Below the pieces are notes generated by a model. That model made no database searches, had not been told where the DNA came from, and saw only the letters and a list, made by a program, of their open reading frames with translations. From NCBI GenBank assembly GCA_029940375.1, contig JAPYUX010000003.1, positions 61,971 to 125,970 of the forward strand: a DNA stretch of 64,000 nt, in the 5' to 3' direction. Below, piece after piece: positions 1 to 64,000 of this stretch. Numbering within the stretch: position 1 is the first letter of the stretch; each line of letters starts with the position of its first letter. The position numbers were made by a program, and so were the translations under genes. Source of the DNA: Dehalococcoidia bacterium (GTDB lineage Bacteria; Chloroflexota; Dehalococcoidia; Lucifugimonadales; Lucifugimonadaceae).

Positions 1-94
1 TGCGAAACCAAAAACAGAAGAGGTAGAAAGTAAGCCATCTGCGAAACCAAAAACAGAAGAGGTAGAAAGTAAGCCATCTGCGAAACCAAAAACA
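1..94. repeat. 39-bp in-frame tandem repeat in the S2 tail
   Basis: Positions 1-39 and 40-78 are identical 39-base copies. A third copy begins at 79 and stays identical to about 94 before diverging. The period is 13 codons, so copy-number change would keep the reading frame. More copies may lie to the left of the window edge. Confidence 0.95.
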
Positions 95-196
95 AAAAAA
101 GCTACTACTTCAAGCTCTAAAGCAAACTCTTCCAAAACCAAAGAAAACAATAAGAAATCTCAATTAACTAAGGAAAATAAAAGTAGAGAGGAGTAA
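1..196 (+). CDS. rpsB: Ribosomal protein S2, C-terminal tail (partial)
   Basis: The reading frame enters from outside the window and runs in frame 2 to TAA at 194-196. The visible 64 codons are two exact copies of a 13-residue unit (AKPKTEEVESKPS), the start of a third, then a Lys/Ser/Asn-rich end finishing in KENKSREE. No folded domain is visible. The gene directly before tsf is rpsB in most bacteria, and S2 proteins often carry charged disordered C-terminal extensions, so S2 is the likely identity. That is inference from position because the conserved S2 core lies off the window. The Shine-Dalgarno sequence of tsf (GAGAGGAG, 186-193) lies inside the last codons, which suggests translational coupling. 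Confidence 0.75.
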   Translation, partial: AKPKTEEVESKPSAKPKTEEVESKPSAKPKTKKATTSSSKANSSKTKENNKKSQLTKENKSREE

Positions 197-202
197 ATCT
201 AC

Positions 203-697
203 ATGCCAGATATAACGGCTAAGCTAATTAAAGAACTTAGAGACAATACCGGTGCAGGAATAATGGACGCAAAAAAAGCACTTGAAGAATCTAACGGTGA
301 TTTAGAAAAAGCATCTAAGGTACTAGCTGAAAAAGGATTAGCCTCTGCTGAAAAAAGAATCGGAAGAGCTACTGAAAATGGTGTAATTGAATCTTACATA
401 CATACCGGAGGTAGGATAGGATCTTTGGTAGAATTGTCCTGTGAAACAGATTTTGTTGCTAGGACTGAAGAATTTACAAAATGTGCAAAAGAAATTGCAA
501 TGCAAGTAGCGGCTATGAATCCCATATCTATTAATAAAGAAGATAATAAGGAATATGAAGACGAACAAATTTTAGAGTTGCAAGTATATATAAGAGATTC
601 TTCAAAGACAGTTGGTGATGTGGTAAAAGAACTATCAGCTAGAGTTGGAGAAAACATAGTAATAAAAAAAATTCATCGCTTTGAAATAGGAAATTAG
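203..697 (+). CDS. tsf: Elongation factor Ts, short form
   Basis: EF-Ts is the guanine-nucleotide exchange factor of EF-Tu in the cytoplasm. Residues about 5-46 form the N-terminal UBA-like helical domain (GAGIMDAKKALEE). The EF-Tu-contacting signature TDFVAR is at 82-87, inside CETDFVARTEEF. The protein is only 164 aa, against about 280 in E. coli; the second core subdomain is essentially missing. Short forms of about this size are known from Chloroflexota, and somewhat longer short forms from Thermus and cyanobacteria. The ATG is 9 bases after the GAGAGGAG ribosome-binding site inside the end of the preceding gene. Confidence 0.97.
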   Translation: MPDITAKLIKELRDNTGAGIMDAKKALEESNGDLEKASKVLAEKGLASAEKRIGRATENGVIESYIHTGGRIGSLVELSCETDFVARTEEFTKCAKEIAMQVAAMNPISINKEDNKEYEDEQILELQVYIRDSSKTVGDVVKELSARVGENIVIKKIHRFEIGN

Positions 698-711
698 ATT
701 TAGAGTAAATA

Positions 712-1440
712 TTGAGAAATATAAATCCCAAGAGAATCGTTTTGAAATTAAGTGGGGAATCCTTGAAGGGAGATTTGGATTTTGGGCTGGATAGTGGGAT
801 ATTAAAGATAATTTCAGAAGAAATAAAAAATATTTCTCATTTGAATGTTCAGATATCGATAGTTACTGGAGGAGGTAACTTTTGGAGAGGATCTGAGCAT
901 GAAAAAAGAGGAATGGATCGTTCAACTGCTGATTACGCTGGGATGCTAGCAACTATTATGAACGCTTTAGCCCTTCAGGATGAATTAGAAAAGAATAATA
1001 TAAAAGTAAGAACTCAATCAGCTTTAAACTTACCTTCGGTCGCTGAGCCCTATATTAGGAGACGTGCAATAAGACACATGGAAAAAGGACGATTGGTTTT
1101 ATTTGCAGGAGGTACAGGGAATCCATTTATGTCAACCGATACAGCTGCAGCTTTGAGATCTATAGAAATCAATGCAGATTTACTGGTTATGGCAAAAAAT
1201 GGCGTAGATGGTCTTTACGATTCAGATCCAAATGTAAATACCAACGCAAAAAAAATTGTCAACATAACACATCATGATGCTTTGAATAAAAGATTAGAAG
1301 CTTTAGATTCTACAGCTTTAACCCTTTGTATGGATAATTCTTTACCGATTATAATTTTTGATTTATTTAAACCTGATAATTTAATGAATGTTCTAATTGG
1401 AAAAGAAATAGGTACTTTAATTAATACTCCAAAAATTTGA
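712..1440 (+). CDS. pyrH: UMP kinase
   Basis: Phosphorylates UMP to UDP with ATP; it is a hexameric amino-acid-kinase-fold enzyme feeding RNA and UDP-sugar synthesis. Visible motifs are KLSGE (12-16), GGGNFWRG (53-60), ALALQDELE (86-94), AGGTGNP (132-138) with TDTAAALR (142-149), and GVDGLYDSDP (164-173). The length of 242 aa is normal. The start codon is TTG at 712; no ATG lies upstream in a suitable place and the protein begins just before the first beta strand. The tsf-pyrH-frr order is the conserved bacterial arrangement. Confidence 0.97.
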   Translation: MRNINPKRIVLKLSGESLKGDLDFGLDSGILKIISEEIKNISHLNVQISIVTGGGNFWRGSEHEKRGMDRSTADYAGMLATIMNALALQDELEKNNIKVRTQSALNLPSVAEPYIRRRAIRHMEKGRLVLFAGGTGNPFMSTDTAAALRSIEINADLLVMAKNGVDGLYDSDPNVNTNAKKIVNITHHDALNKRLEALDSTALTLCMDNSLPIIIFDLFKPDNLMNVLIGKEIGTLINTPKI

Positions 1441-1453
1441 AATGGATACATAG

Positions 1454-2014
1454 ATGGAAACAAATGAGATTTTAAACGAATGTTCTAAAAGAATGAGTTC
1501 AGCCTGCGATTATTTTTTACAAGATATCAAATCCATAAGGACAGGCAGGGCTAATACAAGCTTGTTAGAAAACATAAAAATAAATTATCATGGAACAGAT
1601 ATGCCCTTAAATCAATTGGCTCAAATATCTGTTTCAGATCCTAGAAGTTTAATTGTACAACCATGGGATAAAACATCTATAGAAATGGTTTCAAAAGGGA
1701 TTCAAACATCCGATATCAACATAACGCCTCAGATAGAAGGTGATATTTTGAGAATAAACATACCTCCAATGACTGAAGAGACAAGAATAAATGTAGTAAA
1801 AATTTTAAAACAAAGAAGTGAAGAATCAAAAGTCTCTGTAAGGAATGTTCGTAGAGATGCTCAAGAAAGTATAAGAAAATCTGAAAGAGATGGTGACTTT
1901 TCTGAAGATGAATCAAGGAGAGCAATGACGGAATTACAAAGAATTACTGATCAATCAATTAAATCAATAGAGGATCAGACGTTAATTAAAGAAAAAGAAA
2001 TTATGCAGGTGTAA
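1454..2014 (+). CDS. frr: Ribosome recycling factor
   Basis: With EF-G, RRF splits the post-termination ribosome. The 186 aa cover the whole family: helix 1 with the SIRTGRAN motif (about 27-34), the middle beta domain (DPRSLIVQPWDK, IPPMTEETR), and the long C-terminal helices with RNVRRDAQESIRKSERD and the terminal helix. ATG at 1454 follows pyrH by 13 bases. The ribosome-binding site is weak, so coupling to pyrH translation is likely. Confidence 0.97.
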   Translation: METNEILNECSKRMSSACDYFLQDIKSIRTGRANTSLLENIKINYHGTDMPLNQLAQISVSDPRSLIVQPWDKTSIEMVSKGIQTSDINITPQIEGDILRINIPPMTEETRINVVKILKQRSEESKVSVRNVRRDAQESIRKSERDGDFSEDESRRAMTELQRITDQSIKSIEDQTLIKEKEIMQV

Positions 2015-2024
2015 ATTTAAATTT

Positions 2025-2717
2025 ATGTCAAAAAAAAATTCTATTCCTAACCATATAGCAATCATAATGGATGGAAATGGCAGGTGGGCTTCCAAGAGAG
2101 GACTAGATAGATCAAAAGGTCATCTTAAGGGCTACGAAAACATAAAACCTAATGTAATTTATGCAAAAAAAATAGGCATTAAATGTTTAACGTTATTTGC
2201 ATTTTCAACTGAAAATTGGAATCGTTCGACAAAAGAGATAAATTTTATTTTTGATTTAGCTAGTAAAGTTATTTATGAAGAGTCTAAATTCTTGAATAAA
2301 AATAAAGTAAGAATAATTCACTTAGGCTCTATTGATAATTTACCTGAAAAAATGATTGATAGGATAAAAAAATCTGAAGAAATGACTAAAAATAATAAGG
2401 ATTTCACACTTGCCGTAGCGTTTAATTACGGCTCTAGAGATGAAATTCTTAGAGCTGTGAACAAAATTATTGATTCAAGAATTAGAAGTCAACTTTCTGA
2501 AGAAGATTTTGAATCTTTTTTTATGACTAATATGTTATCAAATCCTGATGTTGTGATTCGTACTGGAGGAGAGAAAAGATTGTCTAATTTTTTGTTATGG
2601 CAAAGTGCCTATTCAGAACTTATATTTTTTGATAAATTTTGGCCGGATTTTATGACGCACGATTTAGATTTAGTAATAGATGAATATAATAAGAGGATTA
2701 GAAATTTTGGTTCATAA
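2025..2717 (+). CDS. uppS: Undecaprenyl diphosphate synthase (cis-prenyltransferase)
   Basis: Condenses isopentenyl diphosphate onto farnesyl diphosphate to make the C55 lipid carrier for cell-wall precursors. Motifs: HIAIIMDGNGRWA (10-22, catalytic Asp16), FSTENW (60-65) and RTGGEKRLSNFLLWQ (179-193). At 230 aa the length is normal. It sits between frr and cdsA, and the MEP-pathway genes dxr and ispG that supply its substrate follow in the same operon. Its last codons overlap the probable ribosome-binding site of cdsA. Confidence 0.96.
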   Translation: MSKKNSIPNHIAIIMDGNGRWASKRGLDRSKGHLKGYENIKPNVIYAKKIGIKCLTLFAFSTENWNRSTKEINFIFDLASKVIYEESKFLNKNKVRIIHLGSIDNLPEKMIDRIKKSEEMTKNNKDFTLAVAFNYGSRDEILRAVNKIIDSRIRSQLSEEDFESFFMTNMLSNPDVVIRTGGEKRLSNFLLWQSAYSELIFFDKFWPDFMTHDLDLVIDEYNKRIRNFGS

Positions 2718-3375
2718 TAATTTTGTAAAAAGATTTATTACTTCAATGCTTATTTTATTATTATTGTCTTTATGCTTCCTTTTGAATTCAACTTTCATTA
2801 ATATTATTTTTTTATTGATATTATTAGTGTATTTTTATGAAATTATCATTCAGCTAATTCGTAACCAGAAATCCAGAACAATATTTTATTATTTTTTTTG
2901 TTTTTCATATACATTTCTTTTCTTACATTCTTTTTTTATTGTATATATCAACGATAATTGGAAATGGATTTTTGCACTGAATTTTATCATTGTATTTCTA
3001 TCTGATACATCTGGATATATTATTGGAAAAATTTTCAGAGGGGAACCATTAAATGTCTTAAGAAATATTTCTCCAAACAAAACAATTGAAGGGTATTTTG
3101 GATCAATAATAATTTCTTTTTCTGGGGGGTGTTTATTTCTTATAAATTTTCATGCAGAATACTTCCAAATTTTTTCTTTACCAAAGTTAATCTCTATTGT
3201 TTTTATGATTTTATTTACTTCTTTATTGGGAGATCTTTTAGTATCTAAAATAAAGCGAATCATTGGTATAAAAGATTTTTCTAACCTTCTATATGGACAT
3301 GGAGGATTTTTGGATCGATTAGATTCTCTAATACCTAGCTTTGCAACTTCATTTTGGATATTCTTTTTATTATGA
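2707..3375 (+). CDS. cdsA: Phosphatidate cytidylyltransferase
   Basis: Makes CDP-diacylglycerol from phosphatidate and CTP at the membrane. Most of the protein is hydrophobic, consistent with about six to eight membrane segments. The C-terminal CDP-DAG signature is present: GDLLVSKIKRIIG, then KDFSNLLYGHGGFLDRLDS. The usual PGHGG reads YGHGG here. The chosen start is TTG at 2707, nine bases after AGAGGA (2692-2697), giving 222 aa. An in-frame ATG at 2680 lies deeper inside uppS and would add nine hydrophilic residues. The stop overlaps the dxr start (ATGA). Confidence 0.93.
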   Translation: MVHNNFVKRFITSMLILLLLSLCFLLNSTFINIIFLLILLVYFYEIIIQLIRNQKSRTIFYYFFCFSYTFLFLHSFFIVYINDNWKWIFALNFIIVFLSDTSGYIIGKIFRGEPLNVLRNISPNKTIEGYFGSIIISFSGGCLFLINFHAEYFQIFSLPKLISIVFMILFTSLLGDLLVSKIKRIIGIKDFSNLLYGHGGFLDRLDSLIPSFATSFWIFFLL

Positions 3376-4493
3376 AGAATATAGTAATAATTGGTTCAAC
3401 TGGCTCAATTGGGACTCAAGCGATTGACATAATTAATGAAAATGAAGAATATAATATATTTGCTTTATCTGCAGGAAAGAATTTATCTAAATTATCAGAA
3501 CAAGTTCATAAATATAAGCCAAAATATTATGATAATTTAGATAAAGAAATTATTCATAATTGTACATCTGAATTATTGGAATCCTCAGAGATAGTAAAAT
3601 TTGAGAAAGTAGATTTTGTATTTTTTGCTTCTTCTGGATCAGATGCTTTGAAACCGATTGTTGAATCACTTGAATATGGAAAAGATATAGCTTTAACAAA
3701 TAAAGAAGTAATTGTAACTTATGGACCATTATTATTAGAAATTTCAAAAAAAACTAATGCAACAATTTTTCCCATAGACTCAGAACCTTCCGCTATATGG
3801 CAATGCATTAACGGACGAAAAAGAAAAATTTATAGAATAATATTAACAGCATCAGGAGGTGCTTTCAGAGATTATGAAAAAAATGATTTAATGAAAATTA
3901 CACCTGAAGAAGCTACAAAACATCCAAATTGGGTTATGGGACAAAAGATCACTGTAGACTCTTCAACAATGATGAATAAAATTTTTGAGATAGTTGAAAT
4001 AAGTTATTTATTTAATATTCCTATTGATCAGATAGAAGTATTAATACACAGAGAAAGTATAGTACATTCAATGGTTGAATTTGAAGACAGTTCCATTTTA
4101 GCTCAGTTATCAAAACCTGATATGAGACTCCCCATTCAATATGCTTTGAGTAACAAATCAAATATATTTAATTATCAAAATAGATTAGACTTGAAGTCTC
4201 TAAATAATTTGTCTTTTAAGCCTGTACAATCGGGACAATATCTATGCTACGATTTTTCTATAAAGTATATCAAAAAAGGTCCGATTTACATCTCAGCTTT
4301 ATCTTTTGTAAACGAGATGCTTGTTAACCTTTTTTTAACTTCAAAAATTCATTATTTATCAATTCCTGTTTTAATGAAAGAAATTTTATATGATAAGCAA
4401 ATCAATCTCACTATGACATTTGATAATTTGACAGAATTGAAAAAAGATTTAAAGAAAATAACATTAGATAAATCGAAACAATATGAAATGTGA
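3372..4493 (+). CDS. dxr: 1-deoxy-D-xylulose 5-phosphate reductoisomerase
   Basis: First committed enzyme of the MEP isoprenoid pathway: converts DXP to MEP with NADPH. Motifs: NADPH-binding GSTGSIG (8-14), ALTNKE (107-112), metal ligands in PIDSEPSAIWQ (Asp136, Glu138), LTASGGAFRD, HPNWVMGQKITVDSSTMMNK, and the HRESIVHSMVEF region. ATG at 3372 overlaps the cdsA TGA as ATGA, and the protein then starts directly with the first Rossmann strand. An ATG at 3354 would add six residues inside cdsA. At 373 aa the protein is slightly shorter than the E. coli enzyme, and the C-terminal helical domain is brief. Confidence 0.97.
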   Translation: MKNIVIIGSTGSIGTQAIDIINENEEYNIFALSAGKNLSKLSEQVHKYKPKYYDNLDKEIIHNCTSELLESSEIVKFEKVDFVFFASSGSDALKPIVESLEYGKDIALTNKEVIVTYGPLLLEISKKTNATIFPIDSEPSAIWQCINGRKRKIYRIILTASGGAFRDYEKNDLMKITPEEATKHPNWVMGQKITVDSSTMMNKIFEIVEISYLFNIPIDQIEVLIHRESIVHSMVEFEDSSILAQLSKPDMRLPIQYALSNKSNIFNYQNRLDLKSLNNLSFKPVQSGQYLCYDFSIKYIKKGPIYISALSFVNEMLVNLFLTSKIHYLSIPVLMKEILYDKQINLTMTFDNLTELKKDLKKITLDKSKQYEM

Positions 4494-4502
4494 TTTGATG
4501 AA

Positions 4503-6062
4503 ATGCACTTTATTACTAGTATTCTGACTTTATCTGTAATTATTACTCCACTAATAATTCTACATGAATTTGCTCATTTTTTGACAGCAAAATTATTTAA
4601 AGTTAAGGTTTTGGAATTTGGAATTGGATTCCCTCCTAGAATTTATGGTTTTTGGACTAATGAACAAGAATACAAAATATCACCTAATTTAAAAAACTCA
4701 CTTTTGAAATTTAATAATGGAGAAGTAGTAAATATTTCTTTTGATGAAAAAGTAGTAAATTCTATTGAAAATATAAATGAAACTAATTCACAGAAAAAAA
4801 ATAATTATTTAAAAGTAAAAATTTCTAATATATCAAATCATAAGATAAGGGTAAAAACCATGATTTGGAGCATCAATATAATACCACTTGGGGGATTTGT
4901 CAGGCTATTTGGAGAGGAAGCAAATACTTCTGAAGGTTCTCTGTCTAAGGCGAGTTATATTCAACGTTTCATTATTTTATTTTCAGGATCTTTAGTAAAT
5001 TTTATTATTCCTTTTTTAATGGTTTTTTTTGTATATCTAATGATCTCTCCAAATAAGGCTACGGATATAATTGTACAATCTGTTATTCCAAATTCACCAG
5101 CAGATTTAGCGGGGATGAGATCTGGAGATAAAATCGTTAAAATAGATCAGAAAGAAATTTATTCAATTAATGATTTGCAAAGTGTTGTGATACAAAATCT
5201 AGGAAAAGAAGTTTTATGGGTGATAGAAAGGGGTATTCCTATTGTTTTTTCTAAACCAGGAGATCGAACCAAATATCAATACAAAAACGATTTTGAAAAC
5301 TTTCTCGTTATAGGAAGATGGAATCCTCCACGTAGATCCATACCTGAAGATATAACACTTGCAGAAGCCAGAAAATATGATCCTTACTCTGGAACAATTA
5401 CCGAATTATTAGTAAGTGAAAAAGCCAATAATTTTGGAGAAGTAAGTTTAAATGATGCTAAAAAATTTGGTGATTATCAATATGGAGAAAAAATACCAAT
5501 AGTGATAGATGATAATGATGATGGAATTGATTTAATTGAAGCAAGAAAAATAGATAATAGATATGGAATAAGAAATTTTATTCAAGAAGGTTCAGTAGGT
5601 ATATTAATTTCTGAGGGTGAAAAAAAGATTTTGTCTCAATCAATTAATGATCAATACAAATTTGCTTTAAGAAACGCTGTAGATATATATAGTTTGAGTT
5701 TCATTTCTATAATAGGTTTAATAAATAGATCTTCAAATCCAATCTTTGATGGACCCAAAGCAGTAGGACCAATAGGATTAGGAGATTTAAGTGGAAAGAT
5801 AATAGAGTCAGAAAATACTTTTTCAAAGAAAATTGTGATTTTAATTACTTTATCTTCTTCAATTAGTCTTTCTTTAGCTATAATTAATCTTTTTCCTTTT
5901 CCTGCACTTGATGGAGGAAGAATTGCTTTTTTATTTGTAGAAATTTTCAGAAAAGGAAAAAAAGTTCCTGAACGCGTAGAATCCTATATTCATGGACTAG
6001 GATTTATTATACTTATATTATTGATTATTTTTATTTCTATAAAAGATATAGCAAGATTATAG
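4503..6062 (+). CDS. rseP: Site-2 protease RseP/RasP (M50), with an unusual insert
   Basis: Intramembrane zinc protease that cleaves single-pass membrane proteins such as anti-sigma factors. The zinc motif HEFAH is at 21-25, the third ligand motif LDGG at 469-472 (within FPALDGGR), a PDZ domain covers about 175-235, and four membrane segments are apparent. The protein is 519 aa, longer than the usual 420-450. Extra sequence lies at about 40-115 and 265-370. The second insert holds three related segments, DITLAEARKYDPYSG (283-297), EVSLNDAKKFGDYQYG (313-328) and GIDLIEARKIDNRYG (341-355). DDNDDGIDLIEA, which overlaps the third, resembles a dockerin/EF-hand calcium loop. cdsA-dxr-rseP-ispG is a common bacterial gene order. 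Confidence 0.93.
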   Translation: MHFITSILTLSVIITPLIILHEFAHFLTAKLFKVKVLEFGIGFPPRIYGFWTNEQEYKISPNLKNSLLKFNNGEVVNISFDEKVVNSIENINETNSQKKNNYLKVKISNISNHKIRVKTMIWSINIIPLGGFVRLFGEEANTSEGSLSKASYIQRFIILFSGSLVNFIIPFLMVFFVYLMISPNKATDIIVQSVIPNSPADLAGMRSGDKIVKIDQKEIYSINDLQSVVIQNLGKEVLWVIERGIPIVFSKPGDRTKYQYKNDFENFLVIGRWNPPRRSIPEDITLAEARKYDPYSGTITELLVSEKANNFGEVSLNDAKKFGDYQYGEKIPIVIDDNDDGIDLIEARKIDNRYGIRNFIQEGSVGILISEGEKKILSQSINDQYKFALRNAVDIYSLSFISIIGLINRSSNPIFDGPKAVGPIGLGDLSGKIIESENTFSKKIVILITLSSSISLSLAIINLFPFPALDGGRIAFLFVEIFRKGKKVPERVESYIHGLGFIILILLIIFISIKDIARL

Positions 6063-6071
6063 GTTTATTGA

Positions 6072-7268
6072 ATGAAAACTGAGACTCATGTAGTAAATAT
6101 AGGAGGGATAGAAATAGGAGGATCAAATCCTATTGTTATTCAATCGATGACTGATACTGATACATCTGATATTATAAGCACAGTTTCACAAATTGAAGAA
6201 TTATATTATGCTGGTTCTCAGATAGTAAGAGTTACGGTTAATAATACTGTTGCTGCAAAAGCAATTGAAGAAATAAAAACAAGATTATCGGATAAAGATA
6301 TTTATGTACCCATTGTTGGAGACTTCCATTTTATCGGGCATAAAATTCTCAGAGATGTTCCAAAATGTGCTGAACTATTAGACAAATACAGAATAAACCC
6401 TGGAAATCTTGGAAAAGGCAACAGGAAAGATGAGAATTTCAAAACATTTATTGATATTGCTAAAGACTTAGATAAACCCATAAGAATTGGTGTTAATGCC
6501 GGATCACTTGATCAAGAGTTGTTAGATATTAAAATGGATGAATATTCTGGGAACAAAACATCACAACAAATTGAGTCTGATGCATTAGTTTCAAGTGCAT
6601 TGATTTCTTATGATAAGGCATTGGATTATGGTTTAAAAGAAGATAAGATTATTGTTTCGTGTAAAGTGTCTCGTTTAAATCAAATGGTTGAATGCTACAG
6701 AGAAATATCCAAATCTATTCAAGCTCCCCTACACTTAGGATTAACTGAAGCTGGCTTAGGGATAAAATCTATTGTGTCTACTACTGCTGCATTATCTATT
6801 TTACTGCATGAAGGGATAGGTGATACGATAAGATCTTCATTAACTCCAGAATTAAATTCAAAAAGATCAGCAGAAGTAGAGCTATGTAAAGAAATACTTC
6901 AATCCTTATCAATTAGAAATTTTAAAGCAGAAGTTACAGCGTGCCCCGGTTGTGGGAGAACAACTTCAAATTATTTTAGAGAACTCACAGGAGAAATTAA
7001 ACGTTATCTTGATAAAAAAAACAAAGAGTGGGTTGAAAATTACCCAGGTTCTGAAAATTTAAAAGTGGCTGTTATGGGATGTGTCGTAAATGGTCCAGGA
7101 GAATCTAAAGCTGCAAATATTGGTATCTCTTTACCTGGATCAGGAGAGAATCCTGTTGCCCCAATTTATATTGATGGTGAAAAGGTAAAGTTACTATCGG
7201 GATCAAATATTGCTGCTGATTTTATAAAATTGGTTGAAGAATATGTTTTGAATAAGTGGGGGAAATAA
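6072..7268 (+). CDS. ispG: 4-hydroxy-3-methylbut-2-en-1-yl diphosphate synthase
   Basis: Fe-S enzyme of the MEP pathway that converts MEcPP to HMBPP. The [4Fe-4S] ligands are visible: Cys291 and Cys294 in ACPGCGRT, Cys337 in VMGCVVNGPGE, and Glu344. The N-terminal TIM barrel starts with GGSNPIVIQSMTDTDT. The 398 aa correspond to the compact bacterial form without the plant insert. It lies 9 bases after rseP, and its stop overlaps the proS start by one base (TAATG). The next enzyme, ispH, is in this window at 37512. Confidence 0.97.
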   Translation: MKTETHVVNIGGIEIGGSNPIVIQSMTDTDTSDIISTVSQIEELYYAGSQIVRVTVNNTVAAKAIEEIKTRLSDKDIYVPIVGDFHFIGHKILRDVPKCAELLDKYRINPGNLGKGNRKDENFKTFIDIAKDLDKPIRIGVNAGSLDQELLDIKMDEYSGNKTSQQIESDALVSSALISYDKALDYGLKEDKIIVSCKVSRLNQMVECYREISKSIQAPLHLGLTEAGLGIKSIVSTTAALSILLHEGIGDTIRSSLTPELNSKRSAEVELCKEILQSLSIRNFKAEVTACPGCGRTTSNYFRELTGEIKRYLDKKNKEWVENYPGSENLKVAVMGCVVNGPGESKAANIGISLPGSGENPVAPIYIDGEKVKLLSGSNIAADFIKLVEEYVLNKWGK

Positions 7269-8983
7269 TGAATATAAGACAATTACTAGGATCAAAAAAA
7301 CTGAGTAATTTTTTTTGGAAAACCTATAGAGAAGATCCTCAAAACATTGAAGCTGAAAGTCATAAACTTTTACATAGAACAGGTTTTATATCTCAAGTTT
7401 CTTCGGGAATTTTTAGTTTCTTACCTATGGGATGGCGTTCAATAGAAAAAATTAAAAATATAATACGTGAAGAAATGAATAATTCCGGTTCATTAGAGAT
7501 TAATATGCCAGTAGTTCAACCAGCAGAATTATGGGAAGCTTCTGGAAGATTAGAGACTTACATTCCACCTCTTGCACATTTTATGGATCGAAGAGAAAAC
7601 AAATATATAATAGCTCCAACTCACGAAGAAACGGTAACGGATATCGTGGCAAAAAATGTTAATTCTTATAGAGATTTACCATTCATACTTTATCATATTC
7701 AAACAAAATATAGAGAAGAACCTAGACCGAGAGGAGGGTTATTAAGAGTTCGTGAATTTGAAATGAAAGATGCTTATTCTTTTGATATGAATGAAGAGGG
7801 GATGGATGTTTCTTATAAAAAAATAATTCAAGTTTACAAAAACATATTTTCTAGATGTGCAACCGAAATAGTGATTGTAGATGCTGATTCAGGAACTATA
7901 GGTGGAAAAGAATCAAATGAATTTATCATGTTAGCTGATAGTGGAGAGGATATAATTTTGATAAGCGATAAAGAGAAATATTCTGCAAATGTAGAAAAAG
8001 CTATTTTTATCAAAAATGAATTTAAACAGGAGAATCCAGAAAATATTAGAACAATTGACACCCCAAATTTAAAAACTATCGATTCATTGCAAAAAGAATT
8101 ATCATTGCCATATCATAAATTCCTAAAGACAGTGATATATAACGCTGATGATAAACTGGTTGGATGTGTCATAAGAGGAGATTATAAAATAAATGAAACG
8201 AAGGTTAGAAACTATCTAAATGTAACGGAACTGACTCCTGCTAATGATACAGAACTTAATAATGCTGGATTGACTCCTGGATTTATCTCTCCATACAATA
8301 CCCAAAAGATAAAATTTATTTATGATGACTCAGTTTTGAAAGGCCCCGGAAATTTTGTGGCTGGAGCTAATGTAATAGACAAACATATTTTAGGGATCAA
8401 TATATCAAAAGATCTTAGCCCTGAAATAGTTTTGGATATTGCTGAAGCTGAAGAGGGATTTTCAGCAATAGATGGAGGAATTTTAAGGACTAAACGTGGG
8501 ATAGAAGTTGGGCATGTGTTTAAATTGGGTGATGTTTATTCAAAGAAAATGTCAGCAACTTATTCTAACCAAAAAGGGGAAGAAAAAAACATATTAATGG
8601 GATGCTACGGAATAGGAGTTGGAAGACTTTTGGCAGCATGTATAGAGGCTAATTATAGTAATAATAGTATGAATTTACCTTTAACTATTGCTCCATTTTC
8701 GGTTTATCTTTTAGCTTTACAAATTAAAGATGAAGAAGTAAAGAATTTGTCAGAGAAATTATTTTTCGAAATTGATAAATTAGGTTTTGATGTGTTGTAT
8801 GACGATAGAGATATTCAAACTGGAGTTAAATTTAATGATTCCGATTTATTATCATTGCCATATCGTATTGTTATTTCTAAGAGAAGTATTGAAAAAAAAC
8901 AAATAGAAATTTATATAAGAGAAGATAAAAAAACTTATGACTATAGTTATGGTGAATTGATAAAATTTTTTGAAAATATTTGA
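7268..8983 (+). CDS. proS: Prolyl-tRNA synthetase, bacterial type with editing insert
   Basis: Charges tRNA-Pro. Class II motifs are visible: motif 2 region TKYREEPRPRGGLLRVREFEMKD, motif 3 GCYGIGVGRLLAACIE, and THEE in the active site. The 571 aa length and the roughly 160-residue segment between motifs 2 and 3 (about residues 230-400) match the bacterial form carrying a YbaK-like editing domain. ATG at 7268 overlaps the ispG stop and follows GGGGGAAA. An earlier in-frame ATG at 7256 lies inside ispG and adds only four residues. The cognate tRNA-Pro(UGG) is at 16888. proS closes the first operon; a new promoter follows. Confidence 0.96.
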   Translation: MNIRQLLGSKKLSNFFWKTYREDPQNIEAESHKLLHRTGFISQVSSGIFSFLPMGWRSIEKIKNIIREEMNNSGSLEINMPVVQPAELWEASGRLETYIPPLAHFMDRRENKYIIAPTHEETVTDIVAKNVNSYRDLPFILYHIQTKYREEPRPRGGLLRVREFEMKDAYSFDMNEEGMDVSYKKIIQVYKNIFSRCATEIVIVDADSGTIGGKESNEFIMLADSGEDIILISDKEKYSANVEKAIFIKNEFKQENPENIRTIDTPNLKTIDSLQKELSLPYHKFLKTVIYNADDKLVGCVIRGDYKINETKVRNYLNVTELTPANDTELNNAGLTPGFISPYNTQKIKFIYDDSVLKGPGNFVAGANVIDKHILGINISKDLSPEIVLDIAEAEEGFSAIDGGILRTKRGIEVGHVFKLGDVYSKKMSATYSNQKGEEKNILMGCYGIGVGRLLAACIEANYSNNSMNLPLTIAPFSVYLLALQIKDEEVKNLSEKLFFEIDKLGFDVLYDDRDIQTGVKFNDSDLLSLPYRIVISKRSIEKKQIEIYIREDKKTYDYSYGELIKFFENI

Positions 8984-9019
8984 GTATAGATATATTTATT
9001 AAATTGTTAGTTTTGAAAC

Positions 9020-9048
9020 TTAAACTTATTTTTTAAAAGTGGTATTAT
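9020..9048 (+). promoter_or_regulatory. Probable sigma70-type promoter for the nusA operon
   Basis: An extended -10 element, TG-G-TATTAT, lies at 9040-9048. Seventeen bases upstream is a weak -35, TTAAAC (9020-9025). It is the only place in the 156 bases between proS and the nusA start that looks like a promoter, and it would give a leader of about 85 nt holding the hairpin at 9091. Not experimentally supported. Confidence 0.45.
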
Positions 9049-9090
9049 ATAAATATAAAAGAAAAAGAAAAAGGATTTTTAAAAGAGAAG

Positions 9091-9113
9091 GTGGGCATTG
9101 CCCACTTTTTTTT
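9091..9113 (+). terminator. Terminator-like hairpin in the nusA leader
   Basis: Perfect stem GTGGGC (9091-9096) / GCCCAC (9100-9105) with an ATT loop, followed by eight T residues (9106-9113). This is a full intrinsic-terminator shape only 26 bases before the nusA start. It could end proS transcription, attenuate the nusA operon, or do both. Hairpins of similar sequence precede rimP-nusA in many bacteria. Confidence 0.8.
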
Positions 9114-9139
9114 ATATTTATAGATTTAGGGAGGATATA

Positions 9140-10618
9140 TTGAAAAACGAGTTGTTTCTAGCCTTAACGCAATTGGCTGCAGAGCGCAATCTAGATCAAT
9201 CAATAGTTGTTTCGGCTGTAAAAGAAGCAATTGCTTCTGCATATAGAAGAGATCCTGCATCGAAAGGTCAAGATATATCTGTTGACGTTGATTCTGAAAC
9301 AGGGGATGTAATAGTAAAAACTATTTTGAATGTAAAAGAAAAAGACAATATTGAAGACCCTTTATCAGAAATTTCAGAAGAAGAAGCAAAGAAAATTGAT
9401 AAGAATTTAATAGCAGGAGATTTTATTGAAACTGGGTTTCTTGAATATAACCCTGGACGAATTGCAGCTCAAACAGCTAAACAAGTCGTATTACAGAAAT
9501 TAAGAGAAGCGGAAAGAGATTTAGTTTTTGGACAATTCTCAGATAAAGAAGGACAAGTAATAACTGGTACTGTTCAGAGAATGGAGTCAAAAAATGTTTT
9601 TGTTGACATAGGGAGAACGATAGCACTTATGCCTATAAGTGAACAAACTTTTTATGAGAAATATAGAGTGGGTCAAAAATTAAAATTCTATGTAACTCAG
9701 GTTCAAAGAACTGTAAGAGGACCAGAAATAATTGTATCTCGAACACATCCAGATTTATTAAGAAAACTTTTTGAAACAGAGGTTCCTGAAATAAATTCAG
9801 GAGTTGTTGAGATAAAAGCTCTTTCACGAGAAGCAGGAGCAAGATCTAAAGTTGCTGTTTCATCGGAAGATTCTCAAATAGATGCTGTTGGAGCTTGTGT
9901 AGGATTAAGAGGGATAAGAATACAAAATGTAGTGAATGAGCTTTTAGGAGAAAAAATTGATGTTATTGATTGGAATGAAGATCCTAAAATATTAATTACC
10001 AATTCTTTGTCACCAGCAAGTGTTTCGAAAGTGAATATAAATGAAGATACTTCATCAGCAACTGTTATAGTTCCAAAAAAACAACTTTCTTTAGCGATAG
10101 GTAGAGAAGGACAAAATGCGAGATTAGCCGCCAAATTAACAAATTGGAAAATTGATGTTCAAGCGGAGGAAGAGGTTGAACAAAAAACAGTAATACCAAA
10201 TGAACAACAAGCAATTAAAGAACAAAACACTACCTTGACAAAAGAGAAAATAACAGAAGGAACTCCAGAAGTTTTACCAATAGTAAACCAATCTGAAATT
10301 CAATCCGAAGAAATTATTGATTCTGAAATATTTGACGAATCTAAATCATTGAATGATGATGAAGAACTTCGAGTATTGGAAAAAGAAATTGAAAATCTTG
10401 AAAAACAAGAACTTGAAGAAGAAAGAAAAGCTAAAGAAAAAGAAACCATTTTAGATTTTTCTTCTGAGGAGATTTGGAATATTGGAGGTTCTAAAAAATC
10501 TGAAAAATCAGATGATAAGGTCATAAGATTTGCCGAAGATATTGAATCTGTAAAAGTTTATAATTCTAAAAGTACAAAAAGTAAAAAATCTAATAAGAAA
10601 AGAAGAACTAAAAGTTAA
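9140..10618 (+). CDS. nusA: Transcription termination/antitermination factor NusA
   Basis: RNA-polymerase-binding factor controlling pausing, termination and antitermination. Domains: N-terminal RNAP-binding domain (KNELFLALTQLAAERNL onward), S1 domain (GQVITGTVQRMESKNVFVDIG), then two KH domains (GACVGLRGIRIQNVVNEL; LAIGREGQNARLAAKL). From about residue 340 follows a roughly 150-residue low-complexity tail, first acidic and then Lys-rich (KSKKSNKKRRTKS). The start is TTG at 9140, directly after GGGAGG (9129-9134). An ATG at 9098 lies in the leader hairpin loop and is rejected. rimP, usually the gene before nusA, is absent here. Confidence 0.96.
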   Translation: MKNELFLALTQLAAERNLDQSIVVSAVKEAIASAYRRDPASKGQDISVDVDSETGDVIVKTILNVKEKDNIEDPLSEISEEEAKKIDKNLIAGDFIETGFLEYNPGRIAAQTAKQVVLQKLREAERDLVFGQFSDKEGQVITGTVQRMESKNVFVDIGRTIALMPISEQTFYEKYRVGQKLKFYVTQVQRTVRGPEIIVSRTHPDLLRKLFETEVPEINSGVVEIKALSREAGARSKVAVSSEDSQIDAVGACVGLRGIRIQNVVNELLGEKIDVIDWNEDPKILITNSLSPASVSKVNINEDTSSATVIVPKKQLSLAIGREGQNARLAAKLTNWKIDVQAEEEVEQKTVIPNEQQAIKEQNTTLTKEKITEGTPEVLPIVNQSEIQSEEIIDSEIFDESKSLNDDEELRVLEKEIENLEKQELEEERKAKEKETILDFSSEEIWNIGGSKKSEKSDDKVIRFAEDIESVKVYNSKSTKSKKSNKKRRTKS

Positions 10619-10633
10619 TTAAAAGAGGTAGTT

Positions 10634-12418
10634 TTGACTACAAAAGAACCTGAACAATCCAATCAAGAGGAAAAAAAAGGACCTATAGCTTTACCATTGG
10701 TTCTATCTGTGGGTGAACTTTCTGAAATTTTAGACGAATCACCAATAGAAATAATAAAATCACTAATCAAATTAGGGATAATGGCAACAGTAAATGAGGA
10801 AATAGATTTTGCCATTGCTGCAAGAGTCGCCCAATCTTTTAATTATCAAGTTTTGAAACCCAAAGAATCAATAGATAATTCATCTGCGTTGAATATAGGA
10901 TCTGAAATAGATACAAATGAAAAAAACATAGGAGAAGCTAGAGCTCCTGTAATAACGGTATTAGGTCATGTAGATCACGGAAAAACCACCTTATTAGATG
11001 CCATCAGGCAATCAAATGAAGTATCAAAAGAACAAGGTGGCATTACACAAAAAATTGGAGCATATCAAGTTAAACATAACAAATATAAAATGACTTTTAT
11101 AGATACTCCGGGTCATGCAGCTTTTTCATCAATGAGAATTTCAGGTACAAGTGTTACAGATATAGTTGTACTAGTTGTGGCTGCAGATGATGGTTTAATG
11201 CCTCAAACAATAGAATCAATAAACCATGCAAAGAATGCTTCAGTGCCAATGATTATTGCGGTTAATAAAATAGATTTAGATGGTGCAGACATCGATAAAA
11301 TTAAAGGACAATTAGCTGAACATGAAGTAATAGTAGAAGATTTAGGAGGAGAAGTTATATGTGTGCCTGTTTCTGCACTTAACAAAAAAGGCATTGATGA
11401 ACTATTGGAATCAATAAATCTATTGGCAGAGATAAATGAGTTAGAAGCAAATTCAAATCTTCCAGGAATGGGTGTAATTATAGAATCTTATAATGATCCA
11501 CAAAAAGGACCTATGTCAACAGTATTAGTTAAATCTGGATCTTTTTTTGTGGGAGATTTGATAGTTGTTGGAACTACTTCTGGAAAAATTCGACAAATGA
11601 TTGATGGATTTGGAGAAAAAATAGATGTTGCAAAGCCTTCCACCCCTACACTAATAATGGGACTACCTGGAATAAATAAAGTTGGTGATGTTGTAGAGGT
11701 AGTTAATAATGAAAAAAAGGTTAGAAAAATTATTCATGAAAGATCAAGAAATAAAAAATTTGATCAAGTTGGAGTAACAACTTTATCTCAAGTTGTAAAA
11801 AGAGCAAAAGCTTCTAAAGAACAAGAAATAAATGTAATTTTAAAAACAGGGTCTGATGGCAGTTTAGCAGCTGTTGAACGAGTAATAGATGATTTTACTA
11901 ATGAAGATGTTCAAGTAAAAATTATTTCTGGTACAGTAGGAGCAGTTACAGAATCTGATGTTATGCTAGCATCTAGTGCGGAGGATTCAATGATTATAGC
12001 TTTTCAAACATTTATTCAAAGCGGTGCTAGAAGTCAATCTGAAATAAATAATATTCCTATCAGGTCTTATGACATAATTTATACTCTAGTTGATGAAATC
12101 AAGGAAATTATAGAAGGAATGAAAGGAGTAATAAAAACAGAAAAAATTATAGGACAAGCTAACGTTCTAGAAATATTCTCTAGAGGAAAAAGACAAAAAA
12201 TAGCAGGAATAAGAGTTACTGATGGAAGTATAATTAGAAATTCAAGAATTAGAGTGCTAAGAAAAGAGAACGTAATTTTTGATGGAGTTATAGAATCTAT
12301 GAGACATCTAACTCAAAATGTTACTGAAATAAAGAATAATTTAGAAGGTGGTATTGTTTTAGATGGTTATCATGAATTTGAACTAAATGATATTTTTGAA
12401 TGTTACGAATTAAATTAA
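10634..12418 (+). CDS. infB: Translation initiation factor IF-2, short form
   Basis: GTPase that places fMet-tRNA on the 30S subunit. The G domain begins at about residue 107 with GHVDHGKTTLLD (G1), DTPGHAAF (G3) and NKID (G4). The C-terminal beta-barrel, IF-2 C1 and C2 domains complete the protein (SGTVGAVTESDV; RIRVLRKENVIFDG). The 594 aa length shows a very short N-terminal extension, as in compact genomes. The start is TTG at 10634 after AAGAGGTA. It lies 15 bases after nusA; order nusA-infB-rbfA-truB is conserved. Confidence 0.97.
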   Translation: MTTKEPEQSNQEEKKGPIALPLVLSVGELSEILDESPIEIIKSLIKLGIMATVNEEIDFAIAARVAQSFNYQVLKPKESIDNSSALNIGSEIDTNEKNIGEARAPVITVLGHVDHGKTTLLDAIRQSNEVSKEQGGITQKIGAYQVKHNKYKMTFIDTPGHAAFSSMRISGTSVTDIVVLVVAADDGLMPQTIESINHAKNASVPMIIAVNKIDLDGADIDKIKGQLAEHEVIVEDLGGEVICVPVSALNKKGIDELLESINLLAEINELEANSNLPGMGVIIESYNDPQKGPMSTVLVKSGSFFVGDLIVVGTTSGKIRQMIDGFGEKIDVAKPSTPTLIMGLPGINKVGDVVEVVNNEKKVRKIIHERSRNKKFDQVGVTTLSQVVKRAKASKEQEINVILKTGSDGSLAAVERVIDDFTNEDVQVKIISGTVGAVTESDVMLASSAEDSMIIAFQTFIQSGARSQSEINNIPIRSYDIIYTLVDEIKEIIEGMKGVIKTEKIIGQANVLEIFSRGKRQKIAGIRVTDGSIIRNSRIRVLRKENVIFDGVIESMRHLTQNVTEIKNNLEGGIVLDGYHEFELNDIFECYELN

Positions 12419-12423
12419 TTGAT

Positions 12424-12771
12424 ATGGAATTTAGAAAAGAAAAATTTGATAAAACTATTATAAAACTAGTAGGAGAATATATATCAAGGGAAGATTTTTT
12501 TGAGAGTCAGAATTTAATGATTTCAGTAATTGATGCAGATATATCAAAAGATTTTTCTTATTGTAAAGTAAAGATTAGTGTATTTAGTGATAATAATACT
12601 AAAGATAAAATTATCAAAGAACTTAATCAAAAAGCTTATATTTTACAAAATGTCATTTCTAAATCTATCAGAACTTCTCGGATACCAAAGCTGACTTTTG
12701 TTATGGATAACTCATTTGAATTCCAGCAACAAATTGACAATCTTATACATAAAATTACGAAAGATGTTTAA
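12424..12771 (+). CDS. rbfA: Ribosome-binding factor A
   Basis: KH-fold 30S maturation factor. The chain begins with the expected helix (MEFRKEKFDKTIIKLVGEYISRE), followed by a beta strand with SVIDADISKDFSYCKVKISVF and the C-terminal SIRTSRIPKLTFVMDNSFEFQQQIDNLI, close to the family pattern RxxPxLxFxxDxS. At 115 aa the length is typical. An in-frame ATG at 12400 inside infB would add eight residues; neither start has a clear ribosome-binding site. Confidence 0.92.
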   Translation: MEFRKEKFDKTIIKLVGEYISREDFFESQNLMISVIDADISKDFSYCKVKISVFSDNNTKDKIIKELNQKAYILQNVISKSIRTSRIPKLTFVMDNSFEFQQQIDNLIHKITKDV

Positions 12772-12778
12772 GAATTAA

Positions 12779-13672
12779 ATGACAAAATTTAATAACGGTT
12801 TTTTACTGATTAATAAACCTTTAAATTGGACCTCCAATGATGTAGTAAAAAAAATCAAATCCTTAGATAAATCGTTTAAAATAGGTCATGGAGGAACTTT
12901 AGATCCTCTTGCTACAGGAATTCTTCCCATTTTGTTTAATTCTGCAACTAAATATTTTGAATATTTTTTAAATTTACATAAGATTTATGATGCAGAAATA
13001 ACATTTGGAATTTCAACAGATACTTATGATTTGGAAGGATTAACATTAGAAAAAAACACTGATTTGAATATGGATTTTAATCTAATCAAAGAACATTTGA
13101 TTAAATTCATTGGAAATATTGACCAGTACCCACCAATTTATAGTGCTGTAAAAATAAGAGGAGAAAAATTATACAATTATGCACGAAGAAAAGAAAATGT
13201 TATTTTAAAACCCAGAAAAGTATTAGTTGAAAACATTGAAATTTTAAGTTGGAATAATCCAAAAATTAAGCTTCGCATAAAATGTGGTTCAGGTTTTTAT
13301 GTCAGAAGTTTTGCAAATGATCTTGGACGATCCTTAAAAGTTCCATCTGTTTTATCAAGTTTAGAAAGAGTTCAATATGGACAATTCAATATTATCAATT
13401 CATTGGAGATTAATAAATTGTCTAACCATTTTATAGAGGAATTAATACCAATAAATAAAATATTGAATCATTTGCCAAAATTTATTATGAATAAGAAACT
13501 TGAAAATGAATTTTATCAAGGAATTACTTTTGATTCAAAAAGGTTGGAATTAGATCTATTGAAAGGTTATGAATTTAAGATATATAATGAAGAAAGTGAG
13601 TTTATTGGGATTTTAACTTACGATTCAATAAGAAAATTTTGGAAACCCAAAAACCTAATTTTAGGAAGTTAG
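12779..13672 (+). CDS. truB: tRNA pseudouridine-55 synthase
   Basis: Isomerises U55 in the T-loop of tRNAs. The N-terminus GFLLINKPLNWTSNDVV and the catalytic motif GHGGTLDPLATGILP (Asp in TLDP, about residue 42) are clear, followed by YDAEITFGISTDTYDLEG and the KxRGEKLYNYAR motif. 297 aa. Last member of the nusA operon before the antiporter, whose ribosome-binding site lies in the final codons of truB. Confidence 0.96.
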   Translation: MTKFNNGFLLINKPLNWTSNDVVKKIKSLDKSFKIGHGGTLDPLATGILPILFNSATKYFEYFLNLHKIYDAEITFGISTDTYDLEGLTLEKNTDLNMDFNLIKEHLIKFIGNIDQYPPIYSAVKIRGEKLYNYARRKENVILKPRKVLVENIEILSWNNPKIKLRIKCGSGFYVRSFANDLGRSLKVPSVLSSLERVQYGQFNIINSLEINKLSNHFIEELIPINKILNHLPKFIMNKKLENEFYQGITFDSKRLELDLLKGYEFKIYNEESEFIGILTYDSIRKFWKPKNLILGS

Positions 13673-13674
13673 TT

Positions 13675-14919
13675 ATGGAACATATACCTATTTTAATTTT
13701 TCAAATGGCTGTAATACTGATTTGCGCTAAAATATTTGGAGAATTATTTCACTCTTTTCTTAAACTTCCGTCTGTTTTAGGAGAATTATTAGCTGGATTA
13801 ATTATTAGCCCTTTTGCTCTAGGTGGTATAAAAATAGGAAATTTAGGACCTTTATTTTCTTTCGATGTTTCACATGGGAATTATATAAGTACTGAATTGT
13901 TTTTTATATCTCAATTAGCTGCTGTCATATTATTATTTGAAGTTGGTCTTGAAACCAATCGTGACCAATTTAAAAAATACATCACACCTGCTTCATTAGT
14001 TGCTCTGGGAGGAGTTGTATTACCATTTGGTTTAGGAGTATTAGCTACTATTTTGTTTGGATATTCCAGTTTTAATTCAATTAATGAACTTGTACCAGCG
14101 TTATTTATGGGTGCTATGCTAACAGCAACTTCCGTTGGGATTACAGCAAGAGTTTTAAGTGATTTAGGGGTATTAGATAATCCAGAAGGATCAACGATAA
14201 TGGCTGCTGCTGTATTAGATGATGTACTTGGAATAATAGTTTTAGCAGCAGTTGTGGGAATTGCTCAGGATGGTCAATTAACATTATCTAGTTTGATAAT
14301 AATATTTGTAAAGGCAGTAGGTTTTTGGTTATCCCTTTTAGTTTTAGGATCCATTTTATCTAAAGTTATTTCTAATTTTATTATGAGTTTCAAAGTACCT
14401 GGAGCTAATATTTCATTATCTTTAGCTCTAGCATTGCTTGCAGCTTCAATAGCTGAACATTATTTTGGTTTAGCTATGATAATTGGTTCTTATACTTTTG
14501 GATTAGCTTTATCTGGTACAGATTTAAAACATCATATTGAAAAACCTTTATCTAATATTAATGCATGGCTTGTCCCAGTATTTTTTGTTGTAATTGGTAT
14601 GCAAGCTGATTTTGTATCACTATGGACTAATTCAGGTGATGTTCTTTCAGTTTTATTTTTTGTAATTACTGTAACTGTTTTTGCAATATTAAGTAAAATT
14701 TTAGGCTGTGGAATTCCAACACTTTTGATAGGTTTTTCTAGAAAACAAGCATGGAGGATAGGAGTGGGGATGTTACCTAGGGGTGAAATTGCACTGATTA
14801 TTGCTGGAATAGGAATGTCTACGGGTGTGATAGGTCAAGAATTATTTGGGGTATCGATAATAATGATAATTGTTACCACTATACTGGCACCTGTGTTGTT
14901 ATATCAATCATACAAATAA
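13675..14919 (+). CDS. CPA2-family cation/proton antiporter (KefB/NapA-like)
   Basis: Integral membrane antiporter of the Na+/H+ exchanger domain family, exchanging Na+ or K+ for protons. The 414 aa are almost entirely hydrophobic, with about 12-13 membrane segments. Family signatures include LPSVLGELLAGLIISP near the N-terminus, ATSVGITARVLSDLG, AAAVLDDVLGIIVLA (the paired-Asp region) and MLPRGEIALIIAGIG near the C-terminus. No TrkA-type nucleotide-binding domain follows. The start ATG at 13675 follows AGGAAG (13663-13668); a longer frame would enter truB. The transported ion cannot be told from sequence. Confidence 0.9.
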   Translation: MEHIPILIFQMAVILICAKIFGELFHSFLKLPSVLGELLAGLIISPFALGGIKIGNLGPLFSFDVSHGNYISTELFFISQLAAVILLFEVGLETNRDQFKKYITPASLVALGGVVLPFGLGVLATILFGYSSFNSINELVPALFMGAMLTATSVGITARVLSDLGVLDNPEGSTIMAAAVLDDVLGIIVLAAVVGIAQDGQLTLSSLIIIFVKAVGFWLSLLVLGSILSKVISNFIMSFKVPGANISLSLALALLAASIAEHYFGLAMIIGSYTFGLALSGTDLKHHIEKPLSNINAWLVPVFFVVIGMQADFVSLWTNSGDVLSVLFFVITVTVFAILSKILGCGIPTLLIGFSRKQAWRIGVGMLPRGEIALIIAGIGMSTGVIGQELFGVSIIMIIVTTILAPVLLYQSYK

Positions 14920-14924
14920 TAATT

Positions 14925-15782
14925 TTATATATTTATTTTTAATCCGTCGTATGCAAGATTCATTTTAATACCAGTATGTTTTGAAGCATCTACTAAATAT
15001 CTAGACACTTCATTATGCTCAATATCGTGACAAATATCAGTAAAATATGCTTTCTTTGGTTTTAATTCAACAATTTTTTCAATTGCTTCCTCAAGTGTAA
15101 AATGAGATTTATGTTTATTCCCTCTTCTTAATGAATCTAAAATTATTATTTCACTTCCTCTTATTTTTCTCATGGTTTTATCAGGTATAAATGAACAGTC
15201 ACTTATATAAGTCAAATTGTCAATTCTGTAACCATTTGCAAAATAATGATCACCATGATTTACTTTTAAATGCTCAAATTTTTGTCCCTCAATTATAGTG
15301 TGTGTACCGTCTATAATGATGAAATTTAACTTTGCAACCGTTCCTCCTGAAGTAATTTTACTTGTGTCAACTAAATAATAGAAAGTTTTGTTTATCACTT
15401 CGTAATCTTCTTTTCTTAGATAAATAGGAATGGAAGATTGGGTGTTGTTAGTCCAGTCTCTTAAATCATCAAATCCCCCTGCGGCATCCTGGTGTGCATG
15501 AGTTAAAATCAATCCATCAATTGTATTGATTTTGTATTTTGGAAACCATTTTATAGCTGATTGATAAAAGGATTTTCCTGCATCAATTAGAATGTTTTTT
15601 TCAAAATCTAAAGATGAAATTTTTATAACAACACTCGTATTGTATCTTCTATTTTTAGAATTAGGTTTAACGGCATCGTTGCAAACTAGACAATCTAAAC
15701 TGTTTGTCAGACAACTAACCCTAGGGACTCCTTCAGATGTACCTGTTCCTAAAAATATCAATTCTTTTTTAATTTTATTCAT
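14925..15782 (-). CDS. MBL-fold hydrolase related to cyclic-phosphate phosphodiesterases
   Basis: Metallo-beta-lactamase-fold protein, 285 aa, starting MNKIKKELIFLGTGTSEGVPR, typical of the PhnP/PqqB-like branch. A Cys-containing segment (SCLTNSLDCLVC) follows and may be a structural zinc site. The metal motif reads THAHQDAAGGFDDLRDW: the usual HxHxDH is HxHxDA, followed by G-DDLR. The same DA variant is, to my recollection, found in a bacterial and eukaryotic subfamily of putative hydrolases, so it is not simple decay. Later ligand regions are VNHGDH and TDICHDIEHNE. The start ATG at 15782 overlaps the upstream enolase-superfamily gene by eight bases. Confidence 0.85.
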   Translation of the reverse strand: MNKIKKELIFLGTGTSEGVPRVSCLTNSLDCLVCNDAVKPNSKNRRYNTSVVIKISSLDFEKNILIDAGKSFYQSAIKWFPKYKINTIDGLILTHAHQDAAGGFDDLRDWTNNTQSSIPIYLRKEDYEVINKTFYYLVDTSKITSGGTVAKLNFIIIDGTHTIIEGQKFEHLKVNHGDHYFANGYRIDNLTYISDCSFIPDKTMRKIRGSEIIILDSLRRGNKHKSHFTLEEAIEKIVELKPKKAYFTDICHDIEHNEVSRYLVDASKHTGIKMNLAYDGLKINI

Positions 15783-16848
15783 TAAATAATCCTTTAACTG
15801 GCACGGCTCCAAAACCAAGATAATTTGAAGGTTTTAATATTCCAGAATTAATAGTACTAACACTTTGATTCTCCCATTTTTCCATACTCAAATTTATATT
15901 TTTTGGATTATGTAATTCGGCCAAATTATGAGTTAATCCTGATTGTATCAAAGGTAGACCCCAAGGTTCTCCTCCTCTATGGAGGATTATAGGAAACAAA
16001 TTATTGGAAACATTAATTATTTTTAATAATGCACTTAATCCACCACACCAAGTAATATCTGGCTGCCAAAAATGGTAAGTTTTATTTTTTCTCATTAATT
16101 TAAAATTGTTATGGTTAAGATCATGTTCTCCACCCGCAAGTTTTATTCCGTTTAATTCATTTATTATTGATGGTGAAAATAACATATTTTCTGGAGTAGA
16201 AACATCTTCAAACCATTCAATTTTTAAATCATTTAATTTTTTTGAGATTTTTTTTGTATAATCTATATCCCAACTCATATAACAATCCAGCATGATTTTA
16301 TTAGTATTTTTGTATTTTTTTCTAATTGTTGAAATCAATTCATACAATTTATTAGATTCTTTTTCAAAATCTCCATCGGATTTTACAGATAATTTGAAAT
16401 TATTTAATCCTAATTCATTGTAGTGATCTATATTATTACCTGTAGCGTAAGTATGTATTTTTTCATTATGATGATTTTCGTCTTTTTCTAATAAATTTTT
16501 TATAGGAATTTCGTAATACTTACTATAAGCATCCCATAGAGCTAAATCAATTGATGAAATCGCCATAGATGCTATTCCACCCCGTCCATATGGTATACTT
16601 TCAACATATAAGTGATCAAATATTTTTTGAATATCTTCAATGTTATTGATTGTTGTTCCTACAACTAATTCTGATAAATGCCCAACGATTACTTCTAGCG
16701 AAGAATTTCCTCCTCCACCTGTTCCATAACCTATAATTTGTTCTCTATCCGTATTGATTTTAGTGATTATTTGCCATAAATTTGGCCTCCATCCTCTCAA
16801 AGAATCTTGATAAGAAGGATATACTACTTCAATTTTAGTTATTTTCAT
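15775..16848 (-). CDS. Enolase-superfamily sugar-acid dehydratase (rhamnonate dehydratase-like)
   Basis: Mandelate racemase / muconate-lactonizing family enzyme, 357 aa. The N-terminal capping domain (1-125) is followed by the barrel. Candidate metal ligands are Asp in MLDCYMSWD, Glu in WFEDV, and Glu in GGEHD. The adjacent Glu-His pair in GGEHD, QPDITWCGG and ILHRGGEPWG resemble L-rhamnonate dehydratase more than mandelate racemase. The substrate is probably a six-carbon acid sugar, not certain. It heads a two-gene minus-strand unit with the MBL hydrolase and faces a lactonase-family gene across tRNA-Pro, suggesting sugar acid catabolism. Confidence 0.85.
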   Translation of the reverse strand: MKITKIEVVYPSYQDSLRGWRPNLWQIITKINTDREQIIGYGTGGGGNSSLEVIVGHLSELVVGTTINNIEDIQKIFDHLYVESIPYGRGGIASMAISSIDLALWDAYSKYYEIPIKNLLEKDENHHNEKIHTYATGNNIDHYNELGLNNFKLSVKSDGDFEKESNKLYELISTIRKKYKNTNKIMLDCYMSWDIDYTKKISKKLNDLKIEWFEDVSTPENMLFSPSIINELNGIKLAGGEHDLNHNNFKLMRKNKTYHFWQPDITWCGGLSALLKIINVSNNLFPIILHRGGEPWGLPLIQSGLTHNLAELHNPKNINLSMEKWENQSVSTINSGILKPSNYLGFGAVPVKGLFNE

Positions 16849-16876
16849 TGATAAAACTTTGAATTTTATGTATAAA
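16848..16876 (+). promoter_or_regulatory. Promoter of tRNA-Pro
   Basis: TTGATA (16848-16853) and TATAAA (16871-16876) are separated by exactly 17 bases. The expected transcript start is only a few bases before the mature tRNA 5' end at 16888. The -35 box abuts the start codon of the minus-strand enolase-superfamily gene. Confidence 0.65.
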
Positions 16877-16887
16877 ATGATTAATTA

Positions 16888-16962
16888 CGGGGTGTGGCGC
16901 AGCGGTAGCGCACTCGCTTTGGGAGCGAGGGGTCACAGGTTCAAATCCTGTCACCCCGACCA
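16888..16962 (+). tRNA. tRNA-Pro (anticodon UGG)
   Basis: Complete cloverleaf with encoded CCA. The acceptor CGGGGTG (16888-16894) pairs with CACCCCG (16952-16958), discriminator A, then CCA. D stem GCGC/GCGC; anticodon stem CTCGC/GCGAG with loop TTTGGGA, giving UGG for proline; T stem ACAGG/CCTGT with loop TTCAAAT. The first base C is typical of bacterial tRNA-Pro. A T-run follows at 16965-16972. Confidence 0.98.
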
Positions 16963-17031
16963 TCTTTTTTTTCATTTATGTATTAAACTATATCAATATA
17001 TTTTTTTTTATAAATAAAATTGGAGAAAACA

Positions 17032-18069
17032 ATGAACTGGCTAGTAGGGACATATTCAAAAAGAAACAGTAATGGAATATACAGGATTCATTTAAATGAA
17101 TCCTCTGGAGAAATAAGTCTAATTTCTTCATTTTCAAATGTTAGCCCAGGTAATCCTTCTTTTTTAATCTTAGATAAAAAAAATAAAGTGTATTCAATAG
17201 GTGAATCATTGAATGGTGATCCAGGCGTAGTATATTCCTATAATTTAATAAACGATAAGTTAATAAAAATAAATGAAGCTTATACAAATGGGATTAATCC
17301 TTGCCATCTTTCTATAAATGATAGGAATGATTTTTTAGTTGCAGTAAATTATAGTTCTGGAGATTTCTCATCTTATAAAGTATCTTTAGAAGGAAAATTA
17401 ACTTTTATAGAGCAAATTACTCATAGTGGATCCAGTATAAATCCTAATCGTCAAAGAGAACCACATGCGCATTCTATAAATTTTTTAGATAATTATAGTT
17501 TTTATGTTTGTGACCTAGGAGTTGATAAGATTTTTTATTATAAGATCGATCCTGACTCATACAAAATTATCAGTACTAATTTTACAAATACTAAACCAGG
17601 ATCCGGACCTAGACACTTTATACTCAACAAATATCATAGACGAGCTTATTCCATCAATGAGTTAGATTCTACTATAAATTATTTTGAAATAAAGCCCAAT
17701 AATGAATTGAGGACATTACAGGTAATATCTACAATTCCTAAGGACTATTATCTAGAAACAACTACAGCAGATTTGCATTTTTCTAGTGATCTAAAATATT
17801 TATATGGATCCAATAGAGGTCATGACACAATAGCAAAATTTATAATTAACGATGATGGTACTTTAATTTTTGATAAACATTTCTCCACATTAGGAAAAAC
17901 CCCAAGAAATTTTGCTATAAGTAAATCAGGTAAATTTTGTCTTGTAGCTAATGAAAATTCTGATGATATATATAGTTTTGAGATAAATAGTAAAAATGGA
18001 GATTTGGTCCCAACGGGATATGGAATCTCTATTCCTTCACCTGTTTGCTTATCCGAGATTTTCGAATGA
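17032..18069 (+). CDS. Lactonase-family seven-bladed beta-propeller (6-phosphogluconolactonase type)
   Basis: Member of the lactonase / YbhE (Pgl) family: MNWLVGTYSKRNSNGIYRIHL opening, REPHAHSINF, FYVCDLGVDKIFYY, GSGPRHFILNKYHRRAY and a late LYGSNRGHDTIAKF blade. The 345 aa fit the family. Likely a cytoplasmic hydrolase of a sugar lactone; whether the substrate is 6-phosphogluconolactone or another lactone cannot be told. ATG 17032 follows GGAG at 17022-17025; an in-frame TTG at 17020 contains that ribosome-binding site and is therefore unlikely. Its end converges with, and overlaps by 21 bases, the MFS gene on the other strand. Confidence 0.88.
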   Translation: MNWLVGTYSKRNSNGIYRIHLNESSGEISLISSFSNVSPGNPSFLILDKKNKVYSIGESLNGDPGVVYSYNLINDKLIKINEAYTNGINPCHLSINDRNDFLVAVNYSSGDFSSYKVSLEGKLTFIEQITHSGSSINPNRQREPHAHSINFLDNYSFYVCDLGVDKIFYYKIDPDSYKIISTNFTNTKPGSGPRHFILNKYHRRAYSINELDSTINYFEIKPNNELRTLQVISTIPKDYYLETTTADLHFSSDLKYLYGSNRGHDTIAKFIINDDGTLIFDKHFSTLGKTPRNFAISKSGKFCLVANENSDDIYSFEINSKNGDLVPTGYGISIPSPVCLSEIFE

Positions 18070-19341
18070 TGGCCTTATAACCCTTTTTGTTGTTTCTAAT
18101 GTCAATATTACACAAGCTCCTAGACATGAGAAAAATGCTGAAATCCATATAGCATATACGTAACCACCAGTAACTTCAAAAACTAATCCAGGTATAAAGC
18201 CTCCTAATGCCATCCCAAAACTAGCTGCCAAAATTTGCCATCCATATGTTGTATCCATTCTAAAAAAACCATAATATTTTCTATTCATTATGGGGAAAAG
18301 AGTTCCTTCTCCTCCGTAAGGAATAGCCCATAAAATACCTACGAGGTAAAACATCCATTTATCGGTAGTAAATGCCCATGGTATAACGAAAAGTCCTTGA
18401 CCAAGAAAAGATAGAAACATAATTGTTTTTGGATTAACTGAATCACCTAAAATTGGAGTTATAAATCTTGTTGATATAGATACCACCATGATTATAGTGA
18501 GGCAAAGAACAGAATCAGTATAACTTATTCCTTTAGTAATCATAAGAGGTACAAGCCCTATCAAAATGACTGCGTGCCCAACACAGCCTAAGAAGTGAAT
18601 ATTCATTAAACTCCAAAAAGCGTTAGTTCCATAAACAATTTTTTGTAAATTTGAATAATAGTTATTGATAGGTTTTTCGTGTTTTATTTCTTCTTGTTTA
18701 TCACTGTCTTCAGCCCCATAGGGTAAGAGCCCCATATCTTGAGGAGTATTTTTGAAAAATGCGAGTGCTATAAACATTATCACGCTTCCCACCAATCCAC
18801 TTATAATAAAAGTATTTTGCCATCCTATAGAATTTAACATTATTCCCATTAGTTGAATGACTATAGCTGGGCCTAGACTCCACATACCAATAATTAGACC
18901 TGTAGCGAGCCCTAAGCTTTTTTTAAACCAAATTGCTATGGCTGGAATAACAGGTACTAAAAACATTGATTGTGCAAAGCCAAAAATAATTCCGTATGAT
19001 ATGTAAAATTCATAAATATTAGTTGCTAGGGCTGTCCAAATCATTCCGATTAAGAAAAGGAAAAGACCTATATACATAGTTTTTCTAGCCCCAATCATTG
19101 TTGAACAATAACCTGCAATCGGAGAAGAAATTGCAGTAACAACAGACATAATCGCATAAGCTATACCTATAGATTTTGGATCCCAAGAAAATTCTTCAAC
19201 TAATGGATCAATAATAATCCCAAATGCCATCCTAATTGCTGAACCGATCATTTGGGCAATCGCACCTACAGCTACAATTACCCATCCGTAATGATGGAAA
19301 TCAATTTCAGAAATATTTTTTTTTATTAATGCAATGGACAT
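18049..19341 (-). CDS. MFS transporter, monocarboxylate/oxalate-type
   Basis: Twelve-helix major facilitator protein of about 430 aa. The N-terminus has HHYGWVIVAVGAIAQMIGSAIRMAFGIIIDPL, close to the OFA/monocarboxylate-type carriers. Loop 2-3 reads GYCSTMIGARKTM, and a hydrophilic central loop holds QEEIKHEKPINN. The start MSIALIKKN (19341) is preferred; a longer frame begins at 19368. Probably takes up an organic acid; substrate unknown. It is one of three MFS genes of this general type in the window, each beside a catabolic gene. A 59-codon ORF immediately upstream overlaps it. Confidence 0.88.
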   Translation of the reverse strand: MSIALIKKNISEIDFHHYGWVIVAVGAIAQMIGSAIRMAFGIIIDPLVEEFSWDPKSIGIAYAIMSVVTAISSPIAGYCSTMIGARKTMYIGLFLFLIGMIWTALATNIYEFYISYGIIFGFAQSMFLVPVIPAIAIWFKKSLGLATGLIIGMWSLGPAIVIQLMGIMLNSIGWQNTFIISGLVGSVIMFIALAFFKNTPQDMGLLPYGAEDSDKQEEIKHEKPINNYYSNLQKIVYGTNAFWSLMNIHFLGCVGHAVILIGLVPLMITKGISYTDSVLCLTIIMVVSISTRFITPILGDSVNPKTIMFLSFLGQGLFVIPWAFTTDKWMFYLVGILWAIPYGGEGTLFPIMNRKYYGFFRMDTTYGWQILAASFGMALGGFIPGLVFEVTGGYVYAIWISAFFSCLGACVILTLETTKRVIRPSFENLG

Positions 19342-19505
19342 AAAAATACACTTCCGTCTTGAATCCACGATGTTTCATAATTTGAATTTTCATTTAATTT
19401 ATTTGTAGAATTCCATGCTGAAAAATAAATTAATATTACTGATGAAGCAATAATTGAAAACAAAGAAAGAGATATTCCTTTAGATGGAATTGTGTCAATT
19501 TTCAT
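19326..19505 (-). CDS. Small single-span membrane protein next to an MFS gene
   Basis: A 59-codon ORF from ATG at 19505 to TAA at 19326-19328. It has a short polar start (MKIDTIPSKG), one hydrophobic stretch at about 11-30, and a polar tail ending WIQDGSVFLCPLH. AGGA lies about 11 bases before the ATG. The stop falls 14-16 bases inside the MFS coding region in another frame, which suggests coupling. No family recognised; it may be a small transporter partner or chance. Confidence 0.4.
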   Translation of the reverse strand: MKIDTIPSKGISLSLFSIIASSVILIYFSAWNSTNKLNENSNYETSWIQDGSVFLCPLH

Positions 19506-19693
19506 AGAATAATTAATCCTTAGAAAGTAATAAGAAATTTGTTTTCAAATCAATTATCTTATATATTTTTCAAACTTGTAGTGAAATTTTATCCAAATTC
19601 TATTTTTTTCAACTCTTTAAAACTCGTATAAAAAATACCTTCGATGTAAATGTTTTTTTATTTATCATTATCTAAATTAAAAAAATATTTATC

Positions 19694-19837
19694 ATGTTGT
19701 ATTTTCATTCATGTCCTAAATGTACAAAGGGTACCATTGAATATGGTTCCGATGAACAAGGGAATTATATTATGTGTCTAATGTGTGGATTCTATAAAAA
19801 TTCAGCACAAGGTATTACTAAAGCTAGAAAATCTTGA
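19694..19837 (+). CDS. Mini zinc-ribbon protein, 47 aa
   Basis: ATG at 19694 to TGA at 19835. CPKC (7-10) and CLMC (28-31) are spaced by 17 residues, with GTIEYGSDEQGNY between them, as in a rubredoxin-like or transcription-factor zinc ribbon with one Cys4 site. A basic tail (KARKS) follows. Small proteins with a CPRC...GEY..C.QCG pattern are, to my recollection, common in Chloroflexota. It stands alone between the MFS gene and the two-component genes; function unknown. The four cysteines argue strongly that it is coding. Confidence 0.7.
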   Translation: MLYFHSCPKCTKGTIEYGSDEQGNYIMCLMCGFYKNSAQGITKARKS

Positions 19838-19907
19838 AATTTAATCTTTTCAATAATTATTAATCGTATAAATATATATAATTATAATTAGTTCCAAAAA
19901 ATTAAAT

Positions 19908-20624
19908 TTGTTAAAAGAATCAAAAAAAACAAACGTATATATAGTTGAAGACGACAAAAACATCAGAGAAGCTCTGAGATACAATCTGATAGCTCAAGGG
20001 TTTAACGTAGAATTCACAGGGGATGGAATTTCTGCGATAGAAACTTTGTTGAATAAAACATTTGATATTATTCTTTTAGATCTTATGTTACCTGGCATAG
20101 ATGGTTTAGAAATATGTAAAAGAATACGATCTGAAAATGTAGATACTCCAATCATAATTTTAACCGCTAAAAATAATGAAATTGATAAAATTGTGGGACT
20201 TGAATTAGGTGCAGATGATTACGTTTCCAAACCTTTCAGCATGCCAGAGTTGTTAGCAAGAATTAAAGCAAATTTAAGAAGAAATTTAATTAAATTAGAG
20301 AAAACAAAATCTATAACTAGAAAACAATTCACACATTTGGATACTTTTATTGATTTAGATAAAAGAATTGTGAAAATCAATGATAAAAATATCTTTTTTA
20401 GACCTAAGGAATTTGATCTATTGTACAAATTAATGTCCAATCCAGGGAAAGTTTTTACAAGAGAAAAATTGATTGAAGAAATTTGGGGCTTTCAATATTT
20501 TGGTGATACACGTACGGTAGATGTACACATAAGATGGATCAGAGAGAAAATTGAATCAGATAGTGAGCGGCCTCAAAAAATATTGACAGTTCGAGGTTTT
20601 GGATATAAATCTAAGTTGGAGTAG
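19908..20624 (+). CDS. OmpR/PhoB-family response regulator
   Basis: Receiver domain 1-125 with the acidic pair in VEDD, phospho-acceptor Asp58 in LLDLMLPGIDG, Thr in IIILTAKN and Lys in YVSKPF. The winged-helix DNA-binding domain follows (about 140-238: FRPKEFDLLYKLMSNPGKVFTREKLIEEIWG, then DVHIRWIREKIE and VRGFGYK). 238 aa. TTG start at 19908; a TATAAT at 19883-19888 is a possible -10. The linked kinase and pst genes point to a PhoB-like phosphate regulator (inference). Confidence 0.92.
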   Translation: MLKESKKTNVYIVEDDKNIREALRYNLIAQGFNVEFTGDGISAIETLLNKTFDIILLDLMLPGIDGLEICKRIRSENVDTPIIILTAKNNEIDKIVGLELGADDYVSKPFSMPELLARIKANLRRNLIKLEKTKSITRKQFTHLDTFIDLDKRIVKINDKNIFFRPKEFDLLYKLMSNPGKVFTREKLIEEIWGFQYFGDTRTVDVHIRWIREKIESDSERPQKILTVRGFGYKSKLE

Positions 20625-20628
20625 ATAT

Positions 20629-21957
20629 ATGAATCTCAATAGACTTAAAAGAAATTTCTTCTATATTTCAAGACATAGATTGTTCATGATTCTTTTATGC
20701 CTCGTTCTTATACAAATAGCAATATTGTGGCTTTTATTTAATTTTTATGATCAAGTTAACTTTTATTTTATTATATTTATTGTCATTTTTTTTTCAGGAA
20801 TATTTTATTTATTTATAAAAAAGAATATTTCTTTATTGAAAAAAAACCTTATTTCCAATTCTAATTCATCTAGATTTGGAGAATTTGAACCTATTAATGA
20901 GCTTTTTACTAAAATCAATAAAAGATTTGTCTATAAGGAAAAAATCATAAGTTCAGAAAATGAAATTTTGATGAATACATTAAATTTAATAGAGGATGGA
21001 ATAATTTTTTTAGATATTGAGATGAAAATTTCTAATTTCAATAATAAATCAAAAGAAATTCTTATGTGCTCTATAGAAGATGAAAATATAAATTACTTAA
21101 CTGATTTAACTCAAAGTTTTGAAATTTTAGATTTTTTTGATAAATCTAAAACAAGTAATTCTAATGAAATTGAAATAGAGTTTAATTTCCCTAAAAAATT
21201 TCTAAAAATCAGATTATTTACGTTGAATAAACTTCAAAATAAATTTATGTTAATTATTTCTGATTTGTCTGATGTTTATAATCTTGATAAAACAAGAACT
21301 GAATTTTTTGCTAATACATCTCACGAATTTAAAACACCCATAACTTCTGCAAAGTTAAATTATGAAGCGTTGATAAATGATTTCAAAACAAGTAAAGGTG
21401 TAAACTTTCATCTTTTTTCAAAAAATATCTATGAAGATTTGAATAGATTGGAGAAAATAACTAATGAATTATTAAATATTCATTCACTTGAAACAGGTAA
21501 TTATAAACTTAACTTAGAAGAAATAGATTTTTTAGATATGTTATCTGAGGTAAAAAAAACTTTTTCTACAATCATCAAGGACAAAAAAATTGCAATTGTA
21601 CATCCTGAAAATAAAATCAAAATAAAATTAGATAAAAAACTGATTATTCAATCTTTAGAAAATCTTTTATCCAATGCTATTAGGTACAGTGAAAAACAAT
21701 CTGATGTAAATATCAATTATTATATAAAAAATGATGAATTTATTTTTGAAATTCGTGACCATGGAATTGGAATAGGTGAATTTGATCTACCGCTTATTTT
21801 TCAAAGATTTTTTAGAGCAGAAGGGAATAGAGATTATGAACATTCAGGATTAGGACTTTCAATAGTTAAGCATGCAATTGAATTACACAAAGGTGAAATC
21901 AAAGCAAAAAGTGTTATTAATGAAGGATTAATAATTTCTTTTTCGATACCGTTATGA
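20629..21957 (+). CDS. Membrane sensor histidine kinase, PhoR-like
   Basis: 442 aa. Two membrane segments at about 18-39 and 44-63 have almost no periplasmic loop, as in PhoR kinases that do not sense a ligand outside. A PAS-like region follows (about 110-205). The HisKA box FFANTSHEFKTPITS contains His232. The ATPase shows N box ENLLSNAIRY, G1 RDHGIGIG, F box IFQRFFRAE and G2 GLGLSIVKHAIELH. ATG 20629 lies five bases after the regulator stop, with TTGGAG upstream. Pairing with the preceding regulator and following pst genes suggests phosphate sensing. Confidence 0.92.
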   Translation: MNLNRLKRNFFYISRHRLFMILLCLVLIQIAILWLLFNFYDQVNFYFIIFIVIFFSGIFYLFIKKNISLLKKNLISNSNSSRFGEFEPINELFTKINKRFVYKEKIISSENEILMNTLNLIEDGIIFLDIEMKISNFNNKSKEILMCSIEDENINYLTDLTQSFEILDFFDKSKTSNSNEIEIEFNFPKKFLKIRLFTLNKLQNKFMLIISDLSDVYNLDKTRTEFFANTSHEFKTPITSAKLNYEALINDFKTSKGVNFHLFSKNIYEDLNRLEKITNELLNIHSLETGNYKLNLEEIDFLDMLSEVKKTFSTIIKDKKIAIVHPENKIKIKLDKKLIIQSLENLLSNAIRYSEKQSDVNINYYIKNDEFIFEIRDHGIGIGEFDLPLIFQRFFRAEGNRDYEHSGLGLSIVKHAIELHKGEIKAKSVINEGLIISFSIPL

Positions 21958-21961
21958 TTAT

Positions 21962-22000
21962 TTAACCTTTTCTTAACAATTTTGTCTCTTTTTGTAATAC
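21962..22000 (+). promoter_or_regulatory. Pho-box-like direct repeat and promoter before pstC
   Basis: TTAACC (21962-21967) and TTAACA (21973-21978) are direct repeats with an 11-base period, matching PhoB/PhoP-box half-sites (TTAACA-like in Bacillus, CTTAACCT-like in cyanobacteria). TAATAC at 21995-22000 could be a -10, 16 bases after the second half-site. The location between phoBR-like and pst genes fits. A third half-site is not evident. Confidence 0.55.
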
Positions 22001-22033
22001 TCTAGAGTTGTTGAGCTCTTTTTTCAAATTCAA

Positions 22034-22051
22034 ATGATGCAACAAAAATGA
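22034..22051 (+). other. Five-codon leader ORF overlapping the pstC start
   Basis: ATG ATG CAA CAA AAA TGA encodes MMQQK. The TGA (22049-22051) overlaps the pstC ATG (22048-22050). The 13 bases ATGATGCAACAAA are then repeated at the pstC start itself, 14 bases downstream. No clear Shine-Dalgarno sequence precedes either copy. It may be a coupling leader or a small duplication. Confidence 0.4.
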
Positions 22052-22950
22052 TGCAACAAAGAAATATTAGAAGAAGAAAAACTGAAGAAATAATTGTAGT
22101 AAACTTATTAAAACTGTCAGGTTTAGTTTCTATAGGAACTACTATAGGAATACTTTATGTTTTAGGATCTCAATCAATTCCATTTTTTGGAACAGTATCT
22201 TTGAAAGAGTTTTTTACTGGCCTAAATTGGACACCATTATTTGTACCTCAAGAATTTGGAGTTATGCCACTTATAAATGGTACTTTTATGGTAGCAATTA
22301 TTGCTGCTTTGGTCGCTCTTATTTTTGGATTAGGTAGTGCTTTTTTTCTCTCAGAATATGCTTCTAGAAAAGTAAGAAGTTATGTTAAGCCCTTGTTGGA
22401 AATTTTAGCAGGAATTCCTACGGTGGTATATGGATATTTTGCTTTGACTTTTGTTACCCCAATAATTCAATATATTGCACCTGACACTATCATTTTTAAT
22501 GCACTAAGTGCAGGAATAGTAATGGGTATAATGATTATACCTATGGTTTCCACCCTATCTGAAGATGCTATGTCATCAGTTCCTAGAAGTTTAAGGGAAG
22601 CTGCATATAGCTTGGGAGCAAAAAAATATCAAGTCGCACTTCGTATCGTTTTCCCATCAGCTATTTCTGGGATTGTAGCTTCTTTTATATTATCTATTTC
22701 TAGAGCTATAGGTGAAACAATGATAGTTAGTTTAGCTGCTGGGGGGAAACCAGCTTTAACTTTAAATCCACTTGAAGCCATACAGACTATTACAGCTTAC
22801 ATTGTAACAGTAAGTCAGGGAGAAACACCTCAAGGTTCCATAGAATACCAAAGCATTTTTGCAGTGGGGCTACTTCTATTCATTCTTACTTTGATAATGA
22901 ATCTTATAGGAAGGTGGGTTGTTTATAAATATGCACAAGAATATGAGTAG
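22048..22950 (+). CDS. pstC: Phosphate ABC transporter permease PstC
   Basis: Inner-membrane subunit of the high-affinity phosphate importer. Six membrane segments; the conserved permease signatures LEILAGIPTVVYGYFALTFVTP and EDAMSSVPRSLREAAYSLGAKKYQVALRIVFPSA (EAA loop), then SRAIGETMIVSLAAGG. 300 aa, start at the first of two adjacent ATG codons. It is followed six bases later by pstA. The usual pstS upstream and pstB downstream are not in this window, so the importer is split across the genome. Confidence 0.95.
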   Translation: MMQQRNIRRRKTEEIIVVNLLKLSGLVSIGTTIGILYVLGSQSIPFFGTVSLKEFFTGLNWTPLFVPQEFGVMPLINGTFMVAIIAALVALIFGLGSAFFLSEYASRKVRSYVKPLLEILAGIPTVVYGYFALTFVTPIIQYIAPDTIIFNALSAGIVMGIMIIPMVSTLSEDAMSSVPRSLREAAYSLGAKKYQVALRIVFPSAISGIVASFILSISRAIGETMIVSLAAGGKPALTLNPLEAIQTITAYIVTVSQGETPQGSIEYQSIFAVGLLLFILTLIMNLIGRWVVYKYAQEYE

Positions 22951-22956
22951 GCCATA

Positions 22957-23787
22957 ATGAAAGAAAGACTCTTTTACTTATTAATTTTATCTTCCATTTT
23001 AATTGCTTTAACATCTCTGTTAATTTTGCTTATTGATGTGGTACTTGATGGCTATTCATCTCTTTCGTGGGATTTTTTAACAAATTATGCTTCTAGAAAA
23101 GCTGAAAAATCTGGCATTTTAGCTCCTTTGGCAGGGACGTTATGGTTAGTTATTTTAACTGCTTTCTGTACTATTCCGTTAGGTGTATCTACAGCATTAT
23201 ATTTAGAGGAGTTTGCTGGAACAAATATATTATCAAAGATAATTAAAATCAACATTTCTAATTTAGCTGGAGTACCTTCAATAATATATGGTTTGTTAGG
23301 GTTAGCATTTTTTACATATTTTATTGGTTTAGGAAAAAGTATAATTGCAGGAGCCCTTACAATGACTTTATTAGTACTACCTATAGTCATAATATCTGCT
23401 CAAGAATCAATTAGGACAGTTCAACCATCTTTAAAAGAAGCTGCTTATGCATTGGGAGCAACTAAATGGGAAGTGTCTAAAAAAATAATTTTGCCTCACT
23501 CTATCGGGGGAATAATGAGTGGTATAATCTTGGCAATGTCTAGAGCTATTGGAGAAACAGCACCAATATTAATTATTAGTTCTTTAGTGTTCATCACAAC
23601 AGTACCATCAAGCCCTCTAGATAGATTTACAGTTTTACCATTACAAATTTATACTTGGGCATCATTTCCTAAAGATGAATTTCGAGCAATTGCTTCTGCA
23701 GGTATTATTGTTCTTCTTGTTATATTAATGACAATGAACTCTTTGGCTATTTATATAAGATGGAAAAATCAAACAGATAGATATTAA
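22957..23787 (+). CDS. pstA: Phosphate ABC transporter permease PstA
   Basis: Second permease of the Pst importer, 276 aa, six membrane segments. Signatures: LSWDFLTNYASRKAEKSGILAPL, NLAGVPSIIYGLLGLAFF, and the EAA loop SIRTVQPSLKEAAYALGATKWEVSKKIILPHS followed by SRAIGETAPILIISS. It ends by converging on the YbaK gene with a 4-base overlap. No pstB or phoU follows. Confidence 0.95.
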   Translation: MKERLFYLLILSSILIALTSLLILLIDVVLDGYSSLSWDFLTNYASRKAEKSGILAPLAGTLWLVILTAFCTIPLGVSTALYLEEFAGTNILSKIIKINISNLAGVPSIIYGLLGLAFFTYFIGLGKSIIAGALTMTLLVLPIVIISAQESIRTVQPSLKEAAYALGATKWEVSKKIILPHSIGGIMSGIILAMSRAIGETAPILIISSLVFITTVPSSPLDRFTVLPLQIYTWASFPKDEFRAIASAGIIVLLVILMTMNSLAIYIRWKNQTDRY

Positions 23788-24266
23788 CTTTCTGTTATAT
23801 CTAAAAACTGTGCATTTGGTATGTCAGGTAGGTATATTGGCTCAATTAATATTTTAAAGTTTCTACTACCCCCTCCAAAAACTATTTTTTTAGATATTTT
23901 TAATCCTTCATCAAAATAAATTTGAAATTTTCGTGATAACCCAAATGGTGTTATTCCTCCAACTTTCATACCAGTTATTTCCTCTGATTTAGCTGCATTT
24001 GCAAAAGATAATTTTTTTACTCCCATAATATTCTTTAATTTAGTGTTAACATCTAATTTTTTAGAAGCTTGGACAACCGCAACTGCATAAAGACCTTTTG
24101 GACGTTTTGATTCCAAAATTATAGTATTAGCAGATTGATCTAAAGAAAATTTATATTTATTACAAAATTTTTTAGTATCAGAAAAATTTGGATCTATGTC
24201 GATCTTCTCATATTCTATTTGTTGTGTTTTTAAGTAATCTAATACTATATTTTCGATTTCATTCAT
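23784..24266 (-). CDS. YbaK/EbsC-family aminoacyl-tRNA deacylase
   Basis: Freestanding trans-editing domain, related to the insert of ProRS; family members hydrolyse mischarged tRNAs such as Cys-tRNA-Pro. The 160 aa show KLSFANAAKSEEITGMKVGGITPFGL and KKIVFGGGSRNFKILIEP, the hallmark GGxxPFG and GGGSR stretches. The specific substrate is not predictable. The window also holds a ProRS with its own editing insert, so this one may act on another mischarged tRNA. Confidence 0.9.
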   Translation of the reverse strand: MNEIENIVLDYLKTQQIEYEKIDIDPNFSDTKKFCNKYKFSLDQSANTIILESKRPKGLYAVAVVQASKKLDVNTKLKNIMGVKKLSFANAAKSEEITGMKVGGITPFGLSRKFQIYFDEGLKISKKIVFGGGSRNFKILIEPIYLPDIPNAQFLDITES

Positions 24267-24312
24267 TAATCAAAGAAATGTTTATTATTATAAAATATAC
24301 ATAGAGAAAATT

Positions 24313-24789
24313 ATGAATACTTATTGGTTAATTAACATAAACGATAATAATTACAATGTATTAAAAGGTAGATCTTTTGATATATTGGGGTTTCCTAATA
24401 GTTACAATAAACTGACAAATAAAATCGCCAAAAAGGATAATTTAGTTTTTTACATCTCCACAAGTAAAGTTTTTTCTGGATATGCAGAAGTTACTTCTGA
24501 TAAATTTTACGATGATGAAAAAATATGGCAAGAAAAAGAAATTTCTCCTTATAGAGTTAAAATAAAATCTAAGAAGATTCTATCTGAAGAAAATTACGTA
24601 GAGGCATCAGATGTTGTTCCTTCTTTGAATTATGTTAGAAAATGGCCACCAGAAAAATGGGAGTTGGCATTAATGAATAGAGTACATGTGATTTCACACA
24701 ATGATTTCATGATAATAAAGGCAAGTATTGACGGCGCTGGAAAAAAATTAAAAAGAAAGAATAAGAAACCTAGAGAGAAAAACTTATAA
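24313..24789 (+). CDS. EVE-domain (PUA-like) protein
   Basis: The 158 aa open with NTYWLININDNNYNVLKG, keep KKDNLVFYISTSKVFSGYAEVTS and close the fold with YVRKWPPEKWELALMNRVHVISHNDFMII, the layout of EVE domains that bind modified bases in RNA or DNA. A short Lys-rich tail follows (KKLKRKNKKPREKNL). No fused nuclease or McrB-type partner is present, so a housekeeping RNA role seems more likely than defence. Divergent from YbaK and convergent with TatD. Confidence 0.8.
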   Translation: MNTYWLININDNNYNVLKGRSFDILGFPNSYNKLTNKIAKKDNLVFYISTSKVFSGYAEVTSDKFYDDEKIWQEKEISPYRVKIKSKKILSEENYVEASDVVPSLNYVRKWPPEKWELALMNRVHVISHNDFMIIKASIDGAGKKLKRKNKKPREKNL

Positions 24790-25542
24790 CTTTAAAATTT
24801 TTTTTGAATTGTTATAAATGTTTTCTTCAATAATATCTTTGTCTATTTTAAAAATTTCACTTAATTTTATTACAATCAATTTTAAGTCTTTAGGTTCAGT
24901 CCACCTCAATCTATTTTTTTTAAAATATTGAGGATACGAATCAGTCTCTATAACAATTTTATTTAATGGAATTTTTTTGATAACTTCTTCTAAATTTTTA
25001 TCTCTAAGTATTGGTTTTGCAACAGATATAAAAATATTATTATCGAGTAATTTTTTTGCGTAGTTATACGTACCATTAAAATAATGTGCGACCGAATTTA
25101 ATTCAAATAATCTTTCACTCATTATTATATCTATGATCTCTTTTTCTGCATTTCTAACATGAAAAGCAATAGGTTTGTTAACTTCTTTTGCTAAATTTAT
25201 TTGGTCTGAGAAGATTTTTTTTTGTATTTTTATTGGAATACAATTGTCTTGAATATCTAATCCAATTTCACTTATCATAATAGTTTTTTTACACTTAAGT
25301 AGTTCTTTAAACAAATTTAAATAATCATCAGTTTTATCGTCTTTTATATTTTGTGGATGTATACCTACAGCTGCATAAACTTCTTTGACTTCATTTGCTA
25401 ATTTTACACATTTTTTAGAATCTTCAATTGTAGTACCTGCTGCAACTATCACTTCTATTTTTGCATTTCTAGAATTTATTATTAGATTTGACAAATCTTT
25501 ATCTTCAAATTGCTGTATATGTGTATGAATATCTATTAACAT
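24784..25542 (-). CDS. TatD-family metal-dependent hydrolase
   Basis: TIM-barrel amidohydrolase-like nuclease, 252 aa. Motifs: LIDIHTHIQQFEDKDL (metal HxH), AVGIHPQ, SEIGLDI (metal Glu), PIAFHVRNAEKEI, VAHYFNGT and IETDSYP (metal Asp). TatD proteins are 3'-5' DNA exonucleases or tRNA/DNA repair factors. The chain is near normal length, and substitutions such as HYFNG for the usual HCFSG mark a divergent member. It overlaps the 3' end of the EVE gene by 6 bases on the opposite strand. Confidence 0.87.
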   Translation of the reverse strand: MLIDIHTHIQQFEDKDLSNLIINSRNAKIEVIVAAGTTIEDSKKCVKLANEVKEVYAAVGIHPQNIKDDKTDDYLNLFKELLKCKKTIMISEIGLDIQDNCIPIKIQKKIFSDQINLAKEVNKPIAFHVRNAEKEIIDIIMSERLFELNSVAHYFNGTYNYAKKLLDNNIFISVAKPILRDKNLEEVIKKIPLNKIVIETDSYPQYFKKNRLRWTEPKDLKLIVIKLSEIFKIDKDIIEENIYNNSKKILKL

Positions 25543-25582
25543 TAATAAAATTTTTTTATTTAATCATACAGGAGGTTAAGAT

Positions 25583-26563
25583 ATGAGACCCGGTTTTGGA
25601 CAATTTAAATTTCCTTCATCAGAATACCTAAGATTTGCTGCTCAATATGGAGTAAAGGATATTTTATTAAATACACCGGAATTAGAACAATCTAAACCTG
25701 GTGTGTGGTCAAAGAAAGAATTGATTAAGTTAAGACTAAATATAGAGAGTTATGGCTTACAATTGTCAGCAATAGAAAATGTTCCTACCCATTTTTATGA
25801 CCATATAATGCTTGGTGGAGAAAAATCAGATCAACAACAAGAAAATATGATTGAAAATATTTCTAATATGGCGGACGCAGGAATTCCAATGTTTGGTTAT
25901 AACTGGATGCCTTCTCATGTGTGGAGAACAGATCCCGTTACAATAAGAGGAGGTGCTATTGCTACTGCTTTTGATTACAGTATTGCAAAACAAATTCCAA
26001 ACACTCATGATAGAGAATATACGGAAAAGGAATTATGGGAAAATTTGGAAAATTGGATAAAAATTATTACTCCGATCGCAGAAAAAAAGAATATAAAATT
26101 AGGTATTCATCCTTGTGACCCACCCGTAGAAAATCTGGGAGGCATTCCTCAATTGTTTAGATCCTTCGATTCTTATAAAAAATTAATCAATATTGTCGAC
26201 TCACCATCAAATGCTATTGAATTTTGTCAAGGAACATTTTCTGAAATGGCAGATGCTTCAGGAGAAGGGATTTATGAAATGATCGATTATTTTTCTAAAA
26301 GAAAAAAGATTTTATATGTACATTTCAGAAATGTTTCTGGAACAGTGCCAAAATTTAATGAGGAATTTATAAACAGTGGTTATGTAGATATGTATAAGGC
26401 TATGAAAATCTATCATAAAAATGGCTTTGATTCCTTTTTTATTGATGATCATGTTCCAATGACATTTAATGATACTGAATGGGGTCATAGAGGTAGAGCA
26501 TTTGCAAATGGATATATTCAAGCCATGATTGAATCTATTACAAAAGGAAGTTTTGATGAGTAA
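25583..26563 (+). CDS. uxuA: Mannonate dehydratase (UxuA family)
   Basis: Converts D-mannonate to 2-keto-3-deoxygluconate in hexuronate breakdown. The motifs match the xylose-isomerase-like barrel of UxuA: LGIHPCDPP (metal His), AIEFCQGTFSEM (metal Cys), ILYVHFRNV (metal His) and the C-terminal DDHVP...EWGHRGRAFANGYIQAMIE. At 326 aa it is shorter than E. coli UxuA (394), as in compact bacterial forms. A very strong AGGAGGT (25570-25576) lies six bases before the ATG. It heads a module with an SDR oxidoreductase and an opposing MFS carrier. Confidence 0.9.
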   Translation: MRPGFGQFKFPSSEYLRFAAQYGVKDILLNTPELEQSKPGVWSKKELIKLRLNIESYGLQLSAIENVPTHFYDHIMLGGEKSDQQQENMIENISNMADAGIPMFGYNWMPSHVWRTDPVTIRGGAIATAFDYSIAKQIPNTHDREYTEKELWENLENWIKIITPIAEKKNIKLGIHPCDPPVENLGGIPQLFRSFDSYKKLINIVDSPSNAIEFCQGTFSEMADASGEGIYEMIDYFSKRKKILYVHFRNVSGTVPKFNEEFINSGYVDMYKAMKIYHKNGFDSFFIDDHVPMTFNDTEWGHRGRAFANGYIQAMIESITKGSFDE

Positions 26564-27332
26564 TGAAAAAGTGGTGTTTATTACCGCCAGTGCAGGTGCA
26601 ATAGGTGAAGCGCAAGCTAGATTATTCTCAAGTAATGGGTATAAAGTTTACCTCACTGATTTAAACGAAAAATCAGTTGGAATCATTTCAAAAGATATAA
26701 ATCTTAATGGTGGAAAAACCTCTTTTTCCAAATTAGATGTTACACATGAAAATGAATGGAAAAAAAATCTTGAAAATTGTATGAAAAAATTTAATAGAAT
26801 TGATGTTTTATGTAATAATGCAGGTTCTAATTTTCGAACAGGTTTTGAAAATCAAAGTTTTGAAATGTGGAATAAAATTATATCGATTGGTTTATCTGGA
26901 ACTTTTTTGGGGATAAAAAATGTAACAAAGTATATGAAAGAAAGAGGAGGAGTGATCATTAACTTGGGCTCTTTAGCTTCTGTCAATAGTAGTGATTCTT
27001 CACCAGGATATTCAGCGCAAAAAATGGGATTGCTTGGTCTTACTCGATCTGCGGCTCTTGCATATGCAAAATATAAAATTAGATGTGTTATGGTCTCTCC
27101 TGGTCATGTGGATACTCCATTTGTACGTTCTAATAATGAATATAGCCCAAATGATTGGTCAACATCAATTGATAACCCTCTAAATTATAAAAAACGTCTA
27201 GATCAAATTCCTTTAGGTAGATTTTTATTAGGGCCAGATATAGCTAAATTATTTTTATTTCTTGCTTCTGATGATGCAGAAATGATAACGGGAAATAATA
27301 TTCTTTTAGATGGAGGGACTTCAATTATTTAA
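26556..27332 (+). CDS. Short-chain dehydrogenase/reductase
   Basis: Classical SDR of 258 aa. The cofactor motif is TASAGAIG (10-17, a variant of TGxxxGIG), followed by CNNAGS, the catalytic Ser in NLGSLAS, and YSAQK with Tyr152 and Lys156. VSPGHVDTPF and GNNILLDGGTS close the fold. ATG 26556 overlaps the end of uxuA and follows AAGGAAG. Given its partner, reduction of fructuronate to mannonate or oxidation of a related sugar acid is plausible, but not provable from sequence. Confidence 0.9.
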   Translation: MSNEKVVFITASAGAIGEAQARLFSSNGYKVYLTDLNEKSVGIISKDINLNGGKTSFSKLDVTHENEWKKNLENCMKKFNRIDVLCNNAGSNFRTGFENQSFEMWNKIISIGLSGTFLGIKNVTKYMKERGGVIINLGSLASVNSSDSSPGYSAQKMGLLGLTRSAALAYAKYKIRCVMVSPGHVDTPFVRSNNEYSPNDWSTSIDNPLNYKKRLDQIPLGRFLLGPDIAKLFLFLASDDAEMITGNNILLDGGTSII

Positions 27333-28594
27333 TCTTTAATTTTAGGAGAAGCTATTATTAAAATTGCTGCAATTATTGCTACCACCGTAAAGATAGGGAA
27401 AGTTAATTCATATGATCCAGAAAAATCATAGATTAAACCTGCAGTAATACCTCCAAATGCCTGCCCGGCGCTTACAAAGGGCTCACTATAACCTCTAATA
27501 GCACCAATATTTTCTTTTCCAAAAATATCAGCTAATACTACAGGAGGAATAACCAATAATCCTCCTAGAGCTATGCCAAATATAAATGCAACTACAAAAG
27601 CTGAAAAGATGTTAGATATTCCTAAAAAAAGAAATGAACTTAAAGCTAACCATAGGGCAATAAAAAAGTATGTTTTTTTTGCTTGAAATTTGTCTGATGC
27701 CCAACCACAAATAATACTTCCAAATCCTGTTCCTATAGCCATAATAGTCAATGTTGTTGCAGCATAAATGGGACTTATTCCTTTATCAATTAAGTATGCA
27801 GCCTGATGAATATTAATTCCTGTGTGTATGAAATAAGTAAGAAAACCAACAATTGACAACATCCAAAACGGAGTAGATTTTAAGGCAAATTTTAGTGAGA
27901 CTGATTTATAAGATCTATCTAATTTTTCCGAAACCTTTTCTTCGCGCTTGCTTACATTAGTTTTAATCCCCAAATCAGAAGGAGAATTAAATAAAGTAAA
28001 CAAAAGCAAAGGAATAGAAATTATCCAAACACTTACTCCTATCCACAACCAACTGCTTCTCCAAGAGTCGGGATTCCCACCAGAAATATTCATTATAATT
28101 TGAGCAAATAAAGGAAAAAACCCCATGCCAAGTGAATGAATCATTCCCAATAACCCAATTGCTTTACCTCTATTTTCTGAAAACCATTTAGTTACTACTG
28201 TGGTGGCTCCTATTTGTATTGGGGAGCTGAAAATGATTCTACTTATACCAAATAATATATAAAACATTATTGGTGAAAATGTTTGGCTTAATAATGCAGT
28301 AGATAAACCTAATAATAAGACTGAAATCAATAAAGTTATTTTAGTTCCATATTTTTGAATTATCCAACCCGATAAAGGAGAAATAAATATTGCCAAAATC
28401 CCAGCTAATGAAGAGGCTCCAACAATTACAGTTCTTGACCATCCAAGGTTTTCGCTCATTGGATAGACAAATACTGCTATGGTTAATGTGGCTGCGGAAT
28501 TTCTTACAAACATACTTGAACCGGATCCAGCAACGATTATCCAGCCATAATAAAATGGTATTTTTTTTTGAATAAATTTAGCGAATTGTTTCAT
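27329..28594 (-). CDS. MFS transporter beside the mannonate module
   Basis: Twelve-segment major facilitator of 421 aa beginning KKIPFYYGWIIVAGSGSSMFVRNSAATLTIAVF, the same fold pattern (YYGWI near the N-terminus) as the two other carriers at 18049 and 34951. Central hydrophilic loop KREEKVSEKLDRS; second-half motif ADIFGKENIGAIRGYSEP resembles the oxalate/formate and monocarboxylate carriers. It probably imports a sugar acid for the convergent uxuA-SDR genes, but the substrate is unproven. Confidence 0.88.
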   Translation of the reverse strand: MKQFAKFIQKKIPFYYGWIIVAGSGSSMFVRNSAATLTIAVFVYPMSENLGWSRTVIVGASSLAGILAIFISPLSGWIIQKYGTKITLLISVLLLGLSTALLSQTFSPIMFYILFGISRIIFSSPIQIGATTVVTKWFSENRGKAIGLLGMIHSLGMGFFPLFAQIIMNISGGNPDSWRSSWLWIGVSVWIISIPLLLFTLFNSPSDLGIKTNVSKREEKVSEKLDRSYKSVSLKFALKSTPFWMLSIVGFLTYFIHTGINIHQAAYLIDKGISPIYAATTLTIMAIGTGFGSIICGWASDKFQAKKTYFFIALWLALSSFLFLGISNIFSAFVVAFIFGIALGGLLVIPPVVLADIFGKENIGAIRGYSEPFVSAGQAFGGITAGLIYDFSGSYELTFPIFTVVAIIAAILIIASPKIKD

Positions 28595-28690
28595 AATAAT
28601 CTATTTATTAAATCTCAAAATAGAATGTAACATTATAATTAATATAGTTTAAGTAGTAATCTAACTTATTAATAAAATAAATATAAAAAT

Positions 28691-31336
28691 ATGACAATAA
28701 ATTTTGAAATACAAAAATATGTAAGAGAGATAGATTTAAATGAAGGCAAAAAAAAGTACTATGATATTTTGAGCTTTGCAAATGATAATAAAATTCTTAT
28801 AGAAAAAATACCATTCTCTATAAGAATTTTATTAGAAAATGTTATGAGATCATATGAAAAAAAACTTTCCAATTCACACCATATCAGTCAACTATTAAAT
28901 TGGACTAAGGATTCTGTACCTGAAGAAGAATTTCCATATATGCCTGGAAGAGTTTTACTACAAGATTTTACTGGAGTTCCCGTGGTTGTAGATTTGGCTT
29001 CAATGAGAGATGCAGTAGCAGACTTAGGAATGGAACCTTCTATGATAAATCCAATTGTTAGATCAGATTTGGTTATTGATCACTCAGTTCAAGTAGATTC
29101 TTTTGCACAAAATGATTCCATGAATTTAAATATTTTGAAAGAATTTGACAGGAATACAGAAAGATATAAATTATTGAAATGGGCTCAATTAGCATTTTCA
29201 AATTTTTTAGTTGTTCCTCCAGGGACAGGCATTGTTCACCAAGTAAATTTGGAAAACCTAGCCGAAGTTATTTTATCTTCAGAGAATAATTTTATTTACC
29301 CAGATACATGTATAGGAACCGATTCTCATACAACTATGATAAATGGAGTTGGAGTTTTGGGTTGGGGAGTCGGTGGAATTGAAGCTGAAGCAGTAATGTT
29401 AGGGCAACCATATTATATGCAGGTTCCTGAAGTTGTAGGTGTAAATTTAGATGGTAATATTCCTGAAGGCACTACGGCAACAGATTTAGTTTTGTCAATT
29501 GTAGAAACTTTAAGAGGAGTGGGGGTTGTCGAAAAATTCGTTGAATTTTATGGTAATGGATTGAAAAATTTATCTTTGACTGATCGAGCTACTATTTCAA
29601 ACATGGCCCCAGAATATGGTGCAACCTGTGGTTTTTTCCCAATTGATGATAGAACTATAGATTATTTAGCTTTAACTGGAAGGCCAAGTGATTTGATAGA
29701 AAGAGTTGAAACATATGCAAAATCTAATGCATTGTTTTATCAACAAGATAATTATCCTGAATATTCTATGAATATAAATTTTGATTTGAGTGATGTTAGA
29801 CCTTCAGTGGCAGGACCAAAAAGACCTCAAGACAAATTATTATTATCACAGGTAAGCAAGAATTTTAAAGATAATTTTGATTTTAATTCAGTTGATTTAT
29901 CTAAGGAAAAACTGGACAATGGATCTGTTGTTATTGCGGCTATTACCAGTTGTACTAATACTTCAAATCCTAATGTTATGGTGGGAGCGGGTTTAATTGC
30001 AAAAAAAGCTTTTGATATGGGAATCAAACCCAAACCTTGGGTAAAAACTTCTCTTGCTCCTGGCTCAAAGGTTGTAACCAGTTATTTAGAAAAATCAGGT
30101 TTGAATTATTATTTAGATAAGATAGGATTTCAAACAGTGGGTTATGGATGTACAACTTGTATCGGAAATTCTGGACCTTTACCCAATTTAATATCGAAAA
30201 AAATAGAAGACGAAGAATTAACAGTTTCAGCAGTTTTATCAGGAAATAGAAATTTTGAAGGAAGAGTCCATCCTCAAGTTAAAGCTAACTATTTGGCTTC
30301 ACCAATGTTAGTGGTTATTTACGCTTTAACTGGAACTATTAATATAGATTTATCAAATGATCCTATCGCTAGAAATAAAGATGGTACAGAAGTTTACTTG
30401 AAAGATTTGTGGCCAACCTCAGATGAAATAGAAGACACTATAAACAAATCATTAAATTCTAAAATGTTTATAGAAGAATATGAATCTGTTTATGCTGGTC
30501 CTTTGGAATGGCAACGTTTAACTGCAAGAGAAGAAAATCAGTTTAACTGGGATATTAACTCAACATATATACAAAAACCACCTTTTTTTTACGATTTTAA
30601 TTTAACTCCCTATTCGAAAGATAAAATAACAGGCGCTAGATGTTTAGTTAAATTAACAGATTCAGTTACTACGGATCATATTTCACCGGCAGGCTCAATA
30701 CCCCAATCAGCTCCTTCTGGGCAGTTACTAATTTCCAATGATGTTCCTAGATTTGAATTTAATTCTTATGGATCTAGGAGAGGAAACCATAATGTTATGG
30801 TAAGAGGGACATTTGGAAATATACGATTAAGGAATCAATTAGTTGATGATGAAGGAGATTGGACAATATTTTTTCCTGAAGATAAAAAAATGAGAATCTT
30901 TGATGCTTCAGAAAAATACCAAGAATTAGGAATCCCTTTAATTGTTATTGCGGGTAAGGAATATGGAACAGGTTCTTCAAGAGATTGGGCAGCAAAAGGA
31001 CCTTCTTTGTTGGGAGTTAAGGTTGTAATGGCAGAAAGTTATGAAAGAATACATAGGTCAAATTTAGTAGGAATGGGAATAGTTCCATTACAATTTCTTG
31101 AAGGAGAAAATGCTAACACCTTAAATATAGATGGTACAGAAACTTTTGATTTTCAAAGTTTGGAAAATAAAATTAAACCTAATTCAGAAATAAATGTTAT
31201 TGCAAGAAAACAAGACGGATCATTTATAAACTTTAAAACCATTATAAGGATTGATACAAATATAGAATCTGAATATTATTTACATGGAGGATTATTGCCA
31301 TTTGTTTTGCGGAAGATGATTAGAGAACAGAGTTAA
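28691..31336 (+). CDS. acnA: Aconitate hydratase A
   Basis: TCA-cycle enzyme interconverting citrate and isocitrate. 881 aa with a complete [4Fe-4S] ligand set: Cys421 (AITSCTNTSNP), Cys487 and Cys490 (GCTTCIGNSG). Other signatures are DFTGVPVVVDLASMRDA, GTDSHTTMINGVGVLGWGVGGIEAE, and GSSRDWAAKG in the swivelling C-terminal domain. Monocistronic, divergent from an MFS gene; the 96-base gap is AT-rich with several possible -10 boxes. Confidence 0.97.
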   Translation: MTINFEIQKYVREIDLNEGKKKYYDILSFANDNKILIEKIPFSIRILLENVMRSYEKKLSNSHHISQLLNWTKDSVPEEEFPYMPGRVLLQDFTGVPVVVDLASMRDAVADLGMEPSMINPIVRSDLVIDHSVQVDSFAQNDSMNLNILKEFDRNTERYKLLKWAQLAFSNFLVVPPGTGIVHQVNLENLAEVILSSENNFIYPDTCIGTDSHTTMINGVGVLGWGVGGIEAEAVMLGQPYYMQVPEVVGVNLDGNIPEGTTATDLVLSIVETLRGVGVVEKFVEFYGNGLKNLSLTDRATISNMAPEYGATCGFFPIDDRTIDYLALTGRPSDLIERVETYAKSNALFYQQDNYPEYSMNINFDLSDVRPSVAGPKRPQDKLLLSQVSKNFKDNFDFNSVDLSKEKLDNGSVVIAAITSCTNTSNPNVMVGAGLIAKKAFDMGIKPKPWVKTSLAPGSKVVTSYLEKSGLNYYLDKIGFQTVGYGCTTCIGNSGPLPNLISKKIEDEELTVSAVLSGNRNFEGRVHPQVKANYLASPMLVVIYALTGTINIDLSNDPIARNKDGTEVYLKDLWPTSDEIEDTINKSLNSKMFIEEYESVYAGPLEWQRLTAREENQFNWDINSTYIQKPPFFYDFNLTPYSKDKITGARCLVKLTDSVTTDHISPAGSIPQSAPSGQLLISNDVPRFEFNSYGSRRGNHNVMVRGTFGNIRLRNQLVDDEGDWTIFFPEDKKMRIFDASEKYQELGIPLIVIAGKEYGTGSSRDWAAKGPSLLGVKVVMAESYERIHRSNLVGMGIVPLQFLEGENANTLNIDGTETFDFQSLENKIKPNSEINVIARKQDGSFINFKTIIRIDTNIESEYYLHGGLLPFVLRKMIREQS

Positions 31337-32201
31337 GGCTTTCCAAAGGAGTTCTAACCATCCATTCAAATTTGGCATTCTGTAATTTTAATGGAATCAC
31401 TTTTTGATCATTCAGTAATGCTTCAACTCCTATTTGACCAAAAAACAATTTAATTAAAATTTTAGGGACAGGAATTTTTATAAAAGGTTTTATAACTTGG
31501 TTTAGATCATTAAAGACTTCATTAAATCGTAAATTATTGTTTGAAGTTATGTTTACTGGTCCCATTATCTTTTCATCATGTATTATATGTTCTATTGCTC
31601 TTAAAGTATCTAAAAGAGAGATCCAAGGAAAAAAATTTTCTCCACCATTTATTCTCTTTGCGCCAATAATTTTACAAAATTTTTTTAATTGTTTAAACAT
31701 ATGTGAGTCATTGTGAATAATATTTCCAAATCTAAGATTAACAACTCGCAAATTTTTCAATGATGATTTATTTTCCCATTCATTGGAAATATCGGATAAA
31801 ATTCCATTACCTTTTTGAGAATTTTCATCTAATATTTCACTAGGTCTATCACCATAAAATCCACATGCTGAAGCAGAAATAAATAATTTTGGTAGTTTTG
31901 TACATTCCTCAAAAGTTGATATAAACGTTTCAATAGGATTGTACCTACTTGATTTTATTTCTCTAAGTTTATTTCTTAAGGGAGATATGATTTTTTTACC
32001 ATTTAGGCAAATTACTACATCTGATTTTTCAACCAAAACTTTATTTAATTTAAAATTATCCGGTTCCCAATAATGAATATTTTTATTTTCTGATAAATTT
32101 GAATTTCTCGTCAAAAATTGAACTTTATGGTTCTTTTCAACCAAAAATTTTGTTAAATGTTTACCAATAAATCCACTTGATCCTGATATTAATATTCTCA
32201 T
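31320..32201 (-). CDS. TIGR01777-family NAD-dependent epimerase (YfcH-like)
   Basis: Extended SDR-like protein of about 293 aa. Rossmann motif ISGSSGFIGKHLTKFL at the N-terminus; SASACGFYGDRPSEILDENS and LRFGNI match the YfcH/SDR39U1 group; HFFPWISLLDTLRAIEHI-like region is present as FFPWISLLDTLRAIEHI; C-terminal PVPKILIKLFFGQIGVEALLNDQKVIP is diagnostic. Biochemical role unknown even in E. coli. The start MRILISGS (32201) is chosen; an ATG at 32210 adds three residues. The end overlaps the acnA 3' end. Confidence 0.88.
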   Translation of the reverse strand: MRILISGSSGFIGKHLTKFLVEKNHKVQFLTRNSNLSENKNIHYWEPDNFKLNKVLVEKSDVVICLNGKKIISPLRNKLREIKSSRYNPIETFISTFEECTKLPKLFISASACGFYGDRPSEILDENSQKGNGILSDISNEWENKSSLKNLRVVNLRFGNIIHNDSHMFKQLKKFCKIIGAKRINGGENFFPWISLLDTLRAIEHIIHDEKIMGPVNITSNNNLRFNEVFNDLNQVIKPFIKIPVPKILIKLFFGQIGVEALLNDQKVIPLKLQNAKFEWMVRTPLESLNSVL

Positions 32202-32218
32202 ATGATTCATAAAAAATA

Positions 32219-32294
32219 CAGATAATATTAATAATGAATAACAAAAATCTGATATATTATCTGTAAAACTTATACTAATTAATCATTAGTATAA
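32219..32294. promoter_or_regulatory. Two perfect inverted repeats in a divergent intergenic region
   Basis: First dyad: CAGATAATAT (32219-32228) / ATATTATCTG (32254-32263), 25-base spacer. Second dyad: TTATACTAAT (32270-32279) / ATTAGTATAA (32285-32294), 5-base spacer. Both are exact over 10 bases and fill most of the gap between the epimerase and DUF3500 genes. They could be operators or RNA hairpins; no T-run follows the second. Confidence 0.6.
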
Positions 32295-32312
32295 CAACAA
32301 AAAATTTTATAT

Positions 32313-33317
32313 ATGACAATAAATAACACAGAAAAATTAATAAAAAAAATCTCAAATAAACTAATTGGTTTCCTAGAAAATTTAGATGAAAATCAGAAAT
32401 CAAAATTGATCTTTGATTTCTCTGATGATGAGAGATATGTATGGTACTATACACCACATGAACAAAATGGCCTTCTAATATTTGATATGAAACCATTCCA
32501 AAGAAATTATGTTTATGATTTAATGAAATTATCATATTCTATTAAAGGATATGAAACATCTAGATCCATAATCAATCTAGAAACAATTTTAGGAGATTAT
32601 GAAGGCAGGCATGCTGGTGGTAACGAAGGTGGCTCAGGACATTGGGTTAGATCTTCTGAAAGATATTGGATCGCTATTTTTGGAGATCCATATAAAAGTG
32701 AATCACCTTGGGGATTTAGAATAGGAGGGCACCATATAGGTTTAACCGTGAATGTCATTAATAAAGAAATTAGTATTCATCCCTTGTTTTTTGGCGCAAA
32801 TCCAGCAAAAATTATAGATGGTCCACGTAAAGGATTTCGTACTCTTGCATTAGAAGAAGACTATGGGCGTGAACTAATTACATCGTTGACTGATGAAAAA
32901 AGAAATAAGGCGATTGTATCAACAGTAGCACATGATGATATATTGACTGTGAATTATAGAACTTTTGATAAAGAAAAATTTACTCAGGGGATTAATTTTT
33001 CTGATTTAAGCGATTCTGAACGTGATAAACTTCTTAAATTAATTGATATCTATATAAATAGATTTAACGACACAATTTCTCATCAATATAAACTAAAAAT
33101 TAATCAAACAGGTTTTGAAAACACATATTTTGCTTGGGCAGGTTCAATTAATGAATCCCAGAGACATTATTACTCAATAAAACATGATAATTTTCTGATT
33201 GAGTATGATAACACACAGAATAATGCTAATCATATACATTCTGTTCTAAGAGATTTTGCTTCAGATTATGGAGAGGACCTATTGGCTTTACATTATAAAT
33301 CTAGCCATTCTCACTAA
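32313..33317 (+). CDS. DUF3500-domain protein
   Basis: 334 aa. Matches the DUF3500 pattern: LIFDFSDDERYVWYYTP, repeated Gly/His-rich core with PWGFRIGGHHIGLTVNV, HPLFFGANPAKI, and a late YFAWAGSINESQRHYYSIKHDNFLIEYDNTQNNANHIHSVLRDF-like ending with many His and aromatic residues. No signal peptide. The family is widespread in marine bacteria and has no settled function; conserved His and Trp suggest a metal or redox role, but this is speculation. Confidence 0.85.
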   Translation: MTINNTEKLIKKISNKLIGFLENLDENQKSKLIFDFSDDERYVWYYTPHEQNGLLIFDMKPFQRNYVYDLMKLSYSIKGYETSRSIINLETILGDYEGRHAGGNEGGSGHWVRSSERYWIAIFGDPYKSESPWGFRIGGHHIGLTVNVINKEISIHPLFFGANPAKIIDGPRKGFRTLALEEDYGRELITSLTDEKRNKAIVSTVAHDDILTVNYRTFDKEKFTQGINFSDLSDSERDKLLKLIDIYINRFNDTISHQYKLKINQTGFENTYFAWAGSINESQRHYYSIKHDNFLIEYDNTQNNANHIHSVLRDFASDYGEDLLALHYKSSHSH

Positions 33318-34954
33318 GTTGACAATATATTTATGATTTCATCTTGATCGTTCAAATCAATGTCATATGCGTTTGGATTACTTGGCAAACCTGGTAAAGT
33401 AATTATATCTCCCGCTAAAGTAACTATTTGCTTTGCTCCTGCTAAGACCTTAACTTCCTTGATTGGTATTTTATGACCTTTAGGAGCGCCTCTAAGTTTT
33501 GGATTCGCTGAAACTGACAAGTGCGTCTTTGCCATACAAATAGGAAAATTCCATCCTTGTTGCTCAAAAAGTTTAATAGTACTTCTTGTTCTAGGGCCCC
33601 ATGTGACGCCACTTGCTGAATATATTTCTGATGTTAATATTCTAACTTTTTCTAAAGTGGATTCTTTGTCATCATATAACAAATTAACTTCATCAGATTT
33701 GTTATCTAAATTTGTAATATACTGTGCCAATTCTGTCATACCTGAACCTCCCTCTGCAAATCCATTAGATTCAATAGCTACAGAATTATTTTCTTCACAT
33801 ATTTTTTGTACCAATTTGATTTCTTCCTGAGAATCGCCTGGAAATATATTTATAGCTACTACAGATTGTAATCCATATTTAGAAACAATCTTTATTGCAT
33901 TGATCAAATTTTCTGAACCTCTAATTATTGCTTCATTATTTTTTGTCATTAATTCTTTTAAGTCCAACCCACCGTGCCATTTTAGTCCTCTAATAGTGGC
34001 TACAATAACCGCACAAAATGGTTTAGGCCCGCCCTGTCTAACTTTAATATCCATAAATTTTTCAAAACCTAAATCAGCACCAAATCCAGCTTCAGTTATA
34101 ACATAATCTGCATAAGAAGTTGCTAATTGGTCAGCTAATATTGAAGAGCAACCATGAGCAATATTACCAAATGGCCCCATATGAACTATAGCTGGTTGTC
34201 CTTCAATTGTTTGAGCTAAATTAGGTTTTATTGCATCTTTAAGTAAAGCCATCATTGAGCCTACACAGTTTATATCTTTTGCTAGAACTGGAGTTTTATC
34301 TTTTTTCCACCCAACGACAATTGAACTTAATCTATCTCTCAAATCTTTTTGTGAATCAGTTAAGGCAAGTATGGCCATAATTTCTGAAGCTGAAGATATA
34401 TCAAAACCTGTGGATCTAAGTGGAGCAGTACTCGACCCTCCCGATCCACTTATTATAGATCTCAAAGATCTATCTTCTGCATCAGTTACCCTTCTCCAAG
34501 TAATATCTTCAGCTGAGAAATCTTTTATTTTATTTCTATAAACTGCATTATCTACCATAGCTGCCAATAGATTATGAGCTGATTCCATAGCATGAAAATC
34601 ACCATTGAAGTGTAAATTTATATCTTCTGCAGGTTGCACAGTGGCTCGACCACCCCCTGTACCTCCACCTTTATGTCCAAAAACTGGACCAAGAGAGGGC
34701 TGTCTAATTGTTAATGCGACATTTTGATTAATTTTTCCAAAACCTTGAGTTAGCCCTACTGCAATTGTTGATTTCCCTTCTCCAAGAGGAGTAGGAGTTA
34801 TTGCTGTAACCACAAGTAAATTAGATTTTCTATTATTATTTTTTTTAATTGCATTTAGGGAAATTTTGGCTTTATAATTTCCATAATTTTCTATAGCATC
34901 TTTATCAAGTCCAAGTTTTTCTGCAACTTGTTCAATTCTTAATAATTTTTTCAT
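33314..34954 (-). CDS. fhs: Formate-tetrahydrofolate ligase
   Basis: ATP-dependent synthesis of 10-formyl-THF from formate. 546 aa with the P-loop TPLGEGKST (55-63), VALTIRQPSLGPVFGHKGGGTGGG, and the ADAEDRSLRSI / STAPLRSTGFDISSASE regions. With FolD at 52621 it feeds one-carbon units to purine and thymidylate synthesis. Its start overlaps the stop of the MFS gene upstream as ATGA (34951-34954), so the two genes are one transcript. Confidence 0.96.
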   Translation of the reverse strand: MKKLLRIEQVAEKLGLDKDAIENYGNYKAKISLNAIKKNNNRKSNLLVVTAITPTPLGEGKSTIAVGLTQGFGKINQNVALTIRQPSLGPVFGHKGGGTGGGRATVQPAEDINLHFNGDFHAMESAHNLLAAMVDNAVYRNKIKDFSAEDITWRRVTDAEDRSLRSIISGSGGSSTAPLRSTGFDISSASEIMAILALTDSQKDLRDRLSSIVVGWKKDKTPVLAKDINCVGSMMALLKDAIKPNLAQTIEGQPAIVHMGPFGNIAHGCSSILADQLATSYADYVITEAGFGADLGFEKFMDIKVRQGGPKPFCAVIVATIRGLKWHGGLDLKELMTKNNEAIIRGSENLINAIKIVSKYGLQSVVAINIFPGDSQEEIKLVQKICEENNSVAIESNGFAEGGSGMTELAQYITNLDNKSDEVNLLYDDKESTLEKVRILTSEIYSASGVTWGPRTRSTIKLFEQQGWNFPICMAKTHLSVSANPKLRGAPKGHKIPIKEVKVLAGAKQIVTLAGDIITLPGLPSNPNAYDIDLNDQDEIINILST

Positions 34955-36183
34955 AAATCTTTCTTTGTATTTGGGCTTTTAATTAAAAGTATCAAAAATG
35001 ATGCAGCAATGCATAAAAATGCCATGCTTAAAAGAGAGTAAAAATATGTGTTTGTAGAATCATAAATAAATCCAACTATAACTGGTGAAAGCATCATACC
35101 TATCCCCATAGGAAATGCATTTAACCCTAATATAGTTCCATAGTGTCTACCCCCAAAGAATTCTCCTCTAATAGAATGCAAAATAGGAGTTCTCATACCA
35201 AAGCCTATTCCCCAAATAACAGAAAAGATAATTGCATCAATAAAACTATTTGCAAAAGCTAAAATTACTAAAGATATAGATTGTACTAAAAATAGTAATG
35301 GTAATAGGATTCTTTTATTATAAATGTCTCCTAAAATCCCTCCACTTATTTGTCCAATAAAAGATACCAAAGCTATCAGCGGTAGAATTGTGCCAGCAAA
35401 ATATATTGTTAAGTTAACCCCGTCATAGTCAGTCAAATATAAAAAAATGTGTGCACTAATAGCTCCTACTGAGACATTTGCAAGTAAGTGACAGATAGCT
35501 ATAATCCAAAAGTTATGTGTTTTTAATGCTTGTTTTGGCTTTATATTTGTAATGTTGATTTTTTTGGTACTATATTTAGATATATTAAAGTCAAGATTAG
35601 GTTTTTTGCGAATAACTAAAGATACCAGTGGTCCAACTATTAAAAATATAATCCCTAATACCACCATTGTTTGTCTCCAACCTATGCTTTGTATAGATAA
35701 AACCATAACAGGGGTAAAAAAACCTCCAAAAGAACTACCTCCAATAACCCAACTCATTGCCTTAGTCCTTTGATGGGGCATCCATGCATTAACTGCTGAC
35801 ATTGAAGGAACGAATCCTCCTATACTTGTTCCTACAGATACTACAAAATAAGATGCATAATAGAATAAAATGTTGTTAATAGAACTTAACCAAAATAATC
35901 CGATGGAAGATATTAAAAATCCTATAACAACCATTTTTCCAACACCAAATCTATCACTTAAAAACCCTTCAACAGGACCTAGTAAAGCCCCGCCAAACCT
36001 ACCAAAGGACGCTACTCCAGAAACTACAGCACGAGACCACCCAAATTCATCTTCAACAGCTTTGAATATAACACTTCCTGCACTAAAAGTTGGAATACTA
36101 GAAAAAAATGTATTAATCCCCCCTGCGAGACTTACCCACCACCCATAATAGATTTTTTTTAAAGAAAAAGTTTTTTTTATCAT
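34951..36183 (-). CDS. MFS transporter upstream of fhs
   Basis: Twelve-segment carrier, 410 aa, opening KKIYYGWWVSLAGGINTFFSSIPTFSAGSVIF; loop 2-3 GFLSDRFGVGKMV, second half GISGGILGDIYNKR. Same OFA/monocarboxylate-like group as the carriers at 18049 and 27329. Co-transcribed with fhs, so an organic acid or formate-related substrate is possible (inference). The ATG lies four bases from an interlocked pair of palindromes that probably controls it; no ordinary ribosome-binding site is visible. Confidence 0.88.
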   Translation of the reverse strand: MIKKTFSLKKIYYGWWVSLAGGINTFFSSIPTFSAGSVIFKAVEDEFGWSRAVVSGVASFGRFGGALLGPVEGFLSDRFGVGKMVVIGFLISSIGLFWLSSINNILFYYASYFVVSVGTSIGGFVPSMSAVNAWMPHQRTKAMSWVIGGSSFGGFFTPVMVLSIQSIGWRQTMVVLGIIFLIVGPLVSLVIRKKPNLDFNISKYSTKKINITNIKPKQALKTHNFWIIAICHLLANVSVGAISAHIFLYLTDYDGVNLTIYFAGTILPLIALVSFIGQISGGILGDIYNKRILLPLLFLVQSISLVILAFANSFIDAIIFSVIWGIGFGMRTPILHSIRGEFFGGRHYGTILGLNAFPMGIGMMLSPVIVGFIYDSTNTYFYSLLSMAFLCIAASFLILLIKSPNTKKDL

Positions 36184-36187
36184 AAAA

Positions 36188-36236
36188 CGTGTACACGGTC
36201 TCGTGTACCTCTTACCATGTAAACTATAAGAGGTAC
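36188..36236 (-). promoter_or_regulatory. Interlocked palindromes upstream of the MFS-fhs pair
   Basis: On the minus strand, hairpin A is GTACCTCTTA / TAAGAGGTAC (plus-strand 36205-36214 and 36227-36236, 12-nt loop). Hairpin B is GTACACG / CGTGTAC (36191-36197 and 36202-36208, 4-nt loop). They share GTAC at 36205-36208, so they compete. The perfect 10-base palindrome CGTGTACACG (36188-36197) ends four bases from the MFS start codon. No T-run follows, which argues against a simple terminator of gpmA. Confidence 0.6.
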
Positions 36237-36238
36237 AT

Positions 36239-36913
36239 TTATATTTTTATAAAATCTCCCTCGACATAATCATAAAATATTGGTTTGCCAGTTGGAATTT
36301 CCAAGTTAGATATGTCTTTATCTGTTATTTTTTCTATTATTTTTACGAGTGCTCTTAGACTATTCCCGTGTGCAGTTATAAGAATATTTTTTCTTTCACC
36401 AATATTTTTCAAAATGTTTTCTTTATGGAATTCATTCACTCTTTCCAATGTATCTTTTAGAGATTCTCCAAAAGGGAATTTATCTTTAGGAATATTCTTG
36501 AATATTCTTTTTTTCAACAATTTTTCAATATCAATTCTGCTTATTGGTGGAGGTTTTGTTAAATAGTCTCTTCTCCAAAGAAACATTTGTTTTGTTCCAT
36601 ATTTTTTTTCTATTTCACTCTTATTGAGCCCTTGGAGTTTCCCATAATGTCTTTCATTCAATCTCCAATCTTTCTTTATCTCAATATTTTTTTTAGCTAG
36701 AACATCTAAAATTATTTTTCCAGTTCTATAGGCACGTTTAAATATTGAACTGTATGCTAGATCTATAGTTATATTTTTTCCATTTATCTCTTTTCCTGCC
36801 TCTTCAGCTTCTTTTTCACCCGCTATATCTAAATCGATGTCAATCCAGCCCGTAAAACGATTTTCCTTATTCCACAGACTTTTACCATGTCTAACTAGGA
36901 TTAATTTTCCCAA
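36239..36913 (-). CDS. gpmA: 2,3-bisphosphoglycerate-dependent phosphoglycerate mutase
   Basis: Interconverts 3- and 2-phosphoglycerate. The phospho-His motif LVRHGKSLWN has His9; NERHYGKLQGLNK (86-98) marks the cofactor-dependent mutase; GESL (149-152) and ITAHGNSLRALV with His182 complete the active site. 224 aa, slightly shorter than the E. coli enzyme, because the C-terminal tail ends soon after IPTGKPIFYD. Monocistronic on the minus strand, 56 bases before the MFS-fhs unit. Confidence 0.95.
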   Translation of the reverse strand: MGKLILVRHGKSLWNKENRFTGWIDIDLDIAGEKEAEEAGKEINGKNITIDLAYSSIFKRAYRTGKIILDVLAKKNIEIKKDWRLNERHYGKLQGLNKSEIEKKYGTKQMFLWRRDYLTKPPPISRIDIEKLLKKRIFKNIPKDKFPFGESLKDTLERVNEFHKENILKNIGERKNILITAHGNSLRALVKIIEKITDKDISNLEIPTGKPIFYDYVEGDFIKI

Positions 36914-36951
36914 GTGATTACCTTAAATTGACTTTATTTTGAAATATACTA

Positions 36952-37515
36952 TCAATTATTCCTTAATAAATTAAGTTTTTCTCTATGTAAATAATTTTTT
37001 AATTTATCTATATCTTCATAAGATTCAATTATTTCTATTGCATATAGATAATTTGATTCTGGGATATAATTACTCGATTGTGCTAAGCATCTTTTTATCC
37101 AAGTATCTTGATTTTCAAGTATTTTTTTGTTGCATGGTTTCATCATAAAATTTCCAATAGAGTCATTGTGTTCATTAAAATATATTATTTGTAATGGCAT
37201 GATCGTTTTGTACATCCAGAATGCTTTATCTTGAGGATACTGAAATTCAAAAATCATACCGTCAATTCCTATATTTAAATGTTTAATACACATCAGCCCT
37301 GTTTGTAATTCAATCGGTTTTTTTGCAACATGTAATTCCAACTTTAATTCACCAAAGTTATTATTTAAAATTACAGATTTAGTTTTTAAGCTCAAATTAT
37401 TTGGTTCACATCTATTTAGTATGTATGCAAAATCTTCTTCTAGCAAATCAGAATTTATCACACAAGAATTTAAACAAATCATAAACGTAAAAGATATTAC
37501 AAATTTCAATTTCAT
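36952..37515 (-). CDS. DUF192 lipoprotein
   Basis: 187 aa. A signal peptide (KLKFVISFTFMIC) ends in lipobox LNSC with Cys18, so it is probably a lipoprotein. The DUF192 fold follows: ELHVAKKPIELQTGLMCIKHL, GMIFEFQYPQDKAFWMYKTIMPLQIIYFNEHNDSIG, with MKPCNKK. DUF192 proteins are small beta-folds of unknown function. Extra residues at 150-187 (EIIESYEDIDKLKNYLHREK) form a charged tail. Its start overlaps the ispH stop by four bases (ATGA). Confidence 0.85.
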   Translation of the reverse strand: MKLKFVISFTFMICLNSCVINSDLLEEDFAYILNRCEPNNLSLKTKSVILNNNFGELKLELHVAKKPIELQTGLMCIKHLNIGIDGMIFEFQYPQDKAFWMYKTIMPLQIIYFNEHNDSIGNFMMKPCNKKILENQDTWIKRCLAQSSNYIPESNYLYAIEIIESYEDIDKLKNYLHREKLNLLRNN

Positions 37516-38432
37516 TGATTTAATAAATTTTTAACTTTTCTGGGGATTTCAAATACAATATTTTCACTTCTATCTTCAACTTGATGTACTGATTTTGGTT
37601 TCAATTTTGTAATTATTTCATATACTAACTTGTCTGGAGTTGAAGCCCCTGATGTGACTCCTAATTTATTGATATTTATTAACCATTCTGGTTTTATCTC
37701 TTCAAATGAATTTATTAAATATGATTTAGTTCCTGAATCGATAGCAACATCTTTTAGTCTATTGCAGTTAGATGAATTTGAAGCTCCAACTACTAAAACT
37801 AAGTCAACTTCTTTTGCTAGTTTCACAGTTACCTCTTGTCTATTAGTTGTAGCGTAACAAATATCATTCCTAATCAAAGCATTGGGATAAATTTCCCTAA
37901 TTTTCTCTATAGTATTTTTTGTATCTCTTACAGATAATGTTGTTTGGGACAAAACGACTACATCATTTTTGTTTTTGGAACTTTTTTTTGTTAATTCAAA
38001 TTCTTCTCGGTCATCTATTATTTTCATTTTAGTTTGCCCAGAAGTACCTATTACTTCTTGATGTCCTTTATGACCAACGAGAATAATTTCTTTACCTTCT
38101 TTGGAATATTTTTTGGCCTCATTATGTACTTTTGTCACAAGAGGGCAAGTGGCATCAATTACCTTCAGATTTTTTGTTTCGGCAATTTTATAATCTTCTG
38201 GTGGGGATCCATGAGCAGAAAAAACTACTGTGGAATTGTCTGGTATTTGTGATACACTTTCTACTGTTATTGCACCTTTACTTTCTACTTCTGATACAAC
38301 AAATGAGTTGTGCACTATTTGATGCTTTACATATACAGGTGGACCAAATTTTTTTAAAGCATATTCAACTAAATCAATAGCTAACACCACTCCTGCACAA
38401 AATCCTCTTGGACTTGCTAAATAAATATCCAT
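37512..38432 (-). CDS. ispH: 4-hydroxy-3-methylbut-2-enyl diphosphate reductase
   Basis: Last MEP-pathway enzyme, yielding IPP and DMAPP from HMBPP. The three Fe-S cysteines are visible: Cys12 (PRGFCAGV), Cys96 (DATCPLV) and Cys192 (NDICYATTNRQ). Substrate-binding residues lie in VKHQIVHN (His41), FSAHGSPP (His74) and GHQEVIGT (Glu126). The start MDIYLASPRG (38432) gives 306 aa; ten further residues could be added upstream. Together with dxr and ispG this confirms a MEP-based organism. Confidence 0.96.
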   Translation of the reverse strand: MDIYLASPRGFCAGVVLAIDLVEYALKKFGPPVYVKHQIVHNSFVVSEVESKGAITVESVSQIPDNSTVVFSAHGSPPEDYKIAETKNLKVIDATCPLVTKVHNEAKKYSKEGKEIILVGHKGHQEVIGTSGQTKMKIIDDREEFELTKKSSKNKNDVVVLSQTTLSVRDTKNTIEKIREIYPNALIRNDICYATTNRQEVTVKLAKEVDLVLVVGASNSSNCNRLKDVAIDSGTKSYLINSFEEIKPEWLININKLGVTSGASTPDKLVYEIITKLKPKSVHQVEDRSENIVFEIPRKVKNLLNQ

Positions 38433-38569
38433 AATTTCTAAATTATTTTTATATATAAACATTATATAAATTTTCTGTTTAAATGTTTTTTTTTTTTATA
38501 TACCTCAAAAATTTATTATTATTTAAATTATTTTTTGATAGATTATGAGAAAGGATAAAATTTACTCTA

Positions 38570-39517
38570 ATGAAAAATTTACAAAAAGGGCCATTGATTT
38601 TAAGCGGGAATGCCCATTCTTCTTTGTCAAACGAAATATGTCAGTATATTGGGCAAACTCTTACAAAAGCTGAAGTTTTTAAATTTGCTAACGATAATAC
38701 ATTTGTAAGGATATTGGAAAATGTAAGAGAAAGAGATATTTTTATAATACAGCCAACTTCCTTTCCCGTTAATGACAATATAATGGAACTTTTGATAATG
38801 ATAGATGCTGCTAAAAGAGCATCTGCAGGTAGAATCACTGCAGTAATGCCATATTTTTCTTATGCAAGAACAGACAAAAAAGATCAGCCTAGGGTCCCCA
38901 TTACAGGTCGTTTAATTGCTGATTTAATAACAACAGCTGGAGCAGATAGAGTAATGCTTATGGATTTACATGCTGGACAAGTACAAGGATTTTTTTCTTC
39001 AACGGTTGATGAATTAACAGCTCTTCCTATATTGGCTAGATATTTTATTAATAAAAAAATTGATAATATCGTTGTAGTTTCACCTGATACCGGAGGAACA
39101 AAAAGGGCTAGAGATTTTGCATCAAAACTTAGAGCTCCCTTAGCAATTATAGAAAAAAGAAGAATAGGAAACAAAGATACAGTCGAAAGTTTAAATATTA
39201 TTGGTTCTGTAGAAGGAAAGTCAGCGATTGTTTTTGATGATGAAATTAATACCGGAAGTACAATGATTTCTGCTGGAGAAATATTGATGAAGAATGGAGT
39301 AGAACAAGTCTATGTCTCAGCAACCCACGGAATTTTTCCAAACGATTCTTTGAAAAAATTGCTAGACTCAAATTATATTAAAGAAATAGTTGTAACTAAT
39401 ACTTTACCAATTGAACACAATCATGATAAATTAACTATTTTGTCTATCTCTGAATTAATTGGTGAAGCAATTAAAAGGATTAATAGAGGAGACTCAGTTG
39501 GTGCTTTGTTTATGTGA
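38570..39517 (+). CDS. prs: Ribose-phosphate pyrophosphokinase
   Basis: Makes PRPP from ribose 5-phosphate and ATP. 315 aa. Motifs: GNAHSSLSNEICQYIG, NDNIMELLIMIDAAKRASAGRITAVMPYFSYARTDKKDQPR (catalytic flexible-loop region), MDLHAGQVQGFF, VVSPDTGGTKRARDFA, and the PRPP-binding IVFDDEINTGSTM. It reads divergently from ispH and is followed nine bases later by secA. Confidence 0.97.
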   Translation: MKNLQKGPLILSGNAHSSLSNEICQYIGQTLTKAEVFKFANDNTFVRILENVRERDIFIIQPTSFPVNDNIMELLIMIDAAKRASAGRITAVMPYFSYARTDKKDQPRVPITGRLIADLITTAGADRVMLMDLHAGQVQGFFSSTVDELTALPILARYFINKKIDNIVVVSPDTGGTKRARDFASKLRAPLAIIEKRRIGNKDTVESLNIIGSVEGKSAIVFDDEINTGSTMISAGEILMKNGVEQVYVSATHGIFPNDSLKKLLDSNYIKEIVVTNTLPIEHNHDKLTILSISELIGEAIKRINRGDSVGALFM

Positions 39518-39525
39518 AATAATAT

Positions 39526-42120
39526 ATGTTTAATTTGTTAAAAATATTTTCAAGTAATTCTAATGAATCTGAAATTGTTGAATTACAAAAATTAGTTGAT
39601 GATATTAATGCTATTGAAAGCCATTATGCCTCTTTAGATGATGAAGTATTAAGTTCTCAAACTGATTTACTTATTGAAAAGTATGAAAACAGACAAAATT
39701 TGGATGAGATATTAATTGATGCATTCGCCGTGGTTAGAGAAACTTCTAAGAGAATTTTGGAAATGAGACATTTTGATGTTCAACTGATGGGAGGAGTGAG
39801 TTTACACCAAGGAAAAATTTCTGAAATGAGAACTGGGGAAGGTAAGACTCTTATTGCTACTCTTGCTGTTTATTTAAACTCATTATCTAAAAAAGGAGTA
39901 CATGTTGTTACAGTTAATGATTATCTAGCTAAAAGAGATGCTTTGTGGATGGGTAAGATTTATAAATTTTTAGGATTGACTGTAGGTTGTATACAAAATG
40001 GAGGATCGATGACTTTGGAATATGAGACAGATTCTTCTAATTTAACCCTGATTGATTGTCAACGATCAGAAGCATATAAATCTGATGTTGTTTATGGGAC
40101 TAATAATGAGTTTGGATTTGATTATTTGAGAGATAATATGGCACAAACTTATGAAGAAAAAGTACAACGTGATTTGAATTTTGCAATTGTTGATGAAGTA
40201 GATAATATTTTAATTGATGAAGCTAGAACTCCATTAATTATTTCTGGTCCTGCTCCAGATAAAACTCAGGATTATAAAAGATTTGCTATGATTGTTTCAA
40301 AGTTAAATAACGACACAGATTATCAGTTAGATCCTAAAAGACAATCTATAGCTATAAATGAAACAGCTATAGATAAAATAGAAAGTATTTTGAAAATTGA
40401 TAATTTATATGCTGAAGAAAACCAAATTTATTCTCATCTTATCGATAATGCTATTAAGGCAAATGAATTTTATAAAAAAGATCAACAATATGTTGTTAGG
40501 GATTCAGAAATAATAATTGTAGATGAGTTTACTGGAAGGTTGATGGAAGGAAGGAGATATTCAGATGGATTACATCAAGCAATAGAGGCAAAAGAATCAG
40601 TTGAAATAAGAAGAGAGTCAATTACTTATGCAACTATCACTTTACAAAACTATTTTAGGTTATATAAAAAACTTTCTGGTATGACTGGTACTGCAGTCAC
40701 AGAAGCAGAGGAATTCCAAAAAATATACAAATTAGATGTTATTGAAATCCCAACTAATAAACCTTCTAAAAGAGCAGATTTGCCTGACCAAATTTTTATG
40801 ACTGAAAATGCCAAATGGAATGCCGTTGCGAATAAGATTGAAGAATTAAATAAAGATAGAGTCCCTGTGTTAGTGGGAACTACTACTATAGAAAAATCAG
40901 AATTGTTATCGAAGATTTTGAGATCAAAGAATATTAAATGTAATATATTGAATGCTAAACAACATGAATCAGAAGCTGTAATCATTTCAGAGGCAGGAAG
41001 TTCTGGATCAGTTACTGTTTCGACAAATATGGCTGGTAGAGGTACTGACATAATTTTGGGTGGAAACCCTGAAAAATTTAATAATTCTGACGAATGGGAT
41101 ATTGCCCATGATCAAGTAATAGAAACGGGAGGTTTGTACGTTATAGGAACCGAGCGTCATGAATCAAGACGTATAGATAATCAATTAAGAGGACGATCTG
41201 GCAGACAAGGAGATCCAGGGACTACTCAATTTTACATATCTACAGATGATTCATTAGTAAAAAGATTTGGAGGAGATAGAATAAAGGCTGCAATGAGTGC
41301 TTTCAAATGGGATGAAAATGAAGCAGTAGAAAACAAAATGATCTCTAGATCTATAGAGTCAGCGCAGACTAAAGTTGAAGCATTTCATTTTGAAATTAGA
41401 AAAACTCTAGTTGATTATGATGATGTTATGAATACTCAAAGAGATGTGATTTATAAGTTAAGATCAAAGGCCTTGTTAGAATTTGACCTCTCAGAAGATG
41501 TTTTGGAATTCGTTACTGAAATGATAAATGAAAATACTAACAGTTTAGATATAAATGATGAAATGGAAAAAATTAATAGAATTGCATTTTTAAGAAACTT
41601 TTTCCCAGAAGATAATATAAAAAAGATCATTGAAGAAAAGGATTTATCCACAAATATTTTGATTGAAGAATCTAAAAAAATATATAGAGATCGACAAAAT
41701 ATGCTTACTGAAGAGATATCTAAGAAATTAGATAGCCAAATCTTTTTGAATGCAATTGATTTAAGATGGGTTGAACATTTAACAATGATGGATAATATGA
41801 GACAATCGATTGGCTTGGAGGCAGTTGGGCAAAGAGATCCCTTGATTCAATATAAAAAAATTGGATTTGATATGTTTACAGATTTAATAACTAACATAAA
41901 GACTCAGATAGCGAGTGACGCGATAAGAATCAGTACTATTCAAAAAAATAGAATTAATCAAAATAAATACAAAACCATTAAACAAAATTTTCAATACGAG
42001 CAAACTAAGAATAATATGCAGAATGCTTCAAATAGCTCCAGTAACGATAGTAATCTCTCGAGAAGAGATAGGAGAAAACTTGAAAGAATGAATAAGAAAA
42101 GAATGAAAAAAAGTGTTTAA
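39526..42120 (+). CDS. secA: Preprotein translocase ATPase SecA
   Basis: ATPase that drives export through SecYEG. 864 aa. Walker A is MRTGEGKTL (about 104-112); Walker B is NFAIVDEVDNILIDEARTPLI; the preprotein-binding domain, NBD2 (STNMAGRGTDIILGGNP; GRSGRQGDPG) and the helical scaffold/wing (WVEHLTMMDNMRQSIGLEAVGQRDPL) are all present. The C-terminal zinc motif is missing; the end is a basic tail (RRDRRKLERMNKKRMKKS) that may bind lipid. An insert of about 15 residues near GGSMTLEYETD is typical of some Chloroflexota and Actinobacteria-like SecA proteins, from memory. Confidence 0.96.
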   Translation: MFNLLKIFSSNSNESEIVELQKLVDDINAIESHYASLDDEVLSSQTDLLIEKYENRQNLDEILIDAFAVVRETSKRILEMRHFDVQLMGGVSLHQGKISEMRTGEGKTLIATLAVYLNSLSKKGVHVVTVNDYLAKRDALWMGKIYKFLGLTVGCIQNGGSMTLEYETDSSNLTLIDCQRSEAYKSDVVYGTNNEFGFDYLRDNMAQTYEEKVQRDLNFAIVDEVDNILIDEARTPLIISGPAPDKTQDYKRFAMIVSKLNNDTDYQLDPKRQSIAINETAIDKIESILKIDNLYAEENQIYSHLIDNAIKANEFYKKDQQYVVRDSEIIIVDEFTGRLMEGRRYSDGLHQAIEAKESVEIRRESITYATITLQNYFRLYKKLSGMTGTAVTEAEEFQKIYKLDVIEIPTNKPSKRADLPDQIFMTENAKWNAVANKIEELNKDRVPVLVGTTTIEKSELLSKILRSKNIKCNILNAKQHESEAVIISEAGSSGSVTVSTNMAGRGTDIILGGNPEKFNNSDEWDIAHDQVIETGGLYVIGTERHESRRIDNQLRGRSGRQGDPGTTQFYISTDDSLVKRFGGDRIKAAMSAFKWDENEAVENKMISRSIESAQTKVEAFHFEIRKTLVDYDDVMNTQRDVIYKLRSKALLEFDLSEDVLEFVTEMINENTNSLDINDEMEKINRIAFLRNFFPEDNIKKIIEEKDLSTNILIEESKKIYRDRQNMLTEEISKKLDSQIFLNAIDLRWVEHLTMMDNMRQSIGLEAVGQRDPLIQYKKIGFDMFTDLITNIKTQIASDAIRISTIQKNRINQNKYKTIKQNFQYEQTKNNMQNASNSSSNDSNLSRRDRRKLERMNKKRMKKSV

Positions 42121-42129
42121 AGAATCCTT

Positions 42130-42825
42130 ATGAATAGCCTAACAGATTATGAAACTGATTTAATAAATAAGTTTTCTGATATTAATGAAAAGAATTATCA
42201 AACAAATATCTTGTCAATGATTCGCCTTTGGAAAATCAAAAAAAATTCTTATTATGATTATCTAGTTGGAAATGAAGCTTTAAACTGGAAAAGATTAGCT
42301 GTTCAGATTTTAAATAATATTAATATTAAGGAGAAATTATTAATAGAAATATATCAATGGTTGTCAATTCCTGAAATTTATTCTGGGATGTCTGAATTGA
42401 AATTCAGACATCTCTTGGGATTTGAGAAATACACTTCATATTTGTCCTATTTTTACGGGGTTTTAATAGAAAGAAGTATTTTATGTTACGTAGAAAGAGA
42501 AAATTATAAAAAACGTATATCTAATGGTAAAAGTACTGTTAATGTACTTAATGTTAGTTATGAACATATTTATGGTTTTAGTTTTCTCTATTTATATGAA
42601 AAATATTGCAAGAAATCTTCCATATCAAATAAAAAACACTATGAATATGAAGATGAAAATTTTACTTATTATTGTTTTAAAAAAAGAATAGAAGATTCAG
42701 AACCTGCAAAATTGGCCTCTGATACTAAAAAAGGAACGATTTTTTTGCAAGAATTAATGAAATCAGAAGAAAAAAGATTAGCATTAAATAATAATAATAA
42801 AGTCAAATATAGCAATATATATTGA
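42130..42825 (+). CDS. Unrecognised protein between secA and valS
   Basis: 231 aa, no family recognised. It is rich in Lys, Tyr, Asn and Ile, without signal peptide or membrane segment. Residues 1-115 look helical (KKNSYYDYLVGNEALNWKRL; LKFRHLLGFEKYTSYLSYFYG) and hold several aromatic pairs. The C-terminal third is charged and ends NNNNKVKYSNIY. It starts nine bases after secA and appears to be in the same transcript. Base composition and codon use look like its neighbours, so recent transfer is not suggested. Codons 86-95 contain a perfect inverted repeat. Confidence 0.8.
   Translation: MNSLTDYETDLINKFSDINEKNYQTNILSMIRLWKIKKNSYYDYLVGNEALNWKRLAVQILNNINIKEKLLIEIYQWLSIPEIYSGMSELKFRHLLGFEKYTSYLSYFYGVLIERSILCYVERENYKKRISNGKSTVNVLNVSYEHIYGFSFLYLYEKYCKKSSISNKKHYEYEDENFTYYCFKKRIEDSEPAKLASDTKKGTIFLQELMKSEEKRLALNNNNKVKYSNIY
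42385..42414. repeat. Perfect 12-bp inverted repeat inside a coding region
   Basis: GATGTCTGAATT (42387-42398) and AATTCAGACATC (42401-42412) are exact inverted copies separated by two bases. A G-T and a G-C pair extend the RNA stem to 14. It lies in the middle of the unknown gene at 42130 and is not followed by a T-run. Candidate RNA hairpin or protein-binding palindrome. Confidence 0.8.
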
Positions 42826-42887
42826 TTTATTTTTTTTATCAATGAGAAAATATTAAAGTAATTTATATACATAATTTGTAAGAGAGT

Positions 42888-45536
42888 ATGAAAATTAATA
42901 AAAAATATAAAATTATTGATCCTAAAGACTTACCCAAAAGATATGAATTTAAAGATAAAGAGAAATTTTGGAGAGACATTTGGGAAGATAAAGGTATTTA
43001 TAAACGCTTGAAAGGAAAATCAAGATCAGAATCGTTCGTTATAGATTCTCCACCGCCAACAGTTTCAGGATCATTACATGTAGGACATATTTTTTCTTAT
43101 ACTCACCAAGATATAATCGCTCGCTACAAAAGAATGCAAAATTTCAATGTCATTTATCCCATGGGATGGGATGATAATGGATTACCAACTGAGAGAAGAG
43201 TACAAAATATATTTGGAGTTAGAATTGATAATAAAATCCCATATATTAAAGATTTAGATATTGATAAAAGAAAAAAAGAGTTGGGATTAAATAATAATAA
43301 TCCACTAGTTATCAATAGACAAAACTTTATTGAAATGTGTCATAAGGTTACTGAAAAAGATGAAATTGTTTTCAAAGATTTATTCAGAAGAATGGGATAT
43401 TCAATTGATTGGCAAGATGAGTATGCAACTATTGATAATAAATCTAGATATATAGCCCAGTCTTCATTTGTAGACTTATTTAATAAAAAACATGTTTATC
43501 AATCCAATGCTCCAACAATGTGGGATGTAGATTTTCAAACGGCTGTAGCTCAAGCAGAGATAGAGGATAGAGAAATTCAAGGCGCTTATCATGATTTAAG
43601 ATTTGGGATTGAAGATTCCAAACAAGATCTAATAATTTCAACTACTAGACCTGAGCTTTTAGCTGCATGTGTTGGAATCACGGCACATCCTGATGATAAA
43701 AGATACCAAGATTTGTTTGGGAAGAAGGCGATATCTCCTGTTTTTTTTGCTCCTATTCCAATTTTCTCAAGTGAATTAGTTGATAAAGAAAAGGGCACTG
43801 GTATCTTGATGGTTTGTACATTTGGAGATCAGACAGATGTAATTTGGTGGAGAGAAAATGATCTCCCATTAAGACAAATCTTTAGTTCAGATGGGAAAAT
43901 CTTGGACATAAATTTTTCAGATGATGAAGAAAAAAACATCTGGGTTAGTTTAAATCAAAAACTTGCTAATATTAATTCTAGAAAAATATTTGATAAAAAT
44001 CTAAATGAAGCAAAGAAAATAATAATTGATCTTTTGAAAGATCCTAAAAATTCTTCGACGGGGAAAATTCCATTAATTTCTGATCCCAAAAAAATTTTAC
44101 ACCCAGTTAGATTTTATGAGAAAGGTGAATCTCCTATAGAATATCTTTCAACAAGACAATGGTTTGTTCGAATACTTGATAAAAAAGAAAAACTATTAGA
44201 AATGGGAGAGAAGATAAAATGGCATCCAGATTATATGTCAAAAAGATTTTCTAACTGGACTGAGAATCTATCTTTGGATTGGTGTATTAGTAGGCAACGG
44301 TTTTTTGGAGTTCCTATTCCTGTTTGGTATCGTATAGATGAAAATAAAACAATAGATTTCGATAATGTAATTTTGCCAAATATAGAAGATTTACCTATTG
44401 ATCCAGTTATTGATACACCACCTGGATTTACAGAAAATCAAAGAAATAAACCTAAAGGTTTTATTGGAGAACAAGATGTTTTTGATACTTGGTTTACTTC
44501 TTCTATGTCGCCTCAAATTGTTTCAAATTGGGGGATAAAAAATAAAGAAGAAATGAACAAATTATTCCCTATGGATATACGTCCACAAAGTCATGAAATA
44601 ATTAGGACTTGGGCTTTCTATACAATTGTAAAATCGTTATTACATCATAATTCCATTCCTTGGAAAAATGTAGTAATTTCTGGCTGGATATTGGATCCAG
44701 ATAGAAAAAAAATGAGTAAGTCTAGAGGAAATGTAATTACTCCTATTGATACAATTGAACAATTTGGCTCTGATGCAGTCAGATATTGGGCAGGATCAGC
44801 TCGATTAGGGACGGATACAACATATGATGAAAGTGTTTTTCTCGTAGGAAATAAATTAGTAACTAAATTATATAATGCAGCAAAATTTGTTTTATCTCAT
44901 GATTCAAGTGAAACCAACGACATTAATGAATTGGATGCTTCGTTTTTACATGATTTACAAAAATTAATAAAGGATGTGACAAATTGTTATGATAAATTCG
45001 AATTTGCACAAGCATTACAACTTTCAGAAGAATTTTTCTGGAACATCTACACAGATAATTATATTGAACTTGTAAAAAAGAGGGTTTTTAATTCTGAAGG
45101 TGAAGAAAAGAAATCTGCAGTTACAACCTTAAGGATGGCTTTATCAATATTACTTAGACTTTATGCCCCAGTCTTACCTTCAATTACTGAAGAAATATGG
45201 TCATGGTGTTTTGCAAAAGAAACAAATACAGATTCAATCCATCGAAGTAATTGGCCCAATGTTTTAGAATTTAATAAGTTTAATTCACCAAAAAATAAAG
45301 ATTCTTTAGACGTAGCTATAAAGACTATAAGGGCCATCAGAAAAACAAAAACTACTAATGGTATTGGATTAGGTAAACCAGTAGATTCAATAAAATTAAT
45401 AATTAATACTCATCAAAAAGATATTTTATCGAACATTATGAATGATGTATGTAATGCAGCTGCGTGTTATGATTTTGGCTTTGAATCATCTGATTCTGAA
45501 GAAATAGAAGCTATAATATCTGAAAAAAATGTGTAG
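42888..45536 (+). CDS. valS: Valyl-tRNA synthetase
   Basis: Class I synthetase, 882 aa. HIGH-type motif LHVGHIFSYTHQD (about 62-74), GWDDNGLPTERRVQ, the editing domain (STTRPELLAACVGITAHPDD), WCISRQRFFGVPIPVW, and KMSKSRGN (about 607-614). The anticodon-binding domain follows, but the C-terminal coiled coil of E. coli ValS is absent. The DDNGLPTERRV form, rather than DHAGIATQ, marks the ValS subgroup seen in several Gram-positive and Chloroflexota lineages. Its TAG is overlapped by a 33-codon ORF. Confidence 0.96.
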   Translation: MKINKKYKIIDPKDLPKRYEFKDKEKFWRDIWEDKGIYKRLKGKSRSESFVIDSPPPTVSGSLHVGHIFSYTHQDIIARYKRMQNFNVIYPMGWDDNGLPTERRVQNIFGVRIDNKIPYIKDLDIDKRKKELGLNNNNPLVINRQNFIEMCHKVTEKDEIVFKDLFRRMGYSIDWQDEYATIDNKSRYIAQSSFVDLFNKKHVYQSNAPTMWDVDFQTAVAQAEIEDREIQGAYHDLRFGIEDSKQDLIISTTRPELLAACVGITAHPDDKRYQDLFGKKAISPVFFAPIPIFSSELVDKEKGTGILMVCTFGDQTDVIWWRENDLPLRQIFSSDGKILDINFSDDEEKNIWVSLNQKLANINSRKIFDKNLNEAKKIIIDLLKDPKNSSTGKIPLISDPKKILHPVRFYEKGESPIEYLSTRQWFVRILDKKEKLLEMGEKIKWHPDYMSKRFSNWTENLSLDWCISRQRFFGVPIPVWYRIDENKTIDFDNVILPNIEDLPIDPVIDTPPGFTENQRNKPKGFIGEQDVFDTWFTSSMSPQIVSNWGIKNKEEMNKLFPMDIRPQSHEIIRTWAFYTIVKSLLHHNSIPWKNVVISGWILDPDRKKMSKSRGNVITPIDTIEQFGSDAVRYWAGSARLGTDTTYDESVFLVGNKLVTKLYNAAKFVLSHDSSETNDINELDASFLHDLQKLIKDVTNCYDKFEFAQALQLSEEFFWNIYTDNYIELVKKRVFNSEGEEKKSAVTTLRMALSILLRLYAPVLPSITEEIWSWCFAKETNTDSIHRSNWPNVLEFNKFNSPKNKDSLDVAIKTIRAIRKTKTTNGIGLGKPVDSIKLIINTHQKDILSNIMNDVCNAAACYDFGFESSDSEEIEAIISEKNV

Positions 45537-45630
45537 AAGTCTTCCTGAATTATCAATGATTGTTGGAGGTTCTGGAGGGATTTTAGGGTTTATAATTTCG
45601 TTTATAAAATTGCATTTCAGAAAAAAATAA
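45529..45630 (+). CDS. Possible 33-aa membrane peptide coupled to valS
   Basis: ATG at 45529 overlaps the valS stop (ATGTGTAG) and the frame runs to TAA at 45628. The peptide is MCRSLPELSM, then a Gly-rich hydrophobic stretch (VGGSGGILGFIISFIKL) and a basic end (HFRKK), the usual shape of a small single-span membrane peptide. No homologue is recognised. The coupling and the sequence pattern are suggestive, but at this size chance cannot be excluded. Confidence 0.3.
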   Translation: MCRSLPELSMIVGGSGGILGFIISFIKLHFRKK

Positions 45631-45707
45631 AATATATTTATCTTCATCAAAACGATATGTAAATTATACTAAAGCGTACGGATTATTTATTTAAAGGGAT
45701 CTTAAAC

Positions 45708-46364
45708 CTACTTTTCCTTTGTATTTATAATTTTTTTTTTAAATTCATTAATTACTTTAGATTCTTTTAATCTGACTTCCTCACATACTTTCAAAGTTTC
45801 TTCAGCTATTTCTATTGGTATTCTAGTGATTCCATCTTTATCACCTATTAATAAATCATTTGGATTTATTAATAGGTTGGCTACTTCTACTTGTGTTTGA
45901 GTCTCTATCAAATTAAATGGTCCATGTCCTGGGACCCTGCCTGTACCCCAGATAGGACATTTTGCCTGAATGATACCAGGAAGATCTCTAATCGACCCTT
46001 CAGCAATAACACCTACGGCTCCCAAAGCCTTATGCTTATGTGCCATCCCATCTCCCATAATAGCAGCTCTTCCTTTATCTTTTTCAATGTCTTGAAGCAC
46101 TCCTATAACAGGAAGATCACATTTTGCAACTTCATCATAATAATTATCCCAGTCAATTACAGTTTTTTGTTTATTTAGAGGAGTTACCTTTGCCGTTATT
46201 GCTATTCCAACGACTGGCTTTTGACCAAGATAGAAAGATTTTAAAGAAGGCCCTGTATAATCTTGTGTTTCAGATGTGAAACCCCTTATTAAAATCATCG
46301 CATTTTGAACTGTTGCAGAATCGTATTCGGATAAGTCCCTAATAATTTCTTTTAAGTCTTTCAT
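45708..46364 (-). CDS. RraA-like / HMG-aldolase family protein
   Basis: 218 aa RraA fold. Signature region GDGMAHKHKALGAVGVIAEGSIRDLPGI, then PIWGTGRVPGHGPF, and NDLLIGDKDGITRIP. The RD pair of the aldolase group (GSIRD) and the downstream Asp (GDKDG) are both present, so it may act as a 4-hydroxy-4-methyl-2-oxoglutarate aldolase or oxaloacetate decarboxylase rather than an RNase E inhibitor. Last gene of the minus-strand block running from folD, six bases after the 84-aa gene. Confidence 0.85.
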   Translation of the reverse strand: MKDLKEIIRDLSEYDSATVQNAMILIRGFTSETQDYTGPSLKSFYLGQKPVVGIAITAKVTPLNKQKTVIDWDNYYDEVAKCDLPVIGVLQDIEKDKGRAAIMGDGMAHKHKALGAVGVIAEGSIRDLPGIIQAKCPIWGTGRVPGHGPFNLIETQTQVEVANLLINPNDLLIGDKDGITRIPIEIAEETLKVCEEVRLKESKVINEFKKKIINTKEK

Positions 46365-46370
46365 TTTTTT

Positions 46371-46625
46371 CTATTCTAATTCAATGTTTAATTCTTCACC
46401 TGGGAAAAATTCTCTCCATGGTTGAAAATTTTCAACAAAAGTTTTCCCTTCTTCTATAGATGATAATCCTTTTATTGCCCTAGACGGATCGTAACCTGTT
46501 GTCTTGGCCAATGCTTCGATCCCTCTTTTAGTATCTCTTACTCCACCAACTACGAATTGATCCTTTTCATCATCTTCCACAACTAAGTCGATACCCATTT
46601 TTTTTTGTTTCCAAAATAGTCTCAA
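46371..46625 (-). CDS. Unrecognised 84-aa protein in the CoA operon
   Basis: TTG start at 46625, preceded by GGAG with a 6-base spacer directly after the coaBC stop; an internal ATG at 46598 would remove nine residues. The protein is acidic and soluble: GIDLVVEDDEKDQFVVGG, then RDTKRGIEALAKTTGYDP and FQPWREFFPGEELNIELE. In some bacteria the omega subunit of RNA polymerase occupies the place next to coaBC, but this sequence has no omega motifs. It may be an assembly or ligand-binding partner for its operon neighbours; no family is recognised. Confidence 0.75.
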   Translation of the reverse strand: MRLFWKQKKMGIDLVVEDDEKDQFVVGGVRDTKRGIEALAKTTGYDPSRAIKGLSSIEEGKTFVENFQPWREFFPGEELNIELE

Positions 46626-46634
46626 TAATTTCTC

Positions 46635-47834
46635 CTATGATAAATAATTTTTGGCCTTATCTAATATTATGTGGGCCAAAGTAGTTTTTTCCATTAAAGG
46701 TAATTTTTCTACATTGTTTTTTTCAATTATTATAGCTTTATTTTGATCAGAACCAAACCCACTATTTTCCTCTGTAATGTCATTTCCAACCATTATATTA
46801 CAATTCTTTGATATAAATTTTTCTTTTGCATTTTCCAACAAGTTTTCTGATTCGGCTGCAAAACCAACCTTTACTATATTGGATTTATTTATACTTTTTA
46901 AAATATCTGGGTTTTTTTCAAGGTATAAATTAGTTATCTGATCTTTTTTTAATTTATTTCTATTTATTGTTTTAACTCTAAAGTCCGCAACAGCTGCAGC
47001 CATTATAATTAGATCAGAATCTTCTATCTTGTTAAATATCTCTGTTTTCATTTCTTCAGCAGTCTGAATTTTTACATAATCAATTCCTTCGATTTTATGA
47101 TTCTTATAAAGATTTGAGTGAATCATAGTAACATTAGATCCCCTGTCTCTTAATGCTTCAGCTATCGCAATACCCATTTTCCCTGATGATTTGTTAGTTA
47201 TAAATCTTACAGGATCTATTGCTTCTCTGGTACCTCCGGCAGTTACTATAGATTTTACATTTTTGTAATCATTTTTTTTAGAAAAGATATATTTTATTTT
47301 ATCCAAGATTTCTTCTGGTTCAGACATTCTTCCTTTTTCATTTATACCTGAGGCTAATCTCCCTTTGGCTGGACCGGTAAAGAAAGTTTTATCATCCAAC
47401 AACTTTGTTATGTTTTCTGTTACTTGCTTTGATTTATACATCTCACCATCCATTGCAGGGGCTATTAATATTGGTGCACTTGTAGCTAAAACACTCCCTA
47501 TAATAGGACTGTCCGAAATTCCCAATGCTAATTTAGCTATTGTATTCGCAGTGGCAGGAGCTATCACAATGATGTCTGCTTTTTTTGCCAACTCAATATG
47601 ATCTATATTTAAATTAGTTTTTTCACCGTAATAACCAGTAATAACAGAATTGTGAGTCATACCAGAAAAAGAAGATTCACCTACAAACTCTTTCGAGGAT
47701 TGTGACATTATTACTTGTACATTAGCTCCTTCTTTCACTAATAAAGATGCTAAAAAAATAGATTTGTAAGCAGCTATGGATCCAGTTACTCCAAGAATTA
47801 TATTTTTATTTTTTATTATATTTTTATAAGTCAT
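46635..47834 (-). CDS. coaBC: Bifunctional phosphopantothenoylcysteine decarboxylase / phosphopantothenate-cysteine ligase
   Basis: Two consecutive steps of CoA synthesis. The N-terminal flavin-dependent CoaC part (1-180) shows GVTGSIAAYKSIFLAS, FSGMTHNSVI with the catalytic His region, PATANTIAKLALGISD and APAMDGEMYKS (normally PAMN). The CoaB part has TAGGTREAIDPVRFITNKSSGKMG, AAAVADFRV and KVGFAAESEN. 399 aa. The first codons overlap the coaX stop by 11 bases. Confidence 0.95.
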   Translation of the reverse strand: MTYKNIIKNKNIILGVTGSIAAYKSIFLASLLVKEGANVQVIMSQSSKEFVGESSFSGMTHNSVITGYYGEKTNLNIDHIELAKKADIIVIAPATANTIAKLALGISDSPIIGSVLATSAPILIAPAMDGEMYKSKQVTENITKLLDDKTFFTGPAKGRLASGINEKGRMSEPEEILDKIKYIFSKKNDYKNVKSIVTAGGTREAIDPVRFITNKSSGKMGIAIAEALRDRGSNVTMIHSNLYKNHKIEGIDYVKIQTAEEMKTEIFNKIEDSDLIIMAAAVADFRVKTINRNKLKKDQITNLYLEKNPDILKSINKSNIVKVGFAAESENLLENAKEKFISKNCNIMVGNDITEENSGFGSDQNKAIIIEKNNVEKLPLMEKTTLAHIILDKAKNYLS

Positions 47835-48594
47835 AAGTATATTTTAAACCCAAAAGAGATAAATATTCATTAAATATATAATTTGATTTCAAATTTGGAG
47901 TAATTAAATAACTGCCTCCACCTGTAATAACGAAATTTATTTTTTCATTATTAATTGAAAGTTGTTCTTTATATGCTTTTAAAGTACCCTCAATTAATTC
48001 AACATAACCTAATATAATTCCAGATTGAATTGATTCTTCAGTACTTCTTCCTATTACATTTTTTGGAATTTTCAGATCCACAGGTTTTAATAAAGCCGTT
48101 GATTTGAAAAGACTATCAGCAGCCATAAATAAACCTGGAAGAATGGATCCCCCTAAATATTCATTATCTTTTGTAATAGCATCAAAAACCAAACATGTTC
48201 CTATATCTAAAATAACACATGGAGTTCCATATAACTTTATCGCGGCCAATGAATCTACCAATCTATCTATTCCAACATCAGTAGGGGGGTTGTATGTGTT
48301 TTTGAAAGGAAAGTTAAAATTATGATCAACAATAATAGGATCTTTCCCTGAAATTATTTTTGCCGCATTGGATACTACATGAGTTTTATTTGGTACAACC
48401 GAACTTATGATTGTTTCAACTTTTGGTTTTATTTCATTTTCAATTTGGAGTAGACTTACGAATGAAGATGCTATTTCAAATTCACTTTTATTGTCTTGAG
48501 TTGAAATATTTGCAACAGACTCTAGCTCATTATTGCAAAATAAGCCAATATCAATATTTGTATTACCTATATCTATGGTTAAGAGATATTCCAT
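47824..48594 (-). CDS. coaX: Type III pantothenate kinase
   Basis: Potassium-dependent, first step of CoA synthesis. 256 aa. ASKHA-fold motifs: LLTIDIGNTNIDIGLF at the start, PTDVGIDRLVDSLAA, the phosphate-2 region VILDIGTCLVFDAI, GGSILPGLFMAADSLF, GRSTEESIQSGIILGYVELIEG and VITGGGSYLI. ATG at 48594 puts the first strand immediately at the N-terminus, as in the family; an in-frame TTG at 48618 would add eight Lys-rich residues. Confidence 0.95.
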   Translation of the reverse strand: MEYLLTIDIGNTNIDIGLFCNNELESVANISTQDNKSEFEIASSFVSLLQIENEIKPKVETIISSVVPNKTHVVSNAAKIISGKDPIIVDHNFNFPFKNTYNPPTDVGIDRLVDSLAAIKLYGTPCVILDIGTCLVFDAITKDNEYLGGSILPGLFMAADSLFKSTALLKPVDLKIPKNVIGRSTEESIQSGIILGYVELIEGTLKAYKEQLSINNEKINFVITGGGSYLITPNLKSNYIFNEYLSLLGLKYTYDL

Positions 48595-48618
48595 TTGTTT
48601 TTTTTTCGATAAAAACAA

Positions 48619-49278
48619 TTATAAACTATTAGTCATAGGGAAGATCTTTGATATCACTTCTGCACATGCTTTTGCTATTTCAGTATGTTCTTTTTGTGTA
48701 CCGTGAGATGCTCGAAGCTGAATATAATGAATCCAACTTCTTAAAGTCCCATTCATATATAATCGGCTTATAGTATTTCCTTCTGGAAGAACAGCGCGAG
48801 CTTGTTCTTTTGCAATTCCATTTTCAACAGCCCATTTATAATTTTCTATTGCAGAATCAATAACTTGTTTTTGCCTTTTTTCCCATTCTATATTTAAATC
48901 TTTGTTTTCAGATTTTATTGAGTTTTGTCGATTTTTTTTATCCTGTAAGCGAGTTTCTCTAATAACAAAATCCAGATCTTTAGTCGGATCAGCATATCTT
49001 TGACTGAATTCCTGAAAACTAAAACTTCTATGCCTTAAGATCTGTCTTGCTATATCTCTTGTGGTCTCAATTTCAAGGCAAGCTGTGACCATTTCCAAGG
49101 GAGACCAATGTGAATGGTTTATCAAGTATCTGATTAGCTTTTCACTTGTTTCAGCGTTTAATTGGTTTGAAGGATTAGAAACTCTTGCACAAAATGCTAT
49201 TAAATCTTGAGCATCACCTATTCCCATCTCTTGAAATTCTTTAGAAGGCTGAGAGTAACTTACTAGTTTGACTTTCAT
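48619..49278 (-). CDS. thyX: Flavin-dependent thymidylate synthase
   Basis: Makes dTMP from dUMP using methylene-THF and FAD, replacing ThyA. The signature RHRX7S appears as RHRSFSFQEFS, followed by QRYADP. Other family regions: NHSHWSPLEMVTACLEIETTRDIARQ, EQARAVLPEGNTISRLYMNGTLRSWIHYIQLR and HTEIAKACAEVI. Start MKVKLVSYSQP at 49278 (219 aa); a longer frame from 49332 would enter the E2 gene. It lies seven bases after E2 and uses folates supplied by FolD in the same block. Confidence 0.95.
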   Translation of the reverse strand: MKVKLVSYSQPSKEFQEMGIGDAQDLIAFCARVSNPSNQLNAETSEKLIRYLINHSHWSPLEMVTACLEIETTRDIARQILRHRSFSFQEFSQRYADPTKDLDFVIRETRLQDKKNRQNSIKSENKDLNIEWEKRQKQVIDSAIENYKWAVENGIAKEQARAVLPEGNTISRLYMNGTLRSWIHYIQLRASHGTQKEHTEIAKACAEVISKIFPMTNSL

Positions 49279-49285
49279 ATCTTTA

Positions 49286-50560
49286 CTATAATAATAATCT
49301 TGTTGGTTTTTCAAGATTTTGTTTAAATTCATTCATAAAAATAGCACCTTCAGCTCCATCACCAACTCTATGGTCTGCAGAAAGAGTTGCATACATGATT
49401 TCTCTAACTAAAATTTGATCATTAATCACTTTGGGTTCTTTTTTTACTGTACCCAAAGCAATTATTCCGCTTTGCGGAGGGACTATGATTGCGGTAAAAG
49501 AATGGGTTCCAAACATTCCTAAATTTGATGTAGAAAACGTTGCTCCAGTCAATTCATCATTAGTTAAGTTTTCACCATCTCCTCTTGCCCTTTTACCTAA
49601 ACTTTTTGATGCGATAGATAAAGCAAATAAATCTAAATTTTGTGAATCTAAAATAGCTGGGACTATCAAGCCTTGATCTAGTGCTATAGCTATACCCAAA
49701 TTTATAGATGAATGACCTGTTAGTTTTTCACCATCAAAAAATGAATTCCATTTAGGATATTTGATAAGTGAATTGATAGTTGCTTTTAAAACCAAGTCAT
49801 TTACTGAAATTTTTATTTTATCTTTTTCAGAAATCTCGTTTATATCTTTTCTAGTCTTCATTGCTTCTGTCATGTCTATTTCTACAGTGACCTGAAAATG
49901 TGGTTTTTCAGTTTTAGATCTAACTGTTACTTTAGCAATTGCTTGTCTCATAGAATTTAGAGGTATGTCTGAAGATTCTAGAATTGTGGTCTTTTTGACC
50001 CCTATACTTGATGAACTTACTAATCTTGGTCCAGGTACATAATTATTTACATCATCTTTAGTAATTCTGCCCCCGGGGCCTGTTCCAATAATATCCTCTA
50101 AATGTATACTTTTTTCATTTGCGAGTTTTTTTGCCATTGGAGAAGCTTTAATTCTATAATTATCAGGATCTTCTTTAATATCTGTTATTTTTTGGGGATT
50201 TTTAACTGAAACCACTTCTTCTGATAAATTTTCCGTCGTAGATTCTAATAGGAGTTTTTCAGGTTCTTCTTCATTATCAGATTGTTTTTCTTCAGATAGA
50301 CCATTTTCAGGAACTGTATCATTAGGATCCCCTATATAAGCTATTGTTTTTCCAACTCCAATTTTTGTCCCTTCTTTTACTAATATTTTTTTTAAAATTC
50401 CTTCATTATAAGATTCCATTTCTACTACTGTTTTATCAGTTTCTATTTCGGCAAGTTTATCTCCTTTAGACACCTTATCACCTTCATTTTTCAACCATTT
50501 AACAATGGTACCTTCTGTCATGTCAGCTCCCATTGAAGGCATTGTAATTTCACTAATCAA
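49286..50560 (-). CDS. pdhC: Pyruvate dehydrogenase E2, dihydrolipoyllysine acetyltransferase
   Basis: Core of the PDH complex. One lipoyl domain (1-78) with Lys43 in EIETDKTVVEM; a low-complexity linker (80-130); a peripheral-subunit-binding domain (about 135-172: KASPMAKKLANEKSIHLEDIIGTGPGGRITKDDV); and the catalytic domain ending HRVGDG, where His397 and Asp401 form HxxxDG. 424 aa. E1 alpha and beta are immediately upstream in the transcript; no E3 (lipoamide dehydrogenase) gene is in the window. Confidence 0.95.
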   Translation of the reverse strand: MISEITMPSMGADMTEGTIVKWLKNEGDKVSKGDKLAEIETDKTVVEMESYNEGILKKILVKEGTKIGVGKTIAYIGDPNDTVPENGLSEEKQSDNEEEPEKLLLESTTENLSEEVVSVKNPQKITDIKEDPDNYRIKASPMAKKLANEKSIHLEDIIGTGPGGRITKDDVNNYVPGPRLVSSSSIGVKKTTILESSDIPLNSMRQAIAKVTVRSKTEKPHFQVTVEIDMTEAMKTRKDINEISEKDKIKISVNDLVLKATINSLIKYPKWNSFFDGEKLTGHSSINLGIAIALDQGLIVPAILDSQNLDLFALSIASKSLGKRARGDGENLTNDELTGATFSTSNLGMFGTHSFTAIIVPPQSGIIALGTVKKEPKVINDQILVREIMYATLSADHRVGDGAEGAIFMNEFKQNLEKPTRLLL

Positions 50561-50579
50561 TTTTTTCTCCTAATTTCAT

Positions 50580-51557
50580 CTAATTCAATAACTGCTTATA
50601 TATTTTTTCTATTACTTTATTTGATGAAGGATATGCAGCATTTTCTAAATCCTTATTATATGGCCAAGGAACATCTTCAGCGCCTATTCTTATGATGGGT
50701 CCATCTAACCAATCAAGAAATTTTTCTTGAATGGTTGATACTAGTTCTGCCATGATTCCACCGTTTTTTCTTGATGTATCTATTGCAACAAGTTTGTTAG
50801 TTTTTTTGATTGATTCCTCAATAGTTTTATAATCAATGGGATTCAATGACCTTAAATCTAATATTTCTGCAGAAATATTAGATTCTTCCAATTTTTGATT
50901 AACTTCTTCAATGATTGACATCCCGGCTCCATAGGACATTATAGTTATATCATTTCCTTCTTTTACAATATTAGCTGAGCCTAAGGGAATTTCATAATAG
51001 TCTTCAGGAACTTCTCCCTTTGATCCATACAAAAGAGCAGGTTCGGCAAAAATTACTGGGTTGTTATTTTTTATGCTTGTTCTTAATAAACCTAGAGCAT
51101 CTTTTGGATTAGAGGGACATACACAATAAATTCCAGGAACTTCTGCAAGCCATGTTTCAAAACTTTGTGAATGAGTAGCTCCTAATTGTACCCCTGCACC
51201 AGTTGGTGCTCTTATCACCATAGGAACACTAATTTGTCCTCCAGACATATATCTCAAATTTCCTGCCATATTTACTATTTGGTCAAATCCTACTAAAGAA
51301 AAACTTATGGACATTAATTCAACTACAGGCCTTAATCCTGCTGCTGCAGCTCCTATCCCAGCTCCTATGAAAGTGGCTTCTGATATGGGAGTATCTTTTA
51401 TTCTATTTGATCCAAATTTTTTCAATAGACCATCCGTTACAGCGTATGCTCCTCCGTATTCTCCAATGTCTTCTCCCATAATTAAGACATTAGGATCATT
51501 TTCTAAAGATTCTTCTAAAGCTTTTTTGATTGCTTCTCTCATTATCATTTCAGACAT
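50580..51557 (-). CDS. pdhB: Pyruvate dehydrogenase E1 beta subunit
   Basis: Forms the TPP site with E1 alpha. 325 aa from the chosen ATG at 51557. The fold markers are GEDIGEYGGAYAVTDGL, DTPISEATFIGAGIGAAAAGLRPVVELM, RAPTGAGVQLGATHSQSFE and LRSLNPIDYKTIEESI. The ATG is one base past the E1 alpha TGA, with AGGA upstream. A longer frame to 51626 lies inside E1 alpha and is rejected. Confidence 0.95.
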   Translation of the reverse strand: MSEMIMREAIKKALEESLENDPNVLIMGEDIGEYGGAYAVTDGLLKKFGSNRIKDTPISEATFIGAGIGAAAAGLRPVVELMSISFSLVGFDQIVNMAGNLRYMSGGQISVPMVIRAPTGAGVQLGATHSQSFETWLAEVPGIYCVCPSNPKDALGLLRTSIKNNNPVIFAEPALLYGSKGEVPEDYYEIPLGSANIVKEGNDITIMSYGAGMSIIEEVNQKLEESNISAEILDLRSLNPIDYKTIEESIKKTNKLVAIDTSRKNGGIMAELVSTIQEKFLDWLDGPIIRIGAEDVPWPYNKDLENAAYPSSNKVIEKIYKQLLN

Positions 51558-51558
51558 T

Positions 51559-52581
51559 TCAATCCTGCATTTCGTATATATCTTCATTAAGTTCAGATTT
51601 TTCAGGGTTTTCACTAGAGGTTGCAAAATCTACAGAATTTTGAATTTCCTCTTTTACCTTTTGGTTTATCTCATCGAGTTCTTTTTGATTTATAATACCA
51701 GCAGAAATCAACCATTTAGGGAACTTTTCAATTGGATCTTGTCTTTCCCAAAATTTTACTTCTTCAGATTTTCTATATTTTTGACCATCGGCTAAAGAAT
51801 GTCCAACAAATCTAAAGGTTTTACATTCTAAATAAGAAGGACCACCTTCTTTACGAATTTTGTCAACTGCTAATTTTGTAGCTTCTTTAACTGCCAGAAC
51901 ATCCATTCCATTTACTTGGGATGCGGGGATATCATAGGTACTAACTCCTGTATAAAAATCTTCTCCTCCTGCTCTGACTTTGTCTATGGAAGAACCCATA
52001 CCATATTTATTGTTTTCTAAAATAAAAAGAATTGGTAGTTTCCAAATTGAAGCTAAATTTAATGTCTCATGATAAGTTCCTTGATTGGTTGAACCATCTC
52101 CAAAAAAACAAACAACTATTCCTCCTGTTTCTTTGTATTGACATGCCAATGCCAATCCAGCCGCTAACGGAAATTGTGCACCAACAATAGCATGTCCTCC
52201 CATAAATTTCCTAGCAGAATCAAATAAATGCATTGATCCACCTTTTCCCTTAGACAATCCAGTTTTTTTGCCAAACAATTCTGCCATTGTCCTATTAACA
52301 TCCAGACCTCTGGCTAATGCATGACCATGGTCTCTATAATGAGTGACTATGTAGTCTTTATTGTTTAAACATGAGATCGAACCAACGGCAGTTGCTTCTT
52401 GGCCTATATATAAGTGTAAAAATCCACGTACGTTTCCTTTTGTGTAATTTTCTGCACACGCTAATTCAAATTGTCTAATCAAAAACATCTGACGATATAA
52501 ATCGAGCATTTCTGTTTTTTCTAAAGACGATTTTTGGTTCTTTATATTTTTTTTGTTTTTTTCTTCTTTTAAAGTTGCCAT
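51559..52581 (-). CDS. pdhA: Pyruvate dehydrogenase E1 alpha subunit
   Basis: TPP-binding decarboxylase subunit of the complex. 340 aa. The thiamine motif runs from GDGSTNQG (161-168) to ILENNKYGM (Asn190-Asn191). RGFLHLYIGQEATAVG, THYRDHGHALARG, KGGSMHLF and FRFVGHSLADGQKYR (phosphorylation-loop region) support the pyruvate branch. Lys-rich N-terminus (KEEKNKKNIKNQK). The need for TPP links it to the riboswitch-controlled uptake genes at 57815. Confidence 0.95.
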   Translation of the reverse strand: MATLKEEKNKKNIKNQKSSLEKTEMLDLYRQMFLIRQFELACAENYTKGNVRGFLHLYIGQEATAVGSISCLNNKDYIVTHYRDHGHALARGLDVNRTMAELFGKKTGLSKGKGGSMHLFDSARKFMGGHAIVGAQFPLAAGLALACQYKETGGIVVCFFGDGSTNQGTYHETLNLASIWKLPILFILENNKYGMGSSIDKVRAGGEDFYTGVSTYDIPASQVNGMDVLAVKEATKLAVDKIRKEGGPSYLECKTFRFVGHSLADGQKYRKSEEVKFWERQDPIEKFPKWLISAGIINQKELDEINQKVKEEIQNSVDFATSSENPEKSELNEDIYEMQD

Positions 52582-52620
52582 TAAGAAAATTTTAATAGAA
52601 GTTTAATTATACATCTAGCT

Positions 52621-53511
52621 TTAAATTTGTATTTTAGTACTATTTATATAGGCCTTTAGTACGTTTTGTAGCAACATAGTAATTGTCATTGGCCCAACAC
52701 CGCCTGGAACAGGTGTAATTTTTGAAACATTTTCAATTATATTCTCAAAATCAGTATCTCCAATTAAACGATATCCATTTTTTTTGGACTTATCTTCTAC
52801 TCTATTCACACCCACATCTATAACAATGGGATTATTAGCTACCATATCTATTGTTAAAGTATTTGGTCTTCCTGTAGCCACAATTATTACATCGGCTTGT
52901 AGTGTGTGCTTTGATAGCTCTTTAGTTTTAGAGTGGCAAACAGTTACTGTTGCATTCCCCATTTCGGATTTCGATGATAAAAGAAGAGCTAAAGGTGTTC
53001 CTACTAATTTACTTCTACCTATAATTACTATATTTGAGCCATCTGTTTGAAAATTAATTTCTGACAACATTTTTTGTACCCCCAATGGAGTTGCAGGAAC
53101 AAATCTAGGTGTACCTGCTGCTAAAAGACCGAGGTTTTCAGTAGTAAGTCCATCAACATCTTTATGTGGAACAATGGATTGAATTATGATATCTTCATTA
53201 ATATTTTCTGGAAGAGGTAATTGTACAATGACTCCATTTACACTTGAATCCTTATTTAATTTTTGAAGTACTATTTGTAGTTCTTTTTCAGAGACATTTT
53301 TATCGTATTTGTAAATTAAACAATTAATACCTGCTTTTAAACATGCCCTTTCTTTTCCTCTTACATAAGAGAGAGAAGCAGGGTTTTCTCCAACAAGTAC
53401 AACAACCAAAGTGGGAGCATCTTTGTGTTTTTTTTGAATGATTTCAATTTCAGATTTAATTTTCAACTGAATATCTGCACTTAATTTTTTTCCGTCAATT
53501 AATTTTGAAAT
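52621..53511 (-). CDS. folD: Methylene-THF dehydrogenase/cyclohydrolase, probable AUU start
   Basis: Bifunctional folate enzyme interconverting 5,10-methylene-, methenyl- and 10-formyl-THF. Motifs: VGENPASLSYVRGKERAC (usually VG.dpaS..Yv..K), GVIVQLPLP, DVDGLTTENLG, FVPATPLGV, VIIGRSKLVGTPLALLL, and PVPGGVGPMTITMLL. The conserved N-terminal strand and helix (SKLIDGKKLSADIQ) lie upstream of the first TTG (53466), after an in-frame TAA at 53515-53517, with no ATG, GTG, TTG or CTG between. ATT at 53511 sits seven bases after AAAGGA (53519-53524) and gives 296 aa, the family length. Confidence 0.9.
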   Translation of the reverse strand: MSKLIDGKKLSADIQLKIKSEIEIIQKKHKDAPTLVVVLVGENPASLSYVRGKERACLKAGINCLIYKYDKNVSEKELQIVLQKLNKDSSVNGVIVQLPLPENINEDIIIQSIVPHKDVDGLTTENLGLLAAGTPRFVPATPLGVQKMLSEINFQTDGSNIVIIGRSKLVGTPLALLLSSKSEMGNATVTVCHSKTKELSKHTLQADVIIVATGRPNTLTIDMVANNPIVIDVGVNRVEDKSKKNGYRLIGDTDFENIIENVSKITPVPGGVGPMTITMLLQNVLKAYINSTKIQI

Positions 53512-53588
53512 GTTTTATTCCTTTGTTAAAAAATTTACATTATAAGATTATCATGTAGTTAATATAAAAAAAATTTTAAAATGAAGAT

Positions 53589-53948
53589 ATGATATATACC
53601 GGAATAGATATTATAGAGATTGATCGAATAAAAAAGGTATATTTGCAATATCCTAAAAGATTTATGAAGAAAATTTTCACTGAGAAAGAAAGATCCTATT
53701 GTAAAGGAAGATATCCTCAAATTGCAGCAAGATTTGCGTGTAAAGAAGCTGTAATGAAAGCTTTAGGTACAGGAATAAGAGGAGTGCCTTGGAAATCAAT
53801 TGAAGTTTATAGAGCTAGAGGTAAAGCTCCTGAAATCATCCTCTATGGGAATGCAAAATCTAAAGCTAATGAATTAGGAATTAAAAGAATAGCACTTTCA
53901 ATCAGTCATTCAAAGAATTATGCTGTAGCATCCGTGGTTGCCGAGTAA
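53589..53948 (+). CDS. acpS: Holo-[acyl-carrier-protein] synthase
   Basis: Transfers the phosphopantetheine arm from CoA to acyl carrier protein. 119 aa: TGIDIIEIDRIKKV (metal Asp), KIFTEKERSYC, ARFACKEAVMKALGTGI (metal Glu) and SISHSKNYAVASV. It reads divergently from folD and is followed five bases after its stop by the NAD(P)HX repair gene, a very common pairing in bacteria. Confidence 0.95.
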   Translation: MIYTGIDIIEIDRIKKVYLQYPKRFMKKIFTEKERSYCKGRYPQIAARFACKEAVMKALGTGIRGVPWKSIEVYRARGKAPEIILYGNAKSKANELGIKRIALSISHSKNYAVASVVAE

Positions 53949-53953
53949 AAATT

Positions 53954-55465
53954 ATGAAAGTAGTAAATTCAAAAGAAATGTTTGATATAGAAAAGCAAGC
54001 ATTGGTATCAGGAATTTCAGAAAGAAAAATGATGAAGAATGCTGCGAAATCCATTGTTAAACATTTAGAAAATTCTCTTAGAATAAATTTGATTGCTGGA
54101 ATCTCTATTTTAGTAGGAAAAGGAAATAATGGAGGAGATGCTATTATAGTAGGGGCTCTTTTATCTCATAAATATAATGTTAAAATTTTCGAAATTTTTA
54201 AAAGATCGGAAGATATTTCTATTACTTTAAAAAGAGAAAAACCTAAAGATACCAATATAGAATTATACGAATTCAATACAAATATGATAAATACAATTAA
54301 ACTTAATATACAAAAAGATAATTTGATTATTGATGGTATTTTAGGTATTGGGGTCAAGAGAAAATTAAATGATAATCTTTCTAAAATTACCAGTCATATC
54401 AATTCTCTTAATTCTTATATTTGTTCAATTGACATACCTACCGGTATAAATTCAGATGATGGAACAATTGATAAAAATTCAATAAGAGCTACTGAAACTT
54501 TGATGCTAGGATATCCCAAAAAAGGGATAGTAAATTCTTCTAATTTTAATTTTATTGGAAGAATCTCAACTCTAGATATAGGAATAGAGAATAATTTATC
54601 TGGAAGGATTAATTTATTAAATTCAGAAAATATAAAAAAAATAGAATTTTCTCAAAAAGAAAATAACCATAAGTATCTGAATGGGAAACTAGTAATTTTA
54701 GCTGGGTCTCGCAATTATATAGGAGCAAATTTATTGTGTAATTATTCAGCCCTAAGAAGTGGAGTAGGATTGATAGCAAATATTCTAAGTAAGGATTTGT
54801 ATCCTTTTCTTGCAGGTAAGATAAATGATGTGATATATTTTGACCAAGATTTCCAAAATGAACAGTCGATACAACATTCTTTGGAAATTATTAACTCTTA
54901 TGACGCAGTTCTTTTGGGTCCAGGACTAGGAACTGAAGAAAAACAATTAGATTTTTATAGAAAAATTCTAATTGGTGGAATAAAAATACCTCTAATTCTT
55001 GATGCGGATGGGATTAAACTTTTAAATATTCAAAACAGAAAATATTTTCCTGATGAGATTATAATTACTCCTCATATTGGAGAAATGTCCCTTTTATCTG
55101 GAATTTCAAAGGAAACTATCACAAAAGATCGATTGAAATGTGCTATTGAAATATCTGAAAAATTGGATGTATATACTGTATTGAAAGGTCCCTGTACTAT
55201 TGTTTCCACACCATTAGGAAATGCTAACTTTTTTCCATGGGTAAATTCAGGATTAGCAAAAGCTGGTAGTGGGGATATTCTTGCGGGTTTAATTGCTGGA
55301 TTTGTTGCTAATAAAAATCTAAAAAATCTTTTACACTCTATTGAATTGGGTGTATATATTCATGGATTTTCTGGTGAATTGACTCGTTCACAAAAAGGAA
55401 AAATTTCTATGAATGCTACAGATATCTTGTATAATATTCCCGAAGCTATCAAGAGCTTTTTTTAA
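53954..55465 (+). CDS. nnr: Bifunctional NAD(P)HX epimerase / dehydratase
   Basis: Repairs hydrated NADH and NADPH. The N-terminal epimerase (1-215) shows MKNAAKSIVKHL, VGKGNNGGDAIIVG, IIDGILGIGVKRKL and SIDIPTGINSDDG. The C-terminal ADP/ATP-dependent dehydratase (225-503) shows GKLVILAGSRNYIGA, LLGPGLGTEEK, LILDADGIKLL, ITPHIGEMSLLSG, VLKGPCTIVST and SGLAKAGSGDILAGLIAGF. 503 aa is normal. The last 17 bases overlap the convergent exporter gene. Confidence 0.94.
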   Translation: MKVVNSKEMFDIEKQALVSGISERKMMKNAAKSIVKHLENSLRINLIAGISILVGKGNNGGDAIIVGALLSHKYNVKIFEIFKRSEDISITLKREKPKDTNIELYEFNTNMINTIKLNIQKDNLIIDGILGIGVKRKLNDNLSKITSHINSLNSYICSIDIPTGINSDDGTIDKNSIRATETLMLGYPKKGIVNSSNFNFIGRISTLDIGIENNLSGRINLLNSENIKKIEFSQKENNHKYLNGKLVILAGSRNYIGANLLCNYSALRSGVGLIANILSKDLYPFLAGKINDVIYFDQDFQNEQSIQHSLEIINSYDAVLLGPGLGTEEKQLDFYRKILIGGIKIPLILDADGIKLLNIQNRKYFPDEIIITPHIGEMSLLSGISKETITKDRLKCAIEISEKLDVYTVLKGPCTIVSTPLGNANFFPWVNSGLAKAGSGDILAGLIAGFVANKNLKNLLHSIELGVYIHGFSGELTRSQKGKISMNATDILYNIPEAIKSFF

Positions 55466-56930
55466 TACGAACATATACAAACGATAAATAAACGGCTGTT
55501 AATAAAGTTAGTATTGAAAAAACAAATGATCCTATGAGAATTTCTTTGAAGACTTCTAATCCTGCAAAGTTTATTTCTTGATTTATTTTTGTTTGTATAG
55601 TCGGATCAAGAGAAAAAACTTGAATCCCTGTCACTAAATCTGCAAATCTTGCAGTTCCAATAGTCGTCATCAAAGACAATCCAAAAATCATTCCTAACAT
55701 TCTTGATAGGGAAATCATTGAAGAAGTTATTCCTCTAATTTTTTCGTTAATCGAAAAAAGTCCAATATTATGGATTGGAACTATAAAAAGACCATAACCA
55801 AGACCTATTATATAGAAAATTATATTCAATTCATTTGTAGGCGTAGAAATATTTTCTGAGTAAAGAAATATACCTGCAGAAGTTAAGCAACTTGCCAATA
55901 TTAAAGTAAATGCTGCACTGAATCTATTTGTCAAAATACCTATAATTGATCCTATTCCTATAAAAGCAGTTAATTTCAATAAAGATAAACCTATAACCAT
56001 AGTGTCTAGTTGATAAAGAGTTGAAGCAGACAGAGGTATTGTAACCATAATAATAATCAAACTAGAACCTATTAATAAATGAGTAATAAAAGCCCAAACA
56101 AACGTTGGATATCTAAATAATTCTTCAGGGATCAAATCTTGCTTTAACTTTGTTAATCTGTAAAACACAGTTATAACTAAAATTAATAAAATACTTATTA
56201 AAACAATTTGTCCTAGATCAAGAACTTTAAACTCTGAAATAATAATTGTAGAAACAATCAAAATAAGTGAAAATAAAATTGTATCAATTAGTTTGATCTT
56301 CATGGAATGCTTATTACTTTTGGGCATATACATAATCATGACTATCATTAATAACGAAAGTGGAATATTTATATAAAAAGCACCTGGCCAGTTCCATATT
56401 TTTAGTATAAGACTTCCCCATAAGGGTCCAATCACCCCCCCTGCTTCAGCAGATGCTCCTATTAATCCAAAACCATATATCCAATATTTTTTTTCTAGAA
56501 TTATTGAAACTGTAGCTATAGAAATTGGAACAATTGCTCCTCCACCCATAGCTTGTAAAAATCTAAAAATTATTAACCAATTTAATTTCGAAGGAAAAAT
56601 ACTCATTTCTGGGATATTAACTGTTATTGCAACTAAAAAGGAACCCATAGAAAAAAACAATAATGAACTAATCAATGTAGTTCTGTAACCATATTTATCA
56701 CAAATTTTTCCTGCTATAGGCATGACAATAGTAAATCCCAATAAATATGAAGTGATGGTCCAAGAGACTTTATTTAATTCTCCAACGGCTATTCCAAGAT
56801 CTACTGTCATGCTTGGAAGTAAAGTAACTATGACTGTCTGATCATCTGCTGCAATAAATACAGAAAAACACAATATAAATATATAGAAAATTTTTTTATT
56901 TGTACTTATTTGATTAATGGTTCTTTCCAT
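55449..56930 (-). CDS. DHA2-type 14-helix MFS exporter, P55-like
   Basis: 493 aa with about 14 membrane segments, EmrB/QacA architecture. The N-terminus ends helix 1 as FIAADDQTVIVTLLPSMTVDLG; loop 2-3 GKICDKYGYRTTL; helix 5 region GASAEAGGVIGPLWGSLIL. Its ATG lies within the last codons of an LprG/LppX-like lipoprotein (25-base overlap). In mycobacteria the same pair, lprG and Rv1410c (P55), moves triacylglycerol or glycolipids across the cell envelope; a similar role is a hypothesis here. A multidrug exporter is the alternative. Confidence 0.85.
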   Translation of the reverse strand: MERTINQISTNKKIFYIFILCFSVFIAADDQTVIVTLLPSMTVDLGIAVGELNKVSWTITSYLLGFTIVMPIAGKICDKYGYRTTLISSLLFFSMGSFLVAITVNIPEMSIFPSKLNWLIIFRFLQAMGGGAIVPISIATVSIILEKKYWIYGFGLIGASAEAGGVIGPLWGSLILKIWNWPGAFYINIPLSLLMIVMIMYMPKSNKHSMKIKLIDTILFSLILIVSTIIISEFKVLDLGQIVLISILLILVITVFYRLTKLKQDLIPEELFRYPTFVWAFITHLLIGSSLIIIMVTIPLSASTLYQLDTMVIGLSLLKLTAFIGIGSIIGILTNRFSAAFTLILASCLTSAGIFLYSENISTPTNELNIIFYIIGLGYGLFIVPIHNIGLFSINEKIRGITSSMISLSRMLGMIFGLSLMTTIGTARFADLVTGIQVFSLDPTIQTKINQEINFAGLEVFKEILIGSFVFSILTLLTAVYLSFVYVRIKKSS

Positions 56931-57667
56931 TCTATAGCCTTATCCCAATTGTAAAATTTTATTGTTCTAACAGTATCTAGTGTGTCTTTTGGTTGTACCT
57001 CACCTATAATATTTACCTTGCGAATTTCACCATTTGGTGAAATTAATAATTCAATTTTTACAGATTTGTCTGGAATAATCATTTCTCCTACAAGAGATTT
57101 TAGATCGTTTGAAATTATAGTAGCTGAAATATTATATGAATTATCATCGTAAGATTTTATTTCACTAGATTTAATTTTTGTTATTATATCCACTATTATT
57201 TGTATTGGATTTACTTCTTTGAATGGATTGTCAGAATTTGGGATCTCTCCCCATTTATTAGAAATTGGATTTGTAATCCAAAATTTTTCATCAAAAGTTA
57301 AATATGATAATTTTAGGAGAAAATCATTCGATATTATTTCAGCATTGATTAATATTTTATTTGGTTTTTGTATTTTTCCTTTTGCTTTACTAATATTCAA
57401 ATTCCCTGGAAGAAGGGTATAACCATTACTGTGTGTCAAAGTGAATTCAAAGGTTTTTGCTTGATTTACAAAGATTTTAGAAATGTTGATAATTTCTTCG
57501 GAAGAGTAAGTAACCTTACTTTGAGAATTACAACCAATCATAAGAATTACAAATAAGCTAATCCAAAGCAAAGTATTTTTTTGAATCAGTATCTTTCCAA
57601 AATTTAATATAATGTTTACATTTGATTTTATAATTCTTATTTTATGCCTCTCTTTCGAAAATATCAC
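56906..57667 (-). CDS. LprG/LppX-like lipoprotein
   Basis: Secreted lipoprotein with signal region NTLLWISLFVILMIGC (lipobox MIGC). The mature part matches the LppX_LprAFG pattern: QAKTFEFTLTHSNG, LNISKAKGKIQKPNKILINAEI, KFWITNPISNKWGEIPN and repeated beta strands forming a lipid-holding half-barrel. The frame opens at GTG 57667, which leaves a 45-residue pre-Cys region. ATT at 57584-57586, six bases after TTGGAAAG, would give a normal 18-residue signal (MQKNTLL...C). Directly coupled to the 14-helix MFS exporter. Confidence 0.75.
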   Translation of the reverse strand: MIFSKERHKIRIIKSNVNIILNFGKILIQKNTLLWISLFVILMIGCNSQSKVTYSSEEIINISKIFVNQAKTFEFTLTHSNGYTLLPGNLNISKAKGKIQKPNKILINAEIISNDFLLKLSYLTFDEKFWITNPISNKWGEIPNSDNPFKEVNPIQIIVDIITKIKSSEIKSYDDNSYNISATIISNDLKSLVGEMIIPDKSVKIELLISPNGEIRKVNIIGEVQPKDTLDTVRTIKFYNWDKAIEWKEPLIK

Positions 57668-57803
57668 TATCTTATTTAAATATAATTTTTTTATAAATAA
57701 ACTAGATTATTTAAGATTTTATAACATTTTTAGAATCTGTTTGTTCTGATAATTTAGTAAAAGATCTCTCTATACTTAAATAAAAAAAATGATTATTTTC
57801 TAG

Positions 57804-57809
57804 TATAAT
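57804..57809 (+). promoter_or_regulatory. -10 element of the riboswitch transcript
   Basis: Perfect TATAAT. The expected start, near 57815, coincides with the 5' side of the TPP aptamer. No clear -35 is seen (TAAAAA at 57781 is 17 bases upstream and poor). Confidence 0.5.
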
Positions 57810-57814
57810 GTAAT

Positions 57815-57900
57815 ATATCTTGGGGAGCTTTACAGCTGAGAGGGTAAAATTCCGACCCATCAAACCTGAACTAGATAATTCTAGCGGAGGGAAAAAATAG
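57815..57900 (+). ncRNA. TPP riboswitch (THI element)
   Basis: All conserved blocks are present in order: GGGGAGC (57822-57828), CTGAGAGGG (57836-57844), GACCC (57854-57858), ACCTGA (57864-57869), a CTAG...CTAG stem (57871-57884), and GCGGAGGGA (57884-57892). It binds thiamine diphosphate and lowers expression of the transporter that follows. No terminator hairpin lies between aptamer and gene. The GGAGGG at 57886-57891 is inside the aptamer and is also the only Shine-Dalgarno sequence, so ligand binding can hide it directly. Confidence 0.96.
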
Positions 57901-58658
57901 ATAAGAATATATCAAAAAATATTTTACTTGAAAACGTATCTTTCAAATTTTCTGAAACTTGGCTAATAAGGAACTTGTCGTTTAATTTTGAAGAAAATAA
58001 AACTACAACAATCTTAGGTCACAGTGGCTGTGGCAAAAGCACTCTATTAAAATTAATATCAGGCATTATAGATCCTAATGAAGGTACCATAACCGTTGAA
58101 AACACATCCGAAAGACTTGGTAAAATAGCATATATGCAACAAAGGGACTTACTTTTCAATTGGCTAACTGTGAAAGAAAATGCAATTTTACCATTGAGAA
58201 TTATGGGAACGTACAAAGATTTCTCTGACTCTGATGTTTTACAAAAAGCAAAAGTTTTGGGGATTGAAAATATATTAGACTATTATCCACAGCAATTATC
58301 AGGAGGGATGAAACAAAGAGTTGCTTTTCTTAGGACAATTTTACAAGACTCTGATTTTATTTTACTTGATGAACCATTCGCTTCATTGGATGCTATTAGA
58401 AGATTAGAATTATACAATTGGATTGAGAATATTAAAGAGAAAATAAACAAGTCTTTTATACTAGTAACTCATGATATAGAAGAAGCAATTTATTTGTCAG
58501 ACATTGTAATTATTATGCTTCCTGGTTCAAATAATTTCATACATGTTAAAAACATTACGATTCCCCATCCCCGCAAGAATGCAATAATAACTAGTGAAAA
58601 GTTTGTTAAATATAAAAAACAATTATTGGAAGAGTTACAAAATGTTAAAAATTATTAA
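57897..58658 (+). CDS. ABC transporter ATPase for thiamine precursor uptake (ThiZ-like), non-canonical start
   Basis: SsuB/TauB/ThiZ-type ATPase: Walker A GHSGCGKST (about 41-49), Q-loop AYMQQRDLLFNWL, signature LSGGMKQR, Walker B FILLDEPFASLD, H-loop LVTHD. The conserved first strand and A-loop (ILLENVSFKFSETWLIRN) lie upstream of the first possible TTG (57975), but after an in-frame TAG at 57882-57884 and with no ATG, GTG, TTG or CTG between. ATA at 57897 lies five bases after GGAGGG and is the best-placed codon; ATT at 57921 is another candidate. Following genes are its permease and binding protein. Confidence 0.9.
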   Translation: MDKNISKNILLENVSFKFSETWLIRNLSFNFEENKTTTILGHSGCGKSTLLKLISGIIDPNEGTITVENTSERLGKIAYMQQRDLLFNWLTVKENAILPLRIMGTYKDFSDSDVLQKAKVLGIENILDYYPQQLSGGMKQRVAFLRTILQDSDFILLDEPFASLDAIRRLELYNWIENIKEKINKSFILVTHDIEEAIYLSDIVIIMLPGSNNFIHVKNITIPHPRKNAIITSEKFVKYKKQLLEELQNVKNY

Positions 58659-59418
58659 CAAATTATTTAATTATTTTTTAGAATGGTACATGGCCATAAT
58701 AATTTTTTTGATTTTAATTGTATTTTGGCAACTATTATCATATTTCAAATTGATTGAACCTTGGCTTTTACCTTCTCCAATAGATATCATAAAAGAACTT
58801 ATAAATTCCAAGAAATTTATGTTTTATCACACAGGTGTAACTGCAATAGAAGTAATTTCAGGTTTCTCATTAGCCATTTTGTTGGGATCTATTTTTGGTT
58901 TAATGATGAATTTATCTAAAGTTTTACAAAAATCATTATTACCATATATAATTGCTTCACAGGTAATCCCCATATTCGCTCTAGCTCCAATTTTAATTGT
59001 TTGGTTTGGAGCAGGATTTATTTCCAAAATTATAGTTGTTTTCCTTATTTCATTTTTCCCGATTGTTATTGGAGTGTTTGATGGTTTAAAAAACTATGAT
59101 ACTGACATGGAAAATCTCTTGAAAACAATGGGTGCAAATAAAATACAAATATATTTAAAATTAAGAATAAAATTAGCTTTACCATCATTATTTTCAGGAA
59201 TTAAGGTTTCTTCTGTTAGTTCAGTTATAGGAGCAGTTGTAGCAGAATGGATTGGATCAAAGGCTGGTTTAGGCTGGATTATGAAAGTTTCAGGTCCACT
59301 TTTTCAAACAGATAGAGTTTTTGCTTCGATTTTGCTTTTATCAATATTTGCATCTATCTTATTCTATGTTGTTAAGCTTATAGAAATTAATTTATCTACA
59401 ATAAATAAAGGTGTGTGA
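58642..59418 (+). CDS. ABC transporter permease, ThiX-like
   Basis: Six-segment permease of the SsuC/TauC/ThiX group, 258 aa. The EAA loop is MENLLKTMGANKIQIYLKLRIKLALPSLFSGIK; early helices contain FWQLLSYFKLIEPWLLPSPIDIIKEL. ATG at 58642 follows GGAAGAG and overlaps the ATPase stop by 17 bases; an upstream frame start at 58594 lies inside the ATPase gene. Together with the TPP riboswitch it is assigned to import of a thiamine pyrimidine precursor. Confidence 0.92.
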   Translation: MLKIINKLFNYFLEWYMAIIIFLILIVFWQLLSYFKLIEPWLLPSPIDIIKELINSKKFMFYHTGVTAIEVISGFSLAILLGSIFGLMMNLSKVLQKSLLPYIIASQVIPIFALAPILIVWFGAGFISKIIVVFLISFFPIVIGVFDGLKNYDTDMENLLKTMGANKIQIYLKLRIKLALPSLFSGIKVSSVSSVIGAVVAEWIGSKAGLGWIMKVSGPLFQTDRVFASILLLSIFASILFYVVKLIEINLSTINKGV

Positions 59419-59419
59419 C

Positions 59420-60379
59420 ATGAAAATTATTATAATTTTATTATCTATTTTTATTATATTTTTCGGCTGTGAAAATAATAATAAAATTTCTTTAGCATTG
59501 GATTGGTATCCGAATTCTAATCATGCAGGTATTTATTCTGCTTTAGAAGAAGGTTACTTTGACGAAGAAAATTTAAATATAGAGATTTATACACCATCGG
59601 ATCCTACTGCGATAATTGTATCAGTTGCTTCTGGAAGAGATGAATTTGGATTATCTTATGCTCCTGATATTTTACAAGCGCAGTCTGTTGGACTAGAAAT
59701 AGTTTCTGTTTTGAGTATAGCTCAACATCCTTTAAACTCAATTATGACTCTGAGAGAAAGAAAAATAAATTCACCCAAAGATCTAAAAGGATTAACAATT
59801 GGATATCCAGGAATACCTTCGAATAAAGCAATGTTAGAAACGTTACTTAATTCAGAAGGATTAACAATCGATGATGTAGAAATATTGGACGTAGGTTTTG
59901 AATTAGTTAGAGCTTTAATATCTGGATCTGTCGATGCAATAATTGGTGCTTATTGGACTCATGAATCAATCGTCATGGAATTGCAAGGATTTGAAATTGA
60001 CGTTATGAGATTAGAAGAATGGGGAGTGCCTGATTATTACGAATTAGTACTAATCGTTAATAAAGATTTCCTTGATAATAATGATTATGTGGTTGAGAAA
60101 ATGATTTCAGCTTTATCACAAGGTTACCAGTATGCAACAGATCATCCACAAGACTCTATTAATTCAATCATTAAAATTGCAGGTAAAGAAATAGTAGAGG
60201 AAGATGTGGAACAAAAAGGTATAAAATTACTTATACCGATATGGAATGATAGTACTCAGTTCGGTTATCAAGATTTAAATAAATGGGAAGAAACATATAA
60301 TTGGATGAAAAAAAATCATTTTCTTGAAAATGATTTTAATATAAAAGATTTTATCTACACAAAATATTCAAATCAGTAG
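59420..60379 (+). CDS. Thiamine-precursor-binding lipoprotein, ThiY/NMT1-like
   Basis: 319 aa. Signal peptide with lipobox FFGC, so membrane-anchored. The NMT1/THI5-like fold: ALDWYPNSNHAGIYSALEEGYFDEENLNIEI, SGRDEFGLSYAPDILQAQ, LKGLTIGYPGIPSNKAM, LISGSVDAIIGAYWTHESI and WGVPDYYELVLIVNKDFL. This pattern fits the ThiY group, which binds formylaminopyrimidine or hydroxymethylpyrimidine. It begins one base after the permease stop. ThiD at 62237 could phosphorylate the imported pyrimidine. Confidence 0.92.
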   Translation: MKIIIILLSIFIIFFGCENNNKISLALDWYPNSNHAGIYSALEEGYFDEENLNIEIYTPSDPTAIIVSVASGRDEFGLSYAPDILQAQSVGLEIVSVLSIAQHPLNSIMTLRERKINSPKDLKGLTIGYPGIPSNKAMLETLLNSEGLTIDDVEILDVGFELVRALISGSVDAIIGAYWTHESIVMELQGFEIDVMRLEEWGVPDYYELVLIVNKDFLDNNDYVVEKMISALSQGYQYATDHPQDSINSIIKIAGKEIVEEDVEQKGIKLLIPIWNDSTQFGYQDLNKWEETYNWMKKNHFLENDFNIKDFIYTKYSNQ

Positions 60380-61263
60380 CTTTTTTTTGGATAAATTAAA
60401 TGTCCTGTAAGTGCAGTATTTTCTATTTTATATAATTTTCCTGTTCCAAAAGTTACAAAGAGTGTATCAAGGTTTCTCCCTCCAAAAGTACAGTTTGTTG
60501 GTATATCACTTGGAACTTCATGTGTTTCTAATACGCGACCATTTTTATCAAAAATATATATAAGAGGACCTGGTCCTGATGAGTAAAAACCAGCAGTAGC
60601 AACAATTAAATTATTTGATGTCAAAGTCATTCCATCAATACCTCTACTTATACCAAAATCATGAAGGATTTTATAATTACCTAATAAGCCATTCGAAAGA
60701 ATTTCATAAGAGCGCAATTCACGATTATATTTTTTATCATATGGACTTTCAGCAACAAATAAAGTTTTTTGATCTAATGATAATAAAACTCCATTAGGTT
60801 TTTTTGTATCTAGAGTCACTGGATCAATGTTCCATAATCCACCGAAATTACTAGTTATAAGATAAACATTTTCGCCTGGCTGATTATTTTTTTTGTTTTT
60901 GGTATAGTTTGGATCAGAAAAATAGATTTTGTTATCGGAAGATATTGCTATATCATTAGGCCAATTTAGATTTTTTGCGTTATGATTTTCAACAATTACT
61001 TCTCTAGCTTTTGTCTTATAATTTATTTTTGATATAGAATGATTTCCTCCTTCACAAACCCATAAATCTCCATTGCGATCAAATTGCATACCATTTGCTT
61101 CATAAGTATTATCTCTAAATAATCTGATGTTATTATCTGTAAAATTATACTCGTAAGTTTTATTATCATAACATTCGTTATAAATTAAAGATTCCCCTGT
61201 CCATACTGGTCCCTCAAGAAGAGAATCATGTTCAGCAAGAAGTTCCCAATTCCAATTAATCAT
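60373..61263 (-). CDS. SMP-30/gluconolactonase-like propeller, copy 1
   Basis: 296 aa six-bladed propeller. Metal and core motifs: LLEGPVWTGESLIYNE (Glu), ANGMQFDRNGDLWVCEGGNH, LNWPNDIAISSDNKIYFSDPNY (Asn), KPNGVLLSLDQKTLFVAES, and RGIDGMTLTSNNLIVATAG (Asp). No signal peptide, so cytoplasmic. It hydrolyses sugar lactones or related esters; substrate unknown. It shares the whole layout with the gene directly upstream at 61279. Confidence 0.88.
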   Translation of the reverse strand: MINWNWELLAEHDSLLEGPVWTGESLIYNECYDNKTYEYNFTDNNIRLFRDNTYEANGMQFDRNGDLWVCEGGNHSISKINYKTKAREVIVENHNAKNLNWPNDIAISSDNKIYFSDPNYTKNKKNNQPGENVYLITSNFGGLWNIDPVTLDTKKPNGVLLSLDQKTLFVAESPYDKKYNRELRSYEILSNGLLGNYKILHDFGISRGIDGMTLTSNNLIVATAGFYSSGPGPLIYIFDKNGRVLETHEVPSDIPTNCTFGGRNLDTLFVTFGTGKLYKIENTALTGHLIYPKKSY

Positions 61264-61278
61264 TTTAATTCCTTTTAG

Positions 61279-62142
61279 TTATGGCCATAAAATATAACCA
61301 TTTAAGTCAGTTTCAGCTACTAATAAATGTCCCTCTATACTAGTTACATATAATTTATTTCCAACTAATGTACAATTCGTTGGTCTTTCGCAAGGAGTTG
61401 GATGAGTTTCAATGATTCTTCCTTTATTATCAAAAATGGTTATATTGCCTCCAGGACCAGATATTTCCCAGCCAGTGCAAGCAACAATTAGACCGTCATC
61501 ACTTAAAGTCATTCCATCAATTCCTCTATGTGGTCCAAAATCATGTAAGACTTTCATTTCATTTAAACTGCCATCTTTATTTACTTTGTAAGACCTTAAC
61601 TCTCTTTTTTGATCGGCTCGATAATCTGATTGTGCTACATATAATTCATCATAATTTTTAGAAAATAAAAGACCATTGGGCATTGATGTGTCAAAAGTTC
61701 TCCTAAAAGTCTTATATGAACCATCTTCCATCGGTTCTGCAGATATTATCGCAGAATACATTAATCCTACTTCGGGATTTATATCGCCAACTCTATCAGA
61801 AAAATAAATTGAACCAGAAGGAGTTATTGCAAGATCATTTGGACTATTTATTTTTTTATTATCATGAGAGTCGACTATACATTCTTTTTTACCTGTTTCA
61901 TGATAAATGGAAAGTTGTCTTCTCATGCCTTCACATGCAAACAATTTTCCATCTTTATTAAAATTCAATCCATTTGCTCCGCCTGTATCTTTGAAAAGTT
62001 CATTTAATTCGTTGGTATCTGGATTAAATGAAAGAATACGATTCTGAGATATGTTAGAAAAAAGTAACAGACTCCCGTTCCAACATGCTCCCTCAGTAAT
62101 CGTACCTATTTTTGGAATAACTTCATTAAATGTCCAAGACAT
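61279..62142 (-). CDS. SMP-30/gluconolactonase-like propeller, copy 2
   Basis: 287 aa. Same sequence plan as the neighbour: ITEGACWNGSLLLFSN (Glu), GGANGLNFNKDGKLFACEG, INSPNDLAITPSGSIYFSD (Asn), MPNGLLFSKNYDELYVAQS, HRGIDGMTLSDDGLIVACTG (Asp). The pair reads as one unit, copy 2 first with a 15-base gap, and is clearly the product of tandem duplication. They are diverged enough that different lactones are likely. Confidence 0.88.
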   Translation of the reverse strand: MSWTFNEVIPKIGTITEGACWNGSLLLFSNISQNRILSFNPDTNELNELFKDTGGANGLNFNKDGKLFACEGMRRQLSIYHETGKKECIVDSHDNKKINSPNDLAITPSGSIYFSDRVGDINPEVGLMYSAIISAEPMEDGSYKTFRRTFDTSMPNGLLFSKNYDELYVAQSDYRADQKRELRSYKVNKDGSLNEMKVLHDFGPHRGIDGMTLSDDGLIVACTGWEISGPGGNITIFDNKGRIIETHPTPCERPTNCTLVGNKLYVTSIEGHLLVAETDLNGYILWP

Positions 62143-62187
62143 ATAACCTCTTTCAAAATAAAATATATAAAAGTATTTTACAAAGAT

Positions 62188-62211
62188 TAAACTATTTGTA
62201 AATTTAGTTTA
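62188..62211. repeat. Short dyad in the divergent region before thiD
   Basis: TAAACTA (62188-62194) and TAGTTTA (62205-62211) are inverted copies, 10 bases apart, followed by TATTTTTTATTT. The dyad lies between the divergent lactonase pair and thiD. It may be an operator or a weak structure; AT-rich sequence makes chance likely. Confidence 0.3.
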
Positions 62212-62236
62212 TATTTTTTATTTAAAAAGAAAAAAA

Positions 62237-63046
62237 ATGTTTATGAAACCTGACGGAGAAATTTTACCTATATGCTTAACTATTGCTGGCTCGGATTCAG
62301 GAGGTGGAGCTGGCATTCAAGCTGATTTGAAAACTTTTGCTTCAATGGATTGTTACGGTGTGTCAGTTGTAACTTCAGTAACTGCTCAAAATACAAAAGG
62401 GGTGGATGATATACATGTGATACCAACCCTTACTATTTTAAACCAATTAAAATCTATTACGAGCGATATGAAATTTAGAGCTGTAAAAACAGGAATGATT
62501 CCTGAAAAATCAATTGTAGAATCGATTGTTGATAATATTTCTTATGTCTCCAATTTGAAATTAGTCGTAGATCCAGTTATAGTATCAACTTCAGGTCATA
62601 AGTTAATATCTGATGAGGCTATAAATACAATAAGATCTAAATTATTTCCCATTGCCAAAATCATCACCCCTAATTTACCTGAAGCGGAAGTACTCATTTC
62701 AAAGAAAATTTTGAACAAAAGAGATGTAAAAGATGCGTGTAAATATTTAATTGATTTAGGCCCAGAATCAGTAGTCATAAAAGGTGGCCATTTTTTTGAT
62801 TCTAAGATTTCTGAAGATATTTTTTATGATGGACAAAATTTTGAATTTTTTTCTGAAAGGAGAATAGAAACAACTTCTACTCATGGTAGCGGATGTACAT
62901 TTTCTGCTGCGATAACCAGCATGTTGGCTAAAAATTATTCTATAGTTGATTCTGTTTCTTCAGCAAAAAAATATGTGACAAAGGCAATTGATCAAGCATA
63001 CAAAATAGGAGAGGGAAATGGTCCCTTGAATCATTTCTTTTCATAA
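62237..63046 (+). CDS. thiD: Hydroxymethylpyrimidine/phosphomethylpyrimidine kinase
   Basis: Phosphorylates HMP and HMP-P in thiamine synthesis and salvage. 269 aa, ribokinase-like. Motifs: IAGSDSGGGAGIQADLKTF, GVSVVTSVTAQNTKGV, VKTGMI, VVDPVIVSTSGHKLI, ITPNLPEAEVL, VIKGGHF, and the anion hole STHGSGCTFSAAIT. The start ATG at 62237 or 62243 are both possible. It probably acts on the pyrimidine brought in by the riboswitch-controlled transporter. Confidence 0.94.
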   Translation: MFMKPDGEILPICLTIAGSDSGGGAGIQADLKTFASMDCYGVSVVTSVTAQNTKGVDDIHVIPTLTILNQLKSITSDMKFRAVKTGMIPEKSIVESIVDNISYVSNLKLVVDPVIVSTSGHKLISDEAINTIRSKLFPIAKIITPNLPEAEVLISKKILNKRDVKDACKYLIDLGPESVVIKGGHFFDSKISEDIFYDGQNFEFFSERRIETTSTHGSGCTFSAAITSMLAKNYSIVDSVSSAKKYVTKAIDQAYKIGEGNGPLNHFFS

Positions 63047-63793
63047 TTGTATGTTACCGACTTTATAAGGATTTTTTGTAATTATCTTAATTGAATGTTT
63101 TGAAAATATTAAATTTATATTGTTGTGAAATAAAATTTTTTCAAAATATATTTTTGGATCAATAAATAAAATAGATGGATGCATAATAAGATGATTATCT
63201 GAAACAGAATTATCAAAATTGATTCTATTTAATTTGTTCTTTGCTATTGGATGTTTTGAGTTTTCTAATTTATAACTTGAAATATCTTTTTTGATTAGAA
63301 ATTCATTCATTTTTTTATGTATATCTGTTCCTGTTATTTTTTGATTTGTTTCTATAATTTCGTCTAGATATCCTATGATTGATTTTTCAGTATCAATCAA
63401 TGCATTTATACATGCTTGCTGTCTTTCATTGAAATCACAATTTATTTTAACTAATTTCGATAAAGATCCAAAATTATCAGAATCTTTATTACTTACCATA
63501 AAATTCATAGATAATAATCCTCTTCGTCTAATTATTCTTGAATTATTAACACTTGGAACATAGCTTGATATTGCATTATTTTCATTAAAGGCTATTCTTG
63601 GAATTTGTTTTGATACTAAATCGTAATCATTATATTTCCCTAATATAAACTGCATTACGTCATGTTCTGAAATTTTCCAATTGATATTTTCACTTATAAA
63701 TTCGCAAGTATCTTTGTAAATCTCAAATAAAATATTTGATATCTTGACCGATTTAGAAATATCGTTTTTATTTAATTGTTCGTACCTAATCAT
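63041..63793 (-). CDS. Degenerate M24 (creatinase/aminopeptidase)-like protein
   Basis: 250 aa, not identified with certainty. The order of segments recalls an M24 pita-bread domain: a first helix pair, ISEHDVMQFIL, then RIAFNENNAISSYVPS and RRRGLLSMNFM, a long helical stretch NERQQACINALIDTEKSIIGYLDEI with ITGTDIHKKMNEFL, and a late VSDNHLIMHPSILFIDPKIYF like the usual GMVFTIEPGIY. The expected metal ligands (D, D, H, E, E) are mostly replaced. If real this is a catalytically dead relative. It begins two bases after the nucleotidyltransferase stop and converges with thiD. Confidence 0.4.
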   Translation of the reverse strand: MIRYEQLNKNDISKSVKISNILFEIYKDTCEFISENINWKISEHDVMQFILGKYNDYDLVSKQIPRIAFNENNAISSYVPSVNNSRIIRRRGLLSMNFMVSNKDSDNFGSLSKLVKINCDFNERQQACINALIDTEKSIIGYLDEIIETNQKITGTDIHKKMNEFLIKKDISSYKLENSKHPIAKNKLNRINFDNSVSDNHLIMHPSILFIDPKIYFEKILFHNNINLIFSKHSIKIITKNPYKVGNIQL

Positions 63794-63794
63794 C

Positions 63795-64000
63795 CTAAAT
63801 TAATTTTAGACCTCTTGCTTTGTCTAAACTCTCGGTAGAATTTAAATCTAAATGAGTCCATTTTGAATTGATTTTTATTGTTTGTACAATTTTGTTATTT
63901 TTTCTAAAGAAAGTTCTTAAACCATCGTCAAATTTGCCAATTTTTAAAATTTCTGGGAACATTTTCTCATTGAAAATTATCGGATGCCCTCTTTTGTTAT
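63795..64000 (-). CDS. MobA/MocA-like nucleotidyltransferase, C-terminal part
   Basis: Only the last 67 full codons lie in the window; the 5' part is past 64000. The tail shows KRGHPIIFNEKMFPEILKI, DDGLRTFFRKN and WTHLDLNSTESLDKARGL, the usual end of MobA-like NTP transferases (GHP, GD.G.R.ll, D.DTPED). This family includes molybdopterin cytidylyl/guanylyl transferases and other small-molecule nucleotidyltransferases; the exact member cannot be assigned. Confidence 0.7.
   Translation of the reverse strand, partial: NKRGHPIIFNEKMFPEILKIGKFDDGLRTFFRKNNKIVQTIKINSKWTHLDLNSTESLDKARGLKLI

Follow-up and report, generated by a model that had tools for sequence, protein, structure and literature searches.

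In the window, by which we mean the whole 64,000-nucleotide stretch of DNA analysed here, a thiZ-like gene most probably starts with a near-cognate codon and takes its Shine-Dalgarno sequence from the TPP aptamer that precedes it. With a probability of about 0.8, we read this as a direct-attenuation TPP riboswitch with an embedded Shine-Dalgarno sequence, joined in most of the genus to a near-cognate AUH (AUA, AUU or AUC) start codon. The source is a draft genome of 1.47 Mb; in the collection searched, the named genomes closest to it are MAGs of uncultured Chloroflexota (the ATPase shares 96% identity with PBER01000006.1 and 61% with JAACCT010000015.1). The comparison set comprised nine genomes of the genus (its own and G001-G008), all carrying the thiZ-like gene.

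This gene encodes a 253-aa ABC transporter ATPase (57897..58658, + strand; Pfam ABC_tran, 7.2e-31) and is followed on the same strand by a thiX-like permease gene, whose ATG start overlaps the end of thiZ (58642..59418; BPD_transp_1, 3.7e-28), and by a gene for a thiY-like NMT1/THI5 substrate-binding protein (59420..60379; NMT1, 1.4e-68), while a thiD-like gene is located nearby, at 62237. An ABC ATPase, a permease and an NMT1/THI5-like binding protein, placed downstream of a TPP riboswitch, make up the composition expected of a ThiXYZ system. Judging by the TPP control and the type of binding protein, the operon presumably encodes a thiZXY-like transporter of a thiamine precursor. None of the NCBIfam equivalogs in the model library used reached its cut-off for the ATPase.

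The TPP riboswitch aptamer (THI element, RF00059) was found by cmscan at 57811..57909 of the + strand, with 65.3 bits and E 1.5e-10 over the full model (1-105), i.e., above the curated gathering cut-off of 54.3 bits. Each of the nine genomes has exactly one TPP riboswitch, directly 5' of the thiZ-like gene. Comparison with the RF00059 structure indicated that helices P2-P5, including the ligand-binding core, are retained; TPP is the predicted ligand. The block GCGGAGGGA of the aptamer is invariant in all nine genomes, in all of which CUAGCGGAGGGA is also read upstream of the start column, and a position that is variable in aptamers elsewhere is G in every one of them, which creates GGAGG. In the window, the 3' block of the aptamer thus contains GGAGGG (57886..57891, + strand), a Shine-Dalgarno sequence matching the 16S rRNA 3' end of the genus (TGGATCACCTCCTT; CCUCC), and this end is canonical in eight of the nine genomes.

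When the Rfam structure was mapped on the window, the 5' strand of P4 (CCU, 57865..57867, + strand) was found to pair with 57888-57890, which are the AGG of the Shine-Dalgarno sequence (C57865-G57890, C57866-G57889, and U57867-A57888). These three pairs are invariant in 12 aptamer sequences, and P4 is present in the minimum-energy folds of most leaders of the genus, being predicted to form even without the ligand. As the AGG is itself the 3' strand of P4, TPP could close the site directly. No terminator-like site or hairpin was found after the aptamer, and the gene follows it too closely to leave space for a separate expression platform. Such a ribosome-binding site within the aptamer core, without a separate platform or terminator, is the anatomy of direct translation attenuation, and both the location of this site and the lack of a platform had been proposed in the initial annotation.

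Helix P1 is the weak element of this structure. Its 3' side (57893..57897, + strand), which reaches the first base of the start codon, is poorly paired in the genus, and in the aptamer alignment P1 is paired in 50% of cells vs. 73-100% in the other helices. Since the same bases serve as the spacer up to the start codon, demands of spacing and coding may have eroded P1, and this weakness could reduce the affinity for TPP. In the window's own sequence only, inspection by eye showed that 57813-57821 could pair with 57903-57912 as a longer, P1-like helix. A search of the leaders of the genus for another pairing of the Shine-Dalgarno sequence, conserved and formed without the ligand, found none; one candidate (CUCUCU:GAGGGA), possible in the window's own leader, was dropped, as it is impossible in G005 and others. 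Two further observations concern the region upstream. The sequence TAGTATAAT at 57800-57807, just 5' of the aptamer, resembles a -10 box, from which the mRNA would begin at the aptamer edge, and is absent from the consensus-scan list. Furthermore, the sister genus g5 (L145-L148) shows conservation of a UCUCCCUUGAUA-UACAA-like stretch upstream of its aptamer. This stretch is complementary to two aptamer segments, GGGGAG and AAGGGA, and its role may be that of an alternative pairing partner or of a promoter element.

The thiZ frame is closed upstream by an in-frame TAG inside P5 (57882..57884, + strand) and is open from there to the TAA at 58656-58658. Within it, no ATG, GTG or TTG precedes the TTG at 57975..57977, the TTG at 57928 being out of frame, which bears out the initial annotation. 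Moreover, none of the three frames has an ATG or GTG between the Shine-Dalgarno sequence and TTG 57975. The most likely start is AUA at 57897..57899 (+ strand), located five bases after GGAGGG (six after GGAGG) and chosen on the basis of its position across the nine genomes. AUA 57909 and AUU 57921 are less likely alternatives; the window and its near twin G005 are nearly identical here, so that conservation cannot separate the three codons. By length, MKKN of G004 aligns with ISKN at 57909, and AUA 57909 is 18 nt from the Shine-Dalgarno sequence. By itself, a run of 30 AT-rich codons without a start is not improbable by chance; the signal rises above chance because all nine genomes have stops in the aptamer that close the upstream frame, with an AUH, AUG or UUG codon 5-8 bases after GGAGG.

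The codon found after GGAGG is ATA in the window and G005, ATT in G008, G006 and G007, ATA in G002 (spacing 5, with an adjacent ATA and ATC also possible), ATG in G003 and G004, and TTG in G001. The three relatives with a canonical codon at this place also keep the aptamer GGAGGG as their Shine-Dalgarno sequence, and none of the nine genomes has a separate one; the comparison supports the proposal that thiZ begins with AUA or AUU. A chance value of about 0.005 was obtained for the four AUH lineages together (local AUH frequency 0.14, two codons), which is a rough figure, the lineages being related. In the closest ATT pair, G008 and G006, eight of the 16 codons after the start are identical, seven differ synonymously and one non-synonymously, which marks the stretch after AUH as translated. 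The thiZ homologue of G002 (L009/L038) has an internal TGA just before its LSGG-like motif, due to either a pseudogene or a MAG error.

These data bear on three other explanations of the missing start. Translation could begin at TTG 57975, the first canonical start of the frame, with AAGGA upstream, and yield a shortened ATPase; we consider this very improbable. The AAGGA is merely about two bases away from the TTG, the codons upstream are under purifying selection, and this TTG is not common to the homologues, in which the first canonical starts fall at codons 21, 29, 30, 53 and 56 of the open frames. In G007 and G002 they lie beyond Walker A and are thereby excluded as starts. In addition, with translation from AUA 57897 the matches to NCBIfam ABC ATPase profiles begin at residues 8-11, whereas with translation from TTG 57975 they begin only at about profile position 20; with about 19-25 profile positions deleted, the first strand of the ATPase fold would be cut off, and the TTG is best regarded as internal. 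Loss of an ATG through an assembly or sequencing error, for which the homopolymer-rich stretch (six A) and the MAG origin of the genomes could speak, is nearly excluded: the same sequence is present in the separately assembled near twin G005, four more genomes with different sequences have no canonical start here, and a one-base indel could not restore an ATG, since all three frames are free of ATG and GTG. Entry of ribosomes from an upstream ORF, by frameshifting or stop readthrough, is an extremely improbable route, although frames in other phases are open over short stretches of the aptamer, as every one of the nine genomes has stops in the aptamer that close the frame, a conserved upstream ORF was not seen, and sensing would be disturbed by ribosomes passing through the aptamer. 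No canonical codon precedes the conserved coding sequence, as is expected of a gene with a near-cognate start.

In the mechanism that we propose, a direct-attenuation TPP riboswitch would govern the thiZXY-like precursor transporter operon, with GCGGAGGGA serving twice, as an aptamer block and as the Shine-Dalgarno sequence. The ligand is held in the loop next to P4, so that the AGG, as the 3' strand of P4, would lie beside the TPP-binding internal loop. Binding of TPP would fix P4 and the three-way junction in place and thereby bar the 30S subunit; this occlusion is predicted from the mapped structure. Without TPP, the three-pair P4 would open and the strong GGAGG would recruit the ribosome, with initiation at AUH 5-8 bases downstream in most of the genus (at AUA 57897 in the window). 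The strong, fixed Shine-Dalgarno sequence plausibly compensates for the weak codon, which would nevertheless cap the output and may make thiZ sensitive to IF3, like infC.

It had also been proposed that the rare codon adds a second layer of control. The rare start itself is supported, and a dedicated layer is not, since the codon switches between sister species (ATA, ATT, ATG or TTG) and other genes of the genus use AUH too. In all nine genomes (L163-L171), infC has an AUA start, and many other genera of the family use AUA or AUC for this gene, which makes AUA initiation and its discrimination by IF3 plausible in this genus. For the folD-like gene at 52621-53511 (- strand), ATT is the sole plausible start (AAAGGAATAAAAC ATT TCA AAA); ATT is shared by G005 and G004, and four other members of the genus have ATG. 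The valS gene has ATT or ATC 6-7 nt behind GGAGG in G004 (L175-L178), G006 (L179-L185), G007 (L193/L212) and probably G002, and behind AGAGG in G008 (L192/L210); in G004, G006, G007 and G008, no canonical start precedes the conserved N-terminus. In the window's own genome and G005, an ATG stands two codons upstream of the same ATT. Homologues of the lipoprotein gene divergent from thiZ (56906-57667, - strand) have no canonical start in G002, G006 and G007, and probably also begin with AUH; in the window's own copy, a GTG is present, but an ATA preceded by AGAGAGG seems no worse a candidate.

According to a hand count in sampled stretches of the genomes, AUH was needed in about 20 of 878 gene instances of the genus vs. 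none of 226 in the sister low-GC genus g6 (Fisher p 0.02, with no correction for the relatedness of the genomes or for the choice of regions around thiZ and infC). Most of the many flags raised by the stop-to-stop screens were discarded by eye as shadow ORFs, as frameshifts, or as conserved leaders that precede an ordinary ATG.

The chances are about even that the near-cognate start drifts and is tolerated, the genus being relaxed in its start choice, and that it has no regulatory role beyond the riboswitch. The variation of thiZ starts among close species on the tree, the mixed folD and valS starts, and the excess of AUH over the sister genus all fit drift. On the other side, infC keeps AUA in all nine genomes, as expected under selected use, and so is the G that completes GGAGG kept at an otherwise variable aptamer position. 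Drift is compatible with the proposed anatomy and rivals only the second-layer reading. The rare start may thus be a habit of the genus rather than a purpose-built control, and the evidence favours tolerance with a possible tuning role. With the Shine-Dalgarno sequence fixed by ligand binding, the strength of the start codon is a free variable. We tentatively suggest, as a possibility short of an even chance, a genus with relaxed or expanded start choice (about 2% of sampled genes with AUA, AUU or AUC), in which thiZ responds to both TPP and IF3 and the start codon is the sole free dial.

In the proposed mechanism, a single short RNA would both sense vitamin B1 and hold protein synthesis to a low maximum. 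As gene callers and riboswitch surveys assume AUG, GUG or UUG, they overlook direct-attenuation riboswitches that have AUH starts. The genus may represent a bacterial lineage in which near-cognate initiation is unusually common, and its species, sampling AUA, AUU, UUG and AUG in one frame behind a Shine-Dalgarno sequence that cannot be tuned, being part of a ligand-binding RNA, provide a ready-made test series.

The embedded Shine-Dalgarno sequence is of an already known kind. In the 'direct' class of TPP riboswitches, as described by Barrick and Breaker (2007, PMC2258182), the conserved purine-rich 3' end of the aptamer replaces the ribosome-binding site and no expression platform is used, just as here. 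The same arrangement recurs in the sister genus g5, where the start is TTG in three genomes and ATG in a fourth; of the 13 directly fused genes of the two genera, only three begin with ATG. Other aptamer-start fusions in the wider order (e.g., L296 and L314) have ATG. A near-cognate start behind such a sequence appears to be undescribed: AUA or AUU is used here in most species, whereas near-cognate starts are unmentioned in the passages of PMC2258182 consulted, and a literature search of limited coverage found no riboswitches with AUU or non-canonical starts. With thiXYZ and other TPP-regulated precursor operons the locus shares the ATPase, the permease, the NMT1/THI5-like binding protein, the riboswitch and the nearby thiD, and it differs from them in the fusion of the riboswitch to the start site and in the near-cognate start. 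It resembles infC, which is autoregulated by IF3 through an AUU/AUA start and itself uses AUA in this genus, in having a near-cognate AUH behind a good Shine-Dalgarno sequence, although here a metabolite riboswitch is involved and the target is not IF3 but a transporter of a vitamin precursor. In Staphylococcus aureus, infC, ccpN and cvfC1 have AUA/AUU starts with extended Shine-Dalgarno sequences and an output of about 10-30% of that from AUG (PMC13009471). As in those genes, a strong Shine-Dalgarno sequence accompanies the weak start; unlike in them, a riboswitch is present and the codon is drifting rather than conserved.
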